Below are positions 1 to 64,000 of a stretch of DNA of 64,000 nt, piece after piece. The notes beneath the pieces were generated by a model. That model worked only from the letters and a program-made list of their open reading frames with translations, had not been told where the DNA came from and did not search any database. The translations under genes and the position numbers were made by a program. How positions within the stretch are numbered: the first letter of the stretch is position 1; each line of letters starts with the position of its first letter. Origin of the DNA: Gelria sp. Kuro-4 (GTDB lineage Bacteria > Bacillota > DTU030 > DUMP01); NCBI RefSeq assembly GCF_019668485.1, contig NZ_AP024619.1, positions 256,501 through 320,500 of the forward strand. The letters are read 5' to 3'.

Positions 1-2
1 AC

Positions 3-428
3 CCCGGCGATGTGCTCACCATCCCGGACGGCGGCACCCCGGCCGCGCTGGCTTCCCGGGGCAGCGCCCGCCCATCCATGCGGGAGGTTGAACTGCTGGC
101 CCAGATGATCACGGCCGAGGCACAGGGTGAACCGTACGAAGGAAAAGTAGCGGTCGGCGCCGTGATTCTCAATCGCCTGCGCGACCCGCGTTTCCCCAAC
201 ACTTTGGAGGGCGTCCTCTACGAAACCGATGCCTTTGAGCCCATACTGAACGGCACCTTCTACCAGACACCCGATGCCGAAAGCATCCGGGCCGCCCAGG
301 ATGCCCTAGCCGGCTGGGATCCCACCGGCGGCGCCCTTTACTTCTACAACCCGTCCCGGGCCTGGTCCACCTGGATTTTCAGCCGCCCCGTCCTCACCCA
401 GATCGGCAATCACGTGTTCGCTAAATAG
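3..428 (+). CDS. Cell wall hydrolase, SleB type (3' part)
   Basis: The frame is open to the left edge, so the gene starts outside the window. The first visible residues (PGDVLTIP) look like the end of a LysM peptidoglycan-binding repeat. The rest matches the Hydrolase_2/SleB family: AQMITAEAQGEPYEGKVAVG holds the catalytic glutamate region, followed by AVILNRLRDPRFPNT and a C-terminal FYNPSRA motif. Family members hydrolyse spore cortex or cell-wall peptidoglycan outside the membrane; LysM plus SleB is a common layout in spore-forming Firmicutes. A hairpin terminator follows 12 bases after the stop, so this is the last gene of its unit. Function is inferred from family membership. Confidence 0.85.
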   Translation, partial: PGDVLTIPDGGTPAALASRGSARPSMREVELLAQMITAEAQGEPYEGKVAVGAVILNRLRDPRFPNTLEGVLYETDAFEPILNGTFYQTPDAESIRAAQDALAGWDPTGGALYFYNPSRAWSTWIFSRPVLTQIGNHVFAK

Positions 429-440
429 GATTCCCTTTCG

Positions 441-462
441 ACCCGCGCCGGCGGGTCTTTTT
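441..462 (+). terminator. Intrinsic terminator after the cortex hydrolase
   Basis: Perfect stem ACCCGC/GCGGGT with a four-base loop, followed by CTTTTTC. It separates the hydrolase from the regulator gene, and argues that the regulator does not start as far upstream as 465. Confidence 0.75.
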
Positions 463-530
463 CTTTGCCCGGCAGGATTTTTACCTTACAGGGACGAATT
501 ATGCATCATAAACAGATGATAGACGATTCT

Positions 531-546
531 TGTCAAATATTTGACA
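531..546. promoter_or_regulatory. Perfect 16-bp palindrome before the activator gene
   Basis: TGTCAAATATTTGACA is a perfect dyad 20 bases before the preferred start of the sigma-54 activator. It could be an autoregulatory operator or an enhancer site. A similarly built dyad (TGTCCG-GATAT-CGGACA) occurs near 58048, beside the third activator of the same family. The role is inference. Confidence 0.5.
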
Positions 547-566
547 TTTGGCAGGGGGTACGGGGT

Positions 567-2531
567 ATGAAGACACAGCCGGCTTTCCCCAGCCTTAAGA
601 AGGCCTGGGAAACTTTCACCGCAACGGGAACGGTGCTTCCCGGGGTCCCTCCCCTGGTGGCCACGGCCTGGCAGCGCTGCCGTCACCTTGGAGTAGATCC
701 CAACCAGGGTTTTTGCACCGAGGTGCTGCCGGCACCGGAGTACGCCGCCCACCTGGCGGCCAACGCCGAACTCCTTGAGGTGGCGCGGCCCTTCCTCACC
801 AGCCTGTACGAAATCGTGCAGGGGTCCGGCTTCGCCGTGGTCCTGGTGGACCGCGACGGCGTGGTGATTGAGGTCCGGGGCGATCCGACAATCCTTAAAG
901 CGTCCGCCAGCGCGCTCAACTTCGTCCCCGGGGCGGTGTGGCGCGAAGACATAGTGGGTAACACGGCCGTGGGCACCGCGCTACGGGAAAAGGTACCATT
1001 ACAGGTAGCCGGCTACGAGCACTACTGCCGGGCGCACCATCCCTGGGCCTGTTCGGCGGCTCCCATCCTCGGTCCCGACGGTACGGCCTGGGGAGCGCTC
1101 AACGTGTCCGGGGTTCTCAGGCAGGTGCACCCGCACACCCTGGGCATGGTGGTGGCCGCCGCCCGCGCCATCGAAGGCCAGCTGGCCATGCGGCAGGCGA
1201 CGGAGGAACTCCGGCTGCAGCACAAGTATCAGGAGGCCATCGTGGAATCCATGTCCGACGGCCTTCTCACCATCGACCGCAGCGGGCACATCACCTACAT
1301 AAACGCCACAGGCGGCCGGATCCTGGGCGTGGACCCGAAAAAAGTCGTGGGTAAGTTCGTCGGCGACATCGTGGACTTCAGGCCGGTAGTCCTTTCCGTC
1401 CTGGAAAGCGGGCACGGCTACGTGGACCGGGAGTTCATGGTGAAAACCGGCAGCGGCTTCAAGCACTTCATTAAAACGGCCGTCCCCATCCGCGACGAGA
1501 ATGGCAACCTCACGGGAGTGGTGGATACTTTCCGCGAGATAAAACGCGTGCGTAAGATGGTCAACCAGATGGTGGGCGCCACGGCCAACTTCACCTTTGC
1601 CGACATCCTGGGTGAAAGCCGCGAAATAGCGGAGTGCGTGCGCCTGGCCAAAATTGCCGCGCAGAGTTCCTCTACCGTCCTGCTGCAGGGCGAAAGCGGC
1701 ACCGGCAAAGAACTCTTCGCCCAGGCCGTCCATAATGAAAGCAACCGGCGGGAGGGGCCTTTTGTCGCTCTCAATTGTGCCGCTCTGCCCCGCGAGCTCA
1801 TTGAAAGCGAACTCTTCGGGTACGAGGAAGGCGCCTTCACCGGCGCCTCCCGCGGCGGCCGGCCCGGCAAGTTCGAGCTGGCCTCCGGTGGCACCATCTT
1901 TCTTGACGAGATCGGTGACATGCCCCTTGACATGCAGGCCAAACTGCTGCGGGTTTTGCAGGAACACCGGGTGGTGCGCCTGGGCGGCAGCCATTACATC
2001 GACTGCGATGTGCGGGTGATCGCAGCCACCAACAAGGACCTGGCCCGCGAGGTGGAGGAAGGCAACTTCCGCCGCGATCTCTATTACCGGCTTAATGTCA
2101 TCTCCATCCTCATTCCGCCGCTGCGGCAGCGGGGAGCCGACCTCGAGCTGTTGGTGGAGCGCCTCACGGAAAAGATCAGCCGCAAGCTCGGTCACGAGGT
2201 ACACGTTTTCGCCCCCGGTGCCCTCCAGATCCTGCGCTCTTACCCCTGGCCCGGCAACGTGCGCGAGTTGGAAAACGTCATCGAGCGGGCGGTGAACATG
2301 GCCCGGGGCAAAGAGATCAGTGCGGCCGAGGTGCTGCGCCTCTTGAAGCACCAGCAGGCCGGCCCCGCGGCACCCGCAGAGCCGCTCGCCATCGAGGAGC
2401 TGGAGAAGCAGGCCATCCGCCGTGCCCTGCAGGCCGTGGACGGTAACATTTCCCTGGCCGCCCGCCTCCTCAAGATCAGCCGCAACACCCTGTACAACAA
2501 GCTCAAGAAGTATCAGATAAAGGCGAGTTAA
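567..2531 (+). CDS. Sigma-54-dependent activator, GAF-PAS-AAA-Fis (AcoR-like)
   Basis: 654 residues from the ATG at 567, chosen because GGGGGTACGGGG precedes it; in-frame ATGs at 465 and 501 lie on a terminator and lack such a site. N-terminal GAF-like sensor (about 60-190), PAS domain (about 225-330, [16 protein letters not shown]), central AAA+ domain with Walker A GESGTGKE near 374 and the sigma-54 contact loop GAFTGA near 421, and a Fis-type helix-turn-helix at the C-terminus ([19 protein letters not shown]). It lies directly upstream of a sigma-54 promoter and a 2-oxoacid/acetoin dehydrogenase operon, as AcoR does in other bacteria, so it most likely activates that operon in response to a small molecule. 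Two paralogues occur at 47763 and 57527. Confidence 0.92.
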
Positions 2532-2765
2532 AGGTGCAGGGCGGACCGACCGGCATGGGGCCGGACCGTTTTTGCTCAAATTTTACACAGTGTCCTGGTT
2601 TTGGGCAGAAGCGTGGAAGAATGTTGACAGCGGCCTTGTCCGCACGGCAAGAAGCTCGCTGCGCAGAAATTGAGCACCGACGTGCGGCCGGTCTGGCCGC
2701 CATTAAGCCGGCACATAGACCCAAACGCAGCCGCCGACCACCGGCCGGCCGGTCAGGTCTAGGGG

Positions 2766-2790
2766 CGCCCGGGCCTCCGGGCGTTTTTTT
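2766..2790 (+). terminator. Intrinsic terminator
   Basis: CGCCCGG/CCGGGCG stem, loop GCCT, then seven T. It closes the activator transcript 60 bases before the sigma-54 promoter. Confidence 0.85.
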
Positions 2791-2850
2791 ATTCCGCTCA
2801 CCTGCTCCTTTTGCTTGTCTTCCCCTTGTTCGTCTTTTACCGCCACCTCC

Positions 2851-2867
2851 TGGTACGCTCCTTGCAT
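2851..2867 (+). promoter_or_regulatory. Sigma-54 (-24/-12) promoter of the dehydrogenase operon
   Basis: TGGTACG-CTCC-TTGCAT matches the consensus TGGCACG-N4-TTGCW with one change in the -24 element and the invariant GG and GC pairs exactly spaced. It lies about 105 bases before the E1 alpha start and downstream of a sigma-54 activator gene. Confidence 0.85.
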
Positions 2868-2971
2868 ACCTCGCTCTTGTGGAGGCGTGCAAAGGGAGGA
2901 ACCGCCCCGGGCTGGCGCAAGAGGGGCCCGCGCAAGCTGGGCGCCCAGTTCTGACAGGAGGTGCTACCGTT

Positions 2972-3961
2972 TTGGAGTTCTCACGCGATGATTTAAAGGC
3001 CTTTTACCGTACCATGTTCACCATCCGGTCCTTCGAAGAGAAGATCAACGACCTCTTCCTGGCCGGCGAGATCCCTGGCTTTGTCCACCTGTACATCGGC
3101 GAGGAGGCCATCGCCACCGGCGTCATGGCCAACCTGAAAAACACCGACTACATCACCAGCACCCACCGCGGCCACGGCCACACCATCGCCAAAGGAGCCG
3201 ACCTCAAGCGGATGATGGCCGAGATCTTCGGCAAGCGCACAGGGTACTGCCACGGTAAAGGCGGCTCCATGCACATCGCCGACTTCTCCATCGGCATGCT
3301 CGGGGCCAACGGCGTGGTGGGCGGCGGGTACAACCTGGCGGTGGGTGCGGCCTTGGCGGCCAAGCTCTCCGGCAGCGACCGCGTGTCCGTCTGCTTCTTC
3401 GGCGACGGTGCCTCCAACCGCGGCACTTTCCACGAGGCCATGAACATGGCCGCCGCCTGGAAGCTGCCGGCGATTTTCGTCTGTGAAAACAACCAGTGGG
3501 CTTCCACCACCCCCTACCGCACCACCACTTCCGTGGAGAACATCGCCGACCGGGCCATCGGCTACAGCATTCCGGGCGTGGTGGTGAACGGCAACGACGT
3601 GTTCTCGGTGTACGAAGCCGCCCAGGCGGCGGTGGAGCGGGCCCGGTCCGGCGGCGGTCCCACCCTCATCGAGGCGAAGACCTACCGCATCAAGGGCCAC
3701 TTTGTCGGCGACCCGGAGATGTACCGGACCCGGGAGGAGGTCCAGGAGCACTTTGAAAACGACGACCCCCTGAAGAACTTCCGCGAGCAGGTTCTGACCG
3801 CAAGCCGGCTCAGCGAGAAGGAACTGGCGGAAATCGAAGCCCAGGTGAAGGAAGAGCTCGCGGCGGCCGTCCAATTTGCCAAGGAAAGCCCCTACCCAGG
3901 ACCGGAGGAGCTGTTCCAAGATCTTTATGTCGAAAGCGGGGAAGCAGCATGCGGGAAATAA
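2972..3961 (+). CDS. acoA: 2-oxoacid/acetoin dehydrogenase E1 alpha subunit
   Basis: 329 residues from TTG at 2972, with AGGAGGTG eight bases upstream. Thiamine-diphosphate-dependent E1 alpha: the binding motif CFFGDGASNRGTFHEAMNMA ends with the expected asparagine further on (FVCENNQWA). Length and the motif HGHTIAKGAD fit AcoA/PdhA-type subunits. With E1 beta it decarboxylates a 2-oxoacid or cleaves acetoin and passes the acyl group to the E2 lipoyl arm. The stop overlaps the E1 beta start by 13 bases. An AcoR-like activator and sigma-54 promoter favour acetoin, but a branched-chain or other 2-oxoacid remains possible. Confidence 0.9.
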   Translation: MEFSRDDLKAFYRTMFTIRSFEEKINDLFLAGEIPGFVHLYIGEEAIATGVMANLKNTDYITSTHRGHGHTIAKGADLKRMMAEIFGKRTGYCHGKGGSMHIADFSIGMLGANGVVGGGYNLAVGAALAAKLSGSDRVSVCFFGDGASNRGTFHEAMNMAAAWKLPAIFVCENNQWASTTPYRTTTSVENIADRAIGYSIPGVVVNGNDVFSVYEAAQAAVERARSGGGPTLIEAKTYRIKGHFVGDPEMYRTREEVQEHFENDDPLKNFREQVLTASRLSEKELAEIEAQVKEELAAAVQFAKESPYPGPEELFQDLYVESGEAACGK

Positions 3962-4920
3962 CCTTCTCAGAGGCCACCCAAGAGGCCATGGCGGAGGAGA
4001 TGGAGCGCGACAGCCGGGTCTTTTTGATGGGTGAAGACATCGCGCGCCAGGGGGGCATCTTCGGCCAGTTCAAAGGCCTGCCGCAGAAGTTCGGCTTCGA
4101 CCGGGTGCGCGACACCCCGATTTCGGAAACAGCCATCGTCGGCGCCGGCGTGGGCGCCGCCCTGGCCGGGATGCGCCCGGTGGTGGACATGCACTTTGTC
4201 GACTTTATCACCGTGGCCATGGACGAGGTGGTCAACCAGATGGCCAAGATCCGCTACATGTTCGGCGGGCAGTGCACGGTGCCGTTGGTGCTGCGCGCTC
4301 CGGACGGCGCCGCCCGTTCCGCCGCGGCCCAGCACTCCCAGAGCCTGGAGGCCTGGTTTGTACACGTGCCGGGCCTCAAGGTGGTCATCCCCTCCAACCC
4401 GGCCGATGCCAAGGGCCTCCTAAAGTCCGCCATCCGCGACGACAACCCGGTGCTCTACTTCGAAAACAAGGACCTCTTCCGCATGAAGGGGCCGGTGCCG
4501 GAGGAAGAGTTCCTCACGCCCATCGGCAAGGCGAAGGTGGTGCGCGAGGGCAAAGACGTCACCATCGTCTCTTACTCCATCACCCTGCACAAGGCCCTCA
4601 AGGCCGCCGAGGCCCTCGCCCAGGACGGTATTGAGGCCGAGGTGATCGACCTTCGCACCATTGTCCCGCTCGATAAGGAGACCATCTTCGCTTCCGTTAA
4701 GAAGACAAAGCACCTCATCATCGCCCACGAGGCCACCAAGAACGGCGGCGTCGGTTCTGAAGTCGCCGCGCTGGCGGCGGAAGAAATGATCGATTACCTG
4801 GACGGCCCGATCAAGCGCATCGGGGCCAAGTTCGTGCCCATTCCCTTCAGCCCCGCCCTGGAACCTTTGACGCTGCCCCAGGTGGAAGACATCGTGGCTG
4901 CCGTCAAGGAAATCTGCTAG
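3949..4920 (+). CDS. acoB: 2-oxoacid/acetoin dehydrogenase E1 beta subunit
   Basis: 323 residues, transketolase-type pyrimidine-binding domain first (FLMGEDIARQGG holds the cofactor-activating glutamate region), then the C-terminal transketolase domain (VIDLRTIVPLDKETIFASVK). Forms the heterotetramer with the preceding alpha subunit, with which it overlaps. GC-rich like the E1 alpha, E2 and E3 genes. The gene that normally follows (E2) is displaced by 3.9 kb because an SDR/TRAP cassette lies in between. Confidence 0.92.
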   Translation: MREITFSEATQEAMAEEMERDSRVFLMGEDIARQGGIFGQFKGLPQKFGFDRVRDTPISETAIVGAGVGAALAGMRPVVDMHFVDFITVAMDEVVNQMAKIRYMFGGQCTVPLVLRAPDGAARSAAAQHSQSLEAWFVHVPGLKVVIPSNPADAKGLLKSAIRDDNPVLYFENKDLFRMKGPVPEEEFLTPIGKAKVVREGKDVTIVSYSITLHKALKAAEALAQDGIEAEVIDLRTIVPLDKETIFASVKKTKHLIIAHEATKNGGVGSEVAALAAEEMIDYLDGPIKRIGAKFVPIPFSPALEPLTLPQVEDIVAAVKEIC

Positions 4921-4956
4921 CAAGTCTTTTACAGAAGCAATTACCGGTTTGCTAGT

Positions 4957-4971
4957 TTGACCGGAGGTCAA
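4957..4971. promoter_or_regulatory. Inverted repeat before the SDR-TRAP cassette
   Basis: TTGACC-GGA-GGTCAA, six-base perfect arms, 35 bases before the SDR start. Candidate operator, for example for a GntR- or IclR-type regulator; no regulator gene adjoins it. Confidence 0.35.
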
Positions 4972-5005
4972 CAAAGAGCAGTCAGCTAAGAAAGGATTGA
5001 GCTAT

Positions 5006-5767
5006 ATGGACCTCGGGATAGCAGGAAAAGTTGCTGTGGTGACAGGTTCTGCAGGGGGATTAGGTTTCGCAGTTGCCCAAAAGTTGGCAGAAGAAGGTAC
5101 CATTCCTGTACTCTTAGACTTAAAAGAGAAAATGCTCCAAGAGGCAGTTCAAAAGATTAGACTGCATTGCCCTCAAGCTGAAGGGTATGTGGTTGATCTC
5201 ACCACATTCGACGCTGTGAGCGCCACATATGAAGAGATTTTAAAGCACTTTAGCCCTCCTGAAATATTAGTCAATTGTGCCGGCGGTGGACCCGGATTTC
5301 AAAAAAACATTACAGAACTAAGCGAGCCAGAATGGAAACGGCTAATTGACATTAACCTTAACAGCATGTTCAATACATGCAAAATAATGACCAAAGGTAT
5401 GCTGAAATCGTGCTGGGGAAGGATCATTAACTTCTCATCTGTAGCGGCCTTGCGGGGCGGCGGACTACTGGGTAAGGCGGCCTATGCATCATCAAAAGCA
5501 GGTGTAATTGGGTTAACAAAGGCCTTGGCACGAGAGTTTGGAGAGTACAACATTACGGTGAACGCAATTGCTCCTTCACTCCATATCACGCCCCTAACCT
5601 CAATCTTAACTCCGGAACAAAGGGAAGCCATTGTCAGTGCTTTTCCACTCAAGCGTGCCGGAGATCCCGCGGGTCTAGGAGCCTTGGTGTGTTTCCTTGC
5701 CTCTGATTACGCCGCCTTCATCACGGGAGCAACCATAACTGTCGATGGGGGGTATGCCATGCACTGA
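5006..5767 (+). CDS. Short-chain dehydrogenase/reductase (SDR)
   Basis: 253 residues from ATG 5006; AAAGGA at 4991-4996 is correctly spaced for it, whereas the in-frame TTG at 4997 abuts that site. Classical SDR: cofactor motif TGSAGGLG near residue 12, VNCAGGGPG, the active-site Ser-Tyr-Lys run ending in YASSKAGVIGLTKALA, and the C-terminal GATITVDGGYAMH. FabG-like oxidoreductases act on hydroxy/keto acids, alcohols or sugars. The gene is clearly AT-richer than the E1 genes and leads a TRAP transporter, so it probably oxidises or reduces the imported substrate. Substrate unknown. Confidence 0.85.
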   Translation: MDLGIAGKVAVVTGSAGGLGFAVAQKLAEEGTIPVLLDLKEKMLQEAVQKIRLHCPQAEGYVVDLTTFDAVSATYEEILKHFSPPEILVNCAGGGPGFQKNITELSEPEWKRLIDINLNSMFNTCKIMTKGMLKSCWGRIINFSSVAALRGGGLLGKAAYASSKAGVIGLTKALAREFGEYNITVNAIAPSLHITPLTSILTPEQREAIVSAFPLKRAGDPAGLGALVCFLASDYAAFITGATITVDGGYAMH

Positions 5768-5832
5768 AGTGGGCCTTGTTTGTTTGCTTATTTATTTCAA
5801 CTTTATTTTAATAAGAGGAGGGCATAGGACAG

Positions 5833-6831
5833 ATGAGAAAGGCATTCACACTTTTCGTGTCATTAGTCCTCACTGGATCCTTGGTTCTCTTGGGTTGCCA
5901 AAGTACCACCCCTCAGGCACAACAAGCTTCTTCGACAACTGTCCTTCGACTAGCCAATGTGTCACCGGTCGGGGACGTTCGGGACCTTGAGTGTAAGAAA
6001 TTTGCTGACCTTGTTTCGCAAAAGACTGGTGGTAAGGTTAAGGTTGAAGTCTTCTCTGGGGGCACTCTGGGCGACTGGCGTGAGACTATCGAGGGGCTAA
6101 AGGCTAAAAGTGTTCAAGTTGTGCTTGAAAGTGTGGGCACCCTGGACGCCTACGATAAGTACGCTGATATAGAAGCTGTCCCGTTTTTGATCAAGGATTC
6201 TGATCATTATTCAAAAGTTTGGAACGGAGATATCGGAAAAGAAATTCTAGAGACAGTAGGGTCAAATGCGGGTTTCCAGCTTATGGGACCTGCCTACCGA
6301 GGTGCGCGATATGTCACAAGCAAGAAGAAAGTGGCATCAGTCAATGACCTCAAAGGTCTCAAAATTCGCGTGCCAAATATCGCCGTATATGTGAAGACAT
6401 GGGAACAGCTAGGTGCCAGCCCGACACCCATGGCTTTCACCGAAATATACACCGCGTTGCAGCAAGGAACCGTTGATGCACAAGAAAACCCGCTGTCTGA
6501 GAACTGGAACAGTGCCTTTTACGAAGTATGTCCCTATCTCATCGGTACCAAGCATATCTATGGTACAGACGTTTTCATAATGGATAGGGAGTATTTTAAG
6601 TCCTTGGATCCGGAAGTACAAGCTGCAATACAAGAAGCAGCAAACGAAGCAGCAAGTTGGCGCACTCAAGAAGTGCTGAAGACAGAGAAAGATTACCTTG
6701 ACAAGTTCAAGTCAAAAGGTATTACCTATGTCGAAGTGAACAGGGACGAATTCGTTCAGAAGCTAGGCGACTTTGTAGGACAACACTTCCCCCACCTAAA
6801 GCCATGGGCTGACAAGATCACGCAGTTGTAG
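5833..6831 (+). CDS. dctP: TRAP transporter solute-binding lipoprotein DctP
   Basis: 332 residues. Signal peptide with lipobox VLLGC, so anchored outside the membrane. DctP family features: VLRLANVSPVGD start, the VEVFSGGTLGD region, LKGLKIRVPN containing the arginine that binds the substrate carboxylate in most family members, and ALQQGTVDAQENP. It captures an organic acid and hands it to DctQM. AGGAGGG precedes the start. Low GC compared with the flanking aco genes, shared with the SDR and DctQM genes. Confidence 0.92.
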   Translation: MRKAFTLFVSLVLTGSLVLLGCQSTTPQAQQASSTTVLRLANVSPVGDVRDLECKKFADLVSQKTGGKVKVEVFSGGTLGDWRETIEGLKAKSVQVVLESVGTLDAYDKYADIEAVPFLIKDSDHYSKVWNGDIGKEILETVGSNAGFQLMGPAYRGARYVTSKKKVASVNDLKGLKIRVPNIAVYVKTWEQLGASPTPMAFTEIYTALQQGTVDAQENPLSENWNSAFYEVCPYLIGTKHIYGTDVFIMDREYFKSLDPEVQAAIQEAANEAASWRTQEVLKTEKDYLDKFKSKGITYVEVNRDEFVQKLGDFVGQHFPHLKPWADKITQL

Positions 6832-6840
6832 TCTCCTTTG

Positions 6841-6868
6841 GGGAAGGGGGAGCCTTCTCCCTCTTCCC
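6841..6868 (+). other. Stem-loop between dctP and dctQ
   Basis: A 12-base-pair stem (GGGAAGGGGGAG against CTCCCTCTTCCC, one G-T pair) with loop CCTT, just after the dctP stop. There is no long T run, so it may attenuate or stabilise the upstream mRNA, giving more binding protein than membrane protein. The second TRAP operon has a stem-loop in the same place (54195). Confidence 0.6.
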
Positions 6869-6904
6869 ATTCTTCGAGGAGGACTATCGAGGAGGAAAGA
6901 AGTC

Positions 6905-7381
6905 TTGACCAAACTACTTAACAAGGCTGAAATCGTATTGCGTGCCGTTCTAGGCATTGCTTTGTGCATAATGACTGCGTCAGTAACATGGCAGGTGGTG
7001 CTTCGTTATGTATTCGGCAGGGCGAATGTATGGTCAGAAGAACTGGCCCGATTCTCGTTCGTTTGGTTGGTAATGCTTGGTTCCTCCTTGGCAATACGTT
7101 CTAATAGGCACATGAGTATTGACTTCATAAAAGAAAAAATGTCGCCGCAACTCCAGTTGCTTCTTTCTGCTTCGTCAACAATCCTATGTATGGTTTTTGT
7201 TGCCGTCATTGGCTGGCAAGGCTTACAGCTGCTTACAATTACAAGCCGTCAACTGTCCGGAGGGATGCGGATACCCATGGCGTATCCCTATCTGGCGATA
7301 CCGGTTGGCTCTCTCCTTATGTTAGTTTTCTTCACGGAGTATCTTTTAAATCTGTCGTGGTCTAAGCAAAAGGAGCGTTAA
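6905..7381 (+). CDS. dctQ: TRAP transporter small membrane subunit DctQ
   Basis: 158 residues from TTG with GAGGAGGAAAG upstream. Four predicted membrane segments and the family signature WQVVLRYVFGRANVWSEELARF followed by FVWLVMLGSS. Forms the membrane complex with DctM four bases downstream and accepts substrate from DctP. (The signature is interrupted here only by description; it is continuous at residues 28-49.). Confidence 0.9.
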   Translation: MTKLLNKAEIVLRAVLGIALCIMTASVTWQVVLRYVFGRANVWSEELARFSFVWLVMLGSSLAIRSNRHMSIDFIKEKMSPQLQLLLSASSTILCMVFVAVIGWQGLQLLTITSRQLSGGMRIPMAYPYLAIPVGSLLMLVFFTEYLLNLSWSKQKER

Positions 7382-7385
7382 TACG

Positions 7386-8669
7386 ATGGCGATAACCGCT
7401 TTCTTCTTGTTGGTGGCCATGCCCATCCTGGTGATACTAGGCATGCCCATAGCGTTCGCTCTCGGGGTCACTGCCCTTGCCACTCTACTAATGTTGGGTA
7501 ACATGCCGTTAAATATCATCCCCCAGAAAATATTTGCCGGAATCGACTCCTTTCCTATCCTCGCTATCCCCTTCTTCATACTGGCCGGAAGCATTATGAC
7601 TATCGGTGGAATTAACAAGAAGATACTTTCCATCAGCAATGCTATTGTTGGTTGGGTTGACGGCAGCCTGGCCATCGTAACAGTCGCTGCCTCCATGGTT
7701 TTTGCGGCCATATCCGGATCGGCCGTAGCAACGGTAGCGGCTATTGGAGGAATTACCATTCCTGCAATGCAAAAAGAAGGTTACGGTAGCAGTTTTGCCG
7801 CCGCTGTTGCTGCCTCGGGTGCAGTGTGCGGCCCCATTATTCCTCCAAGCATTCCTTTAATCGTTTACGGAGCCGCACTTGGGATGTCAATAAACGACCT
7901 GTTCATTGGGTCGCTGGTACCTGGCCTAATGATCGGCACCGGTCTCGGAATTGCCGCCTATGTGATTTCCCGCAAGAGGCGTTTCCCCAAGCATGAAAGA
8001 ATGAGTCTGTCTGCGTCGTTGCAAGCCATCCGGGAAGGGCTCTGGGCATTGTTAATGCCAGTAATAATCCTGGGAGGCATCTTTTTCGGAATATATACTC
8101 CTACGGAAGCCTCAGTAATTGCTGTAGCCTATGGTATTTTTGTTGGCCTATTCATATACAAGGAGATTACTTGGAAGAAACTTTGGGATGTCGTCGTAGA
8201 AGCGGCAATCTCGAGCGCGGTGATCATGATGATACTTGCTGCATCAAAAATAACCAGCATCTTAGTTGTCGCTAACCATCTTTCGGAAGCCGTTACGAAT
8301 TCTATACTCGCTATTACCGGTTCCAGGTTCGGAGTTCTCTTGTTAGTTAACGTATTTCTCTTGATTGTTGGCTGTTTAATGGAGGCCAACGCTGCCGTTG
8401 TAATCCTCACACCGATCCTTGTCCCGTTGGTAGCAAAAGTCGGGATGGGGCCCCTGGAGTTTGGCGTAATCATGGTATTCAACTTGTGCTTAGGTCTCCT
8501 AACACCTCCGGTTGGAGCCACACTCCTACTTGGTAACGACATTGCCCGCGCTAATATGGGACAAACAACAAAGGAAACTGTACCGTTCTTCGCTGTAGGG
8601 CTCGTAGTACTTGCCGTTATTACAGCGTTCCCTCAGATCATAACGTTCCTTCCTCACTACCTCAAGTAG
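7386..8669 (+). CDS. dctM: TRAP transporter large permease DctM
   Basis: 427 residues, about twelve hydrophobic segments. Family motifs seen: GIDSFPILAIPFFILAG, GSAVATVAAIG and PIIPPSIPLIVYG. It is the ion-coupled permease of the tripartite system. The ORF ends the low-GC cassette; composition returns to GC-rich within about 40 bases, where a fragment of another gene begins. Confidence 0.92.
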   Translation: MAITAFFLLVAMPILVILGMPIAFALGVTALATLLMLGNMPLNIIPQKIFAGIDSFPILAIPFFILAGSIMTIGGINKKILSISNAIVGWVDGSLAIVTVAASMVFAAISGSAVATVAAIGGITIPAMQKEGYGSSFAAAVAASGAVCGPIIPPSIPLIVYGAALGMSINDLFIGSLVPGLMIGTGLGIAAYVISRKRRFPKHERMSLSASLQAIREGLWALLMPVIILGGIFFGIYTPTEASVIAVAYGIFVGLFIYKEITWKKLWDVVVEAAISSAVIMMILAASKITSILVVANHLSEAVTNSILAITGSRFGVLLLVNVFLLIVGCLMEANAAVVILTPILVPLVAKVGMGPLEFGVIMVFNLCLGLLTPPVGATLLLGNDIARANMGQTTKETVPFFAVGLVVLAVITAFPQIITFLPHYLK

Positions 8670-8691
8670 GAAGACATTAGAGGCACCATTC

Positions 8692-8808
8692 TTGCACAAC
8701 TGGGAAACTGAGACCATCCCCGTAACCTTGGCTCTGCGCCAGGCCTTCCAAGCCTTGATGAAGGGCGGCCGGGCGGCCCTCATCGGCCTGCCGGGTCGAC
8801 CCGCCTGA
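8692..8808 (+). pseudogene. C-terminal remnant of an unidentified GC-rich gene
   Basis: A 38-codon frame (LHNWETETIPVTLALRQAFQ, then about 18 more residues ending LIGLPGRPA before TGA at 8806). Codon use is strongly GC-biased, like the aco genes and unlike the TRAP gene just upstream. No ribosome site or sensible start. I read it as the 3' end of a gene that once stood between E1 beta and E2 and was cut by insertion of the cassette. The parent family is not recognised; a very small real gene is the alternative. Confidence 0.4.
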
Positions 8809-8845
8809 AGGCGTGCCTTATCCCATGTGAAAGGAAGCCGATACC

Positions 8846-10195
8846 ATGGCCAGTATTGTCACCATGCCCAAGCTCGGGCTCACCATGACCGAAGGCACCA
8901 TCACCAAGTGGCTCAAGCAGGTGGGAGACAGCGTAAAAAAGGGCGACCTTCTTTTTGAGGTCGCCACCGACAAGATCACCAACCAGGTGGAGGCCCTGGA
9001 AGAGGGGATTCTGCGCCGGATCATCGTCCCGGAAGGGGGCACCGCGCCCGTGAGCGCCCCGGTGGCCGTCATCGCCGCGGCCGACGAGCCCCTGCCGGAG
9101 GTCCCCGGAGCGCAAGACGCCCCGCCGGCGGCGCCGGAAGCGGCAGCCCCCCCGTCCGCTGAAGCAACCGGCACCGAAGAGGCAAAAACCGGCGGCGCGG
9201 CAGCCGCTCCCGGTGAGGTGAAAGCCTCCCCCGCCGCCAAGAGGCTGGCCCGCGAGAGCGGCGTCAACCTGGGAGAAGTTAAACCCACCCGCCCCGACGG
9301 CCGCATTGTGGAAAAAGACGTCCTCGCCCACCTGGATGCCCAGGCCGAAGCGAAGGAATCAGCGTCGGCCCCTGCGGAAGCCGCCGGACCGGTGCGGGCC
9401 ACCCCCGTGGCCGAGCGCCTGGCGCAGGAGCTGGGCGTAGACCTTAGCCGGGTGGCCGCCTCCGGACGCATCGGCAAGGAAGACGTCTTCCGCGCCTGGG
9501 CCGCCGCCCAGGGTGCACAGGAGCGGGAGCGCCGCGAGCCGCTCGAGGGCATGCGCAAGGTAATCGCCCGCCGCATGGCCGAGAGCAAGCGCACGGCACC
9601 CCACGTCACCATCAATATGGAGGTCGACATGTCCCGCGCCCGGGCGCTGCGCGAAGCCCTCAAGGCCCAGGGGAAGAAGGTCTCCTTCAACGACATCGTC
9701 GTCCTGGCCGCGGCACGGGCGTTACGCGCCTTTCCCGTGGTGAACGCCTCCCTCACGGAAACCGAGGTCATCTACCACAGCGCCGTTCACGTGGGTGTCG
9801 CCGTAGCGCTCGACAACGGGCTCATCGTGCCGGTGGTGAAAAATGCCGACCAGAAAAGCCTGCTTGCCCTGTCCGAAGAGATAAAGGACCTGGCCGCCCG
9901 GGCGCGCGCCGGGAGACTCTCGCCCGATGAAGCGGGCGGCAGCACCTTCACCGTGACCAACCTGGGGATGTACGGCGTCGACACCTTCACCCCCGTCATC
10001 AACCAGCCGGAGAGCGCCATCCTGGGCGTGAACCGCATTGCCGAGAAGCCTGTGGTGGCGGACGGCGGCATCGTCATCCGGCCGCTCATGAACCTGAGTC
10101 TCTCCTTTGACCACCGGCTCATCGACGGGGCGCTGGCGGCGGAGTTTCTGGCGCACGTGAAGACCTACCTGGAAGAGCCCGCGCTGATGCTATAA
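8846..10195 (+). CDS. acoC: Dihydrolipoamide acyltransferase E2
   Basis: 449 residues. N-terminal lipoyl domain with the lipoylated lysine at about 43 (EVATDKITNQVE), an Ala/Pro/Glu-rich linker, two successive peripheral subunit-binding domains (SPAAKRLARESGVNLGEV and ATPVAERLAQELGVDL), and the catalytic domain ending with DHRLIDGALA (His about 423, Asp-Gly 427-428). It transfers the acyl group from E1 to CoA and forms the core of the complex. Two binding domains are more than the usual one. It continues the operon broken by the SDR/TRAP cassette; E3 follows 20 bases on. Confidence 0.92.
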   Translation: MASIVTMPKLGLTMTEGTITKWLKQVGDSVKKGDLLFEVATDKITNQVEALEEGILRRIIVPEGGTAPVSAPVAVIAAADEPLPEVPGAQDAPPAAPEAAAPPSAEATGTEEAKTGGAAAAPGEVKASPAAKRLARESGVNLGEVKPTRPDGRIVEKDVLAHLDAQAEAKESASAPAEAAGPVRATPVAERLAQELGVDLSRVAASGRIGKEDVFRAWAAAQGAQERERREPLEGMRKVIARRMAESKRTAPHVTINMEVDMSRARALREALKAQGKKVSFNDIVVLAAARALRAFPVVNASLTETEVIYHSAVHVGVAVALDNGLIVPVVKNADQKSLLALSEEIKDLAARARAGRLSPDEAGGSTFTVTNLGMYGVDTFTPVINQPESAILGVNRIAEKPVVADGGIVIRPLMNLSLSFDHRLIDGALAAEFLAHVKTYLEEPALML

Positions 10196-10215
10196 AGGTT
10201 TAGGAGGCAGAACTC

Positions 10216-11613
10216 ATGGCGACGAAGGTTGTTGTTATCGGCGGCGGGCCGGGGGGCTATGTCGCCGCCCTGCGCGCTTCCCAGCTGGGAGCGCAGGTGA
10301 CGCTGGTGGAAAAGCAAGCCCTGGGCGGCACCTGCCTCAACGTCGGCTGCATCCCCACCAAGGCCCTGCTGCACACCACCGAACTCTACCGGGCCGTCCA
10401 AGGCGGTGCAGAGATCGGTCTTAAGGCCGAAGGACTTGCCGTAGATTGGCCGGCCCTGCAGGCGCGGCGCGCGGCGGTGGTGAAGCGCCTGGTGACAGGT
10501 GTAGGCCTCCTGCTGAAACAGGCCGGCTGCAGGGTGATCGCCGGTACGGCGCGCCTGGCGGACAGCCGCACCGTGGCCGTAGCGCTGCCGGACGGCGGCG
10601 AGGCGCGGATCACCGCCGACAGAATCATCCTAGCGGCGGGCTCCGAGCCGGTGCGCCTGCCGCTACCGGGCTTCGACCTCCCCGACGTGATCTTGAGCGA
10701 TGACGCCCTCGCCCTGCCGGAGGTACCGGAGAGCCTCCTCATTATGGGCGGTGGGGTCATCGGCGTGGAGCTGGCCTCGGTTTACCAGGCCCTCGGCACC
10801 AAGTGCATCATCATCGAGATGCTGCCTCAGATTCTGCCCACCCTGGATGCAGAGCTTGTGAACGGCGTCCGCGCCCACCTCACCCGCCTGGGCGTGGAGA
10901 TCCACACCGGCGCCAAGGTGGAAAGCTGCGCTCCGGCCCCGGAGGGAGTCACGGTGCAGGTGGCAGCTCCCGCAGGCCCGCTGAGCTTCAGCGTAAAGAA
11001 GGTGCTGGCGGCCGTGGGCCGCCGCCCCGCCACGCGCGACCTGGGCCTCGAGGCGGCCGGCGTAGCGGCGGAACGCGGCCGCATCACGGTGAACGAGTAC
11101 CTGGAGACGAGCGTACCGGGCATCTACGCCGCAGGTGACGCCATCGGCGGCACCATGCTGGCGCACGTGGCCTTCGCAGAAGGGACGGTAGCGGCGGAGA
11201 ACGCGCTCGGCGCCGCGCGCAAAATCGATTACAAGACCGTCCCTTCCTGCATCTACACTCAGCCGGAAGCCGCCAGCGTGGGGCTTACCGAGGAGCAGGC
11301 CAAAGAGGCCGGGTACAAGGTGAAGGTCGGGCGCTTCCCGCTCGCCGCCAACGGCAAGGCCCTCATTGAGAGCGATGAGGGCGGGTTCCTCAAGATCGTG
11401 GCCAATGAGCGTTACGGTGAGGTTCTGGGTGTCCAGATCCTCGGCCCGCGGGCCACCGACCTCATCGGTGAGGCGGCACTGGCCCTGCGCCTGGAGGCCA
11501 CCCTGGGCGAGCTCGCCTCCACCATCCACCCGCACCCGACCGTAAGCGAGGCTTATGCCGAGGCCGCCCTGGCCGCCGACAACCTGGCGCTCCACATCCC
11601 GCGGCGGCGCTAG
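10216..11613 (+). CDS. lpdA: Dihydrolipoamide dehydrogenase E3
   Basis: 465 residues. FAD motif VVIGGGPGGYVAALRASQLG, redox-active disulfide GGTCLNVGC (Cys 40 and 45), second nucleotide motif GGGVIGVELASVYQALG, and the C-terminal HPHPTVSEAYAEA with the active-site His-Glu. Reoxidises the E2 lipoyl group and reduces NAD. AGGAGG lies before the start. Last gene of the dehydrogenase operon. Confidence 0.95.
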   Translation: MATKVVVIGGGPGGYVAALRASQLGAQVTLVEKQALGGTCLNVGCIPTKALLHTTELYRAVQGGAEIGLKAEGLAVDWPALQARRAAVVKRLVTGVGLLLKQAGCRVIAGTARLADSRTVAVALPDGGEARITADRIILAAGSEPVRLPLPGFDLPDVILSDDALALPEVPESLLIMGGGVIGVELASVYQALGTKCIIIEMLPQILPTLDAELVNGVRAHLTRLGVEIHTGAKVESCAPAPEGVTVQVAAPAGPLSFSVKKVLAAVGRRPATRDLGLEAAGVAAERGRITVNEYLETSVPGIYAAGDAIGGTMLAHVAFAEGTVAAENALGAARKIDYKTVPSCIYTQPEAASVGLTEEQAKEAGYKVKVGRFPLAANGKALIESDEGGFLKIVANERYGEVLGVQILGPRATDLIGEAALALRLEATLGELASTIHPHPTVSEAYAEAALAADNLALHIPRRR

Positions 11614-11625
11614 GGAAGGCGCAAG

Positions 11626-11654
11626 TTGACGCTAGCCCCTTTTTTTCTTACAAT
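11626..11654 (+). promoter_or_regulatory. Sigma-70-type promoter of the antitoxin locus
   Basis: TTGACG, 17 bases, TACAAT, 23 bases before the GTG start of the AbrB-like gene. Confidence 0.7.
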
Positions 11655-11677
11655 AGTGGTAAGAAGGAGGGAGGCCA

Positions 11678-11953
11678 GTGCCACTATCACGTCTGTCCTC
11701 CAAGGGCCAACTCGTGATCCCAATTGGCATCCGGAAAAAGCTCGGGCTGGAACAAGGCGGGGAGCTAAGTCTTCATTTACGTGGCCGTAAGATCGTTCTC
11801 GAACCTATTGCCGGCCGACGCGGGACTCATACTTGGGAATCCTGGCGTGGTGCCTTGCGAAACAGCACGGCGCTGGAAGATCATCTTAAGGAACACAGCT
11901 CTGTTTGCCATTGCCTTGGCGCAAGAACTCAATGCCCCACTCCTCACTGGTGA
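11678..11953 (+). CDS. AbrB/MazE-type antitoxin with aberrant C-terminus
   Basis: Starts at GTG with AAGGAGGGAGG upstream. Residues 1-45 form a swapped-hairpin AbrB DNA-binding domain (LSSKGQLVIPIGIRKKLGL). Residues 46-70 (WESWRGALRNSTALEDHLKEH) are the usual toxin-binding tail of antitoxins paired with PIN toxins. The last 21 residues, rich in Cys and His, do not look native: they arise from reading the remains of the toxin gene in another frame. The product may still bind its own promoter. Confidence 0.7.
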   Translation: MPLSRLSSKGQLVIPIGIRKKLGLEQGGELSLHLRGRKIVLEPIAGRRGTHTWESWRGALRNSTALEDHLKEHSSVCHCLGARTQCPTPHW

Positions 11954-12008
11954 TCCCGAGATTCTAGATTTGCCCAGCCCGGGAATAAAAGTTGAACCCC
12001 TGGTTTAG
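11898..12008 (+). pseudogene. VapC-like PIN toxin remnant (3' end only)
   Basis: In the second frame, ALFAIALAQELNAPLLTGDP and the following residues to LV are the typical C-terminal end of a PIN-domain ribonuclease, including the conserved T-G-D-P. The first ~100 codons with the other acidic residues are missing, and the fragment overlaps the end of the antitoxin gene. An internal deletion fused antitoxin and toxin ends, so no active toxin can be made. Confidence 0.65.
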
Positions 12009-12026
12009 CAACTTCACACGTACAGT

Positions 12027-12062
12027 AAAAGGTTCCGTTCCCAGCAGGGAGCGGAACCTTTT
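12027..12062. terminator. Bidirectional intrinsic terminator
   Basis: AAAAGGTTCCG and CGGAACCTTTT arms with an inner TCCC/GGGA stem and loop AGCA. The A run and T run allow it to serve the antitoxin locus on the plus strand and pth on the minus strand. Confidence 0.8.
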
Positions 12063-12127
12063 GCTGTGCGCGGGCGCGAAACTGCGCCCCCGCCTGAGGG
12101 CGACGCCATGGGGAGGGCCCCGTCGTC

Positions 12128-12712
12128 TCAGGCCTCGTACGGCGCCTGGAAGCTGTTGTGCCGGTTCATGGCCGCCGCGGCGCCCTCTGCAAGCCAGGTG
12201 CGGATGGCGGCGGCCGCCGCCACGATCACTTCGTCCAGGATGCGCCCTTCTTCCTCGCTGAAGGCCCCCAGCACCTTGTCTTTGGCGCTTTCGGAGCCTT
12301 CGGGACGCCCGATACCCAGGCGCAGGCGGGCGAAATCGCTGGTACCCAGTTCACTGATGATGGAAAGAAGCCCGCGGTGCCCGCCGTGGCTGCCCCGGGC
12401 TCTCAGGCGCAGGCGCCCCAGGGGCAGGTCCAGGTCGTCGGATACCACCAGGAGATCCTCGCTCGGGTCGAGCTTGTACCAGCGCACCAGGGCACCCACC
12501 GCCAGGCCGCTCAGGTTCATGTAGGTTTGGGGCTTGGCCAGGACCACGTCCACACCCGCCACCCGACCGCGCGCCAGGGCGGCGTGGAAATCCGAAGCGG
12601 CAAAAGTAAGCTTCTCTTCGCGCGCCAGGTAATCCACCACCAGGAAACCCGCGTTGTGGCGCGTTTCCTCGTACTCCCGGCCCGGGTTACCCAGCCCCGC
12701 CACCAGCTTCAT
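12128..12712 (-). CDS. pth: Peptidyl-tRNA hydrolase
   Basis: 194 residues, full length. Starts MKLVAGLGNPGREYEETRHN, carrying the family's N-x-G-x-x-Y signature and the catalytic histidine; KPQTYMNLSG and the ending NRHNSFQAP region are also typical. Recycles peptidyl-tRNAs released from ribosomes. Four bases after ctc, last gene of the minus-strand block, followed by the bidirectional terminator. Confidence 0.95.
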   Translation of the reverse strand: MKLVAGLGNPGREYEETRHNAGFLVVDYLAREEKLTFAASDFHAALARGRVAGVDVVLAKPQTYMNLSGLAVGALVRWYKLDPSEDLLVVSDDLDLPLGRLRLRARGSHGGHRGLLSIISELGTSDFARLRLGIGRPEGSESAKDKVLGAFSEEEGRILDEVIVAAAAAIRTWLAEGAAAAMNRHNSFQAPYEA

Positions 12713-12718
12713 GCAGCG

Positions 12719-13360
12719 TTACTCCTTGTCCTTCTCTTCCGCCGCCGGAGCCTCGCCGGCCTCGGCAGCCTCCGCTTCCGCGGCCGCCGGCTCGCCTTCC
12801 TCTTCCTTGGTCGGGGCCAGGACGCTGGCGATAACCTCGTTCTGGTCGGTGAGCACCTTAACCGCCGCCGGCACCTCAAGGTCGCGCACAAAGAGCGCGT
12901 CGCCCACATCCAGCCCGCTGATGTCGACCGCAATGGACTCAGGCAGGTCGTGCGGCAGGCATTCCACTTCCACCTCGCGCAGCTGGTGCTGCAGGACACC
13001 GCCCTCCTTGACGCCCTGGGGGGTCCCTTTCAGGGCAAGCGGCAACACGGTCCGGAGCTTCTTCGTGAGCGAGATTCCCTGAAAGTCAACGTGAACGACG
13101 TTCCCGCGCACCGGGTGGTACTGCACCTCTTTAATCATCGCCGGGTGCTCGGCCTCGCCCTCCACTTTTACGGTGACAATGGAGCCGGGCCCGTGCGTGG
13201 TGAGGAGTTTCTCGAGCCGGCCCTGCTCAGCGACAAGATGCACGGGTTCCGCCACGCCTTCCCCGTATAGCACTACCGGTACCCGGCCGGCCCGCCGGTC
13301 GGCATGGCTGGCTCCTTTACCCGTCGCCGTACGCTTTTTCGTTACCACAACTTCCGCCAT
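12719..13360 (-). CDS. ctc: Ribosomal protein bL25 / Ctc
   Basis: 213 residues. N-terminal L25 5S rRNA-binding domain (about 1-92) with RRAGRVPVVLYGEG and a C-terminal TL5 domain (about 93-185: VDISGLDVGDALFVRDLEVP), followed by an Ala/Glu-rich acidic tail. The two-domain form is called Ctc in Firmicutes. Its place between prs and pth is the conserved Bacillus order. Confidence 0.93.
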   Translation of the reverse strand: MAEVVVTKKRTATGKGASHADRRAGRVPVVLYGEGVAEPVHLVAEQGRLEKLLTTHGPGSIVTVKVEGEAEHPAMIKEVQYHPVRGNVVHVDFQGISLTKKLRTVLPLALKGTPQGVKEGGVLQHQLREVEVECLPHDLPESIAVDISGLDVGDALFVRDLEVPAAVKVLTDQNEVIASVLAPTKEEEGEPAAAEAEAAEAGEAPAAEEKDKE

Positions 13361-13372
13361 TCTTCTCTCTCC

Positions 13373-14320
13373 TTACTCAAACAGTTTGCTCACTGACAGG
13401 TCTTCGTAAATGCGGATGATAGCCTCGCCGAAAATGGGAGCCACCGAAAGGACCTTTATTTTATCGAGCTGCTTTTCCGGGCCGAGCGGAATGGTATTGG
13501 TCACCACCACTTCCTTTACCGGTGCCTCCCCCAGCCGGCTGATAGCCGGCCCGGAAAGAACCGGATGCGTGCAACAGGCGTAAACCTCCTTGGCACCGTA
13601 CTCTTTCAGCGCCTGACTGCCCAAAAGAATGGTGCCGGCCGTGTCGATGAGGTCGTCTACCATAATCACCGTGCGGTCCTTTATGTCCCCGATGACGTGC
13701 ATAACCTCCGCCACGTTCGGCGCCGGTCGGCGCTTATCGATTATGGCGATGGGGGCGTGCAGGCGCTGGGCCAGGTCGCGCGCCCGGGTCACACCGCCGA
13801 TGTCCGGCGAGACCACCGTGACGTTCTCCAGGCCTTTTTTCTGGAAGTACTCCGCCAGGAGCGGCCCGGCCAGAAGGTGATCCACCGGGATGTCGAAGAA
13901 GCCCTGAATTTGGGCGGCATGCAGGTCCATGGTGAGTACCCGGCCCGCGCCGGCCGTGACCAGGAGGTTGGCCATGAGTTTAGCCGAGATGGGTTCGCGC
14001 CCGCGGGCCTTCCGGTCCTGGCGGGCATAGCCGTAGTGCGGTATTACCGCCGTGATGCGCCGCGCAGAAGCCCGCCGGAAGGCGTCCATGAGAATAAGAA
14101 GCTCCATGATGTTCTCGTTTACCGGGCTCGTAATGGGCTGGACCACAAAGATGTCCGCCCCGCGCACGCTTTCGTCGATGACCACCTGGATTTCGCCGTT
14201 GGAAAAGCGGCTCACCTTGGCCGCGCCCAAAGGTACCCCGATGTAGGCGGCAATCTCCTTGGCCAGCTCCGGGTGGGCATTACCGGAGAAAACCTTGAGC
14301 CGCCGTTGATCTGGCGCCAC
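13373..14320 (-). CDS. prs: Ribose-phosphate pyrophosphokinase
   Basis: 315 residues from GTG. Contains [14 protein letters not shown], the PRPP loop [33 protein letters not shown] and [16 protein letters not shown]. Makes PRPP from ribose 5-phosphate and ATP, the shared precursor for purines, pyrimidines (pyrE in this window), His and Trp. Follows glmU, as in Bacillus. Confidence 0.96.
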
Positions 14321-14348
14321 TAACCTCTCCTCCTTGTCCCTTCCCCAC

Positions 14349-15752
14349 CTATTCTAATTTACCCTTCTCCTTTGCGCAAGCGAGCTTTTCCAGCCGTTTC
14401 TTCACCCAGTCCGGCAAAACTCTCTGTTCCGCCCGCTCCAGCGCCAGTGCCCCCGGGGGAACGTCGCGCGTGATGGTGGACCCCGCCCCCGTGTACGCGC
14501 CGCGGCCGATGCGCACCGGCGCCACCAGGTTGGTGTTGCTGCCGATGAACACCTCGTCCTCGATGACGGTTGCGTTTTTCTTGAAACCGTCGTAGTTGCA
14601 GGTGATGGTGCCGGCGCCGATGTTCACCCCGCGTCCCACCTGGGCATCGCCCACGTAGGAGAGGTGGGGTACTTTACTTCCCGCTCCGATGGCCGATTTC
14701 TTTATCTCAACAAAGGTCCCGGCCTTGGCCCCCTCCGCCAGCACGGTGCCCGGGCGCAGGTAGGTGAAGGGGCCAACCGTGGCACCCGGCCCCACCACCG
14801 CCTCCACCAGCACGGCCTGGCTGACGGTGGCGCCGTCTTCTACCCGGCTGTCCCTGAGCTGGACGCCGGGCCCGATGCGGCAGCCGCGGCCGATGCTGCT
14901 TCGCCCTTCGATGATGGTAAAGGGGTAGATGACGGTGTCCGGCGCAATGCTCACCCCGGCATCGATAAAGGTGGAGGCCGGGTCCAGGATGGTTACACCG
15001 GCCAGCATCAGTTCGCGGCGGATGCGGTCGCGCAGAAAAGCCTCCGCCTCTGCGAGCTGCACCCGATTGTTGATGCCCTGCGTCAGTGCCGGCTCCGGTG
15101 CCGCCAGGGCCAAAACGCGCCGGCCGCCTCGCCGCAGTATACCGAGCACATCCGTAAGGTAGTATTCCCCCTGCGCGTTCTCCCTTCCCACCTCGTCCAG
15201 GGCGGCAAAGAGCGCCGCGGCGGCAAAGCAGTAGCTTCCCGTGTTCACCTCGCGCAGGGCCTTAACGGCCGGTGCAGCGTCCCGTTCCTCGACGATGGCC
15301 TCCACTTCCCCGGCGGCATCGCGCACAACGCGCCCGTACCCCGTTGGGTCCTTGAGCTCCGCCGTCAGTACCGTGGCCGCCGCGGCCCCTTCCCGGTGCC
15401 TGGTCACCAGCGCCTGCAAAAGCTCCCCGGAAAGCAGCGGGGTATCGCCGCACAGGACCAGCACGTCCCCGCTCGCAGCGCTGAGGGCCGGGCGCGCCGC
15501 GAGCACGGCGTGCCCTGTTCCCAGCTGCTCCTTTTGGTAGGCGTACTTAACGTCCGGGCCGAAGAGCTCCCGCACCGCGTTCATTTCGTGGTTGATCACC
15601 AGCACGACCTCGGCCGCTCCTGCGGCCCGGGCCGCCTCGACCACGTAGGCCACCAGCGGTCGCCCGCACACCTCATGCAGGACCTTGGGCCGCTTTGACT
15701 TCATGCGCGTACCCTTGCCGGCCGCAAGGATGACAGCGGCTAACTGGCTCAT
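14349..15752 (-). CDS. glmU: Bifunctional GlcNAc-1-P uridyltransferase / GlcN-1-P acetyltransferase
   Basis: 467 residues. N-terminal nucleotidyltransferase domain ([28 protein letters not shown]) to about 230 and a C-terminal left-handed beta-helix acetyltransferase (hexapeptide repeats, [20 protein letters not shown] near 375). Produces UDP-GlcNAc for peptidoglycan. Lies between spoVG and prs in the conserved order. Confidence 0.96.
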
Positions 15753-15802
15753 TAATCTTCCCTCCCAGACATCGCCACGCCGTGCGCAAAGAGGAGGAGC
15801 CT

Positions 15803-16069
15803 TTAAGCTCCTCCGTTTTGAGCCGCAGCGTAGGCTTGGAGAATGCGTTCCTGCAGCATTTGGCGGGTGGCGGCGTTGATCGGGTGGGCTATGTCCCGGA
15901 ATTCTCCATTGGGGAGTTTCTTGCTCGGCATGGCAATAAACAGTCCCTTCGGCCCTTCCACCACCCGGATGTCGTGGACGGCGAAGCTGCCATCCAGGGT
16001 TATAGAAACGTAGGCCTTCATTTTGCTTTCTCCCGCGACACGCCGCACCCTAACGTCTGTTATCTCCAC
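15803..16069 (-). CDS. spoVG: Septation/sporulation regulator SpoVG
   Basis: 88 residues. The start [20 protein letters not shown] and the run [20 protein letters not shown] are family hallmarks. SpoVG is a small nucleic-acid-binding protein that affects sporulation and cell division in Firmicutes. It marks the organism as a spore former in line with the SleB gene. A candidate sigma-H promoter lies about 50 bases upstream. Confidence 0.96.
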
Positions 16070-16117
16070 GCGGCACCACCACCCTTCCTACCCCCAGGTT
16101 GTTTCTTTGTAGAGCCT

Positions 16118-16143
16118 ATTCGCGCTGCAGGGGAAAAACTCCT
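16118..16143 (-). promoter_or_regulatory. Candidate sigma-H promoter of spoVG
   Basis: On the minus strand AGGAGTT, 12 bases, CGCGAAT. The known sigma-H consensus is close to AGGAWWW-N12-RNNGAAT, and B. subtilis spoVG is a classical sigma-H target. One mismatch in each element. Position fits a ~45-base leader. Confidence 0.5.
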
Positions 16144-16179
16144 CCTGTTGTTCCTGTTTCTCCGCTTTCACCGCTCAGT

Positions 16180-16569
16180 TTAGTCTTTTTCTGGAATAAG
16201 GGTAACGGTTTCAATCTCCACCGCCGCATCCTTGGGAAGTGAGGCCACAGCCACCGCCGAACGAGCCGGGTAAGGGGCCGTGAAGAACTCGCCGTACACC
16301 TCATTCATGGCCGCAAAGTCAGCCATGTTTTTCAGAAACACCGTGGTTTTCACCACGTGCGCCAGGGAGGTGCCGGCCGCCTCCAGGATGGCGGCCACGT
16401 TCTTCAGGGCCTGCCGCGTCTGCGCTTTGATGTCCCCGCTTACCAGCTGGCCGGTGGCCGGGTCGAGCGGGATCTGGCCGGCAGTGAAAAGCAGGTTGCC
16501 TACCCGGATCGCCTGGGAATAAGGGCCGATGGCGGCCGGAGCCTTGTCGGTTGCAACAGCAGTCTTCAT
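16180..16569 (-). CDS. ridA: RidA family enamine/imine deaminase
   Basis: 129 residues, complete. Contains [40 protein letters not shown] and [20 protein letters not shown], where the last Arg-Ser and Glu are active-site positions. Hydrolyses reactive 2-aminoacrylate-type imines made by PLP enzymes. Corresponds to Bacillus yabJ between purR and spoVG. Confidence 0.94.
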
Positions 16570-16598
16570 ATCAATTACCTCCTCTTAAGCTGAACCGG

Positions 16599-17684
16599 TT
16601 ACACATTAAAGCGGAAGTGGATCACGTCGCCGTCTTCAACCAGGTAGTCCCGTCCTTCCAGGCGCAGCACCCCCTGCTCCCGGGCGGCAGCCAGGGAACC
16701 GGCACGCAAAAGCTCAGCGCAGGAAACCACCTCGGCGCGGATGAAGCCGCGCTCCATGTCGCTGTGGATTTTTCCGGCCGCCGCCGGCGCCGGTGTGCCG
16801 CGCGGCACCGCCCAGGCCCGTACCTCGCGGCCGCCCGTGGCGGTGTAGAAGGTGACCAGGTCGAGGAGGCGGTAGCTGGCCCGCACCAGCCGCTCCAGGC
16901 CCGGTTCGCTCAGGCCAAGGTCGGCCAGGAAAGCCGCCCGTTCCTCTTCCTCCAGGGCCCAGAGTTCTTCCTCCAGTTCGGCGGCCAGCCAAACAGCCTC
17001 CGCCCCCCGCGCCTGGGCGGCCGCCTGCACGCTCTTCCAGCAGGCCGCTCCCTCGCCCGTCAGGCCCTCCTGGCCCACATTGGCCACCAGAAGCAGTGCC
17101 TTGGCGGTAAGGAGGTTCAGGTCGGCAGGCAGATTCACCTCTTTTGCCAGCGAGCGGGCTGTGCGGCCCGCGCTCAGGGCCGTCTCGACCGCCTTCAAGC
17201 TGTCATATTCCTCCCGCCAGCGGCGTTCACCGCTTTTCAGCTGGCGTTCCACTTTCGTCAGCCGGCGGCCCACCACCTCCAGGTCGGCCAGGATCAGCTC
17301 GGTTTCAATGGTCTCAATGTCCGCCTGCGGGTCGAGTTTGCCGCTGACATGCACAACGTCCGGGTCTTGAAAGCAGCGCACCACCTCAAGGATGGCATCC
17401 ACATCGCGAATGTGGCCTAAAAACTGGTTCCCTAAACCCTCCCCCCGGCTGGCACCCTTAACCAGCCCTGCAATGTCGACAAATTCGATGACCGCTGGAA
17501 CAACCCTTTCCGGCTGCAGGAGCTTGGCCAGTTGCTCCAGCCGTGCGTCGGGGACGGCCACCCGCCCCACGTTCGGTTCGATGGTACAGAAAGGGTAGTT
17601 CTCCGCCGGCGCCGCCGACCGCGTCAGGGCGTTAAAGAGTGTCGACTTGCCCACGTTGGGCAGCCCCACTATGCCGACGCGCAT
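16599..17684 (-). CDS. ychF: Redox-regulated GTPase/ATPase YchF (OLA1)
   Basis: 361 residues. P-loop GLPNVGKSTLFNALT at the start, switch region DIAGLVKGASRGEGLGNQFL, a central coiled segment and a C-terminal TGS domain (FYTATGGREVRAW; EDGDVIHFRFNV end). YchF binds ribosomes and prefers ATP. It is inserted between purR and ridA, not part of the Bacillus arrangement. Confidence 0.96.
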   Translation of the reverse strand: MRVGIVGLPNVGKSTLFNALTRSAAPAENYPFCTIEPNVGRVAVPDARLEQLAKLLQPERVVPAVIEFVDIAGLVKGASRGEGLGNQFLGHIRDVDAILEVVRCFQDPDVVHVSGKLDPQADIETIETELILADLEVVGRRLTKVERQLKSGERRWREEYDSLKAVETALSAGRTARSLAKEVNLPADLNLLTAKALLLVANVGQEGLTGEGAACWKSVQAAAQARGAEAVWLAAELEEELWALEEEERAAFLADLGLSEPGLERLVRASYRLLDLVTFYTATGGREVRAWAVPRGTPAPAAAGKIHSDMERGFIRAEVVSCAELLRAGSLAAAREQGVLRLEGRDYLVEDGDVIHFRFNV

Positions 17685-17687
17685 GGT

Positions 17688-18512
17688 TTACCCCCCTTCC
17701 AACCAGGCGGCCGGGCGCACTTTGAGTTCCGGCCCGGTCTCTTTTACCTCCTCCAGGACGAGCAGGGAGAAGTAGTCCGGGACCAGTTTATTCTCCGGTT
17801 CGCGCGTCGCCATGAGCACACCGGTCCCGAGCACGTGCGCGCCAAACTCGGCCATGAGCTCGTGCATGCCGCGGGCGGTGCCCCCGGCCCGCATAAAGTC
17901 GTCCACCACCACCACCCGTGCCCCGCTCGGCAGCGCCCGCCGGGGCAGCGACATGGTTTGAATGCGCCGGGTGGAACCAGACAGGTAGTTGATGCTCACC
18001 GCCGGCCCCTCCGTCACCCGGCTCTCGTGGCGGATGATCACCGCCGGCACTCCCAAGGCGCGGGCGGTGAAAAGGGCGACGGGTATGCCTTTGGTTTCCA
18101 CCGTCACCACCCACTCCGGCTCGAACAGGCGAAAACGGCCGGCAAAAATCCGGCCTACCCCCTCCATGATGACGGGCGTAAAGAGGATATCGGTCAAATA
18201 AAGGAAGCCGCCGGGCAAAAAGCGTGCCGGGTGGGAAAGCTCCTGTGCCAGGGAAGCCACCAGCGTCCGGGCTCCGGCACCTGTCAGCTCCGGCAGGTAG
18301 CGGACGCCGCCGGCCGCCCCCGGAACGGTTTCCACCCAACCCTCTCCCTCTCTATCCAGCATCCGCTTGATGAGGCCGATGTCCTCGCTGAGGCTGGACT
18401 TGGCCGCCCCCAATTCTTCGCCGAACGTACTCAGGGAAATCAACTGGCAGGGATGCTCCACCAGGTAGCGGGTTACAGCAATCAGCCGTTCAACCCGGCG
18501 CCGCCGCTCCAT
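17688..18512 (-). CDS. purR: Purine operon repressor PurR (Bacillus type)
   Basis: 274 residues from ATG 18512, preceded by GGGGGGGAAAGAC; an ATG five codons upstream lacks such a site. N-terminal winged-helix (RRVERLIAVTRYLVEHPCQL) and a C-terminal phosphoribosyltransferase-like domain with the PRPP-binding loop VVVVDDFMRAGGTARGM. PRPP releases it from purine gene operators. Overlaps the preceding nucleotidyltransferase gene by about 30 bases; ychF follows after 3 bases. Confidence 0.93.
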   Translation of the reverse strand: MERRRRVERLIAVTRYLVEHPCQLISLSTFGEELGAAKSSLSEDIGLIKRMLDREGEGWVETVPGAAGGVRYLPELTGAGARTLVASLAQELSHPARFLPGGFLYLTDILFTPVIMEGVGRIFAGRFRLFEPEWVVTVETKGIPVALFTARALGVPAVIIRHESRVTEGPAVSINYLSGSTRRIQTMSLPRRALPSGARVVVVDDFMRAGGTARGMHELMAEFGAHVLGTGVLMATREPENKLVPDYFSLLVLEEVKETGPELKVRPAAWLEGG

Positions 18513-19273
18513 GTCTTTCCCCCCCATCCCATGAACCGCTGGACAAGTTCGTAATCGCTGGGTTTATCGACATCGATCCCCACCTCCGGGTAGGGCGAGA
18601 TGACCGCCTTGCCTACGGCGCCCGCGATCTCGGCGAAACGCTGCTCCACCGCGGCGATGGTCAGCTGGCCCAGCACCAGGCGCAGTACCTGGCCCCACCC
18701 GAGCAGGCTGCACATCTTGAGCGGCTGTTTGCGCAGGCGCACCATCTCTTCCGCCAGCCGCCAGACCCGGTCCACGATACGCGGGTGAAAGAGGAAGAGG
18801 TTACCCCCGGTGAAGGTGCCGTCTTTAAGGCGCACGTAGGTGCGCTTGACACCCGGGTAACGGGCCTCGCCCACACCCTTTTCCACGATGGAATAGTAGA
18901 AGTCGGCTTGGGTCGCCTGCGCGCGCTTCAGAAAGTCCTCCACCGCCGCGGCCGTAAGGAGTGGAATATCCGAGGTAGCCACCAGGACATAACCCTGGGG
19001 TTGCAGCCACTCCAGACCCTGGCGCAGGTTATCCATTACACTGCCGGCGCAGGGAAGAACGGCCTTCACCTTGCCCTGCTCCAGGTACTTAAGCTGGGGC
19101 ACCGGCCCCACCACCGCCGCCCGTGTCACGGAGGGACTTTCTTCCAAGGCCGCCACCACAAAGTCCACCATACGCCGGTCGGCCACCGGGATCAGCGCCT
19201 CATACGGCTCCCGGCTCACCGCGCGCAGTCTCTTAGCGTTGGCCGCCCCCGCCAGCACCACCGCGTCCACCAC
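18482..19273 (-). CDS. MobA-like nucleotidyltransferase
   Basis: About 264 residues from GTG near 19273 (AAAGGAG eight bases upstream; neighbouring GTG codons are also possible). GT-A fold features: VVDAVVLAGAANAKRL at the N-terminus (a divergent loop without the usual GxGxR), ATSDIPLLTAAAVEDFL and a late PEVGIDVDKPSDYELVQ that resembles the ending of NTP transferases acting in lipid or cofactor pathways. Overlaps gntR at one end and purR at the other. The same gene is found near purR in other Moorella-like genomes as far as I recall; the substrate is unknown. Confidence 0.75.
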   Translation of the reverse strand: MVDAVVLAGAANAKRLRAVSREPYEALIPVADRRMVDFVVAALEESPSVTRAAVVGPVPQLKYLEQGKVKAVLPCAGSVMDNLRQGLEWLQPQGYVLVATSDIPLLTAAAVEDFLKRAQATQADFYYSIVEKGVGEARYPGVKRTYVRLKDGTFTGGNLFLFHPRIVDRVWRLAEEMVRLRKQPLKMCSLLGWGQVLRLVLGQLTIAAVEQRFAEIAGAVGKAVISPYPEVGIDVDKPSDYELVQRFMGWGGKTWSGGAGLNG

Positions 19274-19973
19274 CGCCACCACTCCTTTCTCCCGCTCCGG
19301 CCGCCTGTTGCTGCGCCTTGAGCAGGCTGGCCTCGGCGCGCTCGATGTGCTCTTCCGCCAGCTTGCGCGCCTGCGCGGCATCACCCCGGGCAATGGCCGC
19401 CACCAGCCGGCGGTGTTCGCTCAGCGTGTCCTTAAGACGGCCGGGCGCCGCCAGCGAACGCATACGGAAGCGCTGGATCTGGTCGGACAGATTGGCCACA
19501 ATCTGCATTAAGCGCCGGTTGCGGCTGGCGGTATAAATGCGGCCGTGGAAATCGGTATCGATGCGTACCACCTGCTCACTCGCCCCGCCCGCGGCCGCTT
19601 CCGCCAGCTCACGCACCGCCTGCTCCAGAGCGGCCACTTCTTCCGGGGTGATCCGCTCGGCGGCCAGGGCGGCGGCCAGCCCTTCCAGGGCCGCGCGTAA
19701 CTCGAAAACGTCGTTCATATCCTTAAAGGAAAGCTCCGCCACATAGGCACCCCGGCGGGGCACGAGTACCACAAAACCTTCGAGCGCGAGCCGCCGCAGA
19801 GCTTCCCGCACCGGCGTCCGGCTGGCCTCCATTTCCTCCGCCAGCTGCTGCTCCGCCAAGCGTTCGCCGGGCGCTAGATCGCCGCGCACAATGGCAGCGC
19901 GCAGGGCCTGGTACACCGCCTCCCAAAGAGGCTGACAGCGGGCCGGTTCTAAGTTGAGGGGCTTGCGCACCAA
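19233..19973 (-). CDS. GntR family transcriptional regulator (FCD domain)
   Basis: 246 residues. N-terminal winged helix (PGERLAEQQLAEEMEASRTP; VREALRRLALEGFV), then an FCD effector domain (VFELRAALEGLAAALAAERI; DTDFHGRIY; SEHRRLVAAIARGDAAQARK) whose Asp and His residues usually hold a metal ion. The last 30 residues are Gly-rich and run into the next gene. Members usually respond to organic acids; target not shown by the context. Confidence 0.88.
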   Translation of the reverse strand: MVRKPLNLEPARCQPLWEAVYQALRAAIVRGDLAPGERLAEQQLAEEMEASRTPVREALRRLALEGFVVLVPRRGAYVAELSFKDMNDVFELRAALEGLAAALAAERITPEEVAALEQAVRELAEAAAGGASEQVVRIDTDFHGRIYTASRNRRLMQIVANLSDQIQRFRMRSLAAPGRLKDTLSEHRRLVAAIARGDAAQARKLAEEHIERAEASLLKAQQQAAGAGERSGGGGGRGGAGGGGQR

Positions 19974-20851
19974 ACGTTCACCGCCTCCCGCGGAAAGGTC
20001 CCGGCCCCGGCCGTAACCGGCAGGGTAACAAAGGTCCGCACCCTCTTTCCCAGCCGGCGCGCCGCGTTTTCGGCCTGGATCCGGTCGGCAAAAAGGCCGA
20101 ACACCGTGGGCCCGCTCCCGGAAAGCGAGGCGCCCAGCGCCCCCAAAGCCAGGAAAGTTTCCTTCAGCTCCGTGATGACGGGATAACGCGCCGCCACCAC
20201 CGATTCAAAGTTGTTGCCGAGCCGGGCCGCCACAGCCTGGAGGTCGCCGCAGCGCACGGCCGCCGCAAGCTGCGCGATATCCGTTCCCGCCTCCGGCCGC
20301 TCGTCGAACGCCCGGTAAGCCCAGGCGGTGGCCACCGCCAGCTCCGGGCAGGCCAGTACCAGGTAGCAGGGCGCCAGCGGCGGCAGCGGGGTCAACACCT
20401 CGCCCCGCCCTTCCGCCAGGGCGGTGCCGCCTAAAAGGGCAAAGGGTACGTCACTGCCCAGCTCCAAGGCCAGCCGTCCAAGCTCCGCCTCGGTAAGGCC
20501 TAAGGAAAAGAGGCGGTTCAGACCGTAAAGGACGGCGGCGGCATCGGCGCTCCCACCCGCCAGGCCGGCGGCCACTGGGATGTGTTTCTCAAGCTCGATC
20601 GAGACGCCACCTGGTATTTTGTATTCTGCCATTAGGCGGTGTGCCGCCCGCCAGGCCAGGTTTTCCGGCCCCGCCGGGAGCGCCGCCCCTGTCACCTGGA
20701 GGGAAATCCCTTCCGCCTGCGGCTCGAGCCCGATTCTGTCGGCCAGGGAGACTGTTTGCATGACCATGCGGACGTTGTGGTAACCATCGGGACGCTTCTC
20801 CCGCACCGCAAGGCCCAGGTTAACCTTGGCCCAGGCGGGAAAAAACTCCAT
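19949..20851 (-). CDS. ispE: 4-diphosphocytidyl-2-C-methyl-D-erythritol kinase
   Basis: 301 residues from ATG 20851 (GGGAGGGGGGACGGCT before it; the frame is open further upstream). GHMP kinase: AWAKVNLGLAVREKRPDGYH at the start, ATP loop PVAAGLAGGSADAAAVLYGL, and LSGSGPTVFGLF at the C-terminus. Phosphorylates CDP-ME in the MEP isoprenoid route. Overlaps gntR by 25 bases, so translation may be coupled. Confidence 0.94.
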   Translation of the reverse strand: MEFFPAWAKVNLGLAVREKRPDGYHNVRMVMQTVSLADRIGLEPQAEGISLQVTGAALPAGPENLAWRAAHRLMAEYKIPGGVSIELEKHIPVAAGLAGGSADAAAVLYGLNRLFSLGLTEAELGRLALELGSDVPFALLGGTALAEGRGEVLTPLPPLAPCYLVLACPELAVATAWAYRAFDERPEAGTDIAQLAAAVRCGDLQAVAARLGNNFESVVAARYPVITELKETFLALGALGASLSGSGPTVFGLFADRIQAENAARRLGKRVRTFVTLPVTAGAGTFPREAVNVWCASPST

Positions 20852-20963
20852 AGCCGTCCCCCCTCCCTGGCAGATATATTGGCTGTTTACCCGGCAAACT
20901 CCTCTTTTTGCCGCGCAGTTTTGCGGCCGCGGCGGGGTGTCCGCCCGCCCTTCCAGCACGCTC

Positions 20964-23603
20964 CTAGCACGCCCCGAGCTCCGCCAGCCCGGCAGAGGCG
21001 GGGGGAGAGGCGGCGCGCACGGCGCTCACCACCTCGAGCACCCGGTCCAGTTTCTCGTAGAAGATCACCACCAGGTCCCCGCGGCGGCACTCGGCCAGGG
21101 CCGCCTGCAAGGCTTCCTCTTCCCGCAGGATGATGCGGGCGTGCTCGCTGGGAAAGCCCGCCGCCCGCGCACCCTTCAGGAGCAGCTCGGCGATCTCGCC
21201 TGCCTGACGGCCGCGCCGGTCTTCGTCCTCTTTGATGAAAAGGAGGTCGAAGCCTTCGGCCGCGGTGCGGCCGACGCGCTCCACCAGTTCGTCCGGCCGG
21301 TCGCCGGGCACCCCGATCACCCCGAGCAGGCGCCGGCGCGCCAGGCGGCGGGCCATCTCCAGGGTGCTGCGGTAACTGGCAACATTGTGCCCGTAATCGA
21401 TGAGCAGGCGCGCCCCGCCCACCCTGAGCAGGTTGACACGGCCCGGGTTGCTGGTGAGGTCAGGGTAAAAGCTGCGCAGGCCCTGGCGAATAACCTCGCG
21501 CGGCAGCCCCAGGCCCCAGGCGGCGGCCGTGGCCGCCAGCACATTGGCCAGGTTGTGCCGGGCCGTACCGTGCAGGGTTAGGGGAATGCGCCGGGCCGAG
21601 CACAGGTACTCCACTTCTTCTCCTTCGGCCAGCAGCACCTTGCCTTCGCGCACCAGCACCACCCGCCCACCGGCGGCGAGCTGCCGCCGCACGACGGCAT
21701 TGCCGGCCGTGAGGCTGAAGTAGATGACGGGGCAGCGCGCCCGTGCCGCCAGGGAGGCCACCAGCGGGTCGTCGGCGTTGAGCACGGCGCAGCCGTCGTC
21801 CCGCACGGCCTCGATGACCAGCGACTTCACGTGGGCCAGGTCCTCCAGCGTCTCGATACCGTACTGCCCCAGGTGGTCTTCGCTGATGTTGGTGATCACG
21901 CCCACGTCGGCCCAGTCGTACGCCAGACCGTCCCGGATGAGACCGCCGCGCGCCGTCTCCAGCACCGCCGCCTCCACAGTCGGATCCTCCAGCACCAGGC
22001 GCGCGCCGCGAAAGCCGGCGTTGTCACCCTGCCATACGCACTGACCGCCGATAAAAACCCCATCGGTAGAAGTAAACCCGACCGTGCGCCCAGTAAGGGC
22101 CAGCAGGTGGGCGATGAGACGCACGGTAGTGGTTTTGCCGTTGGTGCCGGTCACGGACACCAGGGGTATGCGGCCGCCGGTTCCGGGCGGGAAGAGGTGG
22201 GAGATGATCTTTTCCGCCACCGGCCGTGCCTTCCCTTCACAGGGGGCCAGGTGCATCCTGAGCCCGGGCGCCGCGTTAACCTCGATCACCGTGACGGCGC
22301 TCTTCGAATCCGCCGGGTCGGCCGCCACCAGGTCCACCCCGGCCACGTCCAGCCCCACCGCCCGGGCCGCACGTTCCGCCACCATTTTCACCGGCGCCGC
22401 CACCTGATCTGTGAGGTCACGGGCAGTGCCGCCCGTGCTCAGGTTGGCGTTTTCGCGCAGGAAGACGGTCTCACCGGCGGCCGGCACATAGTCCAGGTTC
22501 AGCCCCCGGCGCGCCAGGACCATGAGCACCACCGGGTCAATGGCGATCTTCGTCAGCACGTTTTCGTGACCGATACCGCGGCGGGGGTCGGCGTTGGTTA
22601 TATCCACCAGCTCGCGCAGGTTGTGTCGCCCATCGCCGACCACATGCGCCGGCAGGCGCTCCGCCACCGCGGCCACCTTGCCCCCCACAACCAGCACCCG
22701 CAGGTGGCGGCCCGCCACGTACTTCTCCACCAGCACGCGGCGCTGCCAGTTGCGGGCCAGGGTATAGGCGGCCCGCACCTCGGCCACGGTCTTGAGGTTC
22801 AGCGACACTCCCTTGCCCTGGTTGCCGCACTCCGGCTTCACCACCACGGGGGCGCCAAGCTCCGCCAGGGCGGCCACCGCCTCCTCCTCGGAGCGGGCCA
22901 CGCGTCCCTCCGGGACCGTTATCCCGGCCCGGCGCAGGATCTCCTTGGTCCGCGTCTTGTCGCCGGCGATGTCCACGGCGAGGCAGGAAGTAAGGGAGGT
23001 GAGGGCCGCCTCCACCCGCCGCTGCCGCACACCGTAACCCACCTGTACCAAGCTGCGGTCGTCCAGGCGCAGCACCGGCAGGCCCCGTTCCTGGGCCGCC
23101 CGCACCAGGGCGGCGGTGGTCGGCCCCAGTTCGTAGCGCGCGGCCAGCTCCTTGAGCCGGGCGGTGATGGCCTCGGTGCGCGGCGGGTCGTCGCCCAAAA
23201 GCAGGCAGTTCACCATCTCCACCGCCTGGTAAGCCGCCTCGCGTGCGGCCGCAGCCGCCTTATACTCAGCGACGATCTCGTAGACGGCCGGGTCGTCGGT
23301 GGAGCAGGTTTTCCCGTAAATGGCCGGAAACCCGGCCAGGTTCTGGAGTTCCAGCAGCACGTGTTCCACCACATGCCCCAGGTACGTCCCCTCGCGCAGG
23401 CGCTCCACAAACCCGCCGGGGTAGCCGCGGGAACAGTGGTGGTCACGCAGAGACGGCAGCAGGGAAAGCAGCCGGTCGGTAAAGAGCGGGATGTCGGCCG
23501 TGGTCTTGTCTGCGTGGTGCTCGAGATTGAGCCGGACTTTAACCACGGGATGGTGGCTGTAAACGTTGCGGCCGCTGTAAACCGCAAGCTCTTCAACTCT
23601 CAT
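20964..23603 (-). CDS. cphA: Cyanophycin synthetase
   Basis: 879 residues, standard length for CphA1. N-terminal domain (1-160), ATP-grasp domain (about 210-480; VVVKPECGNQGKGVSLNLKT) and a Mur-ligase-like domain with the P-loop SVTGTNGKTTTVRLIAHLL near 485 and NPGRVNLL later. Polymerises Asp and Arg into multi-L-arginyl-poly-L-aspartate, a nitrogen reserve. A cyanophycinase gene lies just upstream in the same direction, so both synthesis and breakdown are encoded. Confidence 0.95.
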   Translation of the reverse strand: MRVEELAVYSGRNVYSHHPVVKVRLNLEHHADKTTADIPLFTDRLLSLLPSLRDHHCSRGYPGGFVERLREGTYLGHVVEHVLLELQNLAGFPAIYGKTCSTDDPAVYEIVAEYKAAAAAREAAYQAVEMVNCLLLGDDPPRTEAITARLKELAARYELGPTTAALVRAAQERGLPVLRLDDRSLVQVGYGVRQRRVEAALTSLTSCLAVDIAGDKTRTKEILRRAGITVPEGRVARSEEEAVAALAELGAPVVVKPECGNQGKGVSLNLKTVAEVRAAYTLARNWQRRVLVEKYVAGRHLRVLVVGGKVAAVAERLPAHVVGDGRHNLRELVDITNADPRRGIGHENVLTKIAIDPVVLMVLARRGLNLDYVPAAGETVFLRENANLSTGGTARDLTDQVAAPVKMVAERAARAVGLDVAGVDLVAADPADSKSAVTVIEVNAAPGLRMHLAPCEGKARPVAEKIISHLFPPGTGGRIPLVSVTGTNGKTTTVRLIAHLLALTGRTVGFTSTDGVFIGGQCVWQGDNAGFRGARLVLEDPTVEAAVLETARGGLIRDGLAYDWADVGVITNISEDHLGQYGIETLEDLAHVKSLVIEAVRDDGCAVLNADDPLVASLAARARCPVIYFSLTAGNAVVRRQLAAGGRVVLVREGKVLLAEGEEVEYLCSARRIPLTLHGTARHNLANVLAATAAAWGLGLPREVIRQGLRSFYPDLTSNPGRVNLLRVGGARLLIDYGHNVASYRSTLEMARRLARRRLLGVIGVPGDRPDELVERVGRTAAEGFDLLFIKEDEDRRGRQAGEIAELLLKGARAAGFPSEHARIILREEEALQAALAECRRGDLVVIFYEKLDRVLEVVSAVRAASPPASAGLAELGAC

Positions 23604-23674
23604 GCGTGCAGCTTTGTTCCTCCCGGAGTTTTCTTAGGGGACGGGTGAACGTGCCCGGCTTTTCGTTCCAGCAC

Positions 23675-24499
23675 TCACCTCGTCTCCTCGGGGCGAACAG
23701 CTCCGGGTTCCCGACGGCTCAGGTTAAACGTGTACCCGGCGGGCAAAACGTGCAGGGTAACGTGGGTGAGGACCAGGGGGTCGCCGGCCGAACTTTCCGA
23801 GACGTTGCTCTCTCGGATGGTGAGGCCGTCGACCACGGTGCACGCCCCCGAGCCCACCACGGTGAGCAGCCCGTCCGCGTCACACACCACCGCCGTGTCC
23901 TCGTCCAAACCAAGCCCCAGTATGTATGGGTTTTCGGCAATGGCGGCCAGCAGCCGGCCGATGCGCCCGCGCTCCGCAAAGTGCTGGTCCACCACCACTT
24001 CCTTGAGGAAGCCTAAACCGGGGGCCATGTTGATGATGGAGCGGCGGGGCGCGCTCCCGTCCTGGCCTTCTACGATCATGGTGGCGCTCATGGCCGAGGC
24101 GCCGGCGCTGGTGCCGGCAATCACCGCCCCCCGGCCGGCGGCGGCATGCAGGGCCCCGGCCAGCGGTGTGCCGCCCAGGATGCTGGTCAGGCGCAGCTGG
24201 TCGCCGCCGGTGAGGAAAACGCCGGTCGAGCGGCGCAGGGTGTCCGCCAGCGCCGTCGACCGGGCAGTTTCACGATCGGGAACATCCAAGTGCCGCACCT
24301 CGGCCGCACCCAGGCGGTAAAAGAGCCGGCTGTATTCGGCCCCCACTTCCTCCGCCTGCTCGGTGGCTGTGGTGATGACGGCCACCACCGCCTCTCCCCC
24401 GCCGGCCAGCGCGAGAAAGCGGCGCAGGATGAGGCAGACGCCTTCTTTATCCTCCGCACCGCCGATGATGACCAGGTTGCCTTTGACCTTTGCGCTCAT
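23675..24499 (-). CDS. cphB: Cyanophycinase
   Basis: 274 residues from ATG 24499 (GGGAGGGGCT before it; upstream in-frame ATG lacks a site). Peptidase S51 family: NLVIIGGAEDKEG start, FLTGGDQLRLTSIL, and the nucleophile elbow AGTSAGASAMS. Cleaves cyanophycin into beta-Asp-Arg dipeptides. Arranged 5' of cphA, so one transcript probably serves both. Confidence 0.95.
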   Translation of the reverse strand: MSAKVKGNLVIIGGAEDKEGVCLILRRFLALAGGGEAVVAVITTATEQAEEVGAEYSRLFYRLGAAEVRHLDVPDRETARSTALADTLRRSTGVFLTGGDQLRLTSILGGTPLAGALHAAAGRGAVIAGTSAGASAMSATMIVEGQDGSAPRRSIINMAPGLGFLKEVVVDQHFAERGRIGRLLAAIAENPYILGLGLDEDTAVVCDADGLLTVVGSGACTVVDGLTIRESNVSESSAGDPLVLTHVTLHVLPAGYTFNLSRREPGAVRPEETR

Positions 24500-24583
24500 A
24501 GCCCCTCCCGCCCGGCTTTGCCGGGCCACGCATCCTAGGGTTTACCGGGCGGGAAAGATTTATACGGCCGCTTCCCAGGGCGC

Positions 24584-24799
24584 TTACGCGGGCTGCTCTT
24601 CACCCGGCCCTGCGTCCGCTTGTTCTTCACTGCCCAAGCGCGGCCGCTCCAGGGTGACCACCAGGTTGTGGCCGCCGAACGCCACCTCCACCGGGTACAT
24701 GAAGGCCAGGCGCCAGCCTTCGCCCGCCAAGGCGTTAAGGTTCGGCTCCAGCTCCTCGGCCGAACCCAGGATGAGAACCTTGTACTCGTACTGGTCCAC
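24584..24799 (-). CDS. Small DUF4177-like protein
   Basis: 71 residues from GTG 24799 with AAAGGAGG six to eight bases before it. Begins VDQYEYKVLILGSAEELEPN and continues LNALAGEGWRLAF, the pattern of DUF4177 proteins (short alpha/beta proteins of unknown function). Acidic, Gln/Glu-rich tail. It lies 85 bases upstream of cphB on the same strand. Confidence 0.65.
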   Translation of the reverse strand: MDQYEYKVLILGSAEELEPNLNALAGEGWRLAFMYPVEVAFGGHNLVVTLERPRLGSEEQADAGPGEEQPA

Positions 24800-25014
24800 T
24801 CTTTGTCCTCCTTTCCTCTTCCTCCGCCCTCTATTCGCAGCCGGCGGGGAGGTTTCCTGCTGCAAAATCCGGCACTTCCTGCTTTTTTGCCGCCTCGATT
24901 TGGGGTATACTCTTTTCAGCCGGCACAAAGTGGGTGAAAAGGTAAAGCCTTCCGCCCAAAAACAGAGTGTGCGACCTGCCGCTTTAAAAGACAACAGGAC
25001 GGGGTGATGGGCTG

Positions 25015-26313
25015 TTGATTAACGTTGCTGCACTGGAGAAAGATTTACGCCGCCTGGCCGCTGTCGGGGCCGAGCCGGGGCCGGGCGTCACCCGCTTGGG
25101 CTTCAGCCCGGAAGAGCGGGAGCTGCACCGGCAGGTGGCGGAGAAGCTGGCCGCGCTGGGGGCGGACGTCCGCCGCGATGCCATCGGCAACCTGATCGCC
25201 CGCCGGCCCGGGGAGGACGACACCCTCCCCGCGGTGGCCTGCGGTTCGCACCTGGACTCGGTGCCCCAGGGTGGACGTTATGACGGGGTAGCGGGCGTGC
25301 TGGCGGCCGTGGCCGCTCTGCGCACCTTAAAAGAGCGCGGGATGCGCACCCGCCATCCCCTCGAGGTGATCGTGTTCGTCTCCGAGGAATCAAGTCGCTT
25401 CGGCGTGGCCACGCTGGGAAGCAAGGTCCTGACCGGGCGGGCCCAGCCGGAGGAATGGGCCGGCCTTACGGACTTCGCCGGGGTTTCTCTCCCGGAAGCC
25501 CTGGCGGGCGCCGGCGTGGACCCGGCGCAGGTCGGCGCCGCGCGCCGCCGGCCGGAGGAATTCAAGGCCTTCCTGGAGCTACACATCGAGCAGGGGCGGG
25601 TGCTGGAGGAAACGGGGAACAAAATCGGCATCGTCACGGCCATCGCCGCCCCTACGCGCCTGCGCGTCACCTTAAGCGGGCGCGCCGACCACTCCGGTGC
25701 CACCCCCATGGGCCTGCGGCGCGATGCCCTGGCGGCGGCGGCCGAGCTGGTTCTGGCGGTGGAGCGCTGGGGCCGGGCCGAGTCCCCTCAGCAGAGCGTG
25801 GCCACGGTAGGGATACTGAAAGCCGAACCGGGGGCGATGAACGTGGTCCCGGGGAAAGCAGTGGTGGGGATCGATGTGCGCGGCATTGACAAGGAGAGCA
25901 TCGCGCGGGCGGTGGCCGGGATTCGCGCCGACCTGGCGGAAATCGCCCGCCGGCGCCGGGTCAACGCCCAGGTGGAAGAACTCACCGCCGAAGACCCGGT
26001 TCCCCTGCACCCGGGCATCATCGCCACCCTGGAAGGCGTGTGCCGCCGCCTCGACGTGCCCTACATGCTAATGCCGAGCGGGGCCGGGCACGATGCCATG
26101 AACATGGCGCACCTTACGCCCACGGGTATGATCTTCATCCCCTGCCGGGAAGGCATCAGCCACAACCCGGCCGAGGAAGCAAGCCTGGAGGACATCGCCC
26201 GCGGGGCCGAGGTACTGCTGGCAGCCCTGCTGGAGCTGGCGAAACCTGTACCCAGACAGACCGCGCCGAAGGAAGCCCCGAGCAATCTTCCAGCAACGAC
26301 TGGCAATGCCTGA
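25015..26313 (+). CDS. Zn-dependent amidohydrolase, M20 (allantoate / N-carbamoyl amino acid type)
   Basis: 432 residues from TTG. Metal motifs: GSHLDSVPQGGRYDGVAGV (His and Asp), SEESSRFG (Glu pair), LHIEQGRVLE and a late GAGHDAMNMAHLTPTGMIF. This set defines the AllC/AmaB/HyuC family, which hydrolyses ureido or carbamoyl groups from allantoate, N-carbamoyl amino acids or beta-ureidopropionate. It precedes dihydroorotase by 19 bases, so a pyrimidine-breakdown or N-carbamoyl-Asp-related role is conceivable, but the exact substrate is not readable. The last 20 residues are a Pro/Thr-rich tail. Confidence 0.87.
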   Translation: MINVAALEKDLRRLAAVGAEPGPGVTRLGFSPEERELHRQVAEKLAALGADVRRDAIGNLIARRPGEDDTLPAVACGSHLDSVPQGGRYDGVAGVLAAVAALRTLKERGMRTRHPLEVIVFVSEESSRFGVATLGSKVLTGRAQPEEWAGLTDFAGVSLPEALAGAGVDPAQVGAARRRPEEFKAFLELHIEQGRVLEETGNKIGIVTAIAAPTRLRVTLSGRADHSGATPMGLRRDALAAAAELVLAVERWGRAESPQQSVATVGILKAEPGAMNVVPGKAVVGIDVRGIDKESIARAVAGIRADLAEIARRRRVNAQVEELTAEDPVPLHPGIIATLEGVCRRLDVPYMLMPSGAGHDAMNMAHLTPTGMIFIPCREGISHNPAEEASLEDIARGAEVLLAALLELAKPVPRQTAPKEAPSNLPATTGNA

Positions 26314-26332
26314 ACGGCAGGAGGCGAGATGT

Positions 26333-27634
26333 ATGCTGATTAAAGGTGGGCTGGTGCTGGATCCAGCCAACGCGCTGCAGGGTAGGTATGACCTGCGCCT
26401 CAAAGCCGGCAAGATCGCCGCCTTAGGTCCGGAGCTCAGCGCGGAACCCGGAGAAGAGGTCTTGGACGCGCAGGGACTCATGGTGGTTCCCGGCTTTGTC
26501 GATATCCACGTGCACTTTCGCGACCCGGGCCTCACGCACAAAGAAACCCTGGCCAGCGGCAGCCGGGCCGCGGCCGCCGGCGGCTTCACCAGCGTGGTCT
26601 GCATGGCCAACACCAAGCCGGTGATGGATGAACCGGAGCTGGTGCGCGCCTTTTACAAGCGCGCCGCACGCGAGGCGGTGGTTCATGTCTACACCGTGGC
26701 AGGCGTCACCCGCGGCTTGGCCGGTGAGGAGCTCACCGACTTCGCCGCCCTCAAGGCGGCAGGTGCAGCCGGTTTCTCCGACGACGGCAACCCTATCCCC
26801 AGCGCCCGGCTCATGCGGCAGGCCTTGGAGGAGGCCGGGCGCCTGGGGCTGCCGGTGATTGCCCACGAAGGCGACCTCTCCCTGGTGGCCGACACCATCG
26901 TCAATGAAGGCACGGCCGCCGCACGCCTGGGCCTTGGCGGCATGCCGGCGGCGGCCGAGGACATCCAGGTGGCGCGGGACGTTCTCCTGGCTGGGCTTAC
27001 CGGCGGGCACGTGCACATTCAGCATGTAAGCTCGGCCCGCTCGGTGGCCATCATCCGGGCGGCCAAGGTCCGAGGGGTGCCGGTGACCGCGGAGGCAACC
27101 CCCCACCACTTCACCCTGACAGACGAAGCCCTGCTCACTTGGGGCGCCGACGCCAAGATGAATCCCCCGCTGCGCTCGGCCGCCGATGTGGCCGCCGTGC
27201 GCCAGGGCCTGGCGGATGGTACGCTCGACGCCATCGCCACGGACCACGCCCCGCACACGCCCACCGAAAAGGCCGCCGGCCTAGCCCAAGCCCCGAGCGG
27301 CATCATCGGCCTGGAGACCGCCCTGGGCCTTACCTGGACGGAGCTGGTACAGGCCGGCGTCCTCACCCCCGCCCAGGCCGTCGCCAAGCTCACCTACCTC
27401 CCGGCCCGCATCGTGGGCCTGGCCAAGGGAACACTCCGCCCGGGGGCGGACGCGGACATCACCATCTTCGATCCCAACGCCACCTGGGAGGTGGACCCGG
27501 CCCGCTTTTACTCGCAAAGCCGTAACACCCCCTTCGCCGGCCGCCGGCTGACGGGACAGGTGCGCTACACCCTGGTGGGCGGGCGGCTGGTCTACGCCAA
27601 CGGAACAGTCCTGGAAAAGGAGGCCTTTGCGTGA
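26333..27634 (+). CDS. pyrC: Dihydroorotase
   Basis: 433 residues from ATG 26333 with AGGAGG upstream. Metal site GFVDIHVHFRDPGLTHKETL, GFTSVVCMANTKPVMD, VTAEATPHHFTLTD and ATDHAPHTPTEK are the class I dihydroorotase motifs. Cyclises N-carbamoyl-aspartate in UMP synthesis. Overlaps pyrK by 4 bases (GTGA). Confidence 0.95.
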   Translation: MLIKGGLVLDPANALQGRYDLRLKAGKIAALGPELSAEPGEEVLDAQGLMVVPGFVDIHVHFRDPGLTHKETLASGSRAAAAGGFTSVVCMANTKPVMDEPELVRAFYKRAAREAVVHVYTVAGVTRGLAGEELTDFAALKAAGAAGFSDDGNPIPSARLMRQALEEAGRLGLPVIAHEGDLSLVADTIVNEGTAAARLGLGGMPAAAEDIQVARDVLLAGLTGGHVHIQHVSSARSVAIIRAAKVRGVPVTAEATPHHFTLTDEALLTWGADAKMNPPLRSAADVAAVRQGLADGTLDAIATDHAPHTPTEKAAGLAQAPSGIIGLETALGLTWTELVQAGVLTPAQAVAKLTYLPARIVGLAKGTLRPGADADITIFDPNATWEVDPARFYSQSRNTPFAGRRLTGQVRYTLVGGRLVYANGTVLEKEAFA

Positions 27635-28419
27635 ACGTCAACCACACCCTCAAAGTGCTCGCCAACGAACCGCAGGGCGCGGGGCGCTACCTCCTGGTGG
27701 CGGAAGCCCCCGGGCTGGCACATGCCGCCCGGCCGGGCCAGTTTGTCCACGTGCGCTGCACCGCAGGCACCGTGCCCTTGCTGCGCCGGCCCTTCAGCTT
27801 TTACCGCCTCCGGCCCGCGGCCGGGGCGGTGGAGATCTACTACCAGGTGGTGGGCAGCGGCACGGAGCTTCTCAGCCGCGTCCCGCCCGGCACCACCTTG
27901 AGCGCCCTGGGGCCGCTGGGCCGGGGCTTCCCGCTGGCGCCCCGCGCCCGACACATCGTCCTTGTCGGGCGCGGCCTGGGGAGCGCGCCCCTGGTGGCCC
28001 TGGGCGAAGCCGCCCTGGCCCAAGGTACGGCCGTGACGGCCATCCTGAGCGCCCGGACACCCAGTGCCCTGGTGGGAAGCCGGCCCCTGGCCGCCCTGGG
28101 TGCCGCGGTGACCACCGTTACCGACGCAGCCGGCACCTCCGACCCGGCCCAGGTAGACGAGCTTCTCAGCGCCGCCCTGGAGCGGCCGGGCACAGCGCAG
28201 GCCTTTGTCTGCGGCTCCCGCCGCCTGGCCCGCCTTGTGGAGCGGTCGGCCGCTGCGCGGGGCATCCCCGCCTTCGTCTCCCTGGAGGAGCGCATGGGCT
28301 GCGGCCTGGGCGGGTGCCTGGTGTGCGCCTGTCGCGTACGCACGCCGGCAGGTGAAACCTACAAACGGGTGTGCAAAGACGGCCCGGTCTTTCCCCTGGA
28401 GGAGGTGGTACTGGAATGA
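27631..28419 (+). CDS. pyrK: Dihydroorotate dehydrogenase electron-transfer subunit
   Basis: 262 residues from GTG. FAD domain with RRPFSFYRL, NAD-binding middle part (IVLVGRGLGSAPLVALGE; the first glycines differ slightly from the usual GGGIG), and a C-terminal 2Fe-2S loop CGLGGCLVCACRVRTPAG with a further Cys at VCKDGPVF. Passes electrons from PyrD to NAD. Overlaps both neighbours by 4 bases, so pyrC-K-D are tightly coupled. Confidence 0.94.
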   Translation: MNVNHTLKVLANEPQGAGRYLLVAEAPGLAHAARPGQFVHVRCTAGTVPLLRRPFSFYRLRPAAGAVEIYYQVVGSGTELLSRVPPGTTLSALGPLGRGFPLAPRARHIVLVGRGLGSAPLVALGEAALAQGTAVTAILSARTPSALVGSRPLAALGAAVTTVTDAAGTSDPAQVDELLSAALERPGTAQAFVCGSRRLARLVERSAAARGIPAFVSLEERMGCGLGGCLVCACRVRTPAGETYKRVCKDGPVFPLEEVVLE

Positions 28420-29330
28420 AACCGGACCTCAGCGTAGAACTCTGCGGTCTCAGGCTGCAGAACCCCATCATGCCCTCATCCGGCAGTTTCGGCCTGCCCG
28501 GTTACGAGGAGTATATGGACCTCAACGTTCTCGGAGCGCTGGTGGCCAAAAGCATCACGCTCCATCCCCGGCCGGGCAACCCGCCGCCGCGCATCGCCGA
28601 GACCCCGGCCGGGATGCTCAACGCCGTCGGGATCCAGAACCGCGGCGTGAAGTGGTTTATCGAAAACGACCTGCCGAAGCTGCGTCACTTCTCCCCGCCC
28701 CTGATCGTCAGCATCGCCGGCACCAAAGTGGAAGACTTCGCGCAGGCGGCCGAACTCCTGGAAAAGGAGGAAGGTATTGCCGCCTACGAGATCAACGTCT
28801 CCTGCCCCAACATGGAGGCCGGCGGGCGGGCCTTCGGCATGTCCGCGGCGGCGACGCAGGCGGTGGTGGCCTCCGTCAAAAAACACACCCGCCGGCCCCT
28901 CTTCACGAAACTCACGCCGAACGTCACCGACATCGTGGAAATCGCCCAGGCGGCGGTGGAAGCAGGCAGCGACGGGCTGACACTCATCAACACCCTCCTC
29001 GGCATGGCCGTCGACGTAAGGCGGCGCCGCCCGCTCCTGGCCAACATCCTGGGCGGTCTCTCCGGCCCGGCCATCAAGCCGGTGGCCCTGCGCTGCGTCT
29101 ACCAGGTGGCGCAGGCGGTGAAGGTGCCCATCATCGGCGTGGGCGGCATCGCCTCGGCTGCAGACGTCTTGGAGTTCCTCCTCGCCGGCGCGAGCGCGGT
29201 CCAGGTGGGTACGGCCAACATCGTGGATCCGTACATCATGCCGAAAATCATTGCGGACTTGGAGAAATGCCTGGCCGAAAACGGGGCGGCATCGGTGCGC
29301 GAGTACATCGGTGCGCTCAGGGCCGACTGA
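28416..29330 (+). CDS. pyrD: Dihydroorotate dehydrogenase, catalytic subunit (class 1B)
   Basis: 304 residues from ATG 28416. FMN TIM barrel: NPIMPSSGSFGLPGYEEYMD, NVSCPNMEAGGRAFG with the active-site Cys of class 1 enzymes, and IIGVGGIASAADVLEFLLAG at the phosphate site. Needs PyrK, encoded just upstream. Oxidises dihydroorotate to orotate. Confidence 0.95.
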   Translation: MKPDLSVELCGLRLQNPIMPSSGSFGLPGYEEYMDLNVLGALVAKSITLHPRPGNPPPRIAETPAGMLNAVGIQNRGVKWFIENDLPKLRHFSPPLIVSIAGTKVEDFAQAAELLEKEEGIAAYEINVSCPNMEAGGRAFGMSAAATQAVVASVKKHTRRPLFTKLTPNVTDIVEIAQAAVEAGSDGLTLINTLLGMAVDVRRRRPLLANILGGLSGPAIKPVALRCVYQVAQAVKVPIIGVGGIASAADVLEFLLAGASAVQVGTANIVDPYIMPKIIADLEKCLAENGAASVREYIGALRAD

Positions 29331-29345
29331 TCAGGAGGTGTCAGC

Positions 29346-29552
29346 GTGAAACCTGTAACCTGGTGGTTGTTCGTCATCCTCTTTCTCGCCGCAGCCATCC
29401 CCTGGCCCTGGACGGCCCGGCCCGAGCCCTATCTCTTCGGCTGGCTGCCCTTCCCCCTCTTTTACTGGTGGACGCTGGCGGTGCTCAATTTCATTTTCAT
29501 CCTCTGGGCCGCCAATGAGTGGCTGCGCAGCCAAAGGAGGAAGGCGAAGTGA
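29346..29552 (+). CDS. Small membrane protein, DUF3311-like
   Basis: 68 residues from GTG (AGGAGG seven bases before). Two hydrophobic segments (8-22 and about 38-58), Trp-rich between them, basic end RSQRRKAK. Overlaps the symporter gene by 4 bases. Such small proteins often precede sodium:solute symporter genes and are probably an accessory subunit; the function is inference. Confidence 0.7.
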   Translation: MKPVTWWLFVILFLAAAIPWPWTARPEPYLFGWLPFPLFYWWTLAVLNFIFILWAANEWLRSQRRKAK

Positions 29553-31027
29553 ATACCGGCATACTCTCTTTTGTGATCATCATCGTCTACCTCTTGGTGC
29601 TGCTCCTTATTGCTCTGCGGGGTTCCCGCAGCGCTGCGGTAAAAACGGTGGAAGGGTTTTTCCTGGCCGGCCGCGGTGTCAGCGCGGTGCTGCTGCCGCT
29701 CACCATGATCGCCGCCCTGCAGAGCACCTTTGCCTTCCTGGGCGGCCCGGGCATGTTCTACCTGCACGGCATCGGTTTTATCGTGATCGTGCTCTCGCAG
29801 GTCTGGGTAGCCCTGATGGTGCTCTACTTCGGCCACCGCATCTGGCTCCTGGGCAAGAAGTACGGGTACCTGACCATCGGCGACTTTTTCGCCGACCGTT
29901 ACAACAGCCGCTTCCTTAAGGTGGTTACGTCCCTGGTATCCATCCTCATGACGGTGGTCTTTTTAGCCATGCAGTATGTGGGCAGCGCTCACGCAATAAG
30001 CGGGGTGGCGCAGGGCAGCGTATCGTACACCTTGGCCCTTATCGTCATCGCCGTTTTTTCGGTGATCTACGTGGCCGTCGGCGGTGCCCACTCGGTGGTG
30101 CTCACCGACGCCATTCAGGCGGTGGTGCTGCTCATCACCATCGCCGCCGCTGCGGCTGTGGCTTTAATCCCCACCGGGGGCCTGGCGGGCCTCTTTCACC
30201 GGGTGATAGACCTGAATCCCAAGCTCCTGGCCCGGCCGGGCGCCGCCGGCCTCTATACGGATAAGGTCTGGCTGATGCAGTTCATCGTGCTGCCCTTTGG
30301 TATCTGGCTGACGCCGCACGTTTGGGTGCGCTCGCTCATGGCGAAGGACGAGACGGCCATCGCCCGCTCCGCCCTGGGCATTCCGGTCTCGCAGATCGTC
30401 ATCTTCGCCACCTCCGGTCTCTTCCTCGGGCTGGCCGGGCAGGTGCTCCTGGGGAAAATCCCGGCGCCGGACAAGGTGGTACCGCTCCTGCTCGTAAAGT
30501 ACTCCAGCTGGTGGCTGGCCGCACTCATCATGGCCGGGTCCATCGCGGCCGGCGTCTCCACCATCAACTCTATGATCCTCGTCATCGCCCAGATGTTCTC
30601 CCAGGACCTTATGGTCCCCATGCTGCGGCGCAAACTCACGGAAGCAGAAAACCTTAAGCTCTCCCGGCTGGTCACCGTGGCCGTGGTCATCGTGAGCGCG
30701 CTCATCGCCCTGCGCCCGCCGCAGTCCCTGGTCCAAGTGGTCATCGACGTCGCCTATACGGGGCTGGCTCAGCTGGCACCCGGCTTTTTGGCCGGCCTCT
30801 ACTGGCGTCGGGCCAACCGGCCTGGGACAACGGCCGGGCTTTTGGCCGGCCTCGCCATCCTCTTTTATACCCGCATCGCCGGCGTCTCCCCGCTGGGCTA
30901 TCCCGGTTTCCTCTGGGCCTTCTTCACCAACCTGATCCTCACCCTGGTGGTCCCGCTCTTTACGGCGCCGCCGGCCCGGGTCACCGTGGAGCGCATCCAC
31001 GGGTACCTGGCGCAAATTGGGGAGTAG
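29549..31027 (+). CDS. Sodium:solute symporter (SSS family)
   Basis: 492 residues from GTG 29549. About 13 membrane segments. Family features: KTVEGFFLAGRGVSAVLLPL, the GYLTIGDFFADRYNSRFLKV loop, and GSIAAGVSTINSMILVIAQM. SSS proteins import proline, pantothenate, carboxylates, nucleobases and others. Sits between pyrD and the pyrF leader, so a pyrimidine-related substrate can be suspected but not shown. Confidence 0.88.
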   Translation: MNTGILSFVIIIVYLLVLLLIALRGSRSAAVKTVEGFFLAGRGVSAVLLPLTMIAALQSTFAFLGGPGMFYLHGIGFIVIVLSQVWVALMVLYFGHRIWLLGKKYGYLTIGDFFADRYNSRFLKVVTSLVSILMTVVFLAMQYVGSAHAISGVAQGSVSYTLALIVIAVFSVIYVAVGGAHSVVLTDAIQAVVLLITIAAAAAVALIPTGGLAGLFHRVIDLNPKLLARPGAAGLYTDKVWLMQFIVLPFGIWLTPHVWVRSLMAKDETAIARSALGIPVSQIVIFATSGLFLGLAGQVLLGKIPAPDKVVPLLLVKYSSWWLAALIMAGSIAAGVSTINSMILVIAQMFSQDLMVPMLRRKLTEAENLKLSRLVTVAVVIVSALIALRPPQSLVQVVIDVAYTGLAQLAPGFLAGLYWRRANRPGTTAGLLAGLAILFYTRIAGVSPLGYPGFLWAFFTNLILTLVVPLFTAPPARVTVERIHGYLAQIGE

Positions 31028-31034
31028 TGATCTG

Positions 31035-31063
31035 TTGACAGGTACCGGCACCTGAGGTACAAT
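31035..31063 (+). promoter_or_regulatory. Consensus sigma-70-type promoter of the pyrF-pyrE unit
   Basis: TTGACA, 17 bases, TACAAT: almost perfect consensus. It begins 8 bases after the symporter stop and drives a ~260-base leader with two terminators. Confidence 0.8.
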
Positions 31064-31078
31064 GTAACAAACAGCAAA

Positions 31079-31164
31079 CCTTTAAGCCATTCCGGGAGAG
31101 TGGCAAGGAGACATACGGTCATAGTCAGCCGCCTCTTTGCCCCCCCGGTAAAGAGGCGGTTTTT
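31079..31164 (+). promoter_or_regulatory. First attenuator: PyrR-like hairpin plus terminator
   Basis: Hairpin: lower stem CCUU/AAGG (31079-82, 31105-08), bulge UAA, upper stem GCCAUUC/GAGUGGC, loop CGGGA. The shape is that of a PyrR-binding hairpin, but the loop lacks the full UCCNGNGAGG consensus. The terminator CCGCCTCTTT/AAAGAGGCGG plus TTTTT follows at 31129-31164. Confidence 0.5.
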
Positions 31165-31167
31165 GTA

Positions 31168-31249
31168 TCCCTTTAAAGGCGGTCCTGTGAGGCCGGGAAG
31201 GGTAGAGAGCCTACTTACTCCCTGGTCGCAGGCGGCCGGGGAGTTTTTT
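31168..31249 (+). promoter_or_regulatory. PyrR-type transcription attenuator before pyrF
   Basis: GGTCCTGTGAGGCC (31181-31194) matches the PyrR RNA consensus ARUCCNGNGAGGYU except at the two outermost positions, which still pair. It sits in a hairpin closed by CCCTT/AAGGG. A terminator follows: ACTCCCTGG/CCGGGGAGT with six T (31217-31249). UMP-bound PyrR would favour termination. No pyrR gene is in the window. Confidence 0.75.
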
Positions 31250-31326
31250 CGTGCCGCCGAGGAAGCAGGTTATATTGTACGGGAACAGCCCTTCGCGCCA
31301 GCTTGTCAAGCCGAGGAGGTACTACG

Positions 31327-32253
31327 GTGGAAAGCTTTGTTCAGCGCCTGGAAGACGCTATCGTGACCAAGAAAAGTCCCCTCGTCATCGGACTCGACCC
31401 AGACCTGAGCAGGTTCCCGCCTGCCCTGCGCACCGCTGCGGCACAGGACAAGGAAGCCGCGGCGCGCGCCATCTTGGCCTTTAACCGCGCCCTCATCGAC
31501 GCTACGTGCGAGCTGGCGGCGGCCGTGAAACCCCAGGCCGCTTTTTATGAACGCTACGGCTCCGCCGGCATCCGGGCGCTGGAGGAAACGGCCGCCTACG
31601 CCCGCCGGAAAGGCCTGCTGGTGATCCTGGATGCCAAGCGGGGCGACGTACCGAACACTGCCGCCATGTACGCTCAGGCGTACCTCGCCCCGGACAGCCA
31701 GGCCGCCTGCCCGGCCGACGCCCTCACGGTGAACCCGTACCTGGGGCGCGACAGCGTGGACCCCTTTGTCCAGGCGGCACAGGAAAACGGCAAGGGTATC
31801 TTCGTCCTGGTGCGCACCTCCAACCCGGGAGCCGGCGACCTGCAGGACCTCACGGCGCGTGAAACGGGACGCCCCCTCTGGCAGGAGGTCGCCGCCTGGG
31901 CGGCGGCCTGGGCGGAGGCCGCCCGCGGCGCAGAGGTCTACTCGCCCGTGGGTATCGTCGCCGGCATCACTTACCCGGAGGAGGCCGGGTTCCTGCGCCG
32001 CCGGCTGCCCCACTCCTACCTCCTCCTTCCCGGCGTGGGGGCCCAGGGCGGCAAAGCCGGCGACACCCTCCCCTGCTTCGACAAGGAGGGGTTGGGCGCG
32101 CTGGTGGTGGCGGCGCGCAGCGTTATCTACGCCTTCAGCCGCTCGCCGTATAAGGACCGCTTTACGCCGGACGAATTCGCGGCCGCCTCACGGCAGGCCG
32201 CAGCCGACCTCATCGCGGAACTCAGCGCAGCCGGGTACAAAGTGGGGAGGTGA
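31327..32253 (+). CDS. pyrF: Orotidine 5'-phosphate decarboxylase (type 2)
   Basis: 308 residues from GTG 31327 with GAGGAGG seven bases before. The longer type 2 subfamily: VIGLDPDLSRFP start, catalytic ILDAKRGDVPNTAAMYA, DALTVNPYLGRDSVDPF and a late LLPGVGAQGGKAGD. Makes UMP from OMP. Expression is probably set by the attenuators upstream. Confidence 0.93.
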   Translation: MESFVQRLEDAIVTKKSPLVIGLDPDLSRFPPALRTAAAQDKEAAARAILAFNRALIDATCELAAAVKPQAAFYERYGSAGIRALEETAAYARRKGLLVILDAKRGDVPNTAAMYAQAYLAPDSQAACPADALTVNPYLGRDSVDPFVQAAQENGKGIFVLVRTSNPGAGDLQDLTARETGRPLWQEVAAWAAAWAEAARGAEVYSPVGIVAGITYPEEAGFLRRRLPHSYLLLPGVGAQGGKAGDTLPCFDKEGLGALVVAARSVIYAFSRSPYKDRFTPDEFAAASRQAAADLIAELSAAGYKVGR

Positions 32254-32258
32254 AGGAA

Positions 32259-32759
32259 ATGACCTGTGTCCTGGCGGAAACAGCCGGCCCGTATGAGTTC
32301 TTCGCGCTGCTCAAGAAGGAACAAGGCCCGGGAAGTGGGAAAACCGGCGCCGTCTGGATGGAGGTTACCGCCGGCACGCCGGCGCCGGAAGCCGCGCGGC
32401 GCATAGCCGAAGCTCGCTACCGACTGCGCCGGCCGCTGGTCGCCGCCCTTGAAGTAGGACTTCCCGCCGCTGCAGACGGACTCCCCCGTCTCGCCCGTGC
32501 CGTAGCGGCCGCCGGGGCCGACGCTGTGGTCCTTACCGCGCCGAACGCCCAGCAGGCCTCCCAGGCGCTGGCTGCGGTCCACCCGGCCATCACCCTGCCC
32601 CTCATCGTGCGCTGCCCGGTGCTTACCGCAACCGAAGCCGAGGACCTGGTGCACGCCGGCGCCGACGCCGTTCTCCTCGAGAACGCTGCCGAGGCTTCCG
32701 GAAAAACTGCGTCATCAGCCCCCTTTGCGCCGGCCCACCAGCCCCCGCCCGCTTGGTGA
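32259..32759 (+). CDS. Unknown protein resembling part of a TIM barrel
   Basis: 166 residues from ATG 32259 (GGGGAGG before it); GTG 32250 overlapping the pyrF stop is the alternative. Ala-rich. Visible features: VAALEVGLPAAADGLPRLAR, GADAVVLTAPNAQQASQALA and LVHAGADAVLLENAAEA, reminiscent of beta-alpha units and a phosphate-binding segment of DHOD- or NanE-like barrels, but only half a barrel in length and without clear catalytic residues. Lies between pyrF and pyrE in one transcript. I do not recognise a named family. Confidence 0.55.
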   Translation: MTCVLAETAGPYEFFALLKKEQGPGSGKTGAVWMEVTAGTPAPEAARRIAEARYRLRRPLVAALEVGLPAAADGLPRLARAVAAAGADAVVLTAPNAQQASQALAAVHPAITLPLIVRCPVLTATEAEDLVHAGADAVLLENAAEASGKTASSAPFAPAHQPPPAW

Positions 32760-32782
32760 ACACGAAAGGAGCGACTTTCATC

Positions 32783-33367
32783 ATGATGAACAAGGAACAA
32801 ATCGAAGGCATCCTGCGCCGAACCGGCGCCTACCTGAGCGGCCACTTCCACCTGAGCTCCGGCCGTCACAGCGACACCTACCTGGAGAAATTCGCCGTGT
32901 TGCAGCATCCGGAGCACACCGCCGCCCTCTTGACCGAGCTGGCCGCACGCGTGCGAGGGCTTGAGCCGGACGTGGTGGTGGGCCCAGCCACGGGCGGCAT
33001 TATCCTGGCCTACGAGCTGGGGCGCCAACTGGGTACGCGCGCCCTCTTCACCGAACGGGAAAACGGCGTTATGAAACTGCGCCGCGGCTTTACCCTGGAG
33101 CCCGGCGAAAAGGTCCTCGTGGTGGAGGACATCGTCACCACCGGCGGTTCCGTGCGCGAAGTGTTGAGCGCCTTGGAAAAGGCCCAGGCGCATGTGGTGG
33201 GCATCGCCTGCCTGGTGGAGCGCAGCGGCGGCCGAGTGGACTTCGGTTTCCCCCTCTTCCCGCTCCTCACCCTCGACATCCCCAGCTGGGAACCCGCCGC
33301 CTGTCCGCTCTGTGCCCAGGGAGTACCAATTGAAGAGCCGGGCAGCCGCTACCTGAAAAAGCACTGA
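32783..33367 (+). CDS. pyrE: Orotate phosphoribosyltransferase
   Basis: 194 residues from ATG 32783 (a second ATG follows at once; AAAGGAG 11 bases before). Contains GHFHLSSGRHSDTYLEKF, GPATGGIILAYELGRQLG and the PRPP loop VLVVEDIVTTGGSVREVL. The C-terminal CPLCAQGVPIEEPGSRYL is common in clostridial PyrE. Converts orotate and PRPP to OMP, the substrate of PyrF. Terminator follows. Confidence 0.95.
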   Translation: MMNKEQIEGILRRTGAYLSGHFHLSSGRHSDTYLEKFAVLQHPEHTAALLTELAARVRGLEPDVVVGPATGGIILAYELGRQLGTRALFTERENGVMKLRRGFTLEPGEKVLVVEDIVTTGGSVREVLSALEKAQAHVVGIACLVERSGGRVDFGFPLFPLLTLDIPSWEPAACPLCAQGVPIEEPGSRYLKKH

Positions 33368-33398
33368 ACCCCACGGCCACGGTCGAGCCCCGCCTTCG

Positions 33399-33427
33399 CC
33401 CCTACAGCTGAACTGTAGGGGCTTTTT
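33399..33427 (+). terminator. Intrinsic terminator after pyrE
   Basis: CCCCTACAG/CTGTAGGGG stem, loop CTGAA, then CTTTTT. Confidence 0.85.
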
Positions 33428-33476
33428 CTAATCGCAGGCTGGTTCTTGCGGCTCAAGGTTCCTATGCCCGCATCGC

Positions 33477-33505
33477 TTGACCATGCGCGGGCAATGGTAT
33501 ATACT
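33477..33505 (+). promoter_or_regulatory. Promoter of the metal-resistance operon
   Basis: TTGACC, 17 bases, TATACT, 45 bases before the arsR-family start. The AT-rich stretch between promoter and gene (AACGCTTGAACAACTGTTTT) contains an imperfect dyad that could be the repressor site. Confidence 0.65.
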
Positions 33506-33550
33506 CACCTTGGAACGCTTGAACAACTGTTTTAATGAGGTGGGAAATAG

Positions 33551-33976
33551 ATGAACAGCGGGTCGGGGCCGGCAGAAAAGGCAGCGCGCAGTGTAAAGTG
33601 CGGCGGCGCCGTAAGCGGGGGTGCGCGTTCGGACGACGGCATCTGCCAGGTTTTCGCCGTGGACGCGGAAAAAGTGGCCCGCTGGGTGGGGACCCTGCCC
33701 CCCTTGGCGCCGGTGGCCGAGCTCTTCAAGGCGCTGGCCGACGAGACACGGGCCAAGATCCTCTACCTCCTCGCCCACGAGGAGTTTTGTGTCTGCGACC
33801 TGGCGACCATCCTCGGCACCACCGTTTCCAACGTCTCGCATCACCTGCGGCTGCTGCGGGCACAGCACCTGGTAAAGTACCGGCGCGAGGGCAAGATGGC
33901 CCTTTATTCCCTGGCCGATGCCCACGTACTGCACCTTATTAGTGAGGCCTGCGATCACGCCGGGCACCAGCGGTAA
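33551..33976 (+). CDS. ArsR-family metal-sensing repressor (CadC-like)
   Basis: 141 residues. An N-terminal 45-residue extension with Cys at 17 and 33, then the winged helix (LFKALADETRAKILYLLA; TVSNVSHHLRLLRAQHLVKY). The EEFCVCDLA motif in the recognition region is the CxC metal site of CadC-type sensors for Cd, Pb or Zn; the N-terminal Cys would complete it. It precedes a P-type metal ATPase in the same direction, the standard cadCA pairing, and probably represses both genes until metal binds. Confidence 0.87.
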   Translation: MNSGSGPAEKAARSVKCGGAVSGGARSDDGICQVFAVDAEKVARWVGTLPPLAPVAELFKALADETRAKILYLLAHEEFCVCDLATILGTTVSNVSHHLRLLRAQHLVKYRREGKMALYSLADAHVLHLISEACDHAGHQR

Positions 33977-34127
33977 CCCATGTCCCTAACCCAGGCCCGC
34001 CGCGCGCGCCCGCACCCCGCCCGGGTAGGCAATGCGTAACAGGTAAGTAAAGCGTATAACCTTGGCACAAGTTAAGTTCGATCCATCCAATTCTCTTAAA
34101 GAAAAACTTCAAGAAAGGGGCCGCGCC

Positions 34128-36284
34128 ATGCGCTACATCTTAGAGGGCCTCGATTGTGCAAGCTGCGCCGCCAAGATTGAGAAAGAGCTGCGCAAGATCA
34201 AGGGACTGGAGCATGTTACGGTGAATTTTGCCGGCCGGAGCGTGGAAGTGCCGGCTGAGCTCTGCGCTGCGGCCCAGGCGGCCATCACCCGGGTGGAACC
34301 GGAGGTAACCCTTGTTCCCACCGGAAGAGGCGATAAAGAAGAAGGAAGAAGAAAAGGAAAAGAAGAGGGACGGGAAGGAGAAGAAGACGACGAAAAAGAA
34401 GTGCGGCGCACCCTCTTTTTCATCGGGGCGGCGGCACTCCTTCTTGCCTTTGGGGTCCTTTATAACCGCCGCCTGCACGCCACCCCCTACGCCTGGGCTG
34501 AGTACGCCGTGCTCCTTACGGCCTACCTTCTTGTGGGCTGGCCGGTGCTGCGCCGGGCTGTGCTCAACCTGCTGCACCGCGACTTCTTCGACGAAAGCTT
34601 CCTCATGACAGCGGCTACCCTGGGGGCCGTGGCCATTCACCAGCTGCCTGAGGCGGCAGCCGTGATGCTGTTTTATGCCGTGGGGGAATACCTGCAGGAC
34701 CGCGCGGTGGACCGTTCCCGCCGCTCCATCGCAGCGCTCCTCAATATCCGGCCGGATCACGCCAATCTCAAGCTGAACGGTGAGGTGCAGGCGGTGCCTC
34801 CTGAAGAAGTACCGGTGGGCGCCAGCATCATCGTCAAGCCCGGCGAGCGCGTCCCCCTGGACGGCCAAGTCGTGGAAGGAACGTCGTTTCTCGATACCTC
34901 GGCCCTCACCGGTGAGGCGGTGCCACACAAGGTGGAGCCGGGCGAGACCGTCCTGGCCGGGATGGTAAACGGCCAGGGCCTCCTTACCGTCAAGGTCGCC
35001 AAGAGCTTCGGCGAGTCCGCCGTCGCCCGGATCCTGCAGCTGGTGGAAGAAGCGGGGGCACGCAAGGCTCCCACCGAGCAGTTCATCAGCGTCTTCGCCC
35101 GTTACTACACGCCGGCGGTGGTCGGCGCCGCCCTGGCGGTGGCCCTGGTGCCGCCGCTCCTTCTTCCCGGCGCCGCCTTTTCGGAGTGGGTGTACCGTGC
35201 CCTGGTGCTCCTGGTAATCTCCTGCCCCTGCGCTCTCGTGGTTTCCATCCCCCTGGGGTATTTCGGCGGCATCGGCGGGGCCTCGCGCCAGGGCATTCTG
35301 GTCAAAGGGGCCAACTTCCTGGACGCCCTCACGGCGCTTCACACCGTGGCCTTCGATAAGACCGGGACGTTGACCAAGGGCGTGTTTCGCGTCACCAAAG
35401 TGGTACCTTACAACGGCTTCAGCGAAAAAGAGCTCCTCGGCACCGCCGCTGCTGCTGAGGCCTACTCCACCCACCCCATCGCCCAATCCATCCGCCAGGC
35501 CTACGGTTGGGATATTCCCGCAGACCAGGTGCACAATTACCGGGAAATCCCCGGCCACGGCGTCGCCGCCGAGGTACAGGGAAAAACGGTGCTCGTCGGC
35601 AACGACCGGCTGCTTCACCGCGAGGGCATCGCCCACGGGGCGGAGGTGTGCCATCTGGAAGGGACGAGCGTTCATGTGGCCGTGGCCGGGACCTTCGCCG
35701 GTTACATCGTCATCGCCGACGAGCTCAAAGAAGACGCCGGCGAGGCCGTGCGCCACCTGAAGGAGCTGGGAGTAGCCAAGGTGGTGCTCCTTACCGGAGA
35801 CGAGGAAAGCGCCGCCCGGCGCGTGGCCGAGACTCTAGGGCTGGATGCCTGCTTTGCCGGCCTTCTTCCCGAGGATAAGGTTCGCAAAATCGAAGAACTC
35901 ATGGCGGCGCTCCCCGAGCGGCGCCGGCACAAGCTCGCCTTTGTCGGCGACGGCATCAACGACGCCCCGGTTATCACCCGGGCCGACATCGGTGTGGCCA
36001 TGGGAGCCCTCGGCTCCGACGCCGCCATTGAAGCGGCAGACGTGGTGCTGATGGAAGACTCGCCGGGGCGCCTGGCTGCTGCCCTTGAGATAGCGCGGCA
36101 CACACGCCGCATCGTAACCGAGAACATCGTCCTCGCCCTCGCCATCAAGGCTTTCTTCTTCGGCCTAGGCATCCTCGGCCTCGCCAGCATCTGGGAAGCT
36201 GTGTTTGCCGACGTCGGCGTCACCGTCCTCGCCGTCCTTAACGCCACCCGCACCCTGAACTACCGGCGCCCTTCATCGTCTTAG
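34128..36284 (+). CDS. cadA: Heavy-metal-exporting P1B-type ATPase (Cd/Zn/Pb)
   Basis: 718 residues from ATG 34128 (AAAGGGG before it); the frame is open to TTG 34062. N-terminal heavy-metal domain with GLDCASCAAKIEKEL (Cys 10 and 13), then a 30-residue linker almost purely Lys/Glu/Arg/Gly, membrane domain with the CPC ion site (Cys 366 and 368), phosphorylation motif DKTGTLTKG (Asp 410) and hinge GDGINDAPV. CPC plus an upstream CadC-like repressor indicates divalent soft-metal export. Terminator follows 80 bases on. Confidence 0.92.
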   Translation: MRYILEGLDCASCAAKIEKELRKIKGLEHVTVNFAGRSVEVPAELCAAAQAAITRVEPEVTLVPTGRGDKEEGRRKGKEEGREGEEDDEKEVRRTLFFIGAAALLLAFGVLYNRRLHATPYAWAEYAVLLTAYLLVGWPVLRRAVLNLLHRDFFDESFLMTAATLGAVAIHQLPEAAAVMLFYAVGEYLQDRAVDRSRRSIAALLNIRPDHANLKLNGEVQAVPPEEVPVGASIIVKPGERVPLDGQVVEGTSFLDTSALTGEAVPHKVEPGETVLAGMVNGQGLLTVKVAKSFGESAVARILQLVEEAGARKAPTEQFISVFARYYTPAVVGAALAVALVPPLLLPGAAFSEWVYRALVLLVISCPCALVVSIPLGYFGGIGGASRQGILVKGANFLDALTALHTVAFDKTGTLTKGVFRVTKVVPYNGFSEKELLGTAAAAEAYSTHPIAQSIRQAYGWDIPADQVHNYREIPGHGVAAEVQGKTVLVGNDRLLHREGIAHGAEVCHLEGTSVHVAVAGTFAGYIVIADELKEDAGEAVRHLKELGVAKVVLLTGDEESAARRVAETLGLDACFAGLLPEDKVRKIEELMAALPERRRHKLAFVGDGINDAPVITRADIGVAMGALGSDAAIEAADVVLMEDSPGRLAAALEIARHTRRIVTENIVLALAIKAFFFGLGILGLASIWEAVFADVGVTVLAVLNATRTLNYRRPSSS

Positions 36285-36362
36285 GATTCCATGCACCCAG
36301 AAGTGCGCTGCAATCACTTACCCAGAGTGAGCTGAAGCCTTCAATCCTTTTCTGAAGCACCC

Positions 36363-36393
36363 AAGGGGTGACCGCCACCGGTCACCCCTTTTT
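36363..36393 (+). terminator. Intrinsic terminator after the metal ATPase
   Basis: AAGGGGTGACC/GGTCACCCCTT stem, loop GCCACC, then TTT. Confidence 0.8.
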
Positions 36394-36446
36394 CAGTCCC
36401 GCCTGGGCTGTTCGCACCTTTTCGCATCTTTGAGAGAAACGTTGAA

Positions 36447-36464
36447 AAGTTGATACCTGACCCC
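36447..36464. repeat. 18-bp direct repeat, copy 1
   Basis: AAGTTGATACCTGACCCC, identical to 37703-37720. It lies 8 bases before the start of the chimeric ABC gene. The AAGTTG and a nearby CAACTT could form a hairpin. Sequences of this look occur at ends of small mobile elements, but no transposase is here. Confidence 0.8.
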
Positions 36465-36471
36465 AAACAAC

Positions 36472-37554
36472 TTGATAGTTGTACGGAACCTGTACAAAAT
36501 CTTCGGCCCTCGGCCCCAGTCCGTTTTTCCTTTGCTGGAGCAGGGACTCGGCAAAGAAAAAATCCTGGTGGAAACGGGGCATACCGTTGGTATCAACAAT
36601 GCGTCGTTTGCCGTGCGCCGGGGCGAAATCTTTGTGGTAATGGGTCTTTCAGGAAGTGGCAAGTCCACCCTGATCCGCTGCCTTAATCGCCTGATAGAAC
36701 CCACGCGGGGTAAGGTGTTGGTTGAGGGCAGGGACATCACCGCTCTGGATACGGCAGAATTGCGGCAGCTACGCCGGGAAAAGCTGGCCATGGTCTTTCA
36801 ACGCTTTGGCCTCTTCCCGCACCGCACCGTCCTCGGCAATGTGGAGTATGGGCTGGAGGTGCAGGGAATCCCTGCCCCTAAGCGGCGCGAGAAGGCGCGG
36901 CAGGCCCTCGAGCTGGTGGGCCTCACCGGCTGGGAGGCGGCCTATCCTTCTGCCTTAAGCGGGGGAATGCAGCAGCGGGTAGGGCTGGCGCGCGCCTTGG
37001 CCACCGAGCCGGAGGTACTGCTCATGGACGAGGCCTTCAGCGCCCTGGATCCTTTGATCCGCAAGCAGATGCAGGATGAGCTCTTGAACCTGCAGTCGCA
37101 GGTAAAAAAGACGATAGTTTTCATCACCCACGATCTGGCCGGGGCCGGCATCATGAAAGCCACCGCCAAGGCCATTCAGGATTACGGCCTAAAGCTGAAG
37201 CTGGTCGAAGGCAGCGAACCGGCCATGACGGCAGCCCTCAAGAAGGCCATCGACAACAAGGAGTGGATTGTGGTCACCGGCTGGGCGCCCCACTGGAAGT
37301 TCGCCCGCTGGGATCTCAAGTTCCTGGAAGACCCCAAGAAGGACTATGGTGAAGTCGAGAACATTCACATCACCGCCCGCAAAGGGCTGGCAGAAGATAT
37401 GCCGGAAGTGGCCGACTTCCTGAAAAACTTCAAGCTCAACGCCCAGCAGCTGGGTGACTTGGAAGGCCGCATCGCCGACGGGGAGGAGCCGCCGGCGGCA
37501 GCCAAGGCCTGGATGGCCGAGAACAAAGACGTCGTCGACAGCTGGTGGAAGTAA
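36472..37554 (+). pseudogene. In-frame chimera: glycine-betaine ABC ATPase fused to C-terminal half of its binding protein
   Basis: 360 codons, uninterrupted. Residues 1 to about 222 are an OpuAA/ProV ATPase ([11 protein letters not shown] start, [13 protein letters not shown], Walker [10 protein letters not shown], signature [18 protein letters not shown], ending FITHDL). From about 223 the sequence abruptly becomes the C-terminal part of an OpuAC/ProX glycine-betaine-binding protein ([49 protein letters not shown]-like end). The ATPase tail with its CBS domains, the whole permease and the binding protein's signal peptide are gone. TTG start without a clear ribosome site. Most likely a deletion remnant of an opuA operon; unlikely to transport. 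Confidence 0.85.
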
Positions 37555-37653
37555 CCGGGAATAAGAATGCATCTTAACCACCCCGCCCAGCCGCATCGTC
37601 AAGAACATCCTGGAAAAAGAGCTGGGCTGCAAGGGTCCGGCTGCCGCAACTAC

Positions 37654-38421
37654 TTATTGCGCTTCAGGTTGTGGTTTTTGCAGAATTGATAAAAACGCTG
37701 CTAAGTTGATACCTGACCCCGGGTGGGCGAGGGCGCCCCAGCGCGGGTGGGCGGCGATGGCCGCAGGCGTACCCTCGGCCTGCACTGCGCCACCGGCCAG
37801 CACCGCCACGCGGGTGGCCAGCGCGCTCACCTCGCGGAAGTCGTGGGTCACAAGGACTGCTGTGGTGCCCGTGCTGCCGAGTACGTTCTTGAACTCCTGG
37901 ATGAGTCCGGCGCGCGCAATGACGTCCACCGAAGCAAAGGGCTCATCGAGCAGCAGTACCTCCGGTTCCAGAGCGAAGGCCCTGGCCAGGCTCACCCGCT
38001 GGGCTTCGCCGCCCGAAAGGGTGAGGGCCGGCTGGTCGGCCAGGTGGAGCACGCCGAAGCGCTCCAGCCAGACCCGGGCCTTGGCCTCCGCCTCCCGGCG
38101 CCGGCCGCGCAGCTTAAGCCCCACCGCCGCGTTCTCGAGCACCGTGGTATCGAGGAGCAGCGGTTCCTGAAACACCACCGCGAGCCGGCGGCGCACGGCA
38201 AGGGCGTTGGCGCGCGTGACGCGCTGGCCGTGGAAGAACACGGCCCCGCTTTTCGGCAGGTCCAGGCAGGCCAGGGCGGTAAGCAGTGTGCTCTTGCCCG
38301 CGCCGTTGGGGCCGATGACGGCGAGCACTTCGCCCGGCTCCACCGTAAGGTGGGCGACGCTTAAGATGCGCCGCCCGCCTTTTCTTATCACCATGTCGCG
38401 CGCTTCCAGCACCGCCGTCAC
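37654..38421 (-). CDS. tupC: Tungstate ABC transporter ATPase TupC
   Basis: 255 residues from GTG 38421, which overlaps the tupB stop (GTGA); the frame is open upstream only because it shadows tupB. Walker A GPNGAGKSTLL, signature LSGGEAQRVSLARAFALEPE, Walker B LLLDEPFASVD, H-loop LVTHD. Powers tungstate uptake with TupAB. The last ~20 residues (GSGINLAAFLSILQKPQPEAQ region) are read from the 18-bp repeat and sequence beyond it, so the native end seems replaced; the ATPase core is complete and probably works. Confidence 0.9.
   Translation of the reverse strand: MTAVLEARDMVIRKGGRRILSVAHLTVEPGEVLAVIGPNGAGKSTLLTALACLDLPKSGAVFFHGQRVTRANALAVRRRLAVVFQEPLLLDTTVLENAAVGLKLRGRRREAEAKARVWLERFGVLHLADQPALTLSGGEAQRVSLARAFALEPEVLLLDEPFASVDVIARAGLIQEFKNVLGSTGTTAVLVTHDFREVSALATRVAVLAGGAVQAEGTPAAIAAHPRWGALAHPGSGINLAAFLSILQKPQPEAQ
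37703..37720. repeat. 18-bp direct repeat, copy 2
   Basis: AAGTTGATACCTGACCCC, identical to 36447-36464. This copy lies inside the 3' end of tupC and, on the minus strand, encodes part of its odd C-terminus (SGINL). Confidence 0.8.
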
Positions 38422-39116
38422 AAGCGCCGCCTCCTCTGCTGCACGATGGTGAGGACATACGTGATGCTGTAGGCGAGAAGCATGAGAACAAACCCCAAAG
38501 CCAAGGCCATGTCGAAGTTCCCTTTGCTCACCTCGAGCACGATGGCCGTGGTGAGGACGCGCGTGTACCAGCGCACGTTGCCGCCCACCGCCATGGACGC
38601 CCCCACCTCGGAGATGACGCTTCCCAGGCCGGCCATCACCGCCGCCAGGATCCCGAAGCGCACCTCGCGGATGATGAGCCACCAGAACTGAAGCGGTGAG
38701 GCGCCCAGGGCCAAAACCTGAAGGCGCAGTTTCGGGTTGAGCTGTTGCACCGCAGCCATGGTGAGGCCGGTCACCACCGGCGCCGCGATCACCGCCTGGG
38801 CGATAACGATGGCCGTGGGGGTGTACATGAGGTTAAGCATGCCCAACGGCCCGTTGCGCCAGAGGAGGATGCTCACCCAGAGCCCCACCACCGTGGGCGG
38901 CAGGCCCATCCCGGTATTCACAGCGCCTACCAGAAGCTCCCGGCCCCGAAAGCGCGCCACCGCCAGGTACAGCCCCAAAGGCACGCCCAAACCCAGGCTG
39001 ATCAGGGTGGCCAGGCCCGACACCCGCAGGGTGAGGAAGGTAATCTGCAGCACCTCCGGGTCGCCGCTTACGAGCAGGCGGAAGGCCTTGGCCAGACCTT
39101 GCACCACTAAATCCAT
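38418..39116 (-). CDS. tupB: Tungstate ABC transporter permease TupB
   Basis: 232 residues, five or six membrane segments. Opens with LVSGDPEVLQITFLTLRVSG, and has NTGMGLPPTVVGLWVSILLW and the coupling-helix region ALGASPLQFWWLIIREVRFG, as in TupB/WtpB-like permeases. Forms the channel fed by TupA and driven by TupC, with which it overlaps by 4 bases. Confidence 0.92.
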   Translation of the reverse strand: MDLVVQGLAKAFRLLVSGDPEVLQITFLTLRVSGLATLISLGLGVPLGLYLAVARFRGRELLVGAVNTGMGLPPTVVGLWVSILLWRNGPLGMLNLMYTPTAIVIAQAVIAAPVVTGLTMAAVQQLNPKLRLQVLALGASPLQFWWLIIREVRFGILAAVMAGLGSVISEVGASMAVGGNVRWYTRVLTTAIVLEVSKGNFDMALALGFVLMLLAYSITYVLTIVQQRRRRL

Positions 39117-39170
39117 TTTATCACCTTAGGCTCGGGAGACCGGCACTGGCGCGGCCCCCCGGTGTTCACC

Positions 39171-40070
39171 CTAATAGGTGTCCGGCTTCCCGGCATCCGG
39201 GAAGAAGAGGGACTGGCCGAACTTGTCTTTGCCGAAGTCGCCAATCACCTTTTGCGTTTCAGCGTCCACCATAAAGTCGGCAAAGGCCTTGCCGCCGGCG
39301 GCGTTCACCTTGGGGAACTTATCGGGGTTGACCTGCATCACGTGGTACACGTTAAGGAGCGACTTGTCTCCCTCGAGCAGGATGGTGAGGGCCAGGTTCT
39401 TCTTGAGCGCCAGGTAGGTGGCACGGTCGGTCAGGGTGTAGCCGCCCTTTTCCGAGGCGATGTTCAGCGTCTGGCCCATGCCGGTACCGGACTCCTGGTA
39501 CCAGGAACCCTTGGGTTCGATTTGGGCTGCTTTCCAGAGCTCGAGCTCCTTCTTGTTGGTCCCGGAGTCGTCGCCGCGCGAGACGAAGAGGGCCTTGGCC
39601 TGGGCGATCTTCTTGAAGGCATCCGCCGTGGTGGCCGAACCCTTGATCTTGGCGGGGTCCTTTTCCGGCCCGACGATGATGAAGTCGTTGTGCATGACCA
39701 GCCGGCGGTCAATGGCCGCCCCGCTTTCCACTACCTTCTTCTCCGCTGCCGGGGCGTGCACCAGGAGCACGTCCGCCTCGCCCCGCTCGCCCATGGCCAG
39801 GGCCTGGCCGGTGCCGACCGCCACCGTCTTTACCCGGTAGCCCGTCTTCTGCTCAAAAATGGGGATGAGGACATCCAAGAGGCCGCTGTCCTGGGTGCTG
39901 GTGGTGGTGGCGAGGATGACCTCTTTACTGCCCGCCGGGGCACCGGCCGGCTGCGCCGGCTCCTTACCGGCTTCCTGATCGGCCTGCTGCTCCGGCCGGG
40001 CCTTCGGCGCGCAGCCGAAGAGGGCCAGGGCAAGCAGAACACAGAGGGCCACGACAAGATACTTTTTCAC
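39171..40070 (-). CDS. tupA: Tungstate-binding lipoprotein TupA
   Basis: 299 residues from GTG 40070 (AAAGGAG nine bases before). Lipobox ALFGC, then a Gln/Ala/Pro linker and the hallmark ATTTSTQDSGLLDVLIP, where the TTTS residues bind the oxyanion in TupA proteins; RGDDSGTNKKELELW and GSWYQESGTGMG follow. TupA proteins bind tungstate with very high affinity over molybdate. Supplies W to the two AORs in the window. A structured leader (40157-40251) precedes the gene. Confidence 0.94.
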   Translation of the reverse strand: MKKYLVVALCVLLALALFGCAPKARPEQQADQEAGKEPAQPAGAPAGSKEVILATTTSTQDSGLLDVLIPIFEQKTGYRVKTVAVGTGQALAMGERGEADVLLVHAPAAEKKVVESGAAIDRRLVMHNDFIIVGPEKDPAKIKGSATTADAFKKIAQAKALFVSRGDDSGTNKKELELWKAAQIEPKGSWYQESGTGMGQTLNIASEKGGYTLTDRATYLALKKNLALTILLEGDKSLLNVYHVMQVNPDKFPKVNAAGGKAFADFMVDAETQKVIGDFGKDKFGQSLFFPDAGKPDTY

Positions 40071-40381
40071 CTGCGGTCTCTCCTTTGCGGCAGTTTACCC
40101 CCTCCGTGCACCTCCTTTTGCCGCCCGGTACCGGCCCGGGGGGCGGCCGGCCCTGCACCTTCTTTCCAAATGCGGGAGGCCAGGCTGTTTCCGGCCTAAC
40201 CCTAACGCCCCGCCGCCGTAGCTCCCGCCTTAGGCGCACGGGGTCGAAGATGCTGACCGCCGGGAACTGCTTGGGAGCCGGAAAGAGCGGCTTCCCGCCT
40301 ACCGGACAATACACGAATTACGCCGGTCGGCGGACAACCCCTCTAAGGCGGATGAGCGTTCCTACGGTCAACGTGCAGACT
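40071..40381 (-). other. 310-base leader region between mog fusion and tupA
   Basis: No gene seen. Contains riboswitch candidate A, a GC-rich stem GCCGCCC/GGGCGGC between the aptamer and the gene, and an AGGAGGTGCAC sequence about 55 bases before the start. Upstream of the aptamer I see no clear promoter, so the leader may be transcribed from the moa operon as well. Confidence 0.5.
40157..40251 (-). ncRNA. Moco/Tuco-type riboswitch candidate A (tupA leader)
   Basis: Minus strand. Shares with leader B (46298-46387) the blocks GCCTAAGGC/GCTAAGGC, CGTTAGGGT, GGAAACMG and GCCTCCC-N-CAT-TGGAAAG, in the same order and spacing. The ends pair as AUCUUC/GAAGGU, while leader B uses GCUCC/GGAGC: compensatory change supporting a common P1 helix. 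Similar elements precede Mo/W cofactor genes (Moco RNA motif). No U-run terminator is seen after it, so control may be at translation. Confidence 0.7.
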
Positions 40382-41365
40382 CTACTCGGCTTCGCCTTGG
40401 AACGAATGGACGGCTTTGAACTGCCGGTCGGCCGCAGGCCGCCCGCACTCGGCGGCGCGGCCGGTGAGGACGGCCAGGCCGTGCGGCAGGGCCGGCAGGA
40501 TGACGCTGAGGTTTTCCTCCACACCGCGGGGGCTGCCGGGGAGGTTCACGATCAGCGTACGCCCGCGGATGCCGGCTACGGCGCGGGAAAGGAGGGCGTG
40601 CGGCGTTTTGGCGAAGCCCGCCGCGCGCATGGCCTCGGGGAGGCCAGGCACCAGCTGGTCGACCACGTCCAGGGTGGCCTCCGGGGTAACGTCGCGAGGT
40701 CCGAGCCCCGTGCCGCCGGTGGTAAGGATAAGGTCGATGGCCCGCTCGTCGGCCAAGCGCTTAAGCTCGGCCGCGAGCTCTTCGCGCTCGTCGGGCAGAA
40801 CCTTGTACTCCACCACCTCGCCCAGCTCTGCCACCAGCCGGCGAATCACCTGGGCGCCGGTATCTTCGCGTTCCCCGCGCGCCCCCTTGTCGCTGGCGGT
40901 GACGATGGCCAGGCGGTAACCTTCTTCGATCAGGATGGGATCACCGTTTCTAACCCGGCCCCCTAAGAGCACGCGGGCGAAGATCCCTTCGCGGGGCATG
41001 ATGCAGTCGCCCACCTGCTGGTAGATGGCGCAGCCGTGGTGGCACTTTTTCCCGATCTGGGTGACCTCCAGCAGCACGTCCGCGCCTACCTTCAGGCGGG
41101 TGCCGACGGGCAGGTGGGCAACGTCAATTCCTTCGGTGGTAAGGTTCTCCCCAAAGTCGCCGGGAACCAGCTTAATCCCCTTGGCGATCATCTTATCGAC
41201 ACTCTCTTGAGCCAAGAGGCTCACCTGCCGGTGCCACGGACCGGCATGGGCGTCGCCCTCGACACCGTAACCGGGTCTAAAGACCCCTTCTCCCCGGTCC
41301 TCTTTGCGGGTTCCCTTGGCGGTGCTGGTACAGACCGCCTTTACGCGGCCGGCTACCCTTCCCAT
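40382..41365 (-). CDS. MOSC domain fused to MogA/MoaB molybdopterin adenylyltransferase
   Basis: 327 residues. N-terminal MOSC domain (1-150) with [29 protein letters not shown] and the conserved Cys in [13 protein letters not shown]-terminal MoaB/MogA domain (151-300) with [19 protein letters not shown] and [18 protein letters not shown]. The Mog part adenylylates molybdopterin before metal insertion; MOSC domains bind sulfurated or pterin-bound metal cofactors. Overlaps moaC by 13 bases. The tail of about 30 residues is not conserved-looking. Confidence 0.9.
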
Positions 41366-41847
41366 GGTTCCTCACCCTCCCGCCGGTAAATACCGCTCTT
41401 GCCGCCGGACTTGGCCACCAGGCGGATGTGCTCGATGCTCATACCTTTGTCCACGGCCTTGCACATGTCGTAAACGGTCAGGGCAGCCACGCTCACCGCT
41501 GTAAGCGCTTCCATCTCGGCACCGGTCCGGCCGGCCAGCGTCACCTCTGCCTCAATCTCCACGCAGCTCGCCCCTTTATCCAGTCTGAGCCGCACCTCTA
41601 CCCCGCCCAGGTTGAGCGGGTGGCACAAGGGGATAAGGTGCGGCGTTTCTTTCGCCGCCATAATGCCGGCCAGGCGCGCCGCCGCCAGCACATCGCCCTT
41701 GGGGACGCCGCCTGCAGCGATCAGCGCCAGCGTGGCCGGGGCCATCTTAACCGCCCCCCGCGCCACCGCACGGCGCTGGGTGACCGGCTTTTGCCCCACG
41801 TTCACCATGTGGGCTTCGCCGGCCGGCGTAAGATGCGTAAGTTCCAT
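41353..41847 (-). CDS. moaC: Cyclic pyranopterin monophosphate synthase
   Basis: 164 residues. Contains [36 protein letters not shown] and [20 protein letters not shown], with the conserved His, Lys and Asp of MoaC. Performs the second half of precursor Z formation after MoaA, whose gene ends 3 bases upstream. Confidence 0.96.
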
Positions 41848-41850
41848 GCT

Positions 41851-42822
41851 CTAGCCCCCTATCTGGCACATCACGCGGGTGTGCTCGGTATAGCTCGCCA
41901 GGTCGTGGTGGGTCGGCTTCAGCTCCAGCGCCCGCCGGAAAGCACCCTTCAGTTCCCCGGTGCCGGCACCGCCCCGCAGCAGCCCCCGCACGTCCACCTC
42001 CACGTCGGACGCCAGGCAGGGCTTGAGCCGGCCATCGGCCGTAAGGCGCAGGCGGTTGCAGCGCGCGCAAAAGGCTTCCGAAAGGGCGGCGATGAAACCC
42101 ACCGTCCCCGGTGCCCCCGGGAAGCGCCAGGCTGCCGCCGGGCCCGCCCCGGCCACGTCGGCCGGCTCCAAGAGCCCTGCCTTTTCCACGGCCGACCGGA
42201 CGGCCGCCATGGGCAGGGCATGGGCCGCCGCCCAGTCGAGGTCCGCCCCCAGCGGCATCACCTCAATAAAGCGCACGTGCAGGGGAAGCCGGCGCGTAAG
42301 GGCCGCGAGCTCACCGATCTCATCGTCATTCACCCCGGCCAAGGCCACCGTGTTGATCTTCACCGGGTCAAGGCCCACCGCCAGGGCAGCCTCGATCCCC
42401 GCCCAGGCATCGGCCAGGGTGCCCCGGCGGGTGATGGCCCGAAAGCGCTCCGGCCGCAGCGTGTCTAAGCTGACATTTACCCGTTTCAGCCCGGCCTGCT
42501 TGAGCGGCGCCGCCAGCGGGGCCAGCAACGTGCCGTTGGTCGTTAAGGAAAGGTCCTCAAGGCCAGGGATGGCGGCGAGCTGGGCCACCAGCTTGGTAAG
42601 CCCCAGGCGCGCCAGCGGCTCCCCGCCGGTCAGGCGTACCCGCCGGATACCCAGGCTCACCCCTACCTCCACCAGGCGCACGATCTCTTCGTAGTGCAGA
42701 ATCTCGTCGTGGGCCTTGGGCCGTACCCCTTGCGGCGGCAGGCAGTACAGGCAGCGCAGGTTGCAGCGGTCCGTCACCGAAACCCGCAGGTAATCAATCT
42801 CCCGTCCCAGCCGGTCGCGCAT
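41851..42822 (-). CDS. moaA: GTP 3',8-cyclase, radical SAM
   Basis: 323 residues. Radical SAM motif VTDRCNLRCLYCLPP, SAM-binding LTGGEPLARLGL, and a second cluster region FCARCNRLRLTADGRLKPCL. Starts the molybdopterin pathway from GTP. The last residue is Gly-Gly, as needed for activity of MoaA C-termini. Starts inside the 3' end of the moeA-PBP gene (29-base overlap). Confidence 0.96.
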   Translation of the reverse strand: MRDRLGREIDYLRVSVTDRCNLRCLYCLPPQGVRPKAHDEILHYEEIVRLVEVGVSLGIRRVRLTGGEPLARLGLTKLVAQLAAIPGLEDLSLTTNGTLLAPLAAPLKQAGLKRVNVSLDTLRPERFRAITRRGTLADAWAGIEAALAVGLDPVKINTVALAGVNDDEIGELAALTRRLPLHVRFIEVMPLGADLDWAAAHALPMAAVRSAVEKAGLLEPADVAGAGPAAAWRFPGAPGTVGFIAALSEAFCARCNRLRLTADGRLKPCLASDVEVDVRGLLRGGAGTGELKGAFRRALELKPTHHDLASYTEHTRVMCQIGG

Positions 42823-44743
42823 CCTCCTCCCCCCTTCGTGGCCACTGGATCTTGCCGGTATCCCTGAGGTCGTAGCCCCCCAGGGCTGTAACCTGTTCTT
42901 TGAATTCGGGACTCTGGATGATGCTCAGGACGGCCCTGACCCCGGGGTGATCCAGGTAAACAGCAGGGATGGCCAGGTCGTAGCGTTCCGCCCGCCAGGG
43001 AATGAAGTCCAGCTCCAGGGCGCGCGCCGCCGACAGGACACCTAAGCCCACGTCCGCCGCCCCGCTCTTTACGGCTGCCGCCACTGCGGTGTGGGTGTAC
43101 TCCTCGCGCTGGTAGCCCTGGATCTTCTGCGGGTCGATGCCTTCCTCCTTCAAGGCCCGGTCGAGGAGCACCCGCGTGCCGGCACCTTTCTGCCGGTTGA
43201 TGAAGGTAACATCCGGACGGGTAAGGTCGGCCAGCGTCCGGATTTCTTTCGGATTCCCCGGCGGCACCAGCAAGCCTTGCTCGCGGTAAACGAGGGTGAT
43301 AAGGTACACCTCTTCCTCAGGAAGATACCGTTTGAGGTAGGGGATGTTGTACTCGCCGGTTTCCTCATCCAGGAGGTGCGTTCCCGCCAGGTGGGCCTCA
43401 CCGCGGCGCAGGGCGAGAAGTCCCCCCAGGCTCCCCACATGGGCGGAGGAGAGCGTAAATTCCGGGTATTTCTCCCGCAGCAGGTTGGCGATGATGTCGA
43501 GCGTGAGGTCGTGGCTGCCGACGGCCACCACCGTGCCCCGGATTTCCATCTCGCTCTTGAGCAAGCTGACCTCCACCTGCGCCCCCGCCTTGATCCCCTC
43601 GCTGCCGCGCGGCACCTTCAGGATCCCGTCGGCCCGCACGAGGGAGGTGGTGAGGGCGGCGCCGCGCGGGAGCGGCGTGGCCATAAGGTGGGGGCCGACG
43701 GGGCCGAGCTTGACGCGCACGAACTCGTCCACGCCCAGGGGCGAAGTGAGGCTGCGGGCCAGACGGGCCGTAACCTTGGGCGGCTCTTCCGGCGGGAGGC
43801 CCAGGAGGCGGGTGAGAAGCGGCTTGAGGTACAGCTCGAGCGCCAGCACGGCCGAAGCCGGGTAACCCGGTACGCCGATCGTTGGTTTGCCCTGGACGCT
43901 GCCTAGAATAACCGGTTTCCCCGGCCGGGTGGCCGCACCGTGCACGAACAGCCGCCCCAGCTCGCCGATGACGCGGGCGCTGAAATCCTCCGAACCGGCA
44001 GAAGAGCCGGCGTTGATGAGAATGACATCCGCCGCGCCGGCTGCCTGGGCCACCCGCGCTTTAATCAGCTCGTAATCGTCCGGGGTGATGGGAAAGACCA
44101 CCGGTTCCGCTCCCCACTCCTTCACCTGGGCCGCGAAGATGGTGGAGTTGAACTCGATGATCTCGCCCGGCGCCGGCTCCTTCCCCGGCGGCACCAGCTC
44201 GGTGCCCGTGGGCAGGATCGCCACGCGCGGGCGGCGGCGGACGGCGATTGCCGTGGCACCTCCGGCCAGGAGGGCCCCCAAGTCCACGGGGCGCAGACGG
44301 TGATTGGCCGGGAGGATAAGCTCCGTCTGGACCATGTCTTCGCCCAAGAGGCGTACATTCTCCCAAGGGCTCACCGCCTGGATGATCTCCAGTTCGCCAC
44401 CCGGCAGCTCGTGCAGGTCCTCCACCATGATCACCGCGTTGGTGCCGGGAGGCAGCGGATCCCCCGTATCCACCCAGAAGGCGTCCTCCCCCACTGTGAG
44501 CCGCACCGGGCTGGTCTCGCTCGCCCCGAAGGTGACCTTGGCCGCCACCGCCACGCCGTCCATGGCCGCAGCGTGGTAGTGGGGCGAGGAGAGGCGGGCG
44601 AAGACGGGGGCGGCCGTGACGCGCCCGGCACACTCCGGCACGGGCAGGGTCTCGGGCGGCATCACCCGGCCGGCGAAGGGCGTAAGGAAGGCCTGCCGCG
44701 CTTCTTCGTACGGGATGTCCTCAAGGTACACCTGTCGCTCCAT
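42794..44743 (-). CDS. MoeA molybdopterin molybdenumtransferase fused to a periplasmic-binding-like domain
   Basis: 649 residues from ATG 44743 (AGGAGCG five bases before). Residues 1-405 are MoeA: AAMDGVAVAAKVTFGA, IMVEDL, INAGSSAGSEDFSARVIGEL and the GVPGYPASAVLALELYL motif. From about 420 a PBP-like domain of the LysR/ModA-related kind (SHDLTLDIIANLLREKYPEF; TFINRQKGAGTRVLLDRAL; SGAADVGLGVL). Known MoeA-PBP fusions are thought to insert the metal and sense or present the oxyanion. Works with the separate moeA upstream; one may be for W and the other for Mo. Confidence 0.92.
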   Translation of the reverse strand: MERQVYLEDIPYEEARQAFLTPFAGRVMPPETLPVPECAGRVTAAPVFARLSSPHYHAAAMDGVAVAAKVTFGASETSPVRLTVGEDAFWVDTGDPLPPGTNAVIMVEDLHELPGGELEIIQAVSPWENVRLLGEDMVQTELILPANHRLRPVDLGALLAGGATAIAVRRRPRVAILPTGTELVPPGKEPAPGEIIEFNSTIFAAQVKEWGAEPVVFPITPDDYELIKARVAQAAGAADVILINAGSSAGSEDFSARVIGELGRLFVHGAATRPGKPVILGSVQGKPTIGVPGYPASAVLALELYLKPLLTRLLGLPPEEPPKVTARLARSLTSPLGVDEFVRVKLGPVGPHLMATPLPRGAALTTSLVRADGILKVPRGSEGIKAGAQVEVSLLKSEMEIRGTVVAVGSHDLTLDIIANLLREKYPEFTLSSAHVGSLGGLLALRRGEAHLAGTHLLDEETGEYNIPYLKRYLPEEEVYLITLVYREQGLLVPPGNPKEIRTLADLTRPDVTFINRQKGAGTRVLLDRALKEEGIDPQKIQGYQREEYTHTAVAAAVKSGAADVGLGVLSAARALELDFIPWRAERYDLAIPAVYLDHPGVRAVLSIIQSPEFKEQVTALGGYDLRDTGKIQWPRRGEEDARPAGTGD

Positions 44744-44783
44744 GCTATCGCTCCTAACTTTTCCTGCGTAGCCGAACAAGGGC

Positions 44784-46016
44784 TCAGAGCAGGTACACTT
44801 CAACTTCCTCCCCGGCCCGCAGGCCTTCGCGGGCAGGCGGGATCACGATGGTGCCATCGGCCCGCACCAGGGTGGTGATGAGGCCCGACTTGCCCAGAAC
44901 GGGCTCGGCCGTGAGGCCTTCCGCCGTCTCCACCAGGCGCACGCGCACGTGGTCCTCGCGCCCGGCGGCGGAGGCCAGGTTGCGCGCCAGGCGGGCCCGC
45001 ACGCCGGCCTGTGGCCGTGTCTTCAGCCTGAGGAGCCGCGCGATGGCCGGCCGCACGAAGAGATCAAACGTCACCAGAGCGGAGACCGGGTGGCCGGGGA
45101 GGCCGAAAACGGGTTTCCCCTGGCAGAGGGCGATGAGCACCGGTTTCCCTGGGCGCAGCGCCACACCGTGCACCAGCACCCCCGGCGGCCCCAGCTCGGC
45201 CAGCACCCGGGCCGCCACATCGCGCACCCCCACCGAGCTCCCGCCCGAGAGCACCACCAGGTCGGCCCCTTCCAGCCCGCGCCGCACGCCGGCCAGCACC
45301 GCCTGGTACTCGTCCCGCGCCAGCCCCAGGTAAACCGGCTCGCCCCCGGCAGCTGCCACCGCAGCGCCCAGAGAGTAACTGTTGCTGTCGCGGATCTGAC
45401 CGGGCGCCGGCGTAACCTCGGGAGGTACAATCTCGTCGCCGGTGGAAAGCACCGCTACGCGCGGCCGCCGCCCCACCGGCACCGTCGTAATGCCAAGGGC
45501 CGCCAGCGCCCCGACATCGGCCGGGCGCAGGCGAGCACCCGCCGGCAGGAGCTCTTCCCCGGCCGCCGCGTCTTCCCCGGCCCGGATCACGTTCTCGCCC
45601 GGCGCCACCGGGCGCAGAACGGCAAACGAGGTCGCATCCAGCTCCTCCGTGTACTCCACCATCACCACCGCGTCCGCCCCGGGCGGGAGCATCCCCCCCG
45701 TGGCGATACGGCTTGCCTGCCCCGGTGCCAGTGCCTTTTGCGGCACGGCCCCCATGCGGATGTCCTCGAGCAGGTCGAGGAGCGCCGGCAGGCCCTCGCT
45801 GGCTCCAAACGTATCCGCCGCCCGCACGGCATACCCGTCCACCGTGGAGCGGGTGTAGGGCGGCACGTCCTCCGCGGCGCGGACGGGCTCGGCCAGCACC
45901 CGGCCCACCGCCGCCGTCAGCGGCACCCGCTTCACCTCGAGCGGCTGCGGCTGCCAGCGGGAAAAAAGCTCCTCCCGCGCCGCCGCCACCGGCCGCACGT
46001 GAAAAAAGTCGTCCAA
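44784..46016 (-). CDS. moeA: Molybdopterin molybdenumtransferase MoeA
   Basis: 410 residues from TTG 46016. Motifs: STVDGYAVRAADTFGASEG, ATGGMLPPGADAVVMVEYTE, SGGSSVGVRDVAARVLAELG and GLPGHPVSALVTFDLFVRPA, with the C-terminal MoeA domain IV after 330. Full standard length without fusion. Second MoeA paralogue of the operon; overlaps no gene but is followed after 40 bases by the MoeA-PBP start. Confidence 0.95.
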   Translation of the reverse strand: MDDFFHVRPVAAAREELFSRWQPQPLEVKRVPLTAAVGRVLAEPVRAAEDVPPYTRSTVDGYAVRAADTFGASEGLPALLDLLEDIRMGAVPQKALAPGQASRIATGGMLPPGADAVVMVEYTEELDATSFAVLRPVAPGENVIRAGEDAAAGEELLPAGARLRPADVGALAALGITTVPVGRRPRVAVLSTGDEIVPPEVTPAPGQIRDSNSYSLGAAVAAAGGEPVYLGLARDEYQAVLAGVRRGLEGADLVVLSGGSSVGVRDVAARVLAELGPPGVLVHGVALRPGKPVLIALCQGKPVFGLPGHPVSALVTFDLFVRPAIARLLRLKTRPQAGVRARLARNLASAAGREDHVRVRLVETAEGLTAEPVLGKSGLITTLVRADGTIVIPPAREGLRAGEEVEVYLL

Positions 46017-46029
46017 CCCGGCGCCCCCC

Positions 46030-46239
46030 TCAGAAGCAGCCCAAGCGGCAGGCGGTGATCTTAAGTCCCAGTTCGTCGGCCGCGGCGCCCACCCGCCGCG
46101 GCTCGACCCCCAGCCGCTCGGCGAGAGCGGTGGCCTGGGCGCAGCTCACCTTACCGTCCTTGGCCAGCTTAAGCAGTTCTTCTTTCAGCACCGCCGTACT
46201 CTTCTCTTGCGGTTTGAGTTTGCCCAATTCTTCCGCCAT
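46030..46239 (-). CDS. Small protein with C-terminal Cys motif, first gene of the molybdopterin operon
   Basis: 69 residues from ATG 46239 (GGGGGTG eight bases before); ATG 46254 has no site. Mostly helical, with ALKEELLKLAKDGKVSCAQA resembling a small DNA- or protein-binding helical domain (ALAERLGVEPRRVGAAADEL looks like a helix-turn-helix) and ending KITACRLGCF. Directly downstream of riboswitch candidate B, 13 bases before moeA. The Cys residues may bind a metal or the cofactor. I do not know a function. Confidence 0.7.
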   Translation of the reverse strand: MAEELGKLKPQEKSTAVLKEELLKLAKDGKVSCAQATALAERLGVEPRRVGAAADELGLKITACRLGCF

Positions 46240-46264
46240 TTTGCACACCCCCATCGCGAATAAT

Positions 46265-46292
46265 CAGAAAGGGAGCCCTCATGGTGGCTCCC
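46265..46292 (-). terminator. Terminator stem of the riboswitch expression platform
   Basis: Minus strand GGGAGCC/GGCTCCC with an eight-base loop and TTTCT after it, directly following riboswitch candidate B and before the small gene. Implies premature termination control. Confidence 0.65.
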
Positions 46293-46297
46293 CGTGC

Positions 46298-46387
46298 GCT
46301 CCTTTCCATGAGGGAGGCGGGCCGGTTTCCCAACCCACCCTAACGGTCCCGGGCCTTAGCTTCACCGTAGGCCTTGGGACTCGGAGC
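46298..46387 (-). ncRNA. Moco/Tuco-type riboswitch candidate B (molybdopterin operon leader)
   Basis: Minus strand. P1 GCUCC/GGAGC; inside are the blocks GCUAAGGC, CGUUAGGGUGGG, GGAAACCGG and GCCUCCCUCAUGGAAAGGAG shared with leader A near tupA. The Moco RNA motif is the known class at this position (in front of Moco genes). Followed immediately by a terminator stem, so it probably switches the operon off when cofactor is plentiful. Confidence 0.75.
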
Positions 46388-46558
46388 TTATCGAATTTAC
46401 ATCTTAGGTCTATAATTCTTCGCCGGTGGAGCAAATCCTTCTTCCTTTTCCTCTGTTTCTGTCGCGGGTCGGCGCGAGTAATGTATACTTGCCTCAAGGC
46501 GGACGCATCAAGGTCCAAGACATCGTAACGGAAAAAGTAGTGATTGGGGGTAACAAGC

Positions 46559-47638
46559 GTGAACACTTTGGTGGTCAGCTACGGAACAAATCCGCGGGAA
46601 ATGGTGCTGCAAGCCCTGGCAGCCCTCGATGTGGCAAAGGCTCTGCGCCCTGCTATGCGCATCGGTATCAAGCCCAACCTGGTGGTGGAAAAACCGGCGT
46701 CTTCAGGGGCGACAACTTCGCCGGAGGTGGTAGCCGGGATTATCGAATACCTGCACGCGGCCGGGTGCAAGGACATAACTATCTTAGAAAGCAGCGCGGT
46801 CGGTCATAGGACGGAGCGCGCCTTCGCCGTCTGCGGCTATACCCGGTTGGCCAGCCGCTACGGTGTAAAACTTGTGGACCTTAAGCACGACGCGACCCAA
46901 AAAGTAACCGCTCACGGCCAAGAAATGCGCGTCTGCCGGACGGCGCTCAGCCTTGACTATTTCATCAATGTCCCTGTACTCAAAGCCCACTGCCAGACTA
47001 GACTCACCTGCGCTTTGAAAAACCTCAAGGGTTGCCTGCCCGATAGCGAGAAACGGCGCTTCCATGCCCTCGGCCTGCACCGGCCCATTGCCGCGCTAAA
47101 CCAAGTGGTGAAATCCGATTTGGTAGTAGTAGACGGATTGTGCGGTGACCTCACCTTTGAGGAGGGCGGCAATCCTGTCGCCATGGACCAAGTGCTGGTA
47201 GGGCGGGATCCTGTCCTGGTGGATGCGTACGCCGCGACGGCTTTAGGCTACGAACCGCTCACCATTCCCTACATTCGGTTGGCTGCCGAACTAGGACTTG
47301 GTTCAGCACAGTGCGAGCAAGCCGACATTCTGGTGCTTAACCCGGAAGTACGCCCGCCGGCCGCCCCCACCGTTTCTCCTCTGGCACGCGAACTCAGCCG
47401 CTGGGTTGAGGAGCGTTCGGCCTGCTCCATCTGTTACGGAAACCTTTTGCGTGCCCTGGCCTGTCTTAGGGAAGACGGCGTCCTGGCCCGACTGACCCAC
47501 AAGATTAAGATCGGCCAGGGTTTCCGGGGTCAAGGCGGCCCCGGCCCGGGCGTAGGCTCCTGTACGGCCGGGCTGAGCTTGAACCTGCCCGGTTGTCCTC
47601 CGGCGACGAAAGACATTGTCAAGTTTCTGAATGCCTGA
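46559..47638 (+). CDS. DUF362 domain protein
   Basis: 359 residues from GTG 46559 (GGGGG seven bases before). DUF362 features: IGIKPNLVVEKPASSGATTS, GYTRLASRYGVKLVDL, NVPVLKAHCQTRLTCALKNL and KGCLPDSEKRRFHALGLH. Many DUF362 proteins carry ferredoxin domains; this one does not, but has several Cys (CSICYGNLLRALAC) in the last third. Divergent from the molybdopterin operon and upstream of the AOR regulator. A TATAAT (46411) may belong to its promoter. Role unknown. Confidence 0.8.
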   Translation: MNTLVVSYGTNPREMVLQALAALDVAKALRPAMRIGIKPNLVVEKPASSGATTSPEVVAGIIEYLHAAGCKDITILESSAVGHRTERAFAVCGYTRLASRYGVKLVDLKHDATQKVTAHGQEMRVCRTALSLDYFINVPVLKAHCQTRLTCALKNLKGCLPDSEKRRFHALGLHRPIAALNQVVKSDLVVVDGLCGDLTFEEGGNPVAMDQVLVGRDPVLVDAYAATALGYEPLTIPYIRLAAELGLGSAQCEQADILVLNPEVRPPAAPTVSPLARELSRWVEERSACSICYGNLLRALACLREDGVLARLTHKIKIGQGFRGQGGPGPGVGSCTAGLSLNLPGCPPATKDIVKFLNA

Positions 47639-47762
47639 CTGCTTGTGTCCCAGCCCGGAAGTGTTTGAAATGTTTACAGAGTCCTCGCGCGGTAGCAGGT
47701 AAATTACAACTTATGTAGAATTAACGGTAATAGCACGATTTTGTGCAGTGGGGGGGAAGGAG

Positions 47763-49763
47763 ATGCTTGCTGAAAGCAGCGGATCATACGCTGCGGGTCT
47801 TGAGCCCCTGATCGAGCCTGAAGGCGGGCTTCTGCCCGCCGCGGAGGTGTTAATCCGCCAGTCGCAGGAGCGCTGCCGCCAGTACGGCTTGCTGCCTGAC
47901 GCCACGTTTCTTTCGCCTATTCCCACCGCTGAAGAAATCGTTAGACGCCGCCGCACGCGCAAGGAGCTCATAGATGTTGCCGAGCCTTTCATGCGGACGG
48001 TTTTAGGCGTTTCAGCCACCGCCAGGTTTTTGATCACCCTGGTCGACGCGGATGGCTATGTGCTCAGCATCGCCGGCGACAGCCGCCTGCAGGCGGCTTT
48101 TCGTAAACACAACTTCTTCGTCGGGGCACGCTGGCGTGAAAACGAAGTGGGAACCTCAGCCATAGTCATTGCGCTCTTGGCCCGAGCACCCGTGCAGGTC
48201 GTCGGCGAACAACACTACTGTACGCGCTTTCACCCTTTCACCTGCGCCGCTACTCCCCTTATTACGAAGGAAGGCGAACTTCTCGGCTGCCTGTGCATGT
48301 CAGGGCATAAGGCCAATGTTTATCCCAACACCTTGGGCATGACCATCGCCATCGGTGAAGCAATTACGAAGCAAGTGGAACTGCGCCGGGCCCTGGCCGA
48401 CGTCCAGTTCTCCAACCGCTGCCAAGCCGCCATCATCGACTCTATTTTCAGCGGTTTTATGCTCATCGACCGCAACGGCAACATCGCCCAAATGAATGAA
48501 GTGGGTGGGAAGATTTTTGGTGTAGATGCGACTAAATCCATCGGTAAGCACATAACAGAGATCGTCAACTCGCGGCCGGTGGTCCTCGACGTGTTTGAAA
48601 CCGGCATGGGTTGGACCGACCGTGAGTTCTTTATTGACAGCAAGCGCGGGCTCATCCGGCTGATCAAAACGGCCATCCCCATTAAGAACGCCAGCGGTGA
48701 GGTTGTTTACGTCATTGAGACCTTTCGCGAAATGGACCGCGTGCACGAATTCGCCACCAAAGTAATGGGGGCCCGCGCCCGCTTCACCTTCGACGACATC
48801 ATCGGCAACAGCTGTGCCATCCGGCAGGCTGTGGACTTAGCCGCGTTGGCCGCCGAAGGTGACTCCACCGTCCTTCTGCAGGGTGAAACCGGAACGGGTA
48901 AGGAGATTTTTGCCCAGGCCATTCATAACGCCAGCAGCCGCAGCCGTGGACCTTATCTTGCCTTAAACTGCGCAGCCATTCCGCGGGACCTTATGGAAAG
49001 CGAGCTTTTCGGTTACGTTGAAGGGGCTTTTTCCGGTGCGAGCAAAAGCGGGCGCGCCGGCAAGTTCGAGCTCGCCGCGGGCGGTACCCTTCTCCTCGAC
49101 GAAATCGGCGATCTCCCGCTCGACATGCAGGCCAAACTCCTCCGGGTGCTCCAAGACAAGGCGGTCATGCGCATCGGCGGCAACAAGGTCATTCCCGTCG
49201 ACGTGCGCATCATCGCGGCCACCAACAAAGACCTGGAAGAAGAGGTGCAGAGGGGCAATTTCCGCCGGGACCTTTTCTATCGCCTCAATGTGGTGAGCAT
49301 AAAGTTGCCCCCGCTGCGCGACCGCAAAGAAGACATTCCTCTTCTGGCTCACCATTTTCTCAAGAAGACTGCGGCGCGCCTTAACAAATCAACCACCGCC
49401 TTCACACGCGAGGCCCTCCTCGCCCTCACCAGGTATGAGTGGCCCGGCAATATCCGCGAGCTGGAGAACGCCATTGAACGCGCCCTCAACGCGGCCCGCT
49501 CCACAGAAATTGAGCCTGACAATCTTCCCGCGAATATCGTGGCGGCCGCCAGTGCAAAAGGTCCCGGCCCAAATTCTACCCCTCGCCTAACCCAGGCTGC
49601 CGAACCCTCTTCCGGCATGACCCTGCAGGAGCTCGAACACGCAGCCTTAGCACGCGCTTTAGCCGCCAACAAAGGCAACATCGCACGCACCGCCCGACAG
49701 CTCGGCGTAAGCCGGACGACGATCTACCAGAAGATAAGGAAGTGGAACCTCGCACGCGCATAA
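47763..49763 (+). CDS. Sigma-54-dependent activator, GAF-PAS-AAA-Fis, of the AOR-TRAP operon
   Basis: 666 residues from ATG 47763 (GGGGGGGAAGGAG before it). Same layout as the activator at 567: GAF-like N-terminus, PAS ([19 protein letters not shown]), AAA+ with Walker A GETGTGKE near 374, a GAFSGA loop near 421 in place of the usual GAFTGA, and a Fis-type HTH ([20 protein letters not shown]). A sigma-54 promoter lies 115 bases after its stop, before an AOR operon, so it is the probable activator of that operon. The Thr-to-Ser change sits in the residue that contacts sigma-54. Confidence 0.92.
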
Positions 49764-49774
49764 GTGTTCAGTTT

Positions 49775-49795
49775 GTTGCCATACTGTACAGCAAC
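49775..49795. promoter_or_regulatory. Candidate enhancer dyad upstream of the AOR promoter
   Basis: GTTGC/GCAAC arms with an 11-base centre, about 80 bases before the -24 box. Spacing suits an activator site; only the dyad supports it. Confidence 0.3.
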
Positions 49796-49821
49796 GTGTG
49801 TACGGAATAAGAACATTGTTC

Positions 49822-49850
49822 AAGGCGCTGCCATGTGCAGCGCCTTATTT
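49822..49850 (+). terminator. Intrinsic terminator after the second activator
   Basis: AAGGCGCTGC/GCAGCGCCTT stem, loop CATGT, followed by ATTT. Lies between activator gene and AOR promoter. Confidence 0.7.
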
Positions 49851-49877
49851 CGTCACCCTTCCCCATACAAAGTGCTT

Positions 49878-49894
49878 TGGCATGTATCTTGCAA
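49878..49894 (+). promoter_or_regulatory. Sigma-54 (-24/-12) promoter of the AOR-TRAP operon
   Basis: TGGCATG-TATC-TTGCAA, matching TGGCACG-N4-TTGCW with one change. About 50 bases before the AOR start. Confidence 0.88.
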
Positions 49895-49942
49895 TTCTCA
49901 ATGCTGAACCAAGATTCCAGGGTGAAGGAGTGTCAGCATGAG

Positions 49943-51814
49943 ATGAAAGGTAACACCGGAAAGATTCTCTTTGCCGACCTAAGCAAGTGCTCCCTTACTG
50001 AGGAACATCTGCCCGAGGACGTATACGCCAGTTTCTTGGGAGGCTATGGCCTGGGTGTTAAGTTCATTTACGACCATATGAAGCCAGGGGTCGACCCACT
50101 AGGTCCCGGGAACATACTTGGTTTTACAACCGGTGTGTTGGTAGGAACACCAGCCATGTCCGGCAACAGGTTCACTGCATGTGCCAAGTCCCCCCTCACT
50201 GGAACCTGGGGTGACAGCAACTGTGGGGGGTATTTTGGACCGGCCCTTCGGCGGGCCGGCTTCGATGCAGTGTTTGTAACCGGCGTTGCACCGTCACCGG
50301 TTTATCTGTTCCTTGATAACGGACGGGCCGAGATTTGTCCAGCAGGAGACCTCTGGGGTAAAGACACCACGGAAACTGAAGAGGTGCTCAAAGAAAGGCT
50401 GGGCAGCGACATTCAAATCGCGTGCGTAGGACCGGCCGGTGAGAACCTGTCCCTCATCTCTGGAATTATACATGATCGCGGTCGGGCAGCCGGACGCTCT
50501 GGTCTCGGCGCTGTAATGGGATCTAAGAAGCTGAAGGCCATCGTAGCGCGCGGAAATCAAGAAATACCCATGGCTGATCCGGAAGCAGCTAAGAAACTGA
50601 GGAGTAAATGGGTAAAGGATTTGTTGGCACGCCCCAGCGCTCAAAAGTTTCGGAAATACGGGACCGTTGATCACGTAGCGAGCTCAACATTTAGTAACGA
50701 TGCCCCAGTGCGAAACTGGGCTGGCGTAGGTTTACGTGACTTTCCTCAAGCTACAGCTATTAGTGATGACCATGTTCTGCAGTATGAAAAAAAGAAGTAT
50801 GCCTGCTGGCAGTGTCCATTAGTCTGCGGAGGCATCTATGAGGTACCGGCCGGGCCATACGCTGTCGCCGAGGCACACAAGCCGGAATACGAAACATGTG
50901 CTATGTTCGGCAGCAATCTGCTTAACGACAACTTGGAAGCAATAATCATGCTTAACGATATTTGCAACCGCATGGGACTCGACACGATCTCCACCGCTGC
51001 AACGGTAGCTTTCGCCACCGAGTGTTTCGAAAAAGGCCTTATCGATGAAAAAACAGCCGGTGGGCTGAAACTGTCCTGGGGCGATCACGCGGCGGTGGTA
51101 GAAGCAGTTAAGCAAATCGGGAGACGTGAAGGTCCCTTGGGCCAACTTCTGGCGGATGGTAGTCGCGTTGCAGCGCAGCGAATTGGCGGAGAAGCCCTCC
51201 AGTATGCAATACAAATCCAGGGGCAAGAGCTGGCGGCTCACGATCCACGCTATGGCCCAAGTTGGGGCACCTATTATAAAGTCGACGCAACACCTGGACG
51301 TCATACGCAAATCGGTCTGGTAATTTACGAAAACGGTGGTGGCATCCCTGGTTTGGACCTTGGCAAGATTACAAAGTACCAATTTACTGGCAAAGGCCAA
51401 GCCGCGGCAAAAGTGCAAAACATAATGCACGCTCTTTACTCGGCCGGCCTGTGCATGCAGGTGATTCTGCGTTCTGACATCAGTTGCTGGCCGGAATTCC
51501 TTTCTGCCGTTACCGGCGAGGACTATGATCTGGCAAGGCTCGAAGAGACGGGCGCACGCATAGCGGCTCTTAGGCAGGCCTTCAACATTCGCGAGGGCCT
51601 ACCCGTGACAGAATTCCAGTTGCCAGGTCGTTCGTACGGTAATCCACCCTTGGATGCCGGACCACTCGAAGGCATCGTCATTGACGTTGCCTCTATGACC
51701 CGCGAGTACTACGAGGCACAGAAGTGGGATCCAGCATCAGGGAAACCTCTTCGCCAAAGGCTTCAGGAACTCGGCTTAGGTTACGTCATATCTGATATTT
51801 ACTCCAACTCCTAG
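49943..51814 (+). CDS. Tungsten-dependent aldehyde:ferredoxin oxidoreductase (AOR)
   Basis: 623 residues from ATG 49943 (GAAGGAG 13 bases before; the nearer ATG at 49938 is out of frame). AOR family: GNTGKILFADLSKCSL start, SGNRFTACAKSPLTGTWGDS, GAVMGSKKLKAIVARG, the 4Fe-4S ligands C288-x2-C291-x3-C295 and C504. Binds a tungsto-bispterin and oxidises aldehydes to acids with ferredoxin, or the reverse at low potential. First gene of a sigma-54 operon with a MoaD-like protein, a hydroxyacid dehydrogenase and TRAP genes. Less GC-rich than the second AOR at 58239. Confidence 0.93.
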   Translation: MKGNTGKILFADLSKCSLTEEHLPEDVYASFLGGYGLGVKFIYDHMKPGVDPLGPGNILGFTTGVLVGTPAMSGNRFTACAKSPLTGTWGDSNCGGYFGPALRRAGFDAVFVTGVAPSPVYLFLDNGRAEICPAGDLWGKDTTETEEVLKERLGSDIQIACVGPAGENLSLISGIIHDRGRAAGRSGLGAVMGSKKLKAIVARGNQEIPMADPEAAKKLRSKWVKDLLARPSAQKFRKYGTVDHVASSTFSNDAPVRNWAGVGLRDFPQATAISDDHVLQYEKKKYACWQCPLVCGGIYEVPAGPYAVAEAHKPEYETCAMFGSNLLNDNLEAIIMLNDICNRMGLDTISTAATVAFATECFEKGLIDEKTAGGLKLSWGDHAAVVEAVKQIGRREGPLGQLLADGSRVAAQRIGGEALQYAIQIQGQELAAHDPRYGPSWGTYYKVDATPGRHTQIGLVIYENGGGIPGLDLGKITKYQFTGKGQAAAKVQNIMHALYSAGLCMQVILRSDISCWPEFLSAVTGEDYDLARLEETGARIAALRQAFNIREGLPVTEFQLPGRSYGNPPLDAGPLEGIVIDVASMTREYYEAQKWDPASGKPLRQRLQELGLGYVISDIYSNS

Positions 51815-51832
51815 GACGAGGAGGAAAGGGAA

Positions 51833-52102
51833 TTGCTGATTCACCTACCTCCTGGAGTCGATAGCGATGAACGGGAGATTGTAATTGAGGTAACTAAGGG
51901 AACCTCACTGGCAGAAGCGCTCAAGCTGGCAGGACACCGCGCCCCCTTCGTGGCACAGCTTATTGCTGGAGCGGGTTCAACTCCAGAAGGAACTTTTCTC
52001 TTTATATTAAACGGAGAAAGGGTCAACCTCGACCAAGCAAACCACATTCACCTCTGCGGTAACGATCAGTTGTACATTGTTCCACCCATATTGGGCGGAT
52101 AG
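51833..52102 (+). CDS. MoaD/ThiS-like ubiquitin-fold protein
   Basis: 89 residues from TTG (GAGGAGG eight bases before). Beta-grasp pattern and a C-terminal LYIVPPILGG: the terminal Gly-Gly is the residue activated by MoeB/ThiF enzymes. It follows the AOR gene by 18 bases, as MoaD-like genes often do with AORs, and is probably a dedicated sulfur carrier for the tungstopterin. Divergent in the rest from the second copy at 60156. Confidence 0.85.
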   Translation: MLIHLPPGVDSDEREIVIEVTKGTSLAEALKLAGHRAPFVAQLIAGAGSTPEGTFLFILNGERVNLDQANHIHLCGNDQLYIVPPILGG

Positions 52103-52211
52103 GGGGTGGTTCTACATCACTGAGTGTCAAGTGAGGAGGTGGCGGAACGTAGTCGCTGATTCGCTCGGCTGTCTCTGACAGGGTTCGCAAAACAGATGGG
52201 GGGCACATTTT

Positions 52212-53117
52212 ATGGAGTTCAAAACCATCGGCTTCATCGGTGTAGGTGCCATGGGCAGCGGCATGGCGAAGAATTTGGCCAAACACGGCTTTAACGTTGT
52301 GGCATACGATGTCGATCCCACTAAAGTTGAAGCATTGAGCTCAGCCGGTATACGTGGGGCTCACGATATCGCCGGAGTTGTGCGGGTGAGCGATGCTGTA
52401 TTTACCAGTCTTCCTTCCGTAGCTGCCATTGAGGAAGTAATGGGCGGGGAAAAAGGTGTTCTGGCGAACATCAAAGAAGGCTCTTACATCCTGGACATGA
52501 GCACAATTGATCCCGGCACCACGCGCCGCTTAGCGCAACAAGCCGGCCAGAAAGGAACGCGATTCTGTGACTGCCCTGTTAGTGGAGGCCCGACGGGGGC
52601 TGCTAACGGCACACTGACCACAATGGTTGGTGCCAGTGATGAAGACTTTGCTACCATTAAGCCACTGCTAGCATGCTTCGCCACCAATATCATTCACGTG
52701 GGCGGTGTCGGCACCGGCCAGGTGGTGAAAATTGTTAATAATATCCTCGCAGCTATTCACACCGTTGCTCTCGGTGAAGCCTTGCTAACCGGTACGCAGG
52801 CTGGAGTAAAGCTTGAAATTCTAGCCGAGGTGATCAGCAAGAGCTCGGGACGCAGCTTCATTATCGATTACTTTGCGCCCAACTCCATCCTTAAGGGTAA
52901 TTATGACCATCCACTTTTCCAGCTCAAGCTAATGCATAAAGATGTTTCCTTGTATATGAAAATGGCCCAAGAATACCATATCCCCTCTCTCTTAGCCGCG
53001 GCTACGAAGGAGCTCTACAGCGCGGCCCTGTACCAAGGATGGGATAACAAGGACCATACAGCTGTGTGCCAAGTTCTAGAAAACATGGCCCATAAGAGAA
53101 TCGTCGAGCCGGCGTAA
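52212..53117 (+). CDS. Beta-hydroxyacid dehydrogenase (3-hydroxyisobutyrate / tartronate-semialdehyde reductase family)
   Basis: 301 residues. NAD(P) motif IGFIGVGAMGSGMAKNLAKH, substrate-site CPVSGGPTGAANGTL, catalytic lysine in GTGQVVKIVNNI and a helical C-terminal domain (LKLMHKDVSLYMKMAQEY). Interconverts a 3-hydroxyacid and a semialdehyde. In this operon it would act on the aldehyde handled by the AOR, with the acid entering by TRAP. Substrate not determinable. Confidence 0.9.
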   Translation: MEFKTIGFIGVGAMGSGMAKNLAKHGFNVVAYDVDPTKVEALSSAGIRGAHDIAGVVRVSDAVFTSLPSVAAIEEVMGGEKGVLANIKEGSYILDMSTIDPGTTRRLAQQAGQKGTRFCDCPVSGGPTGAANGTLTTMVGASDEDFATIKPLLACFATNIIHVGGVGTGQVVKIVNNILAAIHTVALGEALLTGTQAGVKLEILAEVISKSSGRSFIIDYFAPNSILKGNYDHPLFQLKLMHKDVSLYMKMAQEYHIPSLLAAATKELYSAALYQGWDNKDHTAVCQVLENMAHKRIVEPA

Positions 53118-53148
53118 AGACCAGCGCAAAATGCAGAGGAGGGTGGCA

Positions 53149-54186
53149 ATGAGCAGGTGGATTCGAGTTGTCTCTCATCTGATCCTGGTTGGGCTGGTGT
53201 TCAGTCTTGTTGGTTGTGGTGGCGCTTCAGCACCCAAAGAAGGAAGCGCCCCAGAAGCTAACAAGGCACCCGGTCAAAAATTCATCTTGAAAGTGGGAGC
53301 AGTTAACAATTCTACACATCCCTGCGTGATGGCCCTCAACGAGGTCTTTAAGCCTCGCGTGCAAGAATTCACGAATGGGCAGGTCGAGGTCCAGGTTTTC
53401 GACAATTCCCAGTTGGGCGGCGAACGAGACATGATGGAACAACTGCAGCTCGGCACACTGCAGATGTCTTATATCAGTCCCGTCCTGGGTGCGATTGAAC
53501 CCAAGATCAATATTCTTGATCTGCCCTACCTTTTCAAAGATGAAACGCACGTGGACAAGGTCCTGGATGGTCCTATCGGTGAAAAACTGCTGGCCGACCT
53601 ACCAAGTAAAGGCTTACGCTCACTGGGGTATTTCGAAAACGGTTTTCGCGTCGTTACGAACTCAAAGCGACCCATCAATAAGCTGGCGGATCTGCGTGGC
53701 CTCAAGATCAGAACTCCTGAAGCGCCCATTTCAGTGGCCATTTTCAAAGCGTTGGGCGCCAATGTCACGCCCCTGGCTTTCAACGAACTTTATAGCGCGC
53801 TGCAGCAGGGCGTCGTTGATGGGCAGGAAAACGCCTACAACACAGTTGCTTCCTCCTCGTTCTTTGAAGTACAGAAGTACGTGGCCGAAACGCATCACAT
53901 GTGGGGCAACTTTGCTATTTTGGTTAGTGAAAAGTGGTGGCAAAGCCTGCCCCAGGACGTACAAGACGCCATCAGCAAAGCCGCCAAAGAAGCCAGTACA
54001 CGCCAGCGGCAGCTCTTTCGTGAGCAGACGGCTAAAAGCAAAGAGCTGTGCCTCAGTAAAGGAATGCAACTCACAACACCCGATCCAGCGGAGTTCATTC
54101 AAGCTGTTCAACCTGTTTACCAGGATATGTACAAGGATCACCCGGAGTTCAAGGGTATTGTGGATGAGATTCTTAGTCTGAAGTGA
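53149..54186 (+). CDS. dctP: TRAP transporter solute-binding lipoprotein DctP
   Basis: 345 residues from ATG 53149 (GGAGGGTGGCA before it). Lipobox SLVGC, then AVNNSTHPCVMALNEVFKPR, FDNSQLGGERDMMEQLQLG, LRGLKIRTPEAP with the carboxylate-binding Arg and ALQQGVVDGQENAYN. Second TRAP binding protein of the window and clearly different from the one at 5833. Presumably brings the AOR or dehydrogenase substrate. Confidence 0.93.
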   Translation: MSRWIRVVSHLILVGLVFSLVGCGGASAPKEGSAPEANKAPGQKFILKVGAVNNSTHPCVMALNEVFKPRVQEFTNGQVEVQVFDNSQLGGERDMMEQLQLGTLQMSYISPVLGAIEPKINILDLPYLFKDETHVDKVLDGPIGEKLLADLPSKGLRSLGYFENGFRVVTNSKRPINKLADLRGLKIRTPEAPISVAIFKALGANVTPLAFNELYSALQQGVVDGQENAYNTVASSSFFEVQKYVAETHHMWGNFAILVSEKWWQSLPQDVQDAISKAAKEASTRQRQLFREQTAKSKELCLSKGMQLTTPDPAEFIQAVQPVYQDMYKDHPEFKGIVDEILSLK

Positions 54187-54194
54187 TAACGTCT

Positions 54195-54222
54195 GGGGGC
54201 GTAACGGTAAAGCTACGCCCCC
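54195..54222 (+). other. Stem-loop between dctP and dctQ
   Basis: GGGGGCGTA/TACGCCCCC, ten-base loop, no T run. Same position as the stem-loop at 6841 in the other TRAP operon; may stabilise the dctP part of the mRNA. Confidence 0.6.
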
Positions 54223-54251
54223 ACCCTACCACACGAGGGGGGACAGGCCCG

Positions 54252-54737
54252 GTGGACGCGAGATCGTTATTTTATATAGTTGACAGGAAATTAACGTGGC
54301 TCGTTCAAGTGCTTACTGTTGCCTTGTTCACAGGGATGGTGGTACTCGTCTTTGCTCAGGTTTACACGCGCTTCTTGACGAACCATTCCCTCACGTGGAG
54401 TGAAGAACTGTCACGTTTTCTAATGATCTGGATGGTTTTCCTTGCTTCCTACCTGGCTTTCAAACAAAAATCGCACATAATGGTGGACAACCTTGTCAAG
54501 GCTTTGCCAGGTCCCTGGGCAAGCGCAGTTCAGGCGGCAGCTCATCTGGCGATGGTGCTTTTCTTAGTCGTTCTATTGTGGGGGGCCTACGCCGTGCTTC
54601 CAACCACGGCCCTGCAGAAGTCTCCCGCTAACAACATCGTCATGGCCTACGTTTACGCCGCAATACCGGTCAGTGCGTTGCTGACGCTCTTGGAGGTTAT
54701 GCGTAACCTGTGCGCGATTCTAGGGAAAGGGAGGTAA
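54252..54737 (+). CDS. dctQ: TRAP transporter small membrane subunit DctQ
   Basis: 161 residues from GTG 54252 (GAGGGGGG seven to ten bases before); the frame is open further upstream over the stem-loop. Four membrane segments, family signature FAQVYTRFLTNHSLTWSEEL and FLMIWMVFLASYLAFKQKSH. Followed after 10 bases by dctM. Confidence 0.88.
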   Translation: MDARSLFYIVDRKLTWLVQVLTVALFTGMVVLVFAQVYTRFLTNHSLTWSEELSRFLMIWMVFLASYLAFKQKSHIMVDNLVKALPGPWASAVQAAAHLAMVLFLVVLLWGAYAVLPTTALQKSPANNIVMAYVYAAIPVSALLTLLEVMRNLCAILGKGR

Positions 54738-54747
54738 CAGCACCTCC

Positions 54748-56034
54748 ATGATGGCACTGCTCGTATTTCTAGTCTCACTGTTCTTTTTTATCTTTCTAGG
54801 TGTACCGATTTTTATGAGCCTCGGCTTGAGTTCCCTTTGCATCTGGCTTTGGCACTTCGGCGCCTTAGAACCAGCAATCCTCATTCAAAAAATGTTTATT
54901 GGCATCGACAGCTTTCCGCTCATGGCCATCCCCTTCTTTATGCTTGCGGGAGAATTGATGAACACCGGCGGCGTCTCACGTCGCCTGGTTGGTTTCGCCC
55001 AGTGTCTGATCGGGTGGGTAAGGGAAGGTCTCGGTTTTGCAGTAGTTTTAGCTTCTATGTTCATTGCCGCGATTCTCGGGTCGGCGTCAGCGAGTGCGGC
55101 CATGATTGGTATGGTAATGATACCCGCCATGGCAGAACGTGGTTACGAGACTGACTTTTCCGCCGCCTTGGTTGCTTCCGCTGGATCTATCGGTCCAATC
55201 ATCCCACCCAGCATTCCGTTCATCATTTACGGGGTAATCGGCGAGGTTTCGATCGCTAAGCTCTTCGTCGGCGGCTATATTCCAGGTATCCTAATGGGGC
55301 TTTCTTTCATGGCTTACACCTACTTTTTTGCCAGAAAACGAGGCTATCCTTCCGAAAGTTTTCCTACCCTAAAGTCGTTTGCCTCCTCGTTCAAGGAAGC
55401 GTTCCTCACCTTGCTTCTTCCCGTAATTATAATGGGAGGAATCTTGGGCGGAGTGTTCACGCCCACAGAAGCCGCGGTAGTGGCCGTGGTTTACGCCTTT
55501 TTAGTCGGAACCTTTGCCTATCGAGAGATTAAGTGGACAGACCTGTCGGGGATTTTCTTGCGCGCAGCCAACAGCACGGCGATGGTCTTAATGGTAATGT
55601 CTACGGCAACCCTGCTTTCATGGGTTTTGACTCTAGAGAGGGTGCCGCAGACCGTAACGCAGGCGCTGCTGACAGTCTCATCCAGCCCGATAGTGTTCCT
55701 GCTCCTCGTCAATGTCTTTATGATTGTCGTTGGTATGTTCCTCGACGCCGTGTCCGCCCTGACCATTCTGACGCCTGTTCTCTTGCCTGCGGCAAAAGCT
55801 CTGAACATCGATCCGGTCCTGTTCGGTGTACTGCTTGCCTTGAATTTGAGCATCGGTGTGTTGACGCCGCCGGTGGGACTCAACCTGTACGTGGTCTCCA
55901 GCATCGCCAAGTTGGATCTCGTGCGGATAAGTAAAGCTGTCCTTCCCTTTCTTGCCCTGATCACTCTGGTCATCTTGATAATGATCTTTTTCCCAGCTAC
56001 GGTTACCTATTTGCCCAACTTGTGGCTGCACTGA
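54748..56034 (+). CDS. dctM: TRAP transporter large permease DctM
   Basis: 428 residues. About twelve hydrophobic segments; GIDSFPLMAIPFFMLAGELM, GSASASAAMIGMVMIPAMAE and PIIPPSIPFIIYGVIGEVSI are DctM motifs. Starts ATG-ATG; GGGAGG about 15 bases before. End of the moderate-GC operon: the next gene, 15 bases on, is strongly GC-rich. Confidence 0.92.
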   Translation: MMALLVFLVSLFFFIFLGVPIFMSLGLSSLCIWLWHFGALEPAILIQKMFIGIDSFPLMAIPFFMLAGELMNTGGVSRRLVGFAQCLIGWVREGLGFAVVLASMFIAAILGSASASAAMIGMVMIPAMAERGYETDFSAALVASAGSIGPIIPPSIPFIIYGVIGEVSIAKLFVGGYIPGILMGLSFMAYTYFFARKRGYPSESFPTLKSFASSFKEAFLTLLLPVIIMGGILGGVFTPTEAAVVAVVYAFLVGTFAYREIKWTDLSGIFLRAANSTAMVLMVMSTATLLSWVLTLERVPQTVTQALLTVSSSPIVFLLLVNVFMIVVGMFLDAVSALTILTPVLLPAAKALNIDPVLFGVLLALNLSIGVLTPPVGLNLYVVSSIAKLDLVRISKAVLPFLALITLVILIMIFFPATVTYLPNLWLH

Positions 56035-56049
56035 GAAGGAGGCATTGAT

Positions 56050-56766
56050 ATGCGCATCAACCCCGATCTTTGCATCGGCTGCGGGTCCTGCGTCCCGTAC
56101 TGCCCCATGCGCGCCATCAGCCTGAAAGACCACGCCGTGGTGAACGAGGACGAGTGCGTGGAGTGCGGCATCTGCGTCCGCGCCGGCGTCTGCCCCGTGG
56201 ACGCCTTCGAGCCGCCCAAGCTCGAGTACCCGCGCATCCTGCGCCAGGTCTTCTCCGACCCTCTGGTGACCCACCCCGGTACCAACGTCCCCGGGCGCGG
56301 CACCGAGGAGATGAAGACCAACGACGTCACCGGCCGCTTCCGCCGCGGTCACGCCGGCATCGCCGTGGAGCTCGGCCGGCCCGGCACCGGCACCCGCCTC
56401 TACAACGTGGAGAAGGTGGCCCAGGCGGTGGCCCCCTTCGGCGTCAAGTTCGAGCCGAAGAACCCCACCACTCAGCTCATGGTGGACCAGAGCACCGGGA
56501 AATTAAAGGACGACTGCCTGAACGAGAAGGTCCTTTCCGCCATTGTGGAGTTCGACTGCCGGGAGGACCAGGTGGTGCCCATCCTCACCGCCATCAAGAA
56601 GGTGGCGGCTGAGCTCGATACTGTCTTCTCGCTGGACATCTGCAGCCGCGTGGCGGAGGACGGCACCATCCCCACGGCGGAGCTGGCCCGCCGGGCCGGG
56701 TTCACCCCTTCCATCAACGGCAAAACCAACGCCGGCCTCGGCCGGCCCCTGGCAAAGGAGGACTAA
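56050..56766 (+). CDS. Di-[4Fe-4S] ferredoxin with an unknown C-terminal domain
   Basis: 238 residues (AAGGAGG before the start). Two clusters at the N-terminus: CIGCGSCVPYCPM (8-18) and CVECGICVRAGVCPVD (37-50). Residues 70-238 form a domain I cannot name (NDVTGRFRRGHAGIAVELGR; GRPGTGTRLYNVEKVAQAV), containing further Cys. GC and codon use differ from the TRAP genes before it and match the following gene, so it likely belongs to a second unit with it. Possible electron acceptor for an AOR. Confidence 0.8.
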   Translation: MRINPDLCIGCGSCVPYCPMRAISLKDHAVVNEDECVECGICVRAGVCPVDAFEPPKLEYPRILRQVFSDPLVTHPGTNVPGRGTEEMKTNDVTGRFRRGHAGIAVELGRPGTGTRLYNVEKVAQAVAPFGVKFEPKNPTTQLMVDQSTGKLKDDCLNEKVLSAIVEFDCREDQVVPILTAIKKVAAELDTVFSLDICSRVAEDGTIPTAELARRAGFTPSINGKTNAGLGRPLAKED

Positions 56767-56769
56767 CCC

Positions 56770-57387
56770 ATGACCCACACCCTGCACCGAAGCGGCGACC
56801 CCGCGGGCCTGGCCCACGACTACGTCATCTTCGCCATCGCGGCCCAGGGGGTGAACTCCCAGGGCGCGGCCCCCAAGTTCAAACGGTTCGCCGACATCGC
56901 CTTAAAGTACAACCCGGTGAACTTCGGCGACATGAAGAGCGGGAACATGTACACCGTGGGGAAGGACGAGATTCTGGGGAACTTCCGGGAGAACTCCATC
57001 GTCCACGCGGTGTTCACGGATAAAGACACCGTCCTCAAGTGCCTGAAAGAGGTGAAGGAAGCGGACATCGGGCTTTCCATCGTGGTCTCGGGCCTGGTGC
57101 ACGAGGTGGGCGAGGCCTGCCGCGCCGCCGGGACGGCGGCGCACACGGTGGAGCACTCGCTGGGGATCCACGGGGCGAGGGAGAAGCTCCCGGCCCCGGC
57201 GGTGCTCGACATCAGCACGATGTGCGGCCACGGCATGGTGGCCTTCTCGCTGGTGGAGCACCTGGTGGACGAGGTGAAGGCCGGGCGCACCACGGTGGAA
57301 AAGGCGGCCCGGGAGCTGGCCAAGCAGTGCGTCTGCGGGGTCTTTAACCCCGTGCGGGCGGCGGAGATCATCCAAAGGCTGGTCTAG
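56770..57387 (+). CDS. Conserved-looking protein of unknown function, partner of the ferredoxin
   Basis: 205 residues, 3 bases after the ferredoxin stop. Soluble, with FGDMKSGNMYTVGKDEILGN, TAAHTVEHSLGIHGAREKLP, DISTMCGHGMVAFSLVEHLV and CVCGVFNPVRAAEIIQRL. Several His and Cys residues in clustered, conserved-looking positions suggest a metal- or cofactor-binding site. No recognised family. It shares the GC-rich codon use of the ferredoxin gene. Confidence 0.75.
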   Translation: MTHTLHRSGDPAGLAHDYVIFAIAAQGVNSQGAAPKFKRFADIALKYNPVNFGDMKSGNMYTVGKDEILGNFRENSIVHAVFTDKDTVLKCLKEVKEADIGLSIVVSGLVHEVGEACRAAGTAAHTVEHSLGIHGAREKLPAPAVLDISTMCGHGMVAFSLVEHLVDEVKAGRTTVEKAARELAKQCVCGVFNPVRAAEIIQRLV

Positions 57388-57526
57388 GATTCTATCAGAA
57401 GACGGAAAAATGAGCAGGGCTCGCCAGGGCGCGGGTCCTGTTTTCGTTTGGCGCGGGCCGGGCAGGAAAAACATGGTGGCTCAGCGAAGTACAATTCAGA
57501 AGTTCGCGGCAAGGGGGCTCGGGGTT

Positions 57527-58116
57527 ATGGAAGGCGCAGAACACGACCGATGCGCGGAAGCGGCGCGGCTGCGCCGCGAGCTGGACCTGGCCCGGCGGCT
57601 GCAGGCGGCAATCGTGAGCGCCATTTTCAGCGGCTTTCTGGTGGTGGACCGAACGGGGCGGGTAATGGAGCTTAACCCGCTGGGCGGCAAGACCCTGGGC
57701 GTCACCCCCCAGGAGGCCATCGGCCGCCCCGTGACGGCGCTGGTACGGTCGCGCCCGGGCATCTCAGCGGCACTGGAGACGGGGAAGGCCTGGTCCGATC
57801 GGGAGTTTCTGGTGGAGACCAGCCAGGGCCCGCGCCGCCTCATGACCACCGCCGTGCCGGTGAAAGCCGCCGACGGCTCCGTCCTGGCGGTGACGAGCGG
57901 GCGGCGCTCCTCGGCGCCCTGGCCCGCTCGGGGGGCAACGTGACGCGCGCCGCCCGGGAGCTCGGCATCGGCCGCACCACGTTCTACGACAAGCTTCGTA
58001 AGCATAACTTGAACCAGAGCCGGGGCCGCTGTTCGGATTCCCGTTCACTGTCCGGATATCGGACAGACGGGCGTACCGATTGCGATCACAACCGGGGATC
58101 CGCCGCCCGACCGTAG
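57527..58116 (+). pseudogene. Third sigma-54-type activator, lacking its AAA+ domain and frameshifted
   Basis: From ATG 57527 a PAS domain reads ...IFSGFLVVDRTGRVMELNPL ... TTAVPVKAADGSVLAVTSG, closely like those of the activators at 567 and 47763. Directly after it, in another frame from 57901, comes a Fis-type HTH (GGNVTRAARELGIGRTTFYD; KLRKHNL) to TAG at 58114. The whole GAFTGA-containing AAA+ domain, about 1 kb, is missing and the two pieces are out of frame. The in-frame product stops at 57943. It cannot open a sigma-54 promoter by itself. Confidence 0.8.
58048..58066. promoter_or_regulatory. 19-bp palindrome, probable activator site
   Basis: CTGTCCGGATATCGGACAG: seven-base perfect arms around GATAT, 95 bases before the -24 box. 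Good position for a sigma-54 enhancer site. Resembles the TGTCAAATATTTGACA palindrome at 531. Confidence 0.55.
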
Positions 58117-58160
58117 GTACACATCCCCTGCCGCACGCGCTTTTCTAAGCCGCCCGCCGC

Positions 58161-58177
58161 TGGCACACGGTTTGCTG
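58161..58177 (+). promoter_or_regulatory. Sigma-54 (-24/-12) promoter of the second AOR
   Basis: TGGCACA-CGGT-TTGCTG, matching TGGCACG-N4-TTGCW with one change in the -24 block. About 60 bases before the AOR start. Confidence 0.85.
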
Positions 58178-58238
58178 TGATGGATATGGGTTGCTGCTGC
58201 CGCAGAGCCCAGTAAACGCACGGAAGGAGGAGCAGAGT

Positions 58239-60092
58239 ATGGGCAACGGGTACTGGGGCAAGGTCTTACGCGTAAACCTGACCGACCGCACCTTTCGGGA
58301 AGAACCAGTGGGTGAGGACGTTTGGCGCAGGCTCCTGGGTGGGGCTGGCTACGGGGCCAAGGTGCTGCTCGAGGAGACACCGGCCAAGGTGGACCCGCTG
58401 GGACCGGAGAACAAGATCATCTTCGGCATCGGCTGCCTGCAGAGCGTCCCGGCGCCGGGGAGCGCCAAGTGGAGCGTGGTCACCAAGTCACCCTTAACCC
58501 GCACGTACCTGGATTCCGCCGGGGCGGGCACCTGGGCGCCCATCTTCAAGCGCACCGGGTACGACTCGCTCGTCATCGAAGGCAAGGCCAGCGAACCGCT
58601 CTACCTCTACATTACCGACGGCAGGGTGGAGTTCCGCCCCGCCGGGCACCTCTGGGGCAAGACAACCGGCGAAACCACCGGCACCTTAAAGGATGAACTA
58701 GGCAAGAACGCCAGCGTGCTCAGTATCGGTCCGGCCGGTGAGCGCCTGGTTCCCATCGCCTGCATCGCCTCCGACGGCATCAGCTTCGCCGGTCGCGGCG
58801 GTGCCGGCGCCGTAATGGGCTCGAAGAACCTCAAGGCCATCGCCGCCTATGGGACCCAGGAGTGCCCCGTGGCCGACCGCGAAACGGCCTACCGGCTCAG
58901 CCGGGAAATGATGAGGGAACTGGCCGAGCGCGGCGCCGGCTTCAGCGAGAACGGTACACCCGCCGTTATCGTACCGTTTGAGGAGATGGGCGACACCCCC
59001 ATCAAATACTGGACGGGGGACGTGTGGCACGAGGGCGCGCGCCTGCTGGGGACGCCGCACTATAACGAGGTCCTAAACACGAAACCGCTGCACTGTCTGC
59101 ACTGCCCGGTGGGCTGCCACCGCCGCGTGCGGGTGGACGGTCCGCCGGAGTTCGCCATGGAGGGTAACGGCCCGGAGTACGAGACCATCGCCATGTTGGG
59201 CTCCAACCTCCTCATCGACGACTTGGCCCCCGTCACCAAGGCCAACGAGCTCTGCAACATGCTGGGGATCGACACCATCTCGGCCGGCGCCTGGATCGGT
59301 TTCCTGATGGAGTGCTACGAGAAGGGGCTCCTCACCGACGCCGAGCTGGGCGGCCCGGTGCGCTGGGGCGACGGCCACCGGATGGTGGAGCTCGTCGAGC
59401 AGATCGCCCGGGGTGAAGGCGTGAGCCGCTTCTTTAAGGAAGGCATTGTGGGCGCAGCGAAAATGGTCGGGAAAGGCGCCGAAGAGCTCATCGTCCACGT
59501 GAAGAACCTGGACTTCCCCGCCCACGACCCGCGCGCCGTTTTCGGCCTGGGCGTGAACTACGCCACCTGCCCCATCGGCGCCTCCCACGAGCGCGGCGAC
59601 CCGCAGGCCACCGCCCTGGGCCTCTGCTACCCCGAGCTCGGCTGGGATGAACCGCCGGAGCGCTTCGACATCGACCGCGCCGCCGAGGTGGCTTACGTCA
59701 TCACCAATGCCAGCCTGATGTACAACTCCCTGACGTTCTGTAAGTTTATCGTCAAAGGCGCCGGGATGACCCTTACCGAGCTCACCGACATCTTTAACGC
59801 CGTGACGGGCTGGAACTGGACCCCGGCCGAGCTGGCCGACGTAGGTAAACGGGTCATTACGGTGCAGCGTCTCGTCAACGTGCGCGACGGCATCGGCCGC
59901 AAGGACGATGTGCTCCCGCCTAAGATGTACATCACGGCCAAGGAAGGCGGCCGCGTGGGCAAGACCCCGGCCACAGAGCACGAGCGCGTCCTCTCCGAGT
60001 ACTATGCCCGGCGCGGCTGGGACGAAAACGGCGTGCCCACGCGCGAAACGGTGGAGAAACTGGCGTTGGGCGAGCTCCTTAAGTACGTGTAG
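58239..60092 (+). CDS. Tungsten-dependent aldehyde:ferredoxin oxidoreductase (AOR), second copy
   Basis: 617 residues from ATG 58239 (AAGGAGGAG before it). GNGYWGKVLRVNLTDRTFRE start; SAKWSVVTKSPLTRTYLDSA; GAVMGSKNLKAIAAYG; cluster ligands C286-x2-C289-x3-C293 and C501. The short-chain AOR family is likely, but some members reduce carboxylates or act on aromatic or other aldehydes. Very GC-rich, unlike the copy at 49943. The gene is preceded by its own sigma-54 promoter and a broken activator, and followed by a MoaD-like gene. Confidence 0.94.
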   Translation: MGNGYWGKVLRVNLTDRTFREEPVGEDVWRRLLGGAGYGAKVLLEETPAKVDPLGPENKIIFGIGCLQSVPAPGSAKWSVVTKSPLTRTYLDSAGAGTWAPIFKRTGYDSLVIEGKASEPLYLYITDGRVEFRPAGHLWGKTTGETTGTLKDELGKNASVLSIGPAGERLVPIACIASDGISFAGRGGAGAVMGSKNLKAIAAYGTQECPVADRETAYRLSREMMRELAERGAGFSENGTPAVIVPFEEMGDTPIKYWTGDVWHEGARLLGTPHYNEVLNTKPLHCLHCPVGCHRRVRVDGPPEFAMEGNGPEYETIAMLGSNLLIDDLAPVTKANELCNMLGIDTISAGAWIGFLMECYEKGLLTDAELGGPVRWGDGHRMVELVEQIARGEGVSRFFKEGIVGAAKMVGKGAEELIVHVKNLDFPAHDPRAVFGLGVNYATCPIGASHERGDPQATALGLCYPELGWDEPPERFDIDRAAEVAYVITNASLMYNSLTFCKFIVKGAGMTLTELTDIFNAVTGWNWTPAELADVGKRVITVQRLVNVRDGIGRKDDVLPPKMYITAKEGGRVGKTPATEHERVLSEYYARRGWDENGVPTRETVEKLALGELLKYV

Positions 60093-60099
60093 CAGGTAA

Positions 60100-60121
60100 G
60101 GGGCGCGCTGCGGCGCGCCCC
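60100..60121 (+). other. GC-rich hairpin between AOR and moaD-like gene
   Basis: GGGGCGCGC/GCGCGCCCC with loop TGCG. No T run, so it is more likely an mRNA stabilising or attenuating stem than a complete terminator. Confidence 0.5.
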
Positions 60122-60155
60122 TGGCGCGGACAGTGCCCCGCAGGGAGTGAAGAGT

Positions 60156-60389
60156 GTGCAGGTTAGGGTTAAGCCTGTTTCTTACTTAAAAAAATACCTG
60201 CCGGAAGGCGAAAAGGTTATGGTCAAGGAGCTGACCGCACCGGTTACGGTGGCCGAACTGCTCGCGCTCTGCGGCTTTCCGGAAGAACTCCAGCCCCTCG
60301 TTACAGTGAACGGCCGCCGCAAAAAGCTGGACTACCGGGTGGCTGATGGCGACGAGATCCTCATCGCGCCGCCGGCAGCCGGCGGTTGA
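60156..60389 (+). CDS. MoaD/ThiS-like ubiquitin-fold protein, second copy
   Basis: 77 residues from GTG 60156 (AGGGAG eight bases before; GTG 60147 is the alternative). Starts VQVRVKPVSYLKKYL, has VTVAELLALCGFPEEL and ends with DEILIAPPAAGG. The terminal Gly-Gly marks a sulfur-carrier protein. Follows the second AOR gene as the copy at 51833 follows the first; the ThiF/MoeB-like protein at the window end could activate both. Confidence 0.85.
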   Translation: MQVRVKPVSYLKKYLPEGEKVMVKELTAPVTVAELLALCGFPEELQPLVTVNGRRKKLDYRVADGDEILIAPPAAGG

Positions 60390-60484
60390 AGGGGTAGTGC
60401 GCGGGGAAAGAAGGCGGTGCCGTGGAAGCCGCCGCCCAGCGCGTCACACCCCGGCTCATTCCACCTGCCGTATCTGGGCGGGGC

Positions 60485-61441
60485 TCAAGCGAGGTCCCGC
60501 GCCGCCGGGATGCCGGCCACGCCTTCGGCCGCCTGCACCGCCCGCAGGACGGCCTGGGCCGTCGCCTGCGCTGCGAGGGCGCCCACCTGATTGACATCGG
60601 CCTCCACCCGGCCGGTGGCCAAGCTGAAGATGGTGTCCCCGTCGAGCATGGTGTGCACCGGCCGGATGGCCCGGGCGTAACCGTCGTGGGCCATCTGGGC
60701 CACCTTGCCGGCCTGAGCCTTAGTGAGGCGCGCGTTGGTGGCCACGACGCCCAGGGTGGTGTTCCCCATCGCTCCGCCGGGGGTAAGGGGCTGGGTGCGC
60801 AGGAAGGCCTCGGTGTCAAGGAAGGTCTTTTTGTCCTCCGCCAAGGCGCCGGCCACGATCCGCCCGCTGGCCGGGTCCACCACGTCCCCCAGGGCGTTCA
60901 CCGCCACCAGCGCTCCCACCTTAAGCTCCCCCACCTGCAGGCTGGCCGTACCCAGCCCGCCCTTCATACACCGCCCGTGGCCCAGCACCTTGCCCACCGT
61001 GGCCCCGCAGCCGGCACCGACGTTGCCCTCCGCCACCGGCCCGCCGGCCGCGAGCTCAGCCGCCCGGTAGCCCATGGCCCGGTCGGGCCGCACGCGGAAG
61101 TCACCCACACCCAGGTCAAAAAGCACCGCCGCCGCCACAATGGGAACCTTGGTGACACCGACATCGAAGCCCCAGCCCCGCTCTTCCAGATAAGCCATGA
61201 CCCCGCCCGCCGCGTCCAGGCCGAAGGCGCTCCCCCCGGCCAGGACCACGGCGTGGGCCTTATCCACCAGGTTCACCGGGCTCAAGGCGTCCGTCTCGCG
61301 CGTGCCCGGGGCGCTGCCGCGCACGTCCACCCCGGCCGCCGCGCCCTCCGGGCAAAGCACCACTGTGCAGCCGGTGAGCGCCCGCCGGTCGCTCACCTGC
61401 CCCACCAGGATACCGTCGACATCGGTAATGGCGTTGTACAT
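60485..61441 (-). CDS. P1 family peptidase (DmpA/BapA-type aminopeptidase)
   Basis: 318 residues. Self-cleaving Ntn-fold peptidase family S58: YNAITDVDGILVGQVSD, SAFGLDAAGGVMAYLEERG, EGNVGAGCGATVGK and the cleavage/nucleophile region KGGLGTASLQVGELKVGA. Members release N-terminal amino acids or beta-peptides. Lies before an OPT family transporter on the same strand; the two may deal with peptides. Substrate unknown. Confidence 0.88.
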   Translation of the reverse strand: MYNAITDVDGILVGQVSDRRALTGCTVVLCPEGAAAGVDVRGSAPGTRETDALSPVNLVDKAHAVVLAGGSAFGLDAAGGVMAYLEERGWGFDVGVTKVPIVAAAVLFDLGVGDFRVRPDRAMGYRAAELAAGGPVAEGNVGAGCGATVGKVLGHGRCMKGGLGTASLQVGELKVGALVAVNALGDVVDPASGRIVAGALAEDKKTFLDTEAFLRTQPLTPGGAMGNTTLGVVATNARLTKAQAGKVAQMAHDGYARAIRPVHTMLDGDTIFSLATGRVEADVNQVGALAAQATAQAVLRAVQAAEGVAGIPAARDLA

Positions 61442-61570
61442 AATGGTCTACCTCCTGGCTGAAAAATGCTAACCGCGGCAGCTTGTGAGAGGGGCAAGGG
61501 CCGAGTGCCCAACACGCGGCTTGAGGATGTGCCTTGGCGGGCAACGGCCCAGGCCCCGGGCCGATCCGTT

Positions 61571-63184
61571 TCAAGCGCCGGTGAAGACGCGCACCAGGGC
61601 GATGACTACTCCCGTCACGCCTTCTCCGCCTAAAAAGCCCGAGGAGATGAGCTGGCCCCTCTCATTCCAGCCCGGCCACCTTTTGTCCACCACCCAACGC
61701 GCCAGCCCGCCCAGGGCCGCTGTGGTGGAGATAAACATAGGCAGGTAGATGCCGATGCCGATGGTCATGCCGGGCACGCCCAGGAAGTAGAGGACGGCGC
61801 CTGCCACCAGGCCCACGAGGAAGGCCGGCGGGTTGGGCAGGCCGCTCACCATGGTGGAAACGGCGTAGGCCTGGGGCGCCACCAGTTCGGTGCCCGGGCC
61901 CATGGCGCCGTACGCCCGGTGCATGACAAAGAGCACCACCACCGCCACCAGAGCGCCCACCACGCCGCCGATGAGCTCCGCATACACCTGGGCCCGCGGC
62001 TGCGTCTTCAGGATGTACCCGGACTTGAAGTCCTGCAGGTTGTCCCCCGCCAGGCCGCAGGCCACCGCCACCACCGCGGCCACAAAGAAGGCGGCCGTGG
62101 CGTCGGGCTGCCAGAACAGCTTCACGGCCAGCAGCACCAGGATGCCGAAGATCTCCATGGGATCGATGCCCGTTTGGCCGTCCAGGGTCGCCGCCATGGC
62201 CGTGGTGACCCAAACGCCCAACACCGTCACCAGGGTGGGTAGAAAACCGATCCCGGCCACGGTGGTGAGAAGGAAGATGATGGCCGCCACAGTCAAGGGC
62301 GCCCAGCGCAGGTTGATATCTCCTTTGCCGCCCAGGAGCGGCCCGAAGATCTCCCGGGCCCTGGGCAGCACCCCCTTAAGGAGCACACCCACCCCGGCGC
62401 CCACGATGAGCCCGATGCCCAGGCTGTTTTTCAGGGCGGTGGCCGCCTCCATGCTCAGGTAGCCGCCGTTTACGGCCAGCGGGATAAAGAGCAGGTAACT
62501 CAGCGCCGCCCCCAGGAACCAGGTACCGGTGAAGAAGGGACCGATCAGGTAACCGATACCCACCGCCATGGGAGACACCCAGAGGCCGAATTGGATGTTC
62601 CGGGACCAGAGGGCCGGCGGCGTCCAGGCCCCGGGGATTCTCTGCCACTGGTCGCGCAGGGCCGTGAGCAGCGCCGCCGCCCCCAAGGAGCCGAACAGCC
62701 ACTTGGCCTTCTGGCCGCCTTCATCGCCGGCCAGCACCGTCTCGGCCGCGGCGATCCCCATGGGAAAGGGGAGCTCTTCCACCTCGATGAAGTGGCGGCG
62801 AATGGAAGCAACGAGGATGACACCGAGCACCGTACCCGCCAGGGCGACCGTAAGGAGCGGCCAGAGGCCCACGGCGGCATTTTTGTCCAGCATCCAAATC
62901 CCCGGGATGGTGAAGGCCACCCCGCCGGCCACCATCCCCCCCGCCGACATGGCGGTGTGGGTGACGTTGATCTCGTTGAGGTTGGTGCGTCCCAGCGCCT
63001 TGAGCACGGTTAAGGAGAGAATGGCCACAAAAATGGTGGGCCAGGGCAGCGCCCCCATGCGCAGGGCCACGTACATGGAGCTGGTGGTGATGATGGCCGA
63101 GCCGATAGCACCCAGGATCACCGCCCGCCACGTGAACTGGTCCCGGAACGAGGACGCGTAGCTCATGCCAGCCTGCTTTTCCAC
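61571..63184 (-). CDS. OPT family oligopeptide transporter
   Basis: 537 residues from GTG 63184 (AAAGGAGG upstream; ATG six codons downstream is possible). About 14 membrane segments; SAIITTSSMYVALRMGALPW, NVTHTAMSAGGMVAGGVAFT, GIAAAETVLAGDEGGQKAKW and DFKSGYILKTQPRAQVYAEL are OPT features. The family moves oligopeptides or metal-chelates. Upstream of the P1 peptidase gene on the same strand, likely cotranscribed. Confidence 0.85.
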   Translation of the reverse strand: MEKQAGMSYASSFRDQFTWRAVILGAIGSAIITTSSMYVALRMGALPWPTIFVAILSLTVLKALGRTNLNEINVTHTAMSAGGMVAGGVAFTIPGIWMLDKNAAVGLWPLLTVALAGTVLGVILVASIRRHFIEVEELPFPMGIAAAETVLAGDEGGQKAKWLFGSLGAAALLTALRDQWQRIPGAWTPPALWSRNIQFGLWVSPMAVGIGYLIGPFFTGTWFLGAALSYLLFIPLAVNGGYLSMEAATALKNSLGIGLIVGAGVGVLLKGVLPRAREIFGPLLGGKGDINLRWAPLTVAAIIFLLTTVAGIGFLPTLVTVLGVWVTTAMAATLDGQTGIDPMEIFGILVLLAVKLFWQPDATAAFFVAAVVAVACGLAGDNLQDFKSGYILKTQPRAQVYAELIGGVVGALVAVVVLFVMHRAYGAMGPGTELVAPQAYAVSTMVSGLPNPPAFLVGLVAGAVLYFLGVPGMTIGIGIYLPMFISTTAALGGLARWVVDKRWPGWNERGQLISSGFLGGEGVTGVVIALVRVFTGA

Positions 63185-63267
63185 TCCTCCTGCCTCCTTT
63201 GGATGATTTTGGCCCGCACAGCGAGTCATGTTCCCCCTTTATTCTCGGCCGAGGCGGAAAGTACCTG

Positions 63268-63999
63268 CTAATTCTGCCCTGCGCCCACCCGAAAAGTACG
63301 CATCAGGAATTCGCCCAGCTCCTCCACTTCCTCCCAGCCGAAGCCGGGCCGGTCGGCGGGGAGACCCGCTGCCCGGGCCGCCGCCACGTCGCCCACGACA
63401 GCGATCGTATCGGGCGGCGGCGGGCTTAAGGGCTCGGAGACCCCGGCCCGAAATACAAGCACTCGGGGGAAGGGCCCGTGTTTCCAGCCCTCCACCAGGA
63501 TCAAGTCGACCCCGGGAAACCAGTCCGTCAAGCGGGCCCCCGCCTCCTCGTCCGCCAACGGGTAAAAAAGCGCCGTGCGCGCCGGGGTTAGGAGTGCCAC
63601 CCCCTCCGCCCCGGCCTGTTTGAGCCGCTGTGTGTCTTTGCCGGGCGCGTCGCCGGCGTTTTCCTCGTGCGAGTGTTTCACCGCCGCGACCTTCAAGCCG
63701 CGGCGCGTCAGCGCTGTAATCAGCTCGACCAAAAGGGTGGTCTTGCCGCTCCCGGAGGTGCCGACAAAGCTGACCACCGCCGGTCCCTGCCTGGTTCCAG
63801 CGGCCTTTTGTTCTTCCTTGCCCCTTTCCCCCAGGTTGAGCGTATAGACCTCGCCGCCGGCCGAATCGATGTAGAGCAGCCGCCGGCGCAGCGGCTCCCC
63901 TGCCCCCGTAAGGATCTTGACCACCTCTTGTGCCTGGTAAGCCGCTACCAGGGCCGGAGTGGCGGCCGGGTTGCCCGTCTCCACCTCCACGCCCCGCTC
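63268..63999 (-). CDS. ThiF/MoeB-family end fused to MobB (partial)
   Basis: Open to the right edge, so the N-terminus is outside the window. The first residues visible (ATPALVAAYQAQEVVKILTG; EPLRRRLLYIDSAGGEVYTL) are the C-terminal end of a HesA/MoeB/ThiF adenylyltransferase. From about residue 70, MobB: AVVSFVGTSGSGKTTLLVEL (P-loop), VAAVKHSHEENAGDAPGKDT, and LILVEGWKHGPFPRVLVFRA. MobB is a GTP-binding adaptor for molybdopterin nucleotide attachment; ThiF/MoeB activates the Gly-Gly end of MoaD-like proteins. The fusion fits the tungstopterin theme. Confidence 0.85.
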   Translation of the reverse strand, partial: ERGVEVETGNPAATPALVAAYQAQEVVKILTGAGEPLRRRLLYIDSAGGEVYTLNLGERGKEEQKAAGTRQGPAVVSFVGTSGSGKTTLLVELITALTRRGLKVAAVKHSHEENAGDAPGKDTQRLKQAGAEGVALLTPARTALFYPLADEEAGARLTDWFPGVDLILVEGWKHGPFPRVLVFRAGVSEPLSPPPPDTIAVVGDVAAARAAGLPADRPGFGWEEVEELGEFLMRTFRVGAGQN

Positions 64000-64000
64000 G

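Follow-up and report, generated by a model that had tools for sequence, protein, structure and literature searches.

A Tuco-type riboswitch candidate in front of tupA in Gelria sp. Kuro-4, and a variant of the same RNA family in front of an AOR operon

The Moco motif was defined on the molybdenum cofactor (Moco), and reporter assays in the original description showed the E. coli moaA Moco RNA to act as an OFF switch (PMC2408646). The same paper proposes that the P3-lacking type is a sensor of the tungsten cofactor (Tuco), with tupA and tupB as markers of Tuco organisms (Regulski 2008, PMC2408646). There, the discrimination between tungsten and molybdenum draws on correlation together with the lack of response of the E. 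coli P3-type RNA to tungstate, and four Moco RNAs with a GCAA tetraloop and without the receptor are also mentioned. According to PMC10845959, it has yet to be established exactly which metabolite the Moco riboswitch recognises. Moco/Tuco riboswitches frequently accompany molybdate or tungstate transporter genes (reviewed in PMC9971707), and since this link between motif and transporter is already in print, a Tuco-type RNA on tupABC represents a known kind of control. The locus described here is a clear added case, in which an RNA that apparently senses a cofactor precedes tungstate-import genes, and the host genome has one TupA-family gene, ten AOR-family (AFOR_C) genes and no match to ModA, with copies of one RNA over both tungsten supply and cofactor synthesis. 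The larger value, in our opinion, lies in the AOR-linked variant to which the tupA finding leads.

The window analysed, i.e., the whole stretch of DNA under study, spans 64,000 nucleotides (Table 1). When it was searched against all of Rfam on both strands with cmscan, the tupA leader matched RF01055 (the Moco motif) over the whole model at 64.9 bits, compared to a gathering score of 36 bits (E=2.4e-13). The initial annotation, made from sequence alone, had placed a structured, Moco-like leader at 40157-40251, and this was borne out: P1 (AUCUUC...GAAGGU), which closes the core of a leader RNA of 118 nt, begins at 40251 and ends at 40157. In this copy, P4 carries a GAAA tetraloop (GGAAAC loop) and P2 the receptor bulge (CCUA...UACGG). 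Compared with the P3-containing type (RF01055, e.g., E. coli moaA, as presented in PMC2408646), the window copies are alike in P1, P2 with its receptor bulge, the P4 GAAA tetraloop, P5 and the conserved core, and both types precede cofactor synthesis and metal transport genes. In contrast to that type, the window copies lack P3 (both align with gaps at each of the five P3 pairs), the transporter is TupABC (tungstate) rather than ModABC, and the tupA platform differs from that of E. coli moaA, where the ribosome-binding site is embedded in P1. The window aptamer is not essentially different from the P3-lacking Tuco/Wco type (PMC2408646; tandem cases in PMC9481103), with which it shares the absence of P3, a host with tupA and AOR genes, and the position before MPT-synthesis and tungstate-transport genes. 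The only new detail relative to the latter type is the tupA hairpin/AGGAGGUG/GGGG platform, together with CUUCGAC...GAAAGAAG, a sequence signature common to the tupA copies of the host's class. "Tuco" is a better label than "Moco" here because both copies lack P3 and the host genome looks tungsten-based. Matches to RF01333 and to snoRNA families within the window were sub-threshold and were set aside as chance.

Table 1. Coordinates of the features discussed. Plain numbers are positions in the window; other coordinates carry a contig or locus handle.
Feature	Position	Strand	Basis
P3-lacking Moco/Tuco riboswitch aptamer, before tupA	40143..40260	-	RF01055 64.9 bits; own model R2 94.9 bits; P3 columns are gaps
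Platform hairpin CCGGCC-GCCCCCCG-GGCCGG	40131..40150	-	Sequence
AGGAGGUG element	40109..40116	-	Kept in nine tupA leaders, 36-42 nt upstream of start codon
GGGGGUAA element, partner of loop C-run	40095..40102	-	GGGG(U/C)AA conserved in nine leaders
tupA Shine-Dalgarno AAAGGAGAG	40078..40086	-	7 nt upstream of GTG 40070; 6-7 nt in nine relatives
tupA-like tungstate-binding lipoprotein gene	39171..40070	-	NF041772 TupA 1.2e-72; PF12849; GTG start 40070
tupB-like permease gene	38418..39116	-	NF038017 7e-77; NF041773 TupB 7.5e-51
tupC-like ABC ATPase ORF	37654..38682	-	PF00005; best NCBIfam PhnT2, WtpC families, all below cut-off
Second P3-lacking Moco/Tuco aptamer, before moe/moa operon	46283..46398	-	RF01055 65.1 bits
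Antiterminator 5' half CCCUCAUGG (P5 and its loop)	46306..46314	-	Pairs with 46276-46284
Antiterminator 3' half CCAUGAGGG (within terminator)	46276..46284	-	
Intrinsic terminator GGGGAGCC-ACCAUGAG-GGCUCCCU then UUCUGAUUAU	46270..46293	-	
69-aa ORF, first moe operon gene	46030..46239	-	Ends CRLGCF; no Pfam match
moeA-type gene 1	44784..46016	-	PF03453, PF00994, PF03454
moeA-type gene 2, C-terminal PBP-like domain	42794..44803	-	NF011068 4.9e-235; PF12727
moaA	41851..42822	-	TIGR02666, 358 bits
moaC	41353..41847	-	TIGR00581, 204 bits
MOSC-MogA/MoaB fusion gene	40382..41365	-	PF03473, PF00994
AOR-family genes	49835-51814 and ~58902-60068	+	First adjoins sigma-54 activator
Third canonical copy, P3-lacking	G000:C1:2779781-2779897		Operon L051 982-6872
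Fourth family RNA, variant	G000:C1:209341-209448 (= L133 1501-1608)	-	R1 101.9 bits, E=4e-27
Tandem loci near tupA	L186 5477-5756, L202 3591-3896, L208 3306-3596, L218 2637-2915, L220 2618-2906, L231 2626-2921		

A similar leader had been noted before the molybdopterin operon of the same window, and it proved to be a second family member of nearly the same RF01055 score; the genes that follow the two copies, tupA at 40070 and the moe/moa operon at 46239, fit the placement of RF01055. Read on the Rfam consensus, the 34 pairs present in both copies comprise 19 that are identical, 10 that changed on both sides yet still pair (e.g., the first pair of P2, G-C in the moe copy and C-G in the tupA copy), two that changed on one side and three that are broken in one copy, at an overall aptamer identity of 61%. 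The compensatory change in the outer stem, to which the initial annotation had attached weight, is indeed there (P1 CUCC:GGAG in the moe copy vs. CUUC:GAAG in the tupA copy). At the family level, a covariance model (CM) built from 26 copies was used to align 72 copies, 69 of them distinct, and among the latter 93.5% of cells were paired, 23 of the 29 pairs showed double-sided changes, and double-change cells numbered 416 vs. 121 expected from shuffles, a level of covariation reached by 0/500 shuffles and by no slide. This alignment is model-fitted and hence leans towards structure, so these values support, rather than prove, the fold; the covariation extends to P1, P2, P4 and P5.

The genes downstream agree with the tungstate transporter named at the outset, i.e., a TupA-like gene, then TupB-like and ABC-ATPase-like genes, with the TupA and TupB assignments both scoring under equivalog cut-offs (for the TupA-like protein, which contains ATTTS, the best NCBIfam match is NF041772 with 244 bits under a 400-bit cut-off). 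The ATPase domain of the tupC-like ORF begins at about residue 90, and the true start probably lies within the ORF. The leader structure recurs in front of other tupA genes and, together with the RF01055 match, this supports reading the tupA leader as a Moco/Tuco riboswitch. Specifically, among 61 genomes searched (the host and 60 relatives), 33 had a full-length TupA and 18 of these carried the motif at the tupA operon (9/10 in the same class and 9/23 elsewhere in the phylum), one of them, the S. wolfei-like G027, before tupB-tupC-tupA. A scan of GTDB contigs with one TupA query gave 80 tupA loci, and model R2 placed the motif at most 300 nt upstream in 22 of them and at 0.5-1.1 kb in five more, tandem pairs included (27/80). 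Of the 18 tupA-linked copies, 16 lack P3 and two (G030 and G060) possess it, as judged by inspecting the sequences, automatic detection of P3 by the P2 end being imprecise for about one third of the rows; that is, the rule that absence of P3 denotes Tuco is not strict.

Tandem family riboswitches near tupA were seen in Desulforamulus, Desulfovirgula-like, Desulfotomaculum, Pelotomaculum and other genomes (Table 1). One locus (L063 283-2450, on G045:C4) holds three family RNAs in 2.2 kb around tup genes, in the order canonical before tupA, variant of the ON type described below with an 18-bp terminator, and canonical before tupB. Moco-family RNAs were also seen before FecCD-type transporter genes (L009, L074, L084, L089, L124 and L130), several of these loci with LysM-Peripla_BP_2 or DUF364 proteins, and these loci may constitute a further tungstate/molybdate uptake route.

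In the moe copy, CCCUCAUGG can pair with the terminator (CCAUGAGGG or CCAUGGGGG) in a helix of 9-13 bp, a pairing found in 7/7 family members carrying the moe copy, and the terminator and antiterminator folds have the same predicted energy (-69.5 kcal/mol). A terminator combined with an antiterminator that excludes the aptamer is the arrangement of a transcription-terminating OFF switch, and the moe copy is probably one, because ligand that holds P5 would free the terminator. Relatives of the 69-aa ORF at the head of this operon also head 12 riboswitch-led moe/moa operons (before moeA), and we note its product as a small, conserved protein in the synthesis of the tungsten/molybdenum cofactor. 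At the other end of the operon, the MOSC-MogA gene stops 122 nt before the tupA riboswitch, and hence transcripts of tupABC may arise by read-through of the moe operon as well as from a start of their own; a search of the tupA leader for a sigma-70 promoter found none.

The tupA copy appears to be wired in another way, since no intrinsic terminator was found between aptamer and tupA. In nine leaders the same elements follow one another, namely a hairpin whose loop contains a C-run, AGGAGGUG, GGGG(U/C)AA and AAAGGAGAG 6-7 nt from the start, and the platform common to these nine relatives has no U-tract. The loop C-run of the window hairpin is able to pair with the G-run at 40102-40098; in eight relatives the corresponding hairpin has a loop that contains CCCC and a differing stem sequence, and CCCC:GGGG pairing is predicted in most tupA leaders. 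Further, AGGAGGUG can take the place of the P1 3' strand as partner of the P1 5' strand, with 8 bp in the window (GCAUCUUC:GGAGGUGC) and 6-8 bp in 9/9 leaders, which are related and for each of which the chance expectation is about 0.30. The predicted energy of the window leader is -84.7 kcal/mol when folded freely vs. -82.7 kcal/mol with P1 enforced, i.e., about 2 apart; RNAalifold on the platform alone gave a weak -4.8, the alignment being unreliable there. Two other roles were considered and rejected. Sequestration of the Shine-Dalgarno sequence was one, as partition functions computed in the presence and absence of the aptamer showed no consistent change at this sequence across the nine leaders. 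The other was AGGAGGUG as the Shine-Dalgarno sequence of a leader peptide or of a longer TupA: seven leaders have no start codon at usable spacing, the other two have only a GTG 1-3 nt away, and in-frame stops precede tupA in 6/9. We infer from these features that the tupA copy would act through a platform that competes for P1 and represses translation.

Taken together, we consider it likely that the tupA leader is a P3-lacking Tuco/Wco riboswitch that places TupABC tungstate import under feedback from the finished cofactor. What sequence comparison shows is the aptamer fold, the conservation of that fold before tupA and, over the cofactor-synthesis genes, a sister copy whose terminator/antiterminator is conserved. 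The ligand would be the tungsten cofactor, and its binding would stabilise P1, P4 and P5. At the moe copy, binding would free CCAUGAGGG from the antiterminator, the terminator would form and cofactor synthesis would stop, while at the tupA copy binding would hold the P1 5' strand inside the aptamer and release AGGAGGUG, which would in turn shift the fold of the downstream hairpin and G-run such that tupA translation falls. The net effect would be less tungstate uptake and less cofactor synthesis when tungsten cofactor is ample. Since the tupA leader RNA is a genuine family member, the cell probably throttles tungsten uptake by cofactor level.

Alternatively, the same aptamer might sense the molybdenum cofactor, metal-free molybdopterin or a dinucleotide form and not specifically the tungsten form, consistent with the definition of the family on Moco in E. 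coli (PMC2408646), with a direct ligand identity that is still open (PMC10845959) and with the two tupA-linked copies that have P3. However, P3 is absent from both window copies and the genome combines the lack of ModA with ten AOR-family genes, and we regard molybdenum sensing as unlikely. It is similarly improbable, in our view, that control by the tupA copy is transcriptional rather than translational, whether by way of Rho or of a terminator that escaped recognition: the other window copy, before moe/moa, does use a terminator, and in 87/91 canonical copies with a detected terminator it lies downstream of P1, but the interval from aptamer to tupA is free of intrinsic terminators and the nine relatives that share the hairpin, AGGAGGUG, GGGG and the Shine-Dalgarno sequence all do so without a U-tract.

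We give considerably less credence to the idea that the tupA copy is of the ON type or has decayed into a relic that no longer switches. An ON-type variant elsewhere in the genome, and a switching direction that for the tupA platform is deduced, would leave room for this scenario, but the core is kept in nine relatives, with CCUCCC and GGAAAGA invariant, and uptake genes are normally under repression by their own end product. Finally, the possibility that the leader resembles the Moco motif by chance, as a stem-loop or a protein-binding site, can practically be dismissed, for although G+C-rich DNA readily folds, the covariance match (E=2.4e-13 over two strands and all families) refutes it, and the compensatory changes also speak against it.

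A fourth family RNA of the genome lies outside the window and was not reported in the Rfam search even at E 0.5. Its deviant core was first seen in six weak RF01055 matches in relatives, and the model that recovered it (R1) is a CM built from those six matches. The operon that follows encodes NuoE, NuoF, an unassigned gene product, an Fe-S protein and AOR; no family RNA was detectable before the two AOR genes of the window. Across 22 variant loci, nearly all have CCUGCC or CCUGCU...GCAAAGG, P2 is short and the P4 loop is mostly GCAA, GUAA or GCGA, and among ten first or second genes scanned at variant loci, nine encode proteins of AOR, Fe-S or NuoEF type. The variant falls mostly near or below the Rfam threshold (some loci pass, most of those weakly). 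With the GCAA-tetraloop RNAs mentioned previously (PMC2408646), the fourth copy shares the short P2 and the GNAA loop of P4, and it probably belongs to that group. It differs from the window copies in having UGC...GCA for UCC...GGA in P5 and in recruiting the 3' strand of P1 into its terminator, i.e., the wiring is reversed.

That is, the 5' arm of the terminator is the P1 3' strand in 18/18 variants with a scored terminator vs. 4/91 canonical copies (Fisher 4e-17, relatedness ignored). For the fourth copy, this overlap was read by eye, outside the script scoring, and the terminator fold is predicted to be more stable than the P1 fold by about 13 kcal/mol. A terminator that consumes the P1 3' strand predicts activation by the ligand; thus the competition of P1 and terminator for one strand implies that the variant would be an ON switch for tungsten enzymes. 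We lean, with some reserve, towards a two-sided regulon in which canonical Tuco RNAs would turn OFF uptake and synthesis and the variant (CCUGCC...UUGCAAAGG core, receptor-less short P2, GNAA loop of P4) would turn ON AOR operons in response to the same cofactor. No report of an ON-type Moco/Tuco RNA or of AOR-linked variants was found in the open-access literature, including the main text of the 2008 paper. If the AOR-linked variant is an ON switch for the same ligand, these would be, as far as we found, the first known Moco/Tuco RNAs wired both ways in one cell, and they would offer a testable system for asking which ligand is bound by such RNAs and how tungsten is distinguished from molybdenum.

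The third canonical copy follows the same terminator/antiterminator logic as the moe copy (UGCGGAAAG:CUUUCCGCA). Its operon encodes an Oxidored_molyb-domain lipoprotein, a metallophosphatase-Oxidored_molyb fusion and a YkoE-like ECF component fused to Oxidored_molyb, followed by a double (EcfAA'-like) ATPase and a CbiQ-type subunit. These three are the only Oxidored_molyb domains in the genome, and the first three genes recur in genome G001; we speculate that the operon may serve the import of a pterin-type cofactor or of a precursor. Elsewhere in the window, an attenuator resembling a PyrR-binding site (31166-31252, forward strand; 47.5 bits, short of the 54 bits set for gathering) precedes the ORF at 31303.
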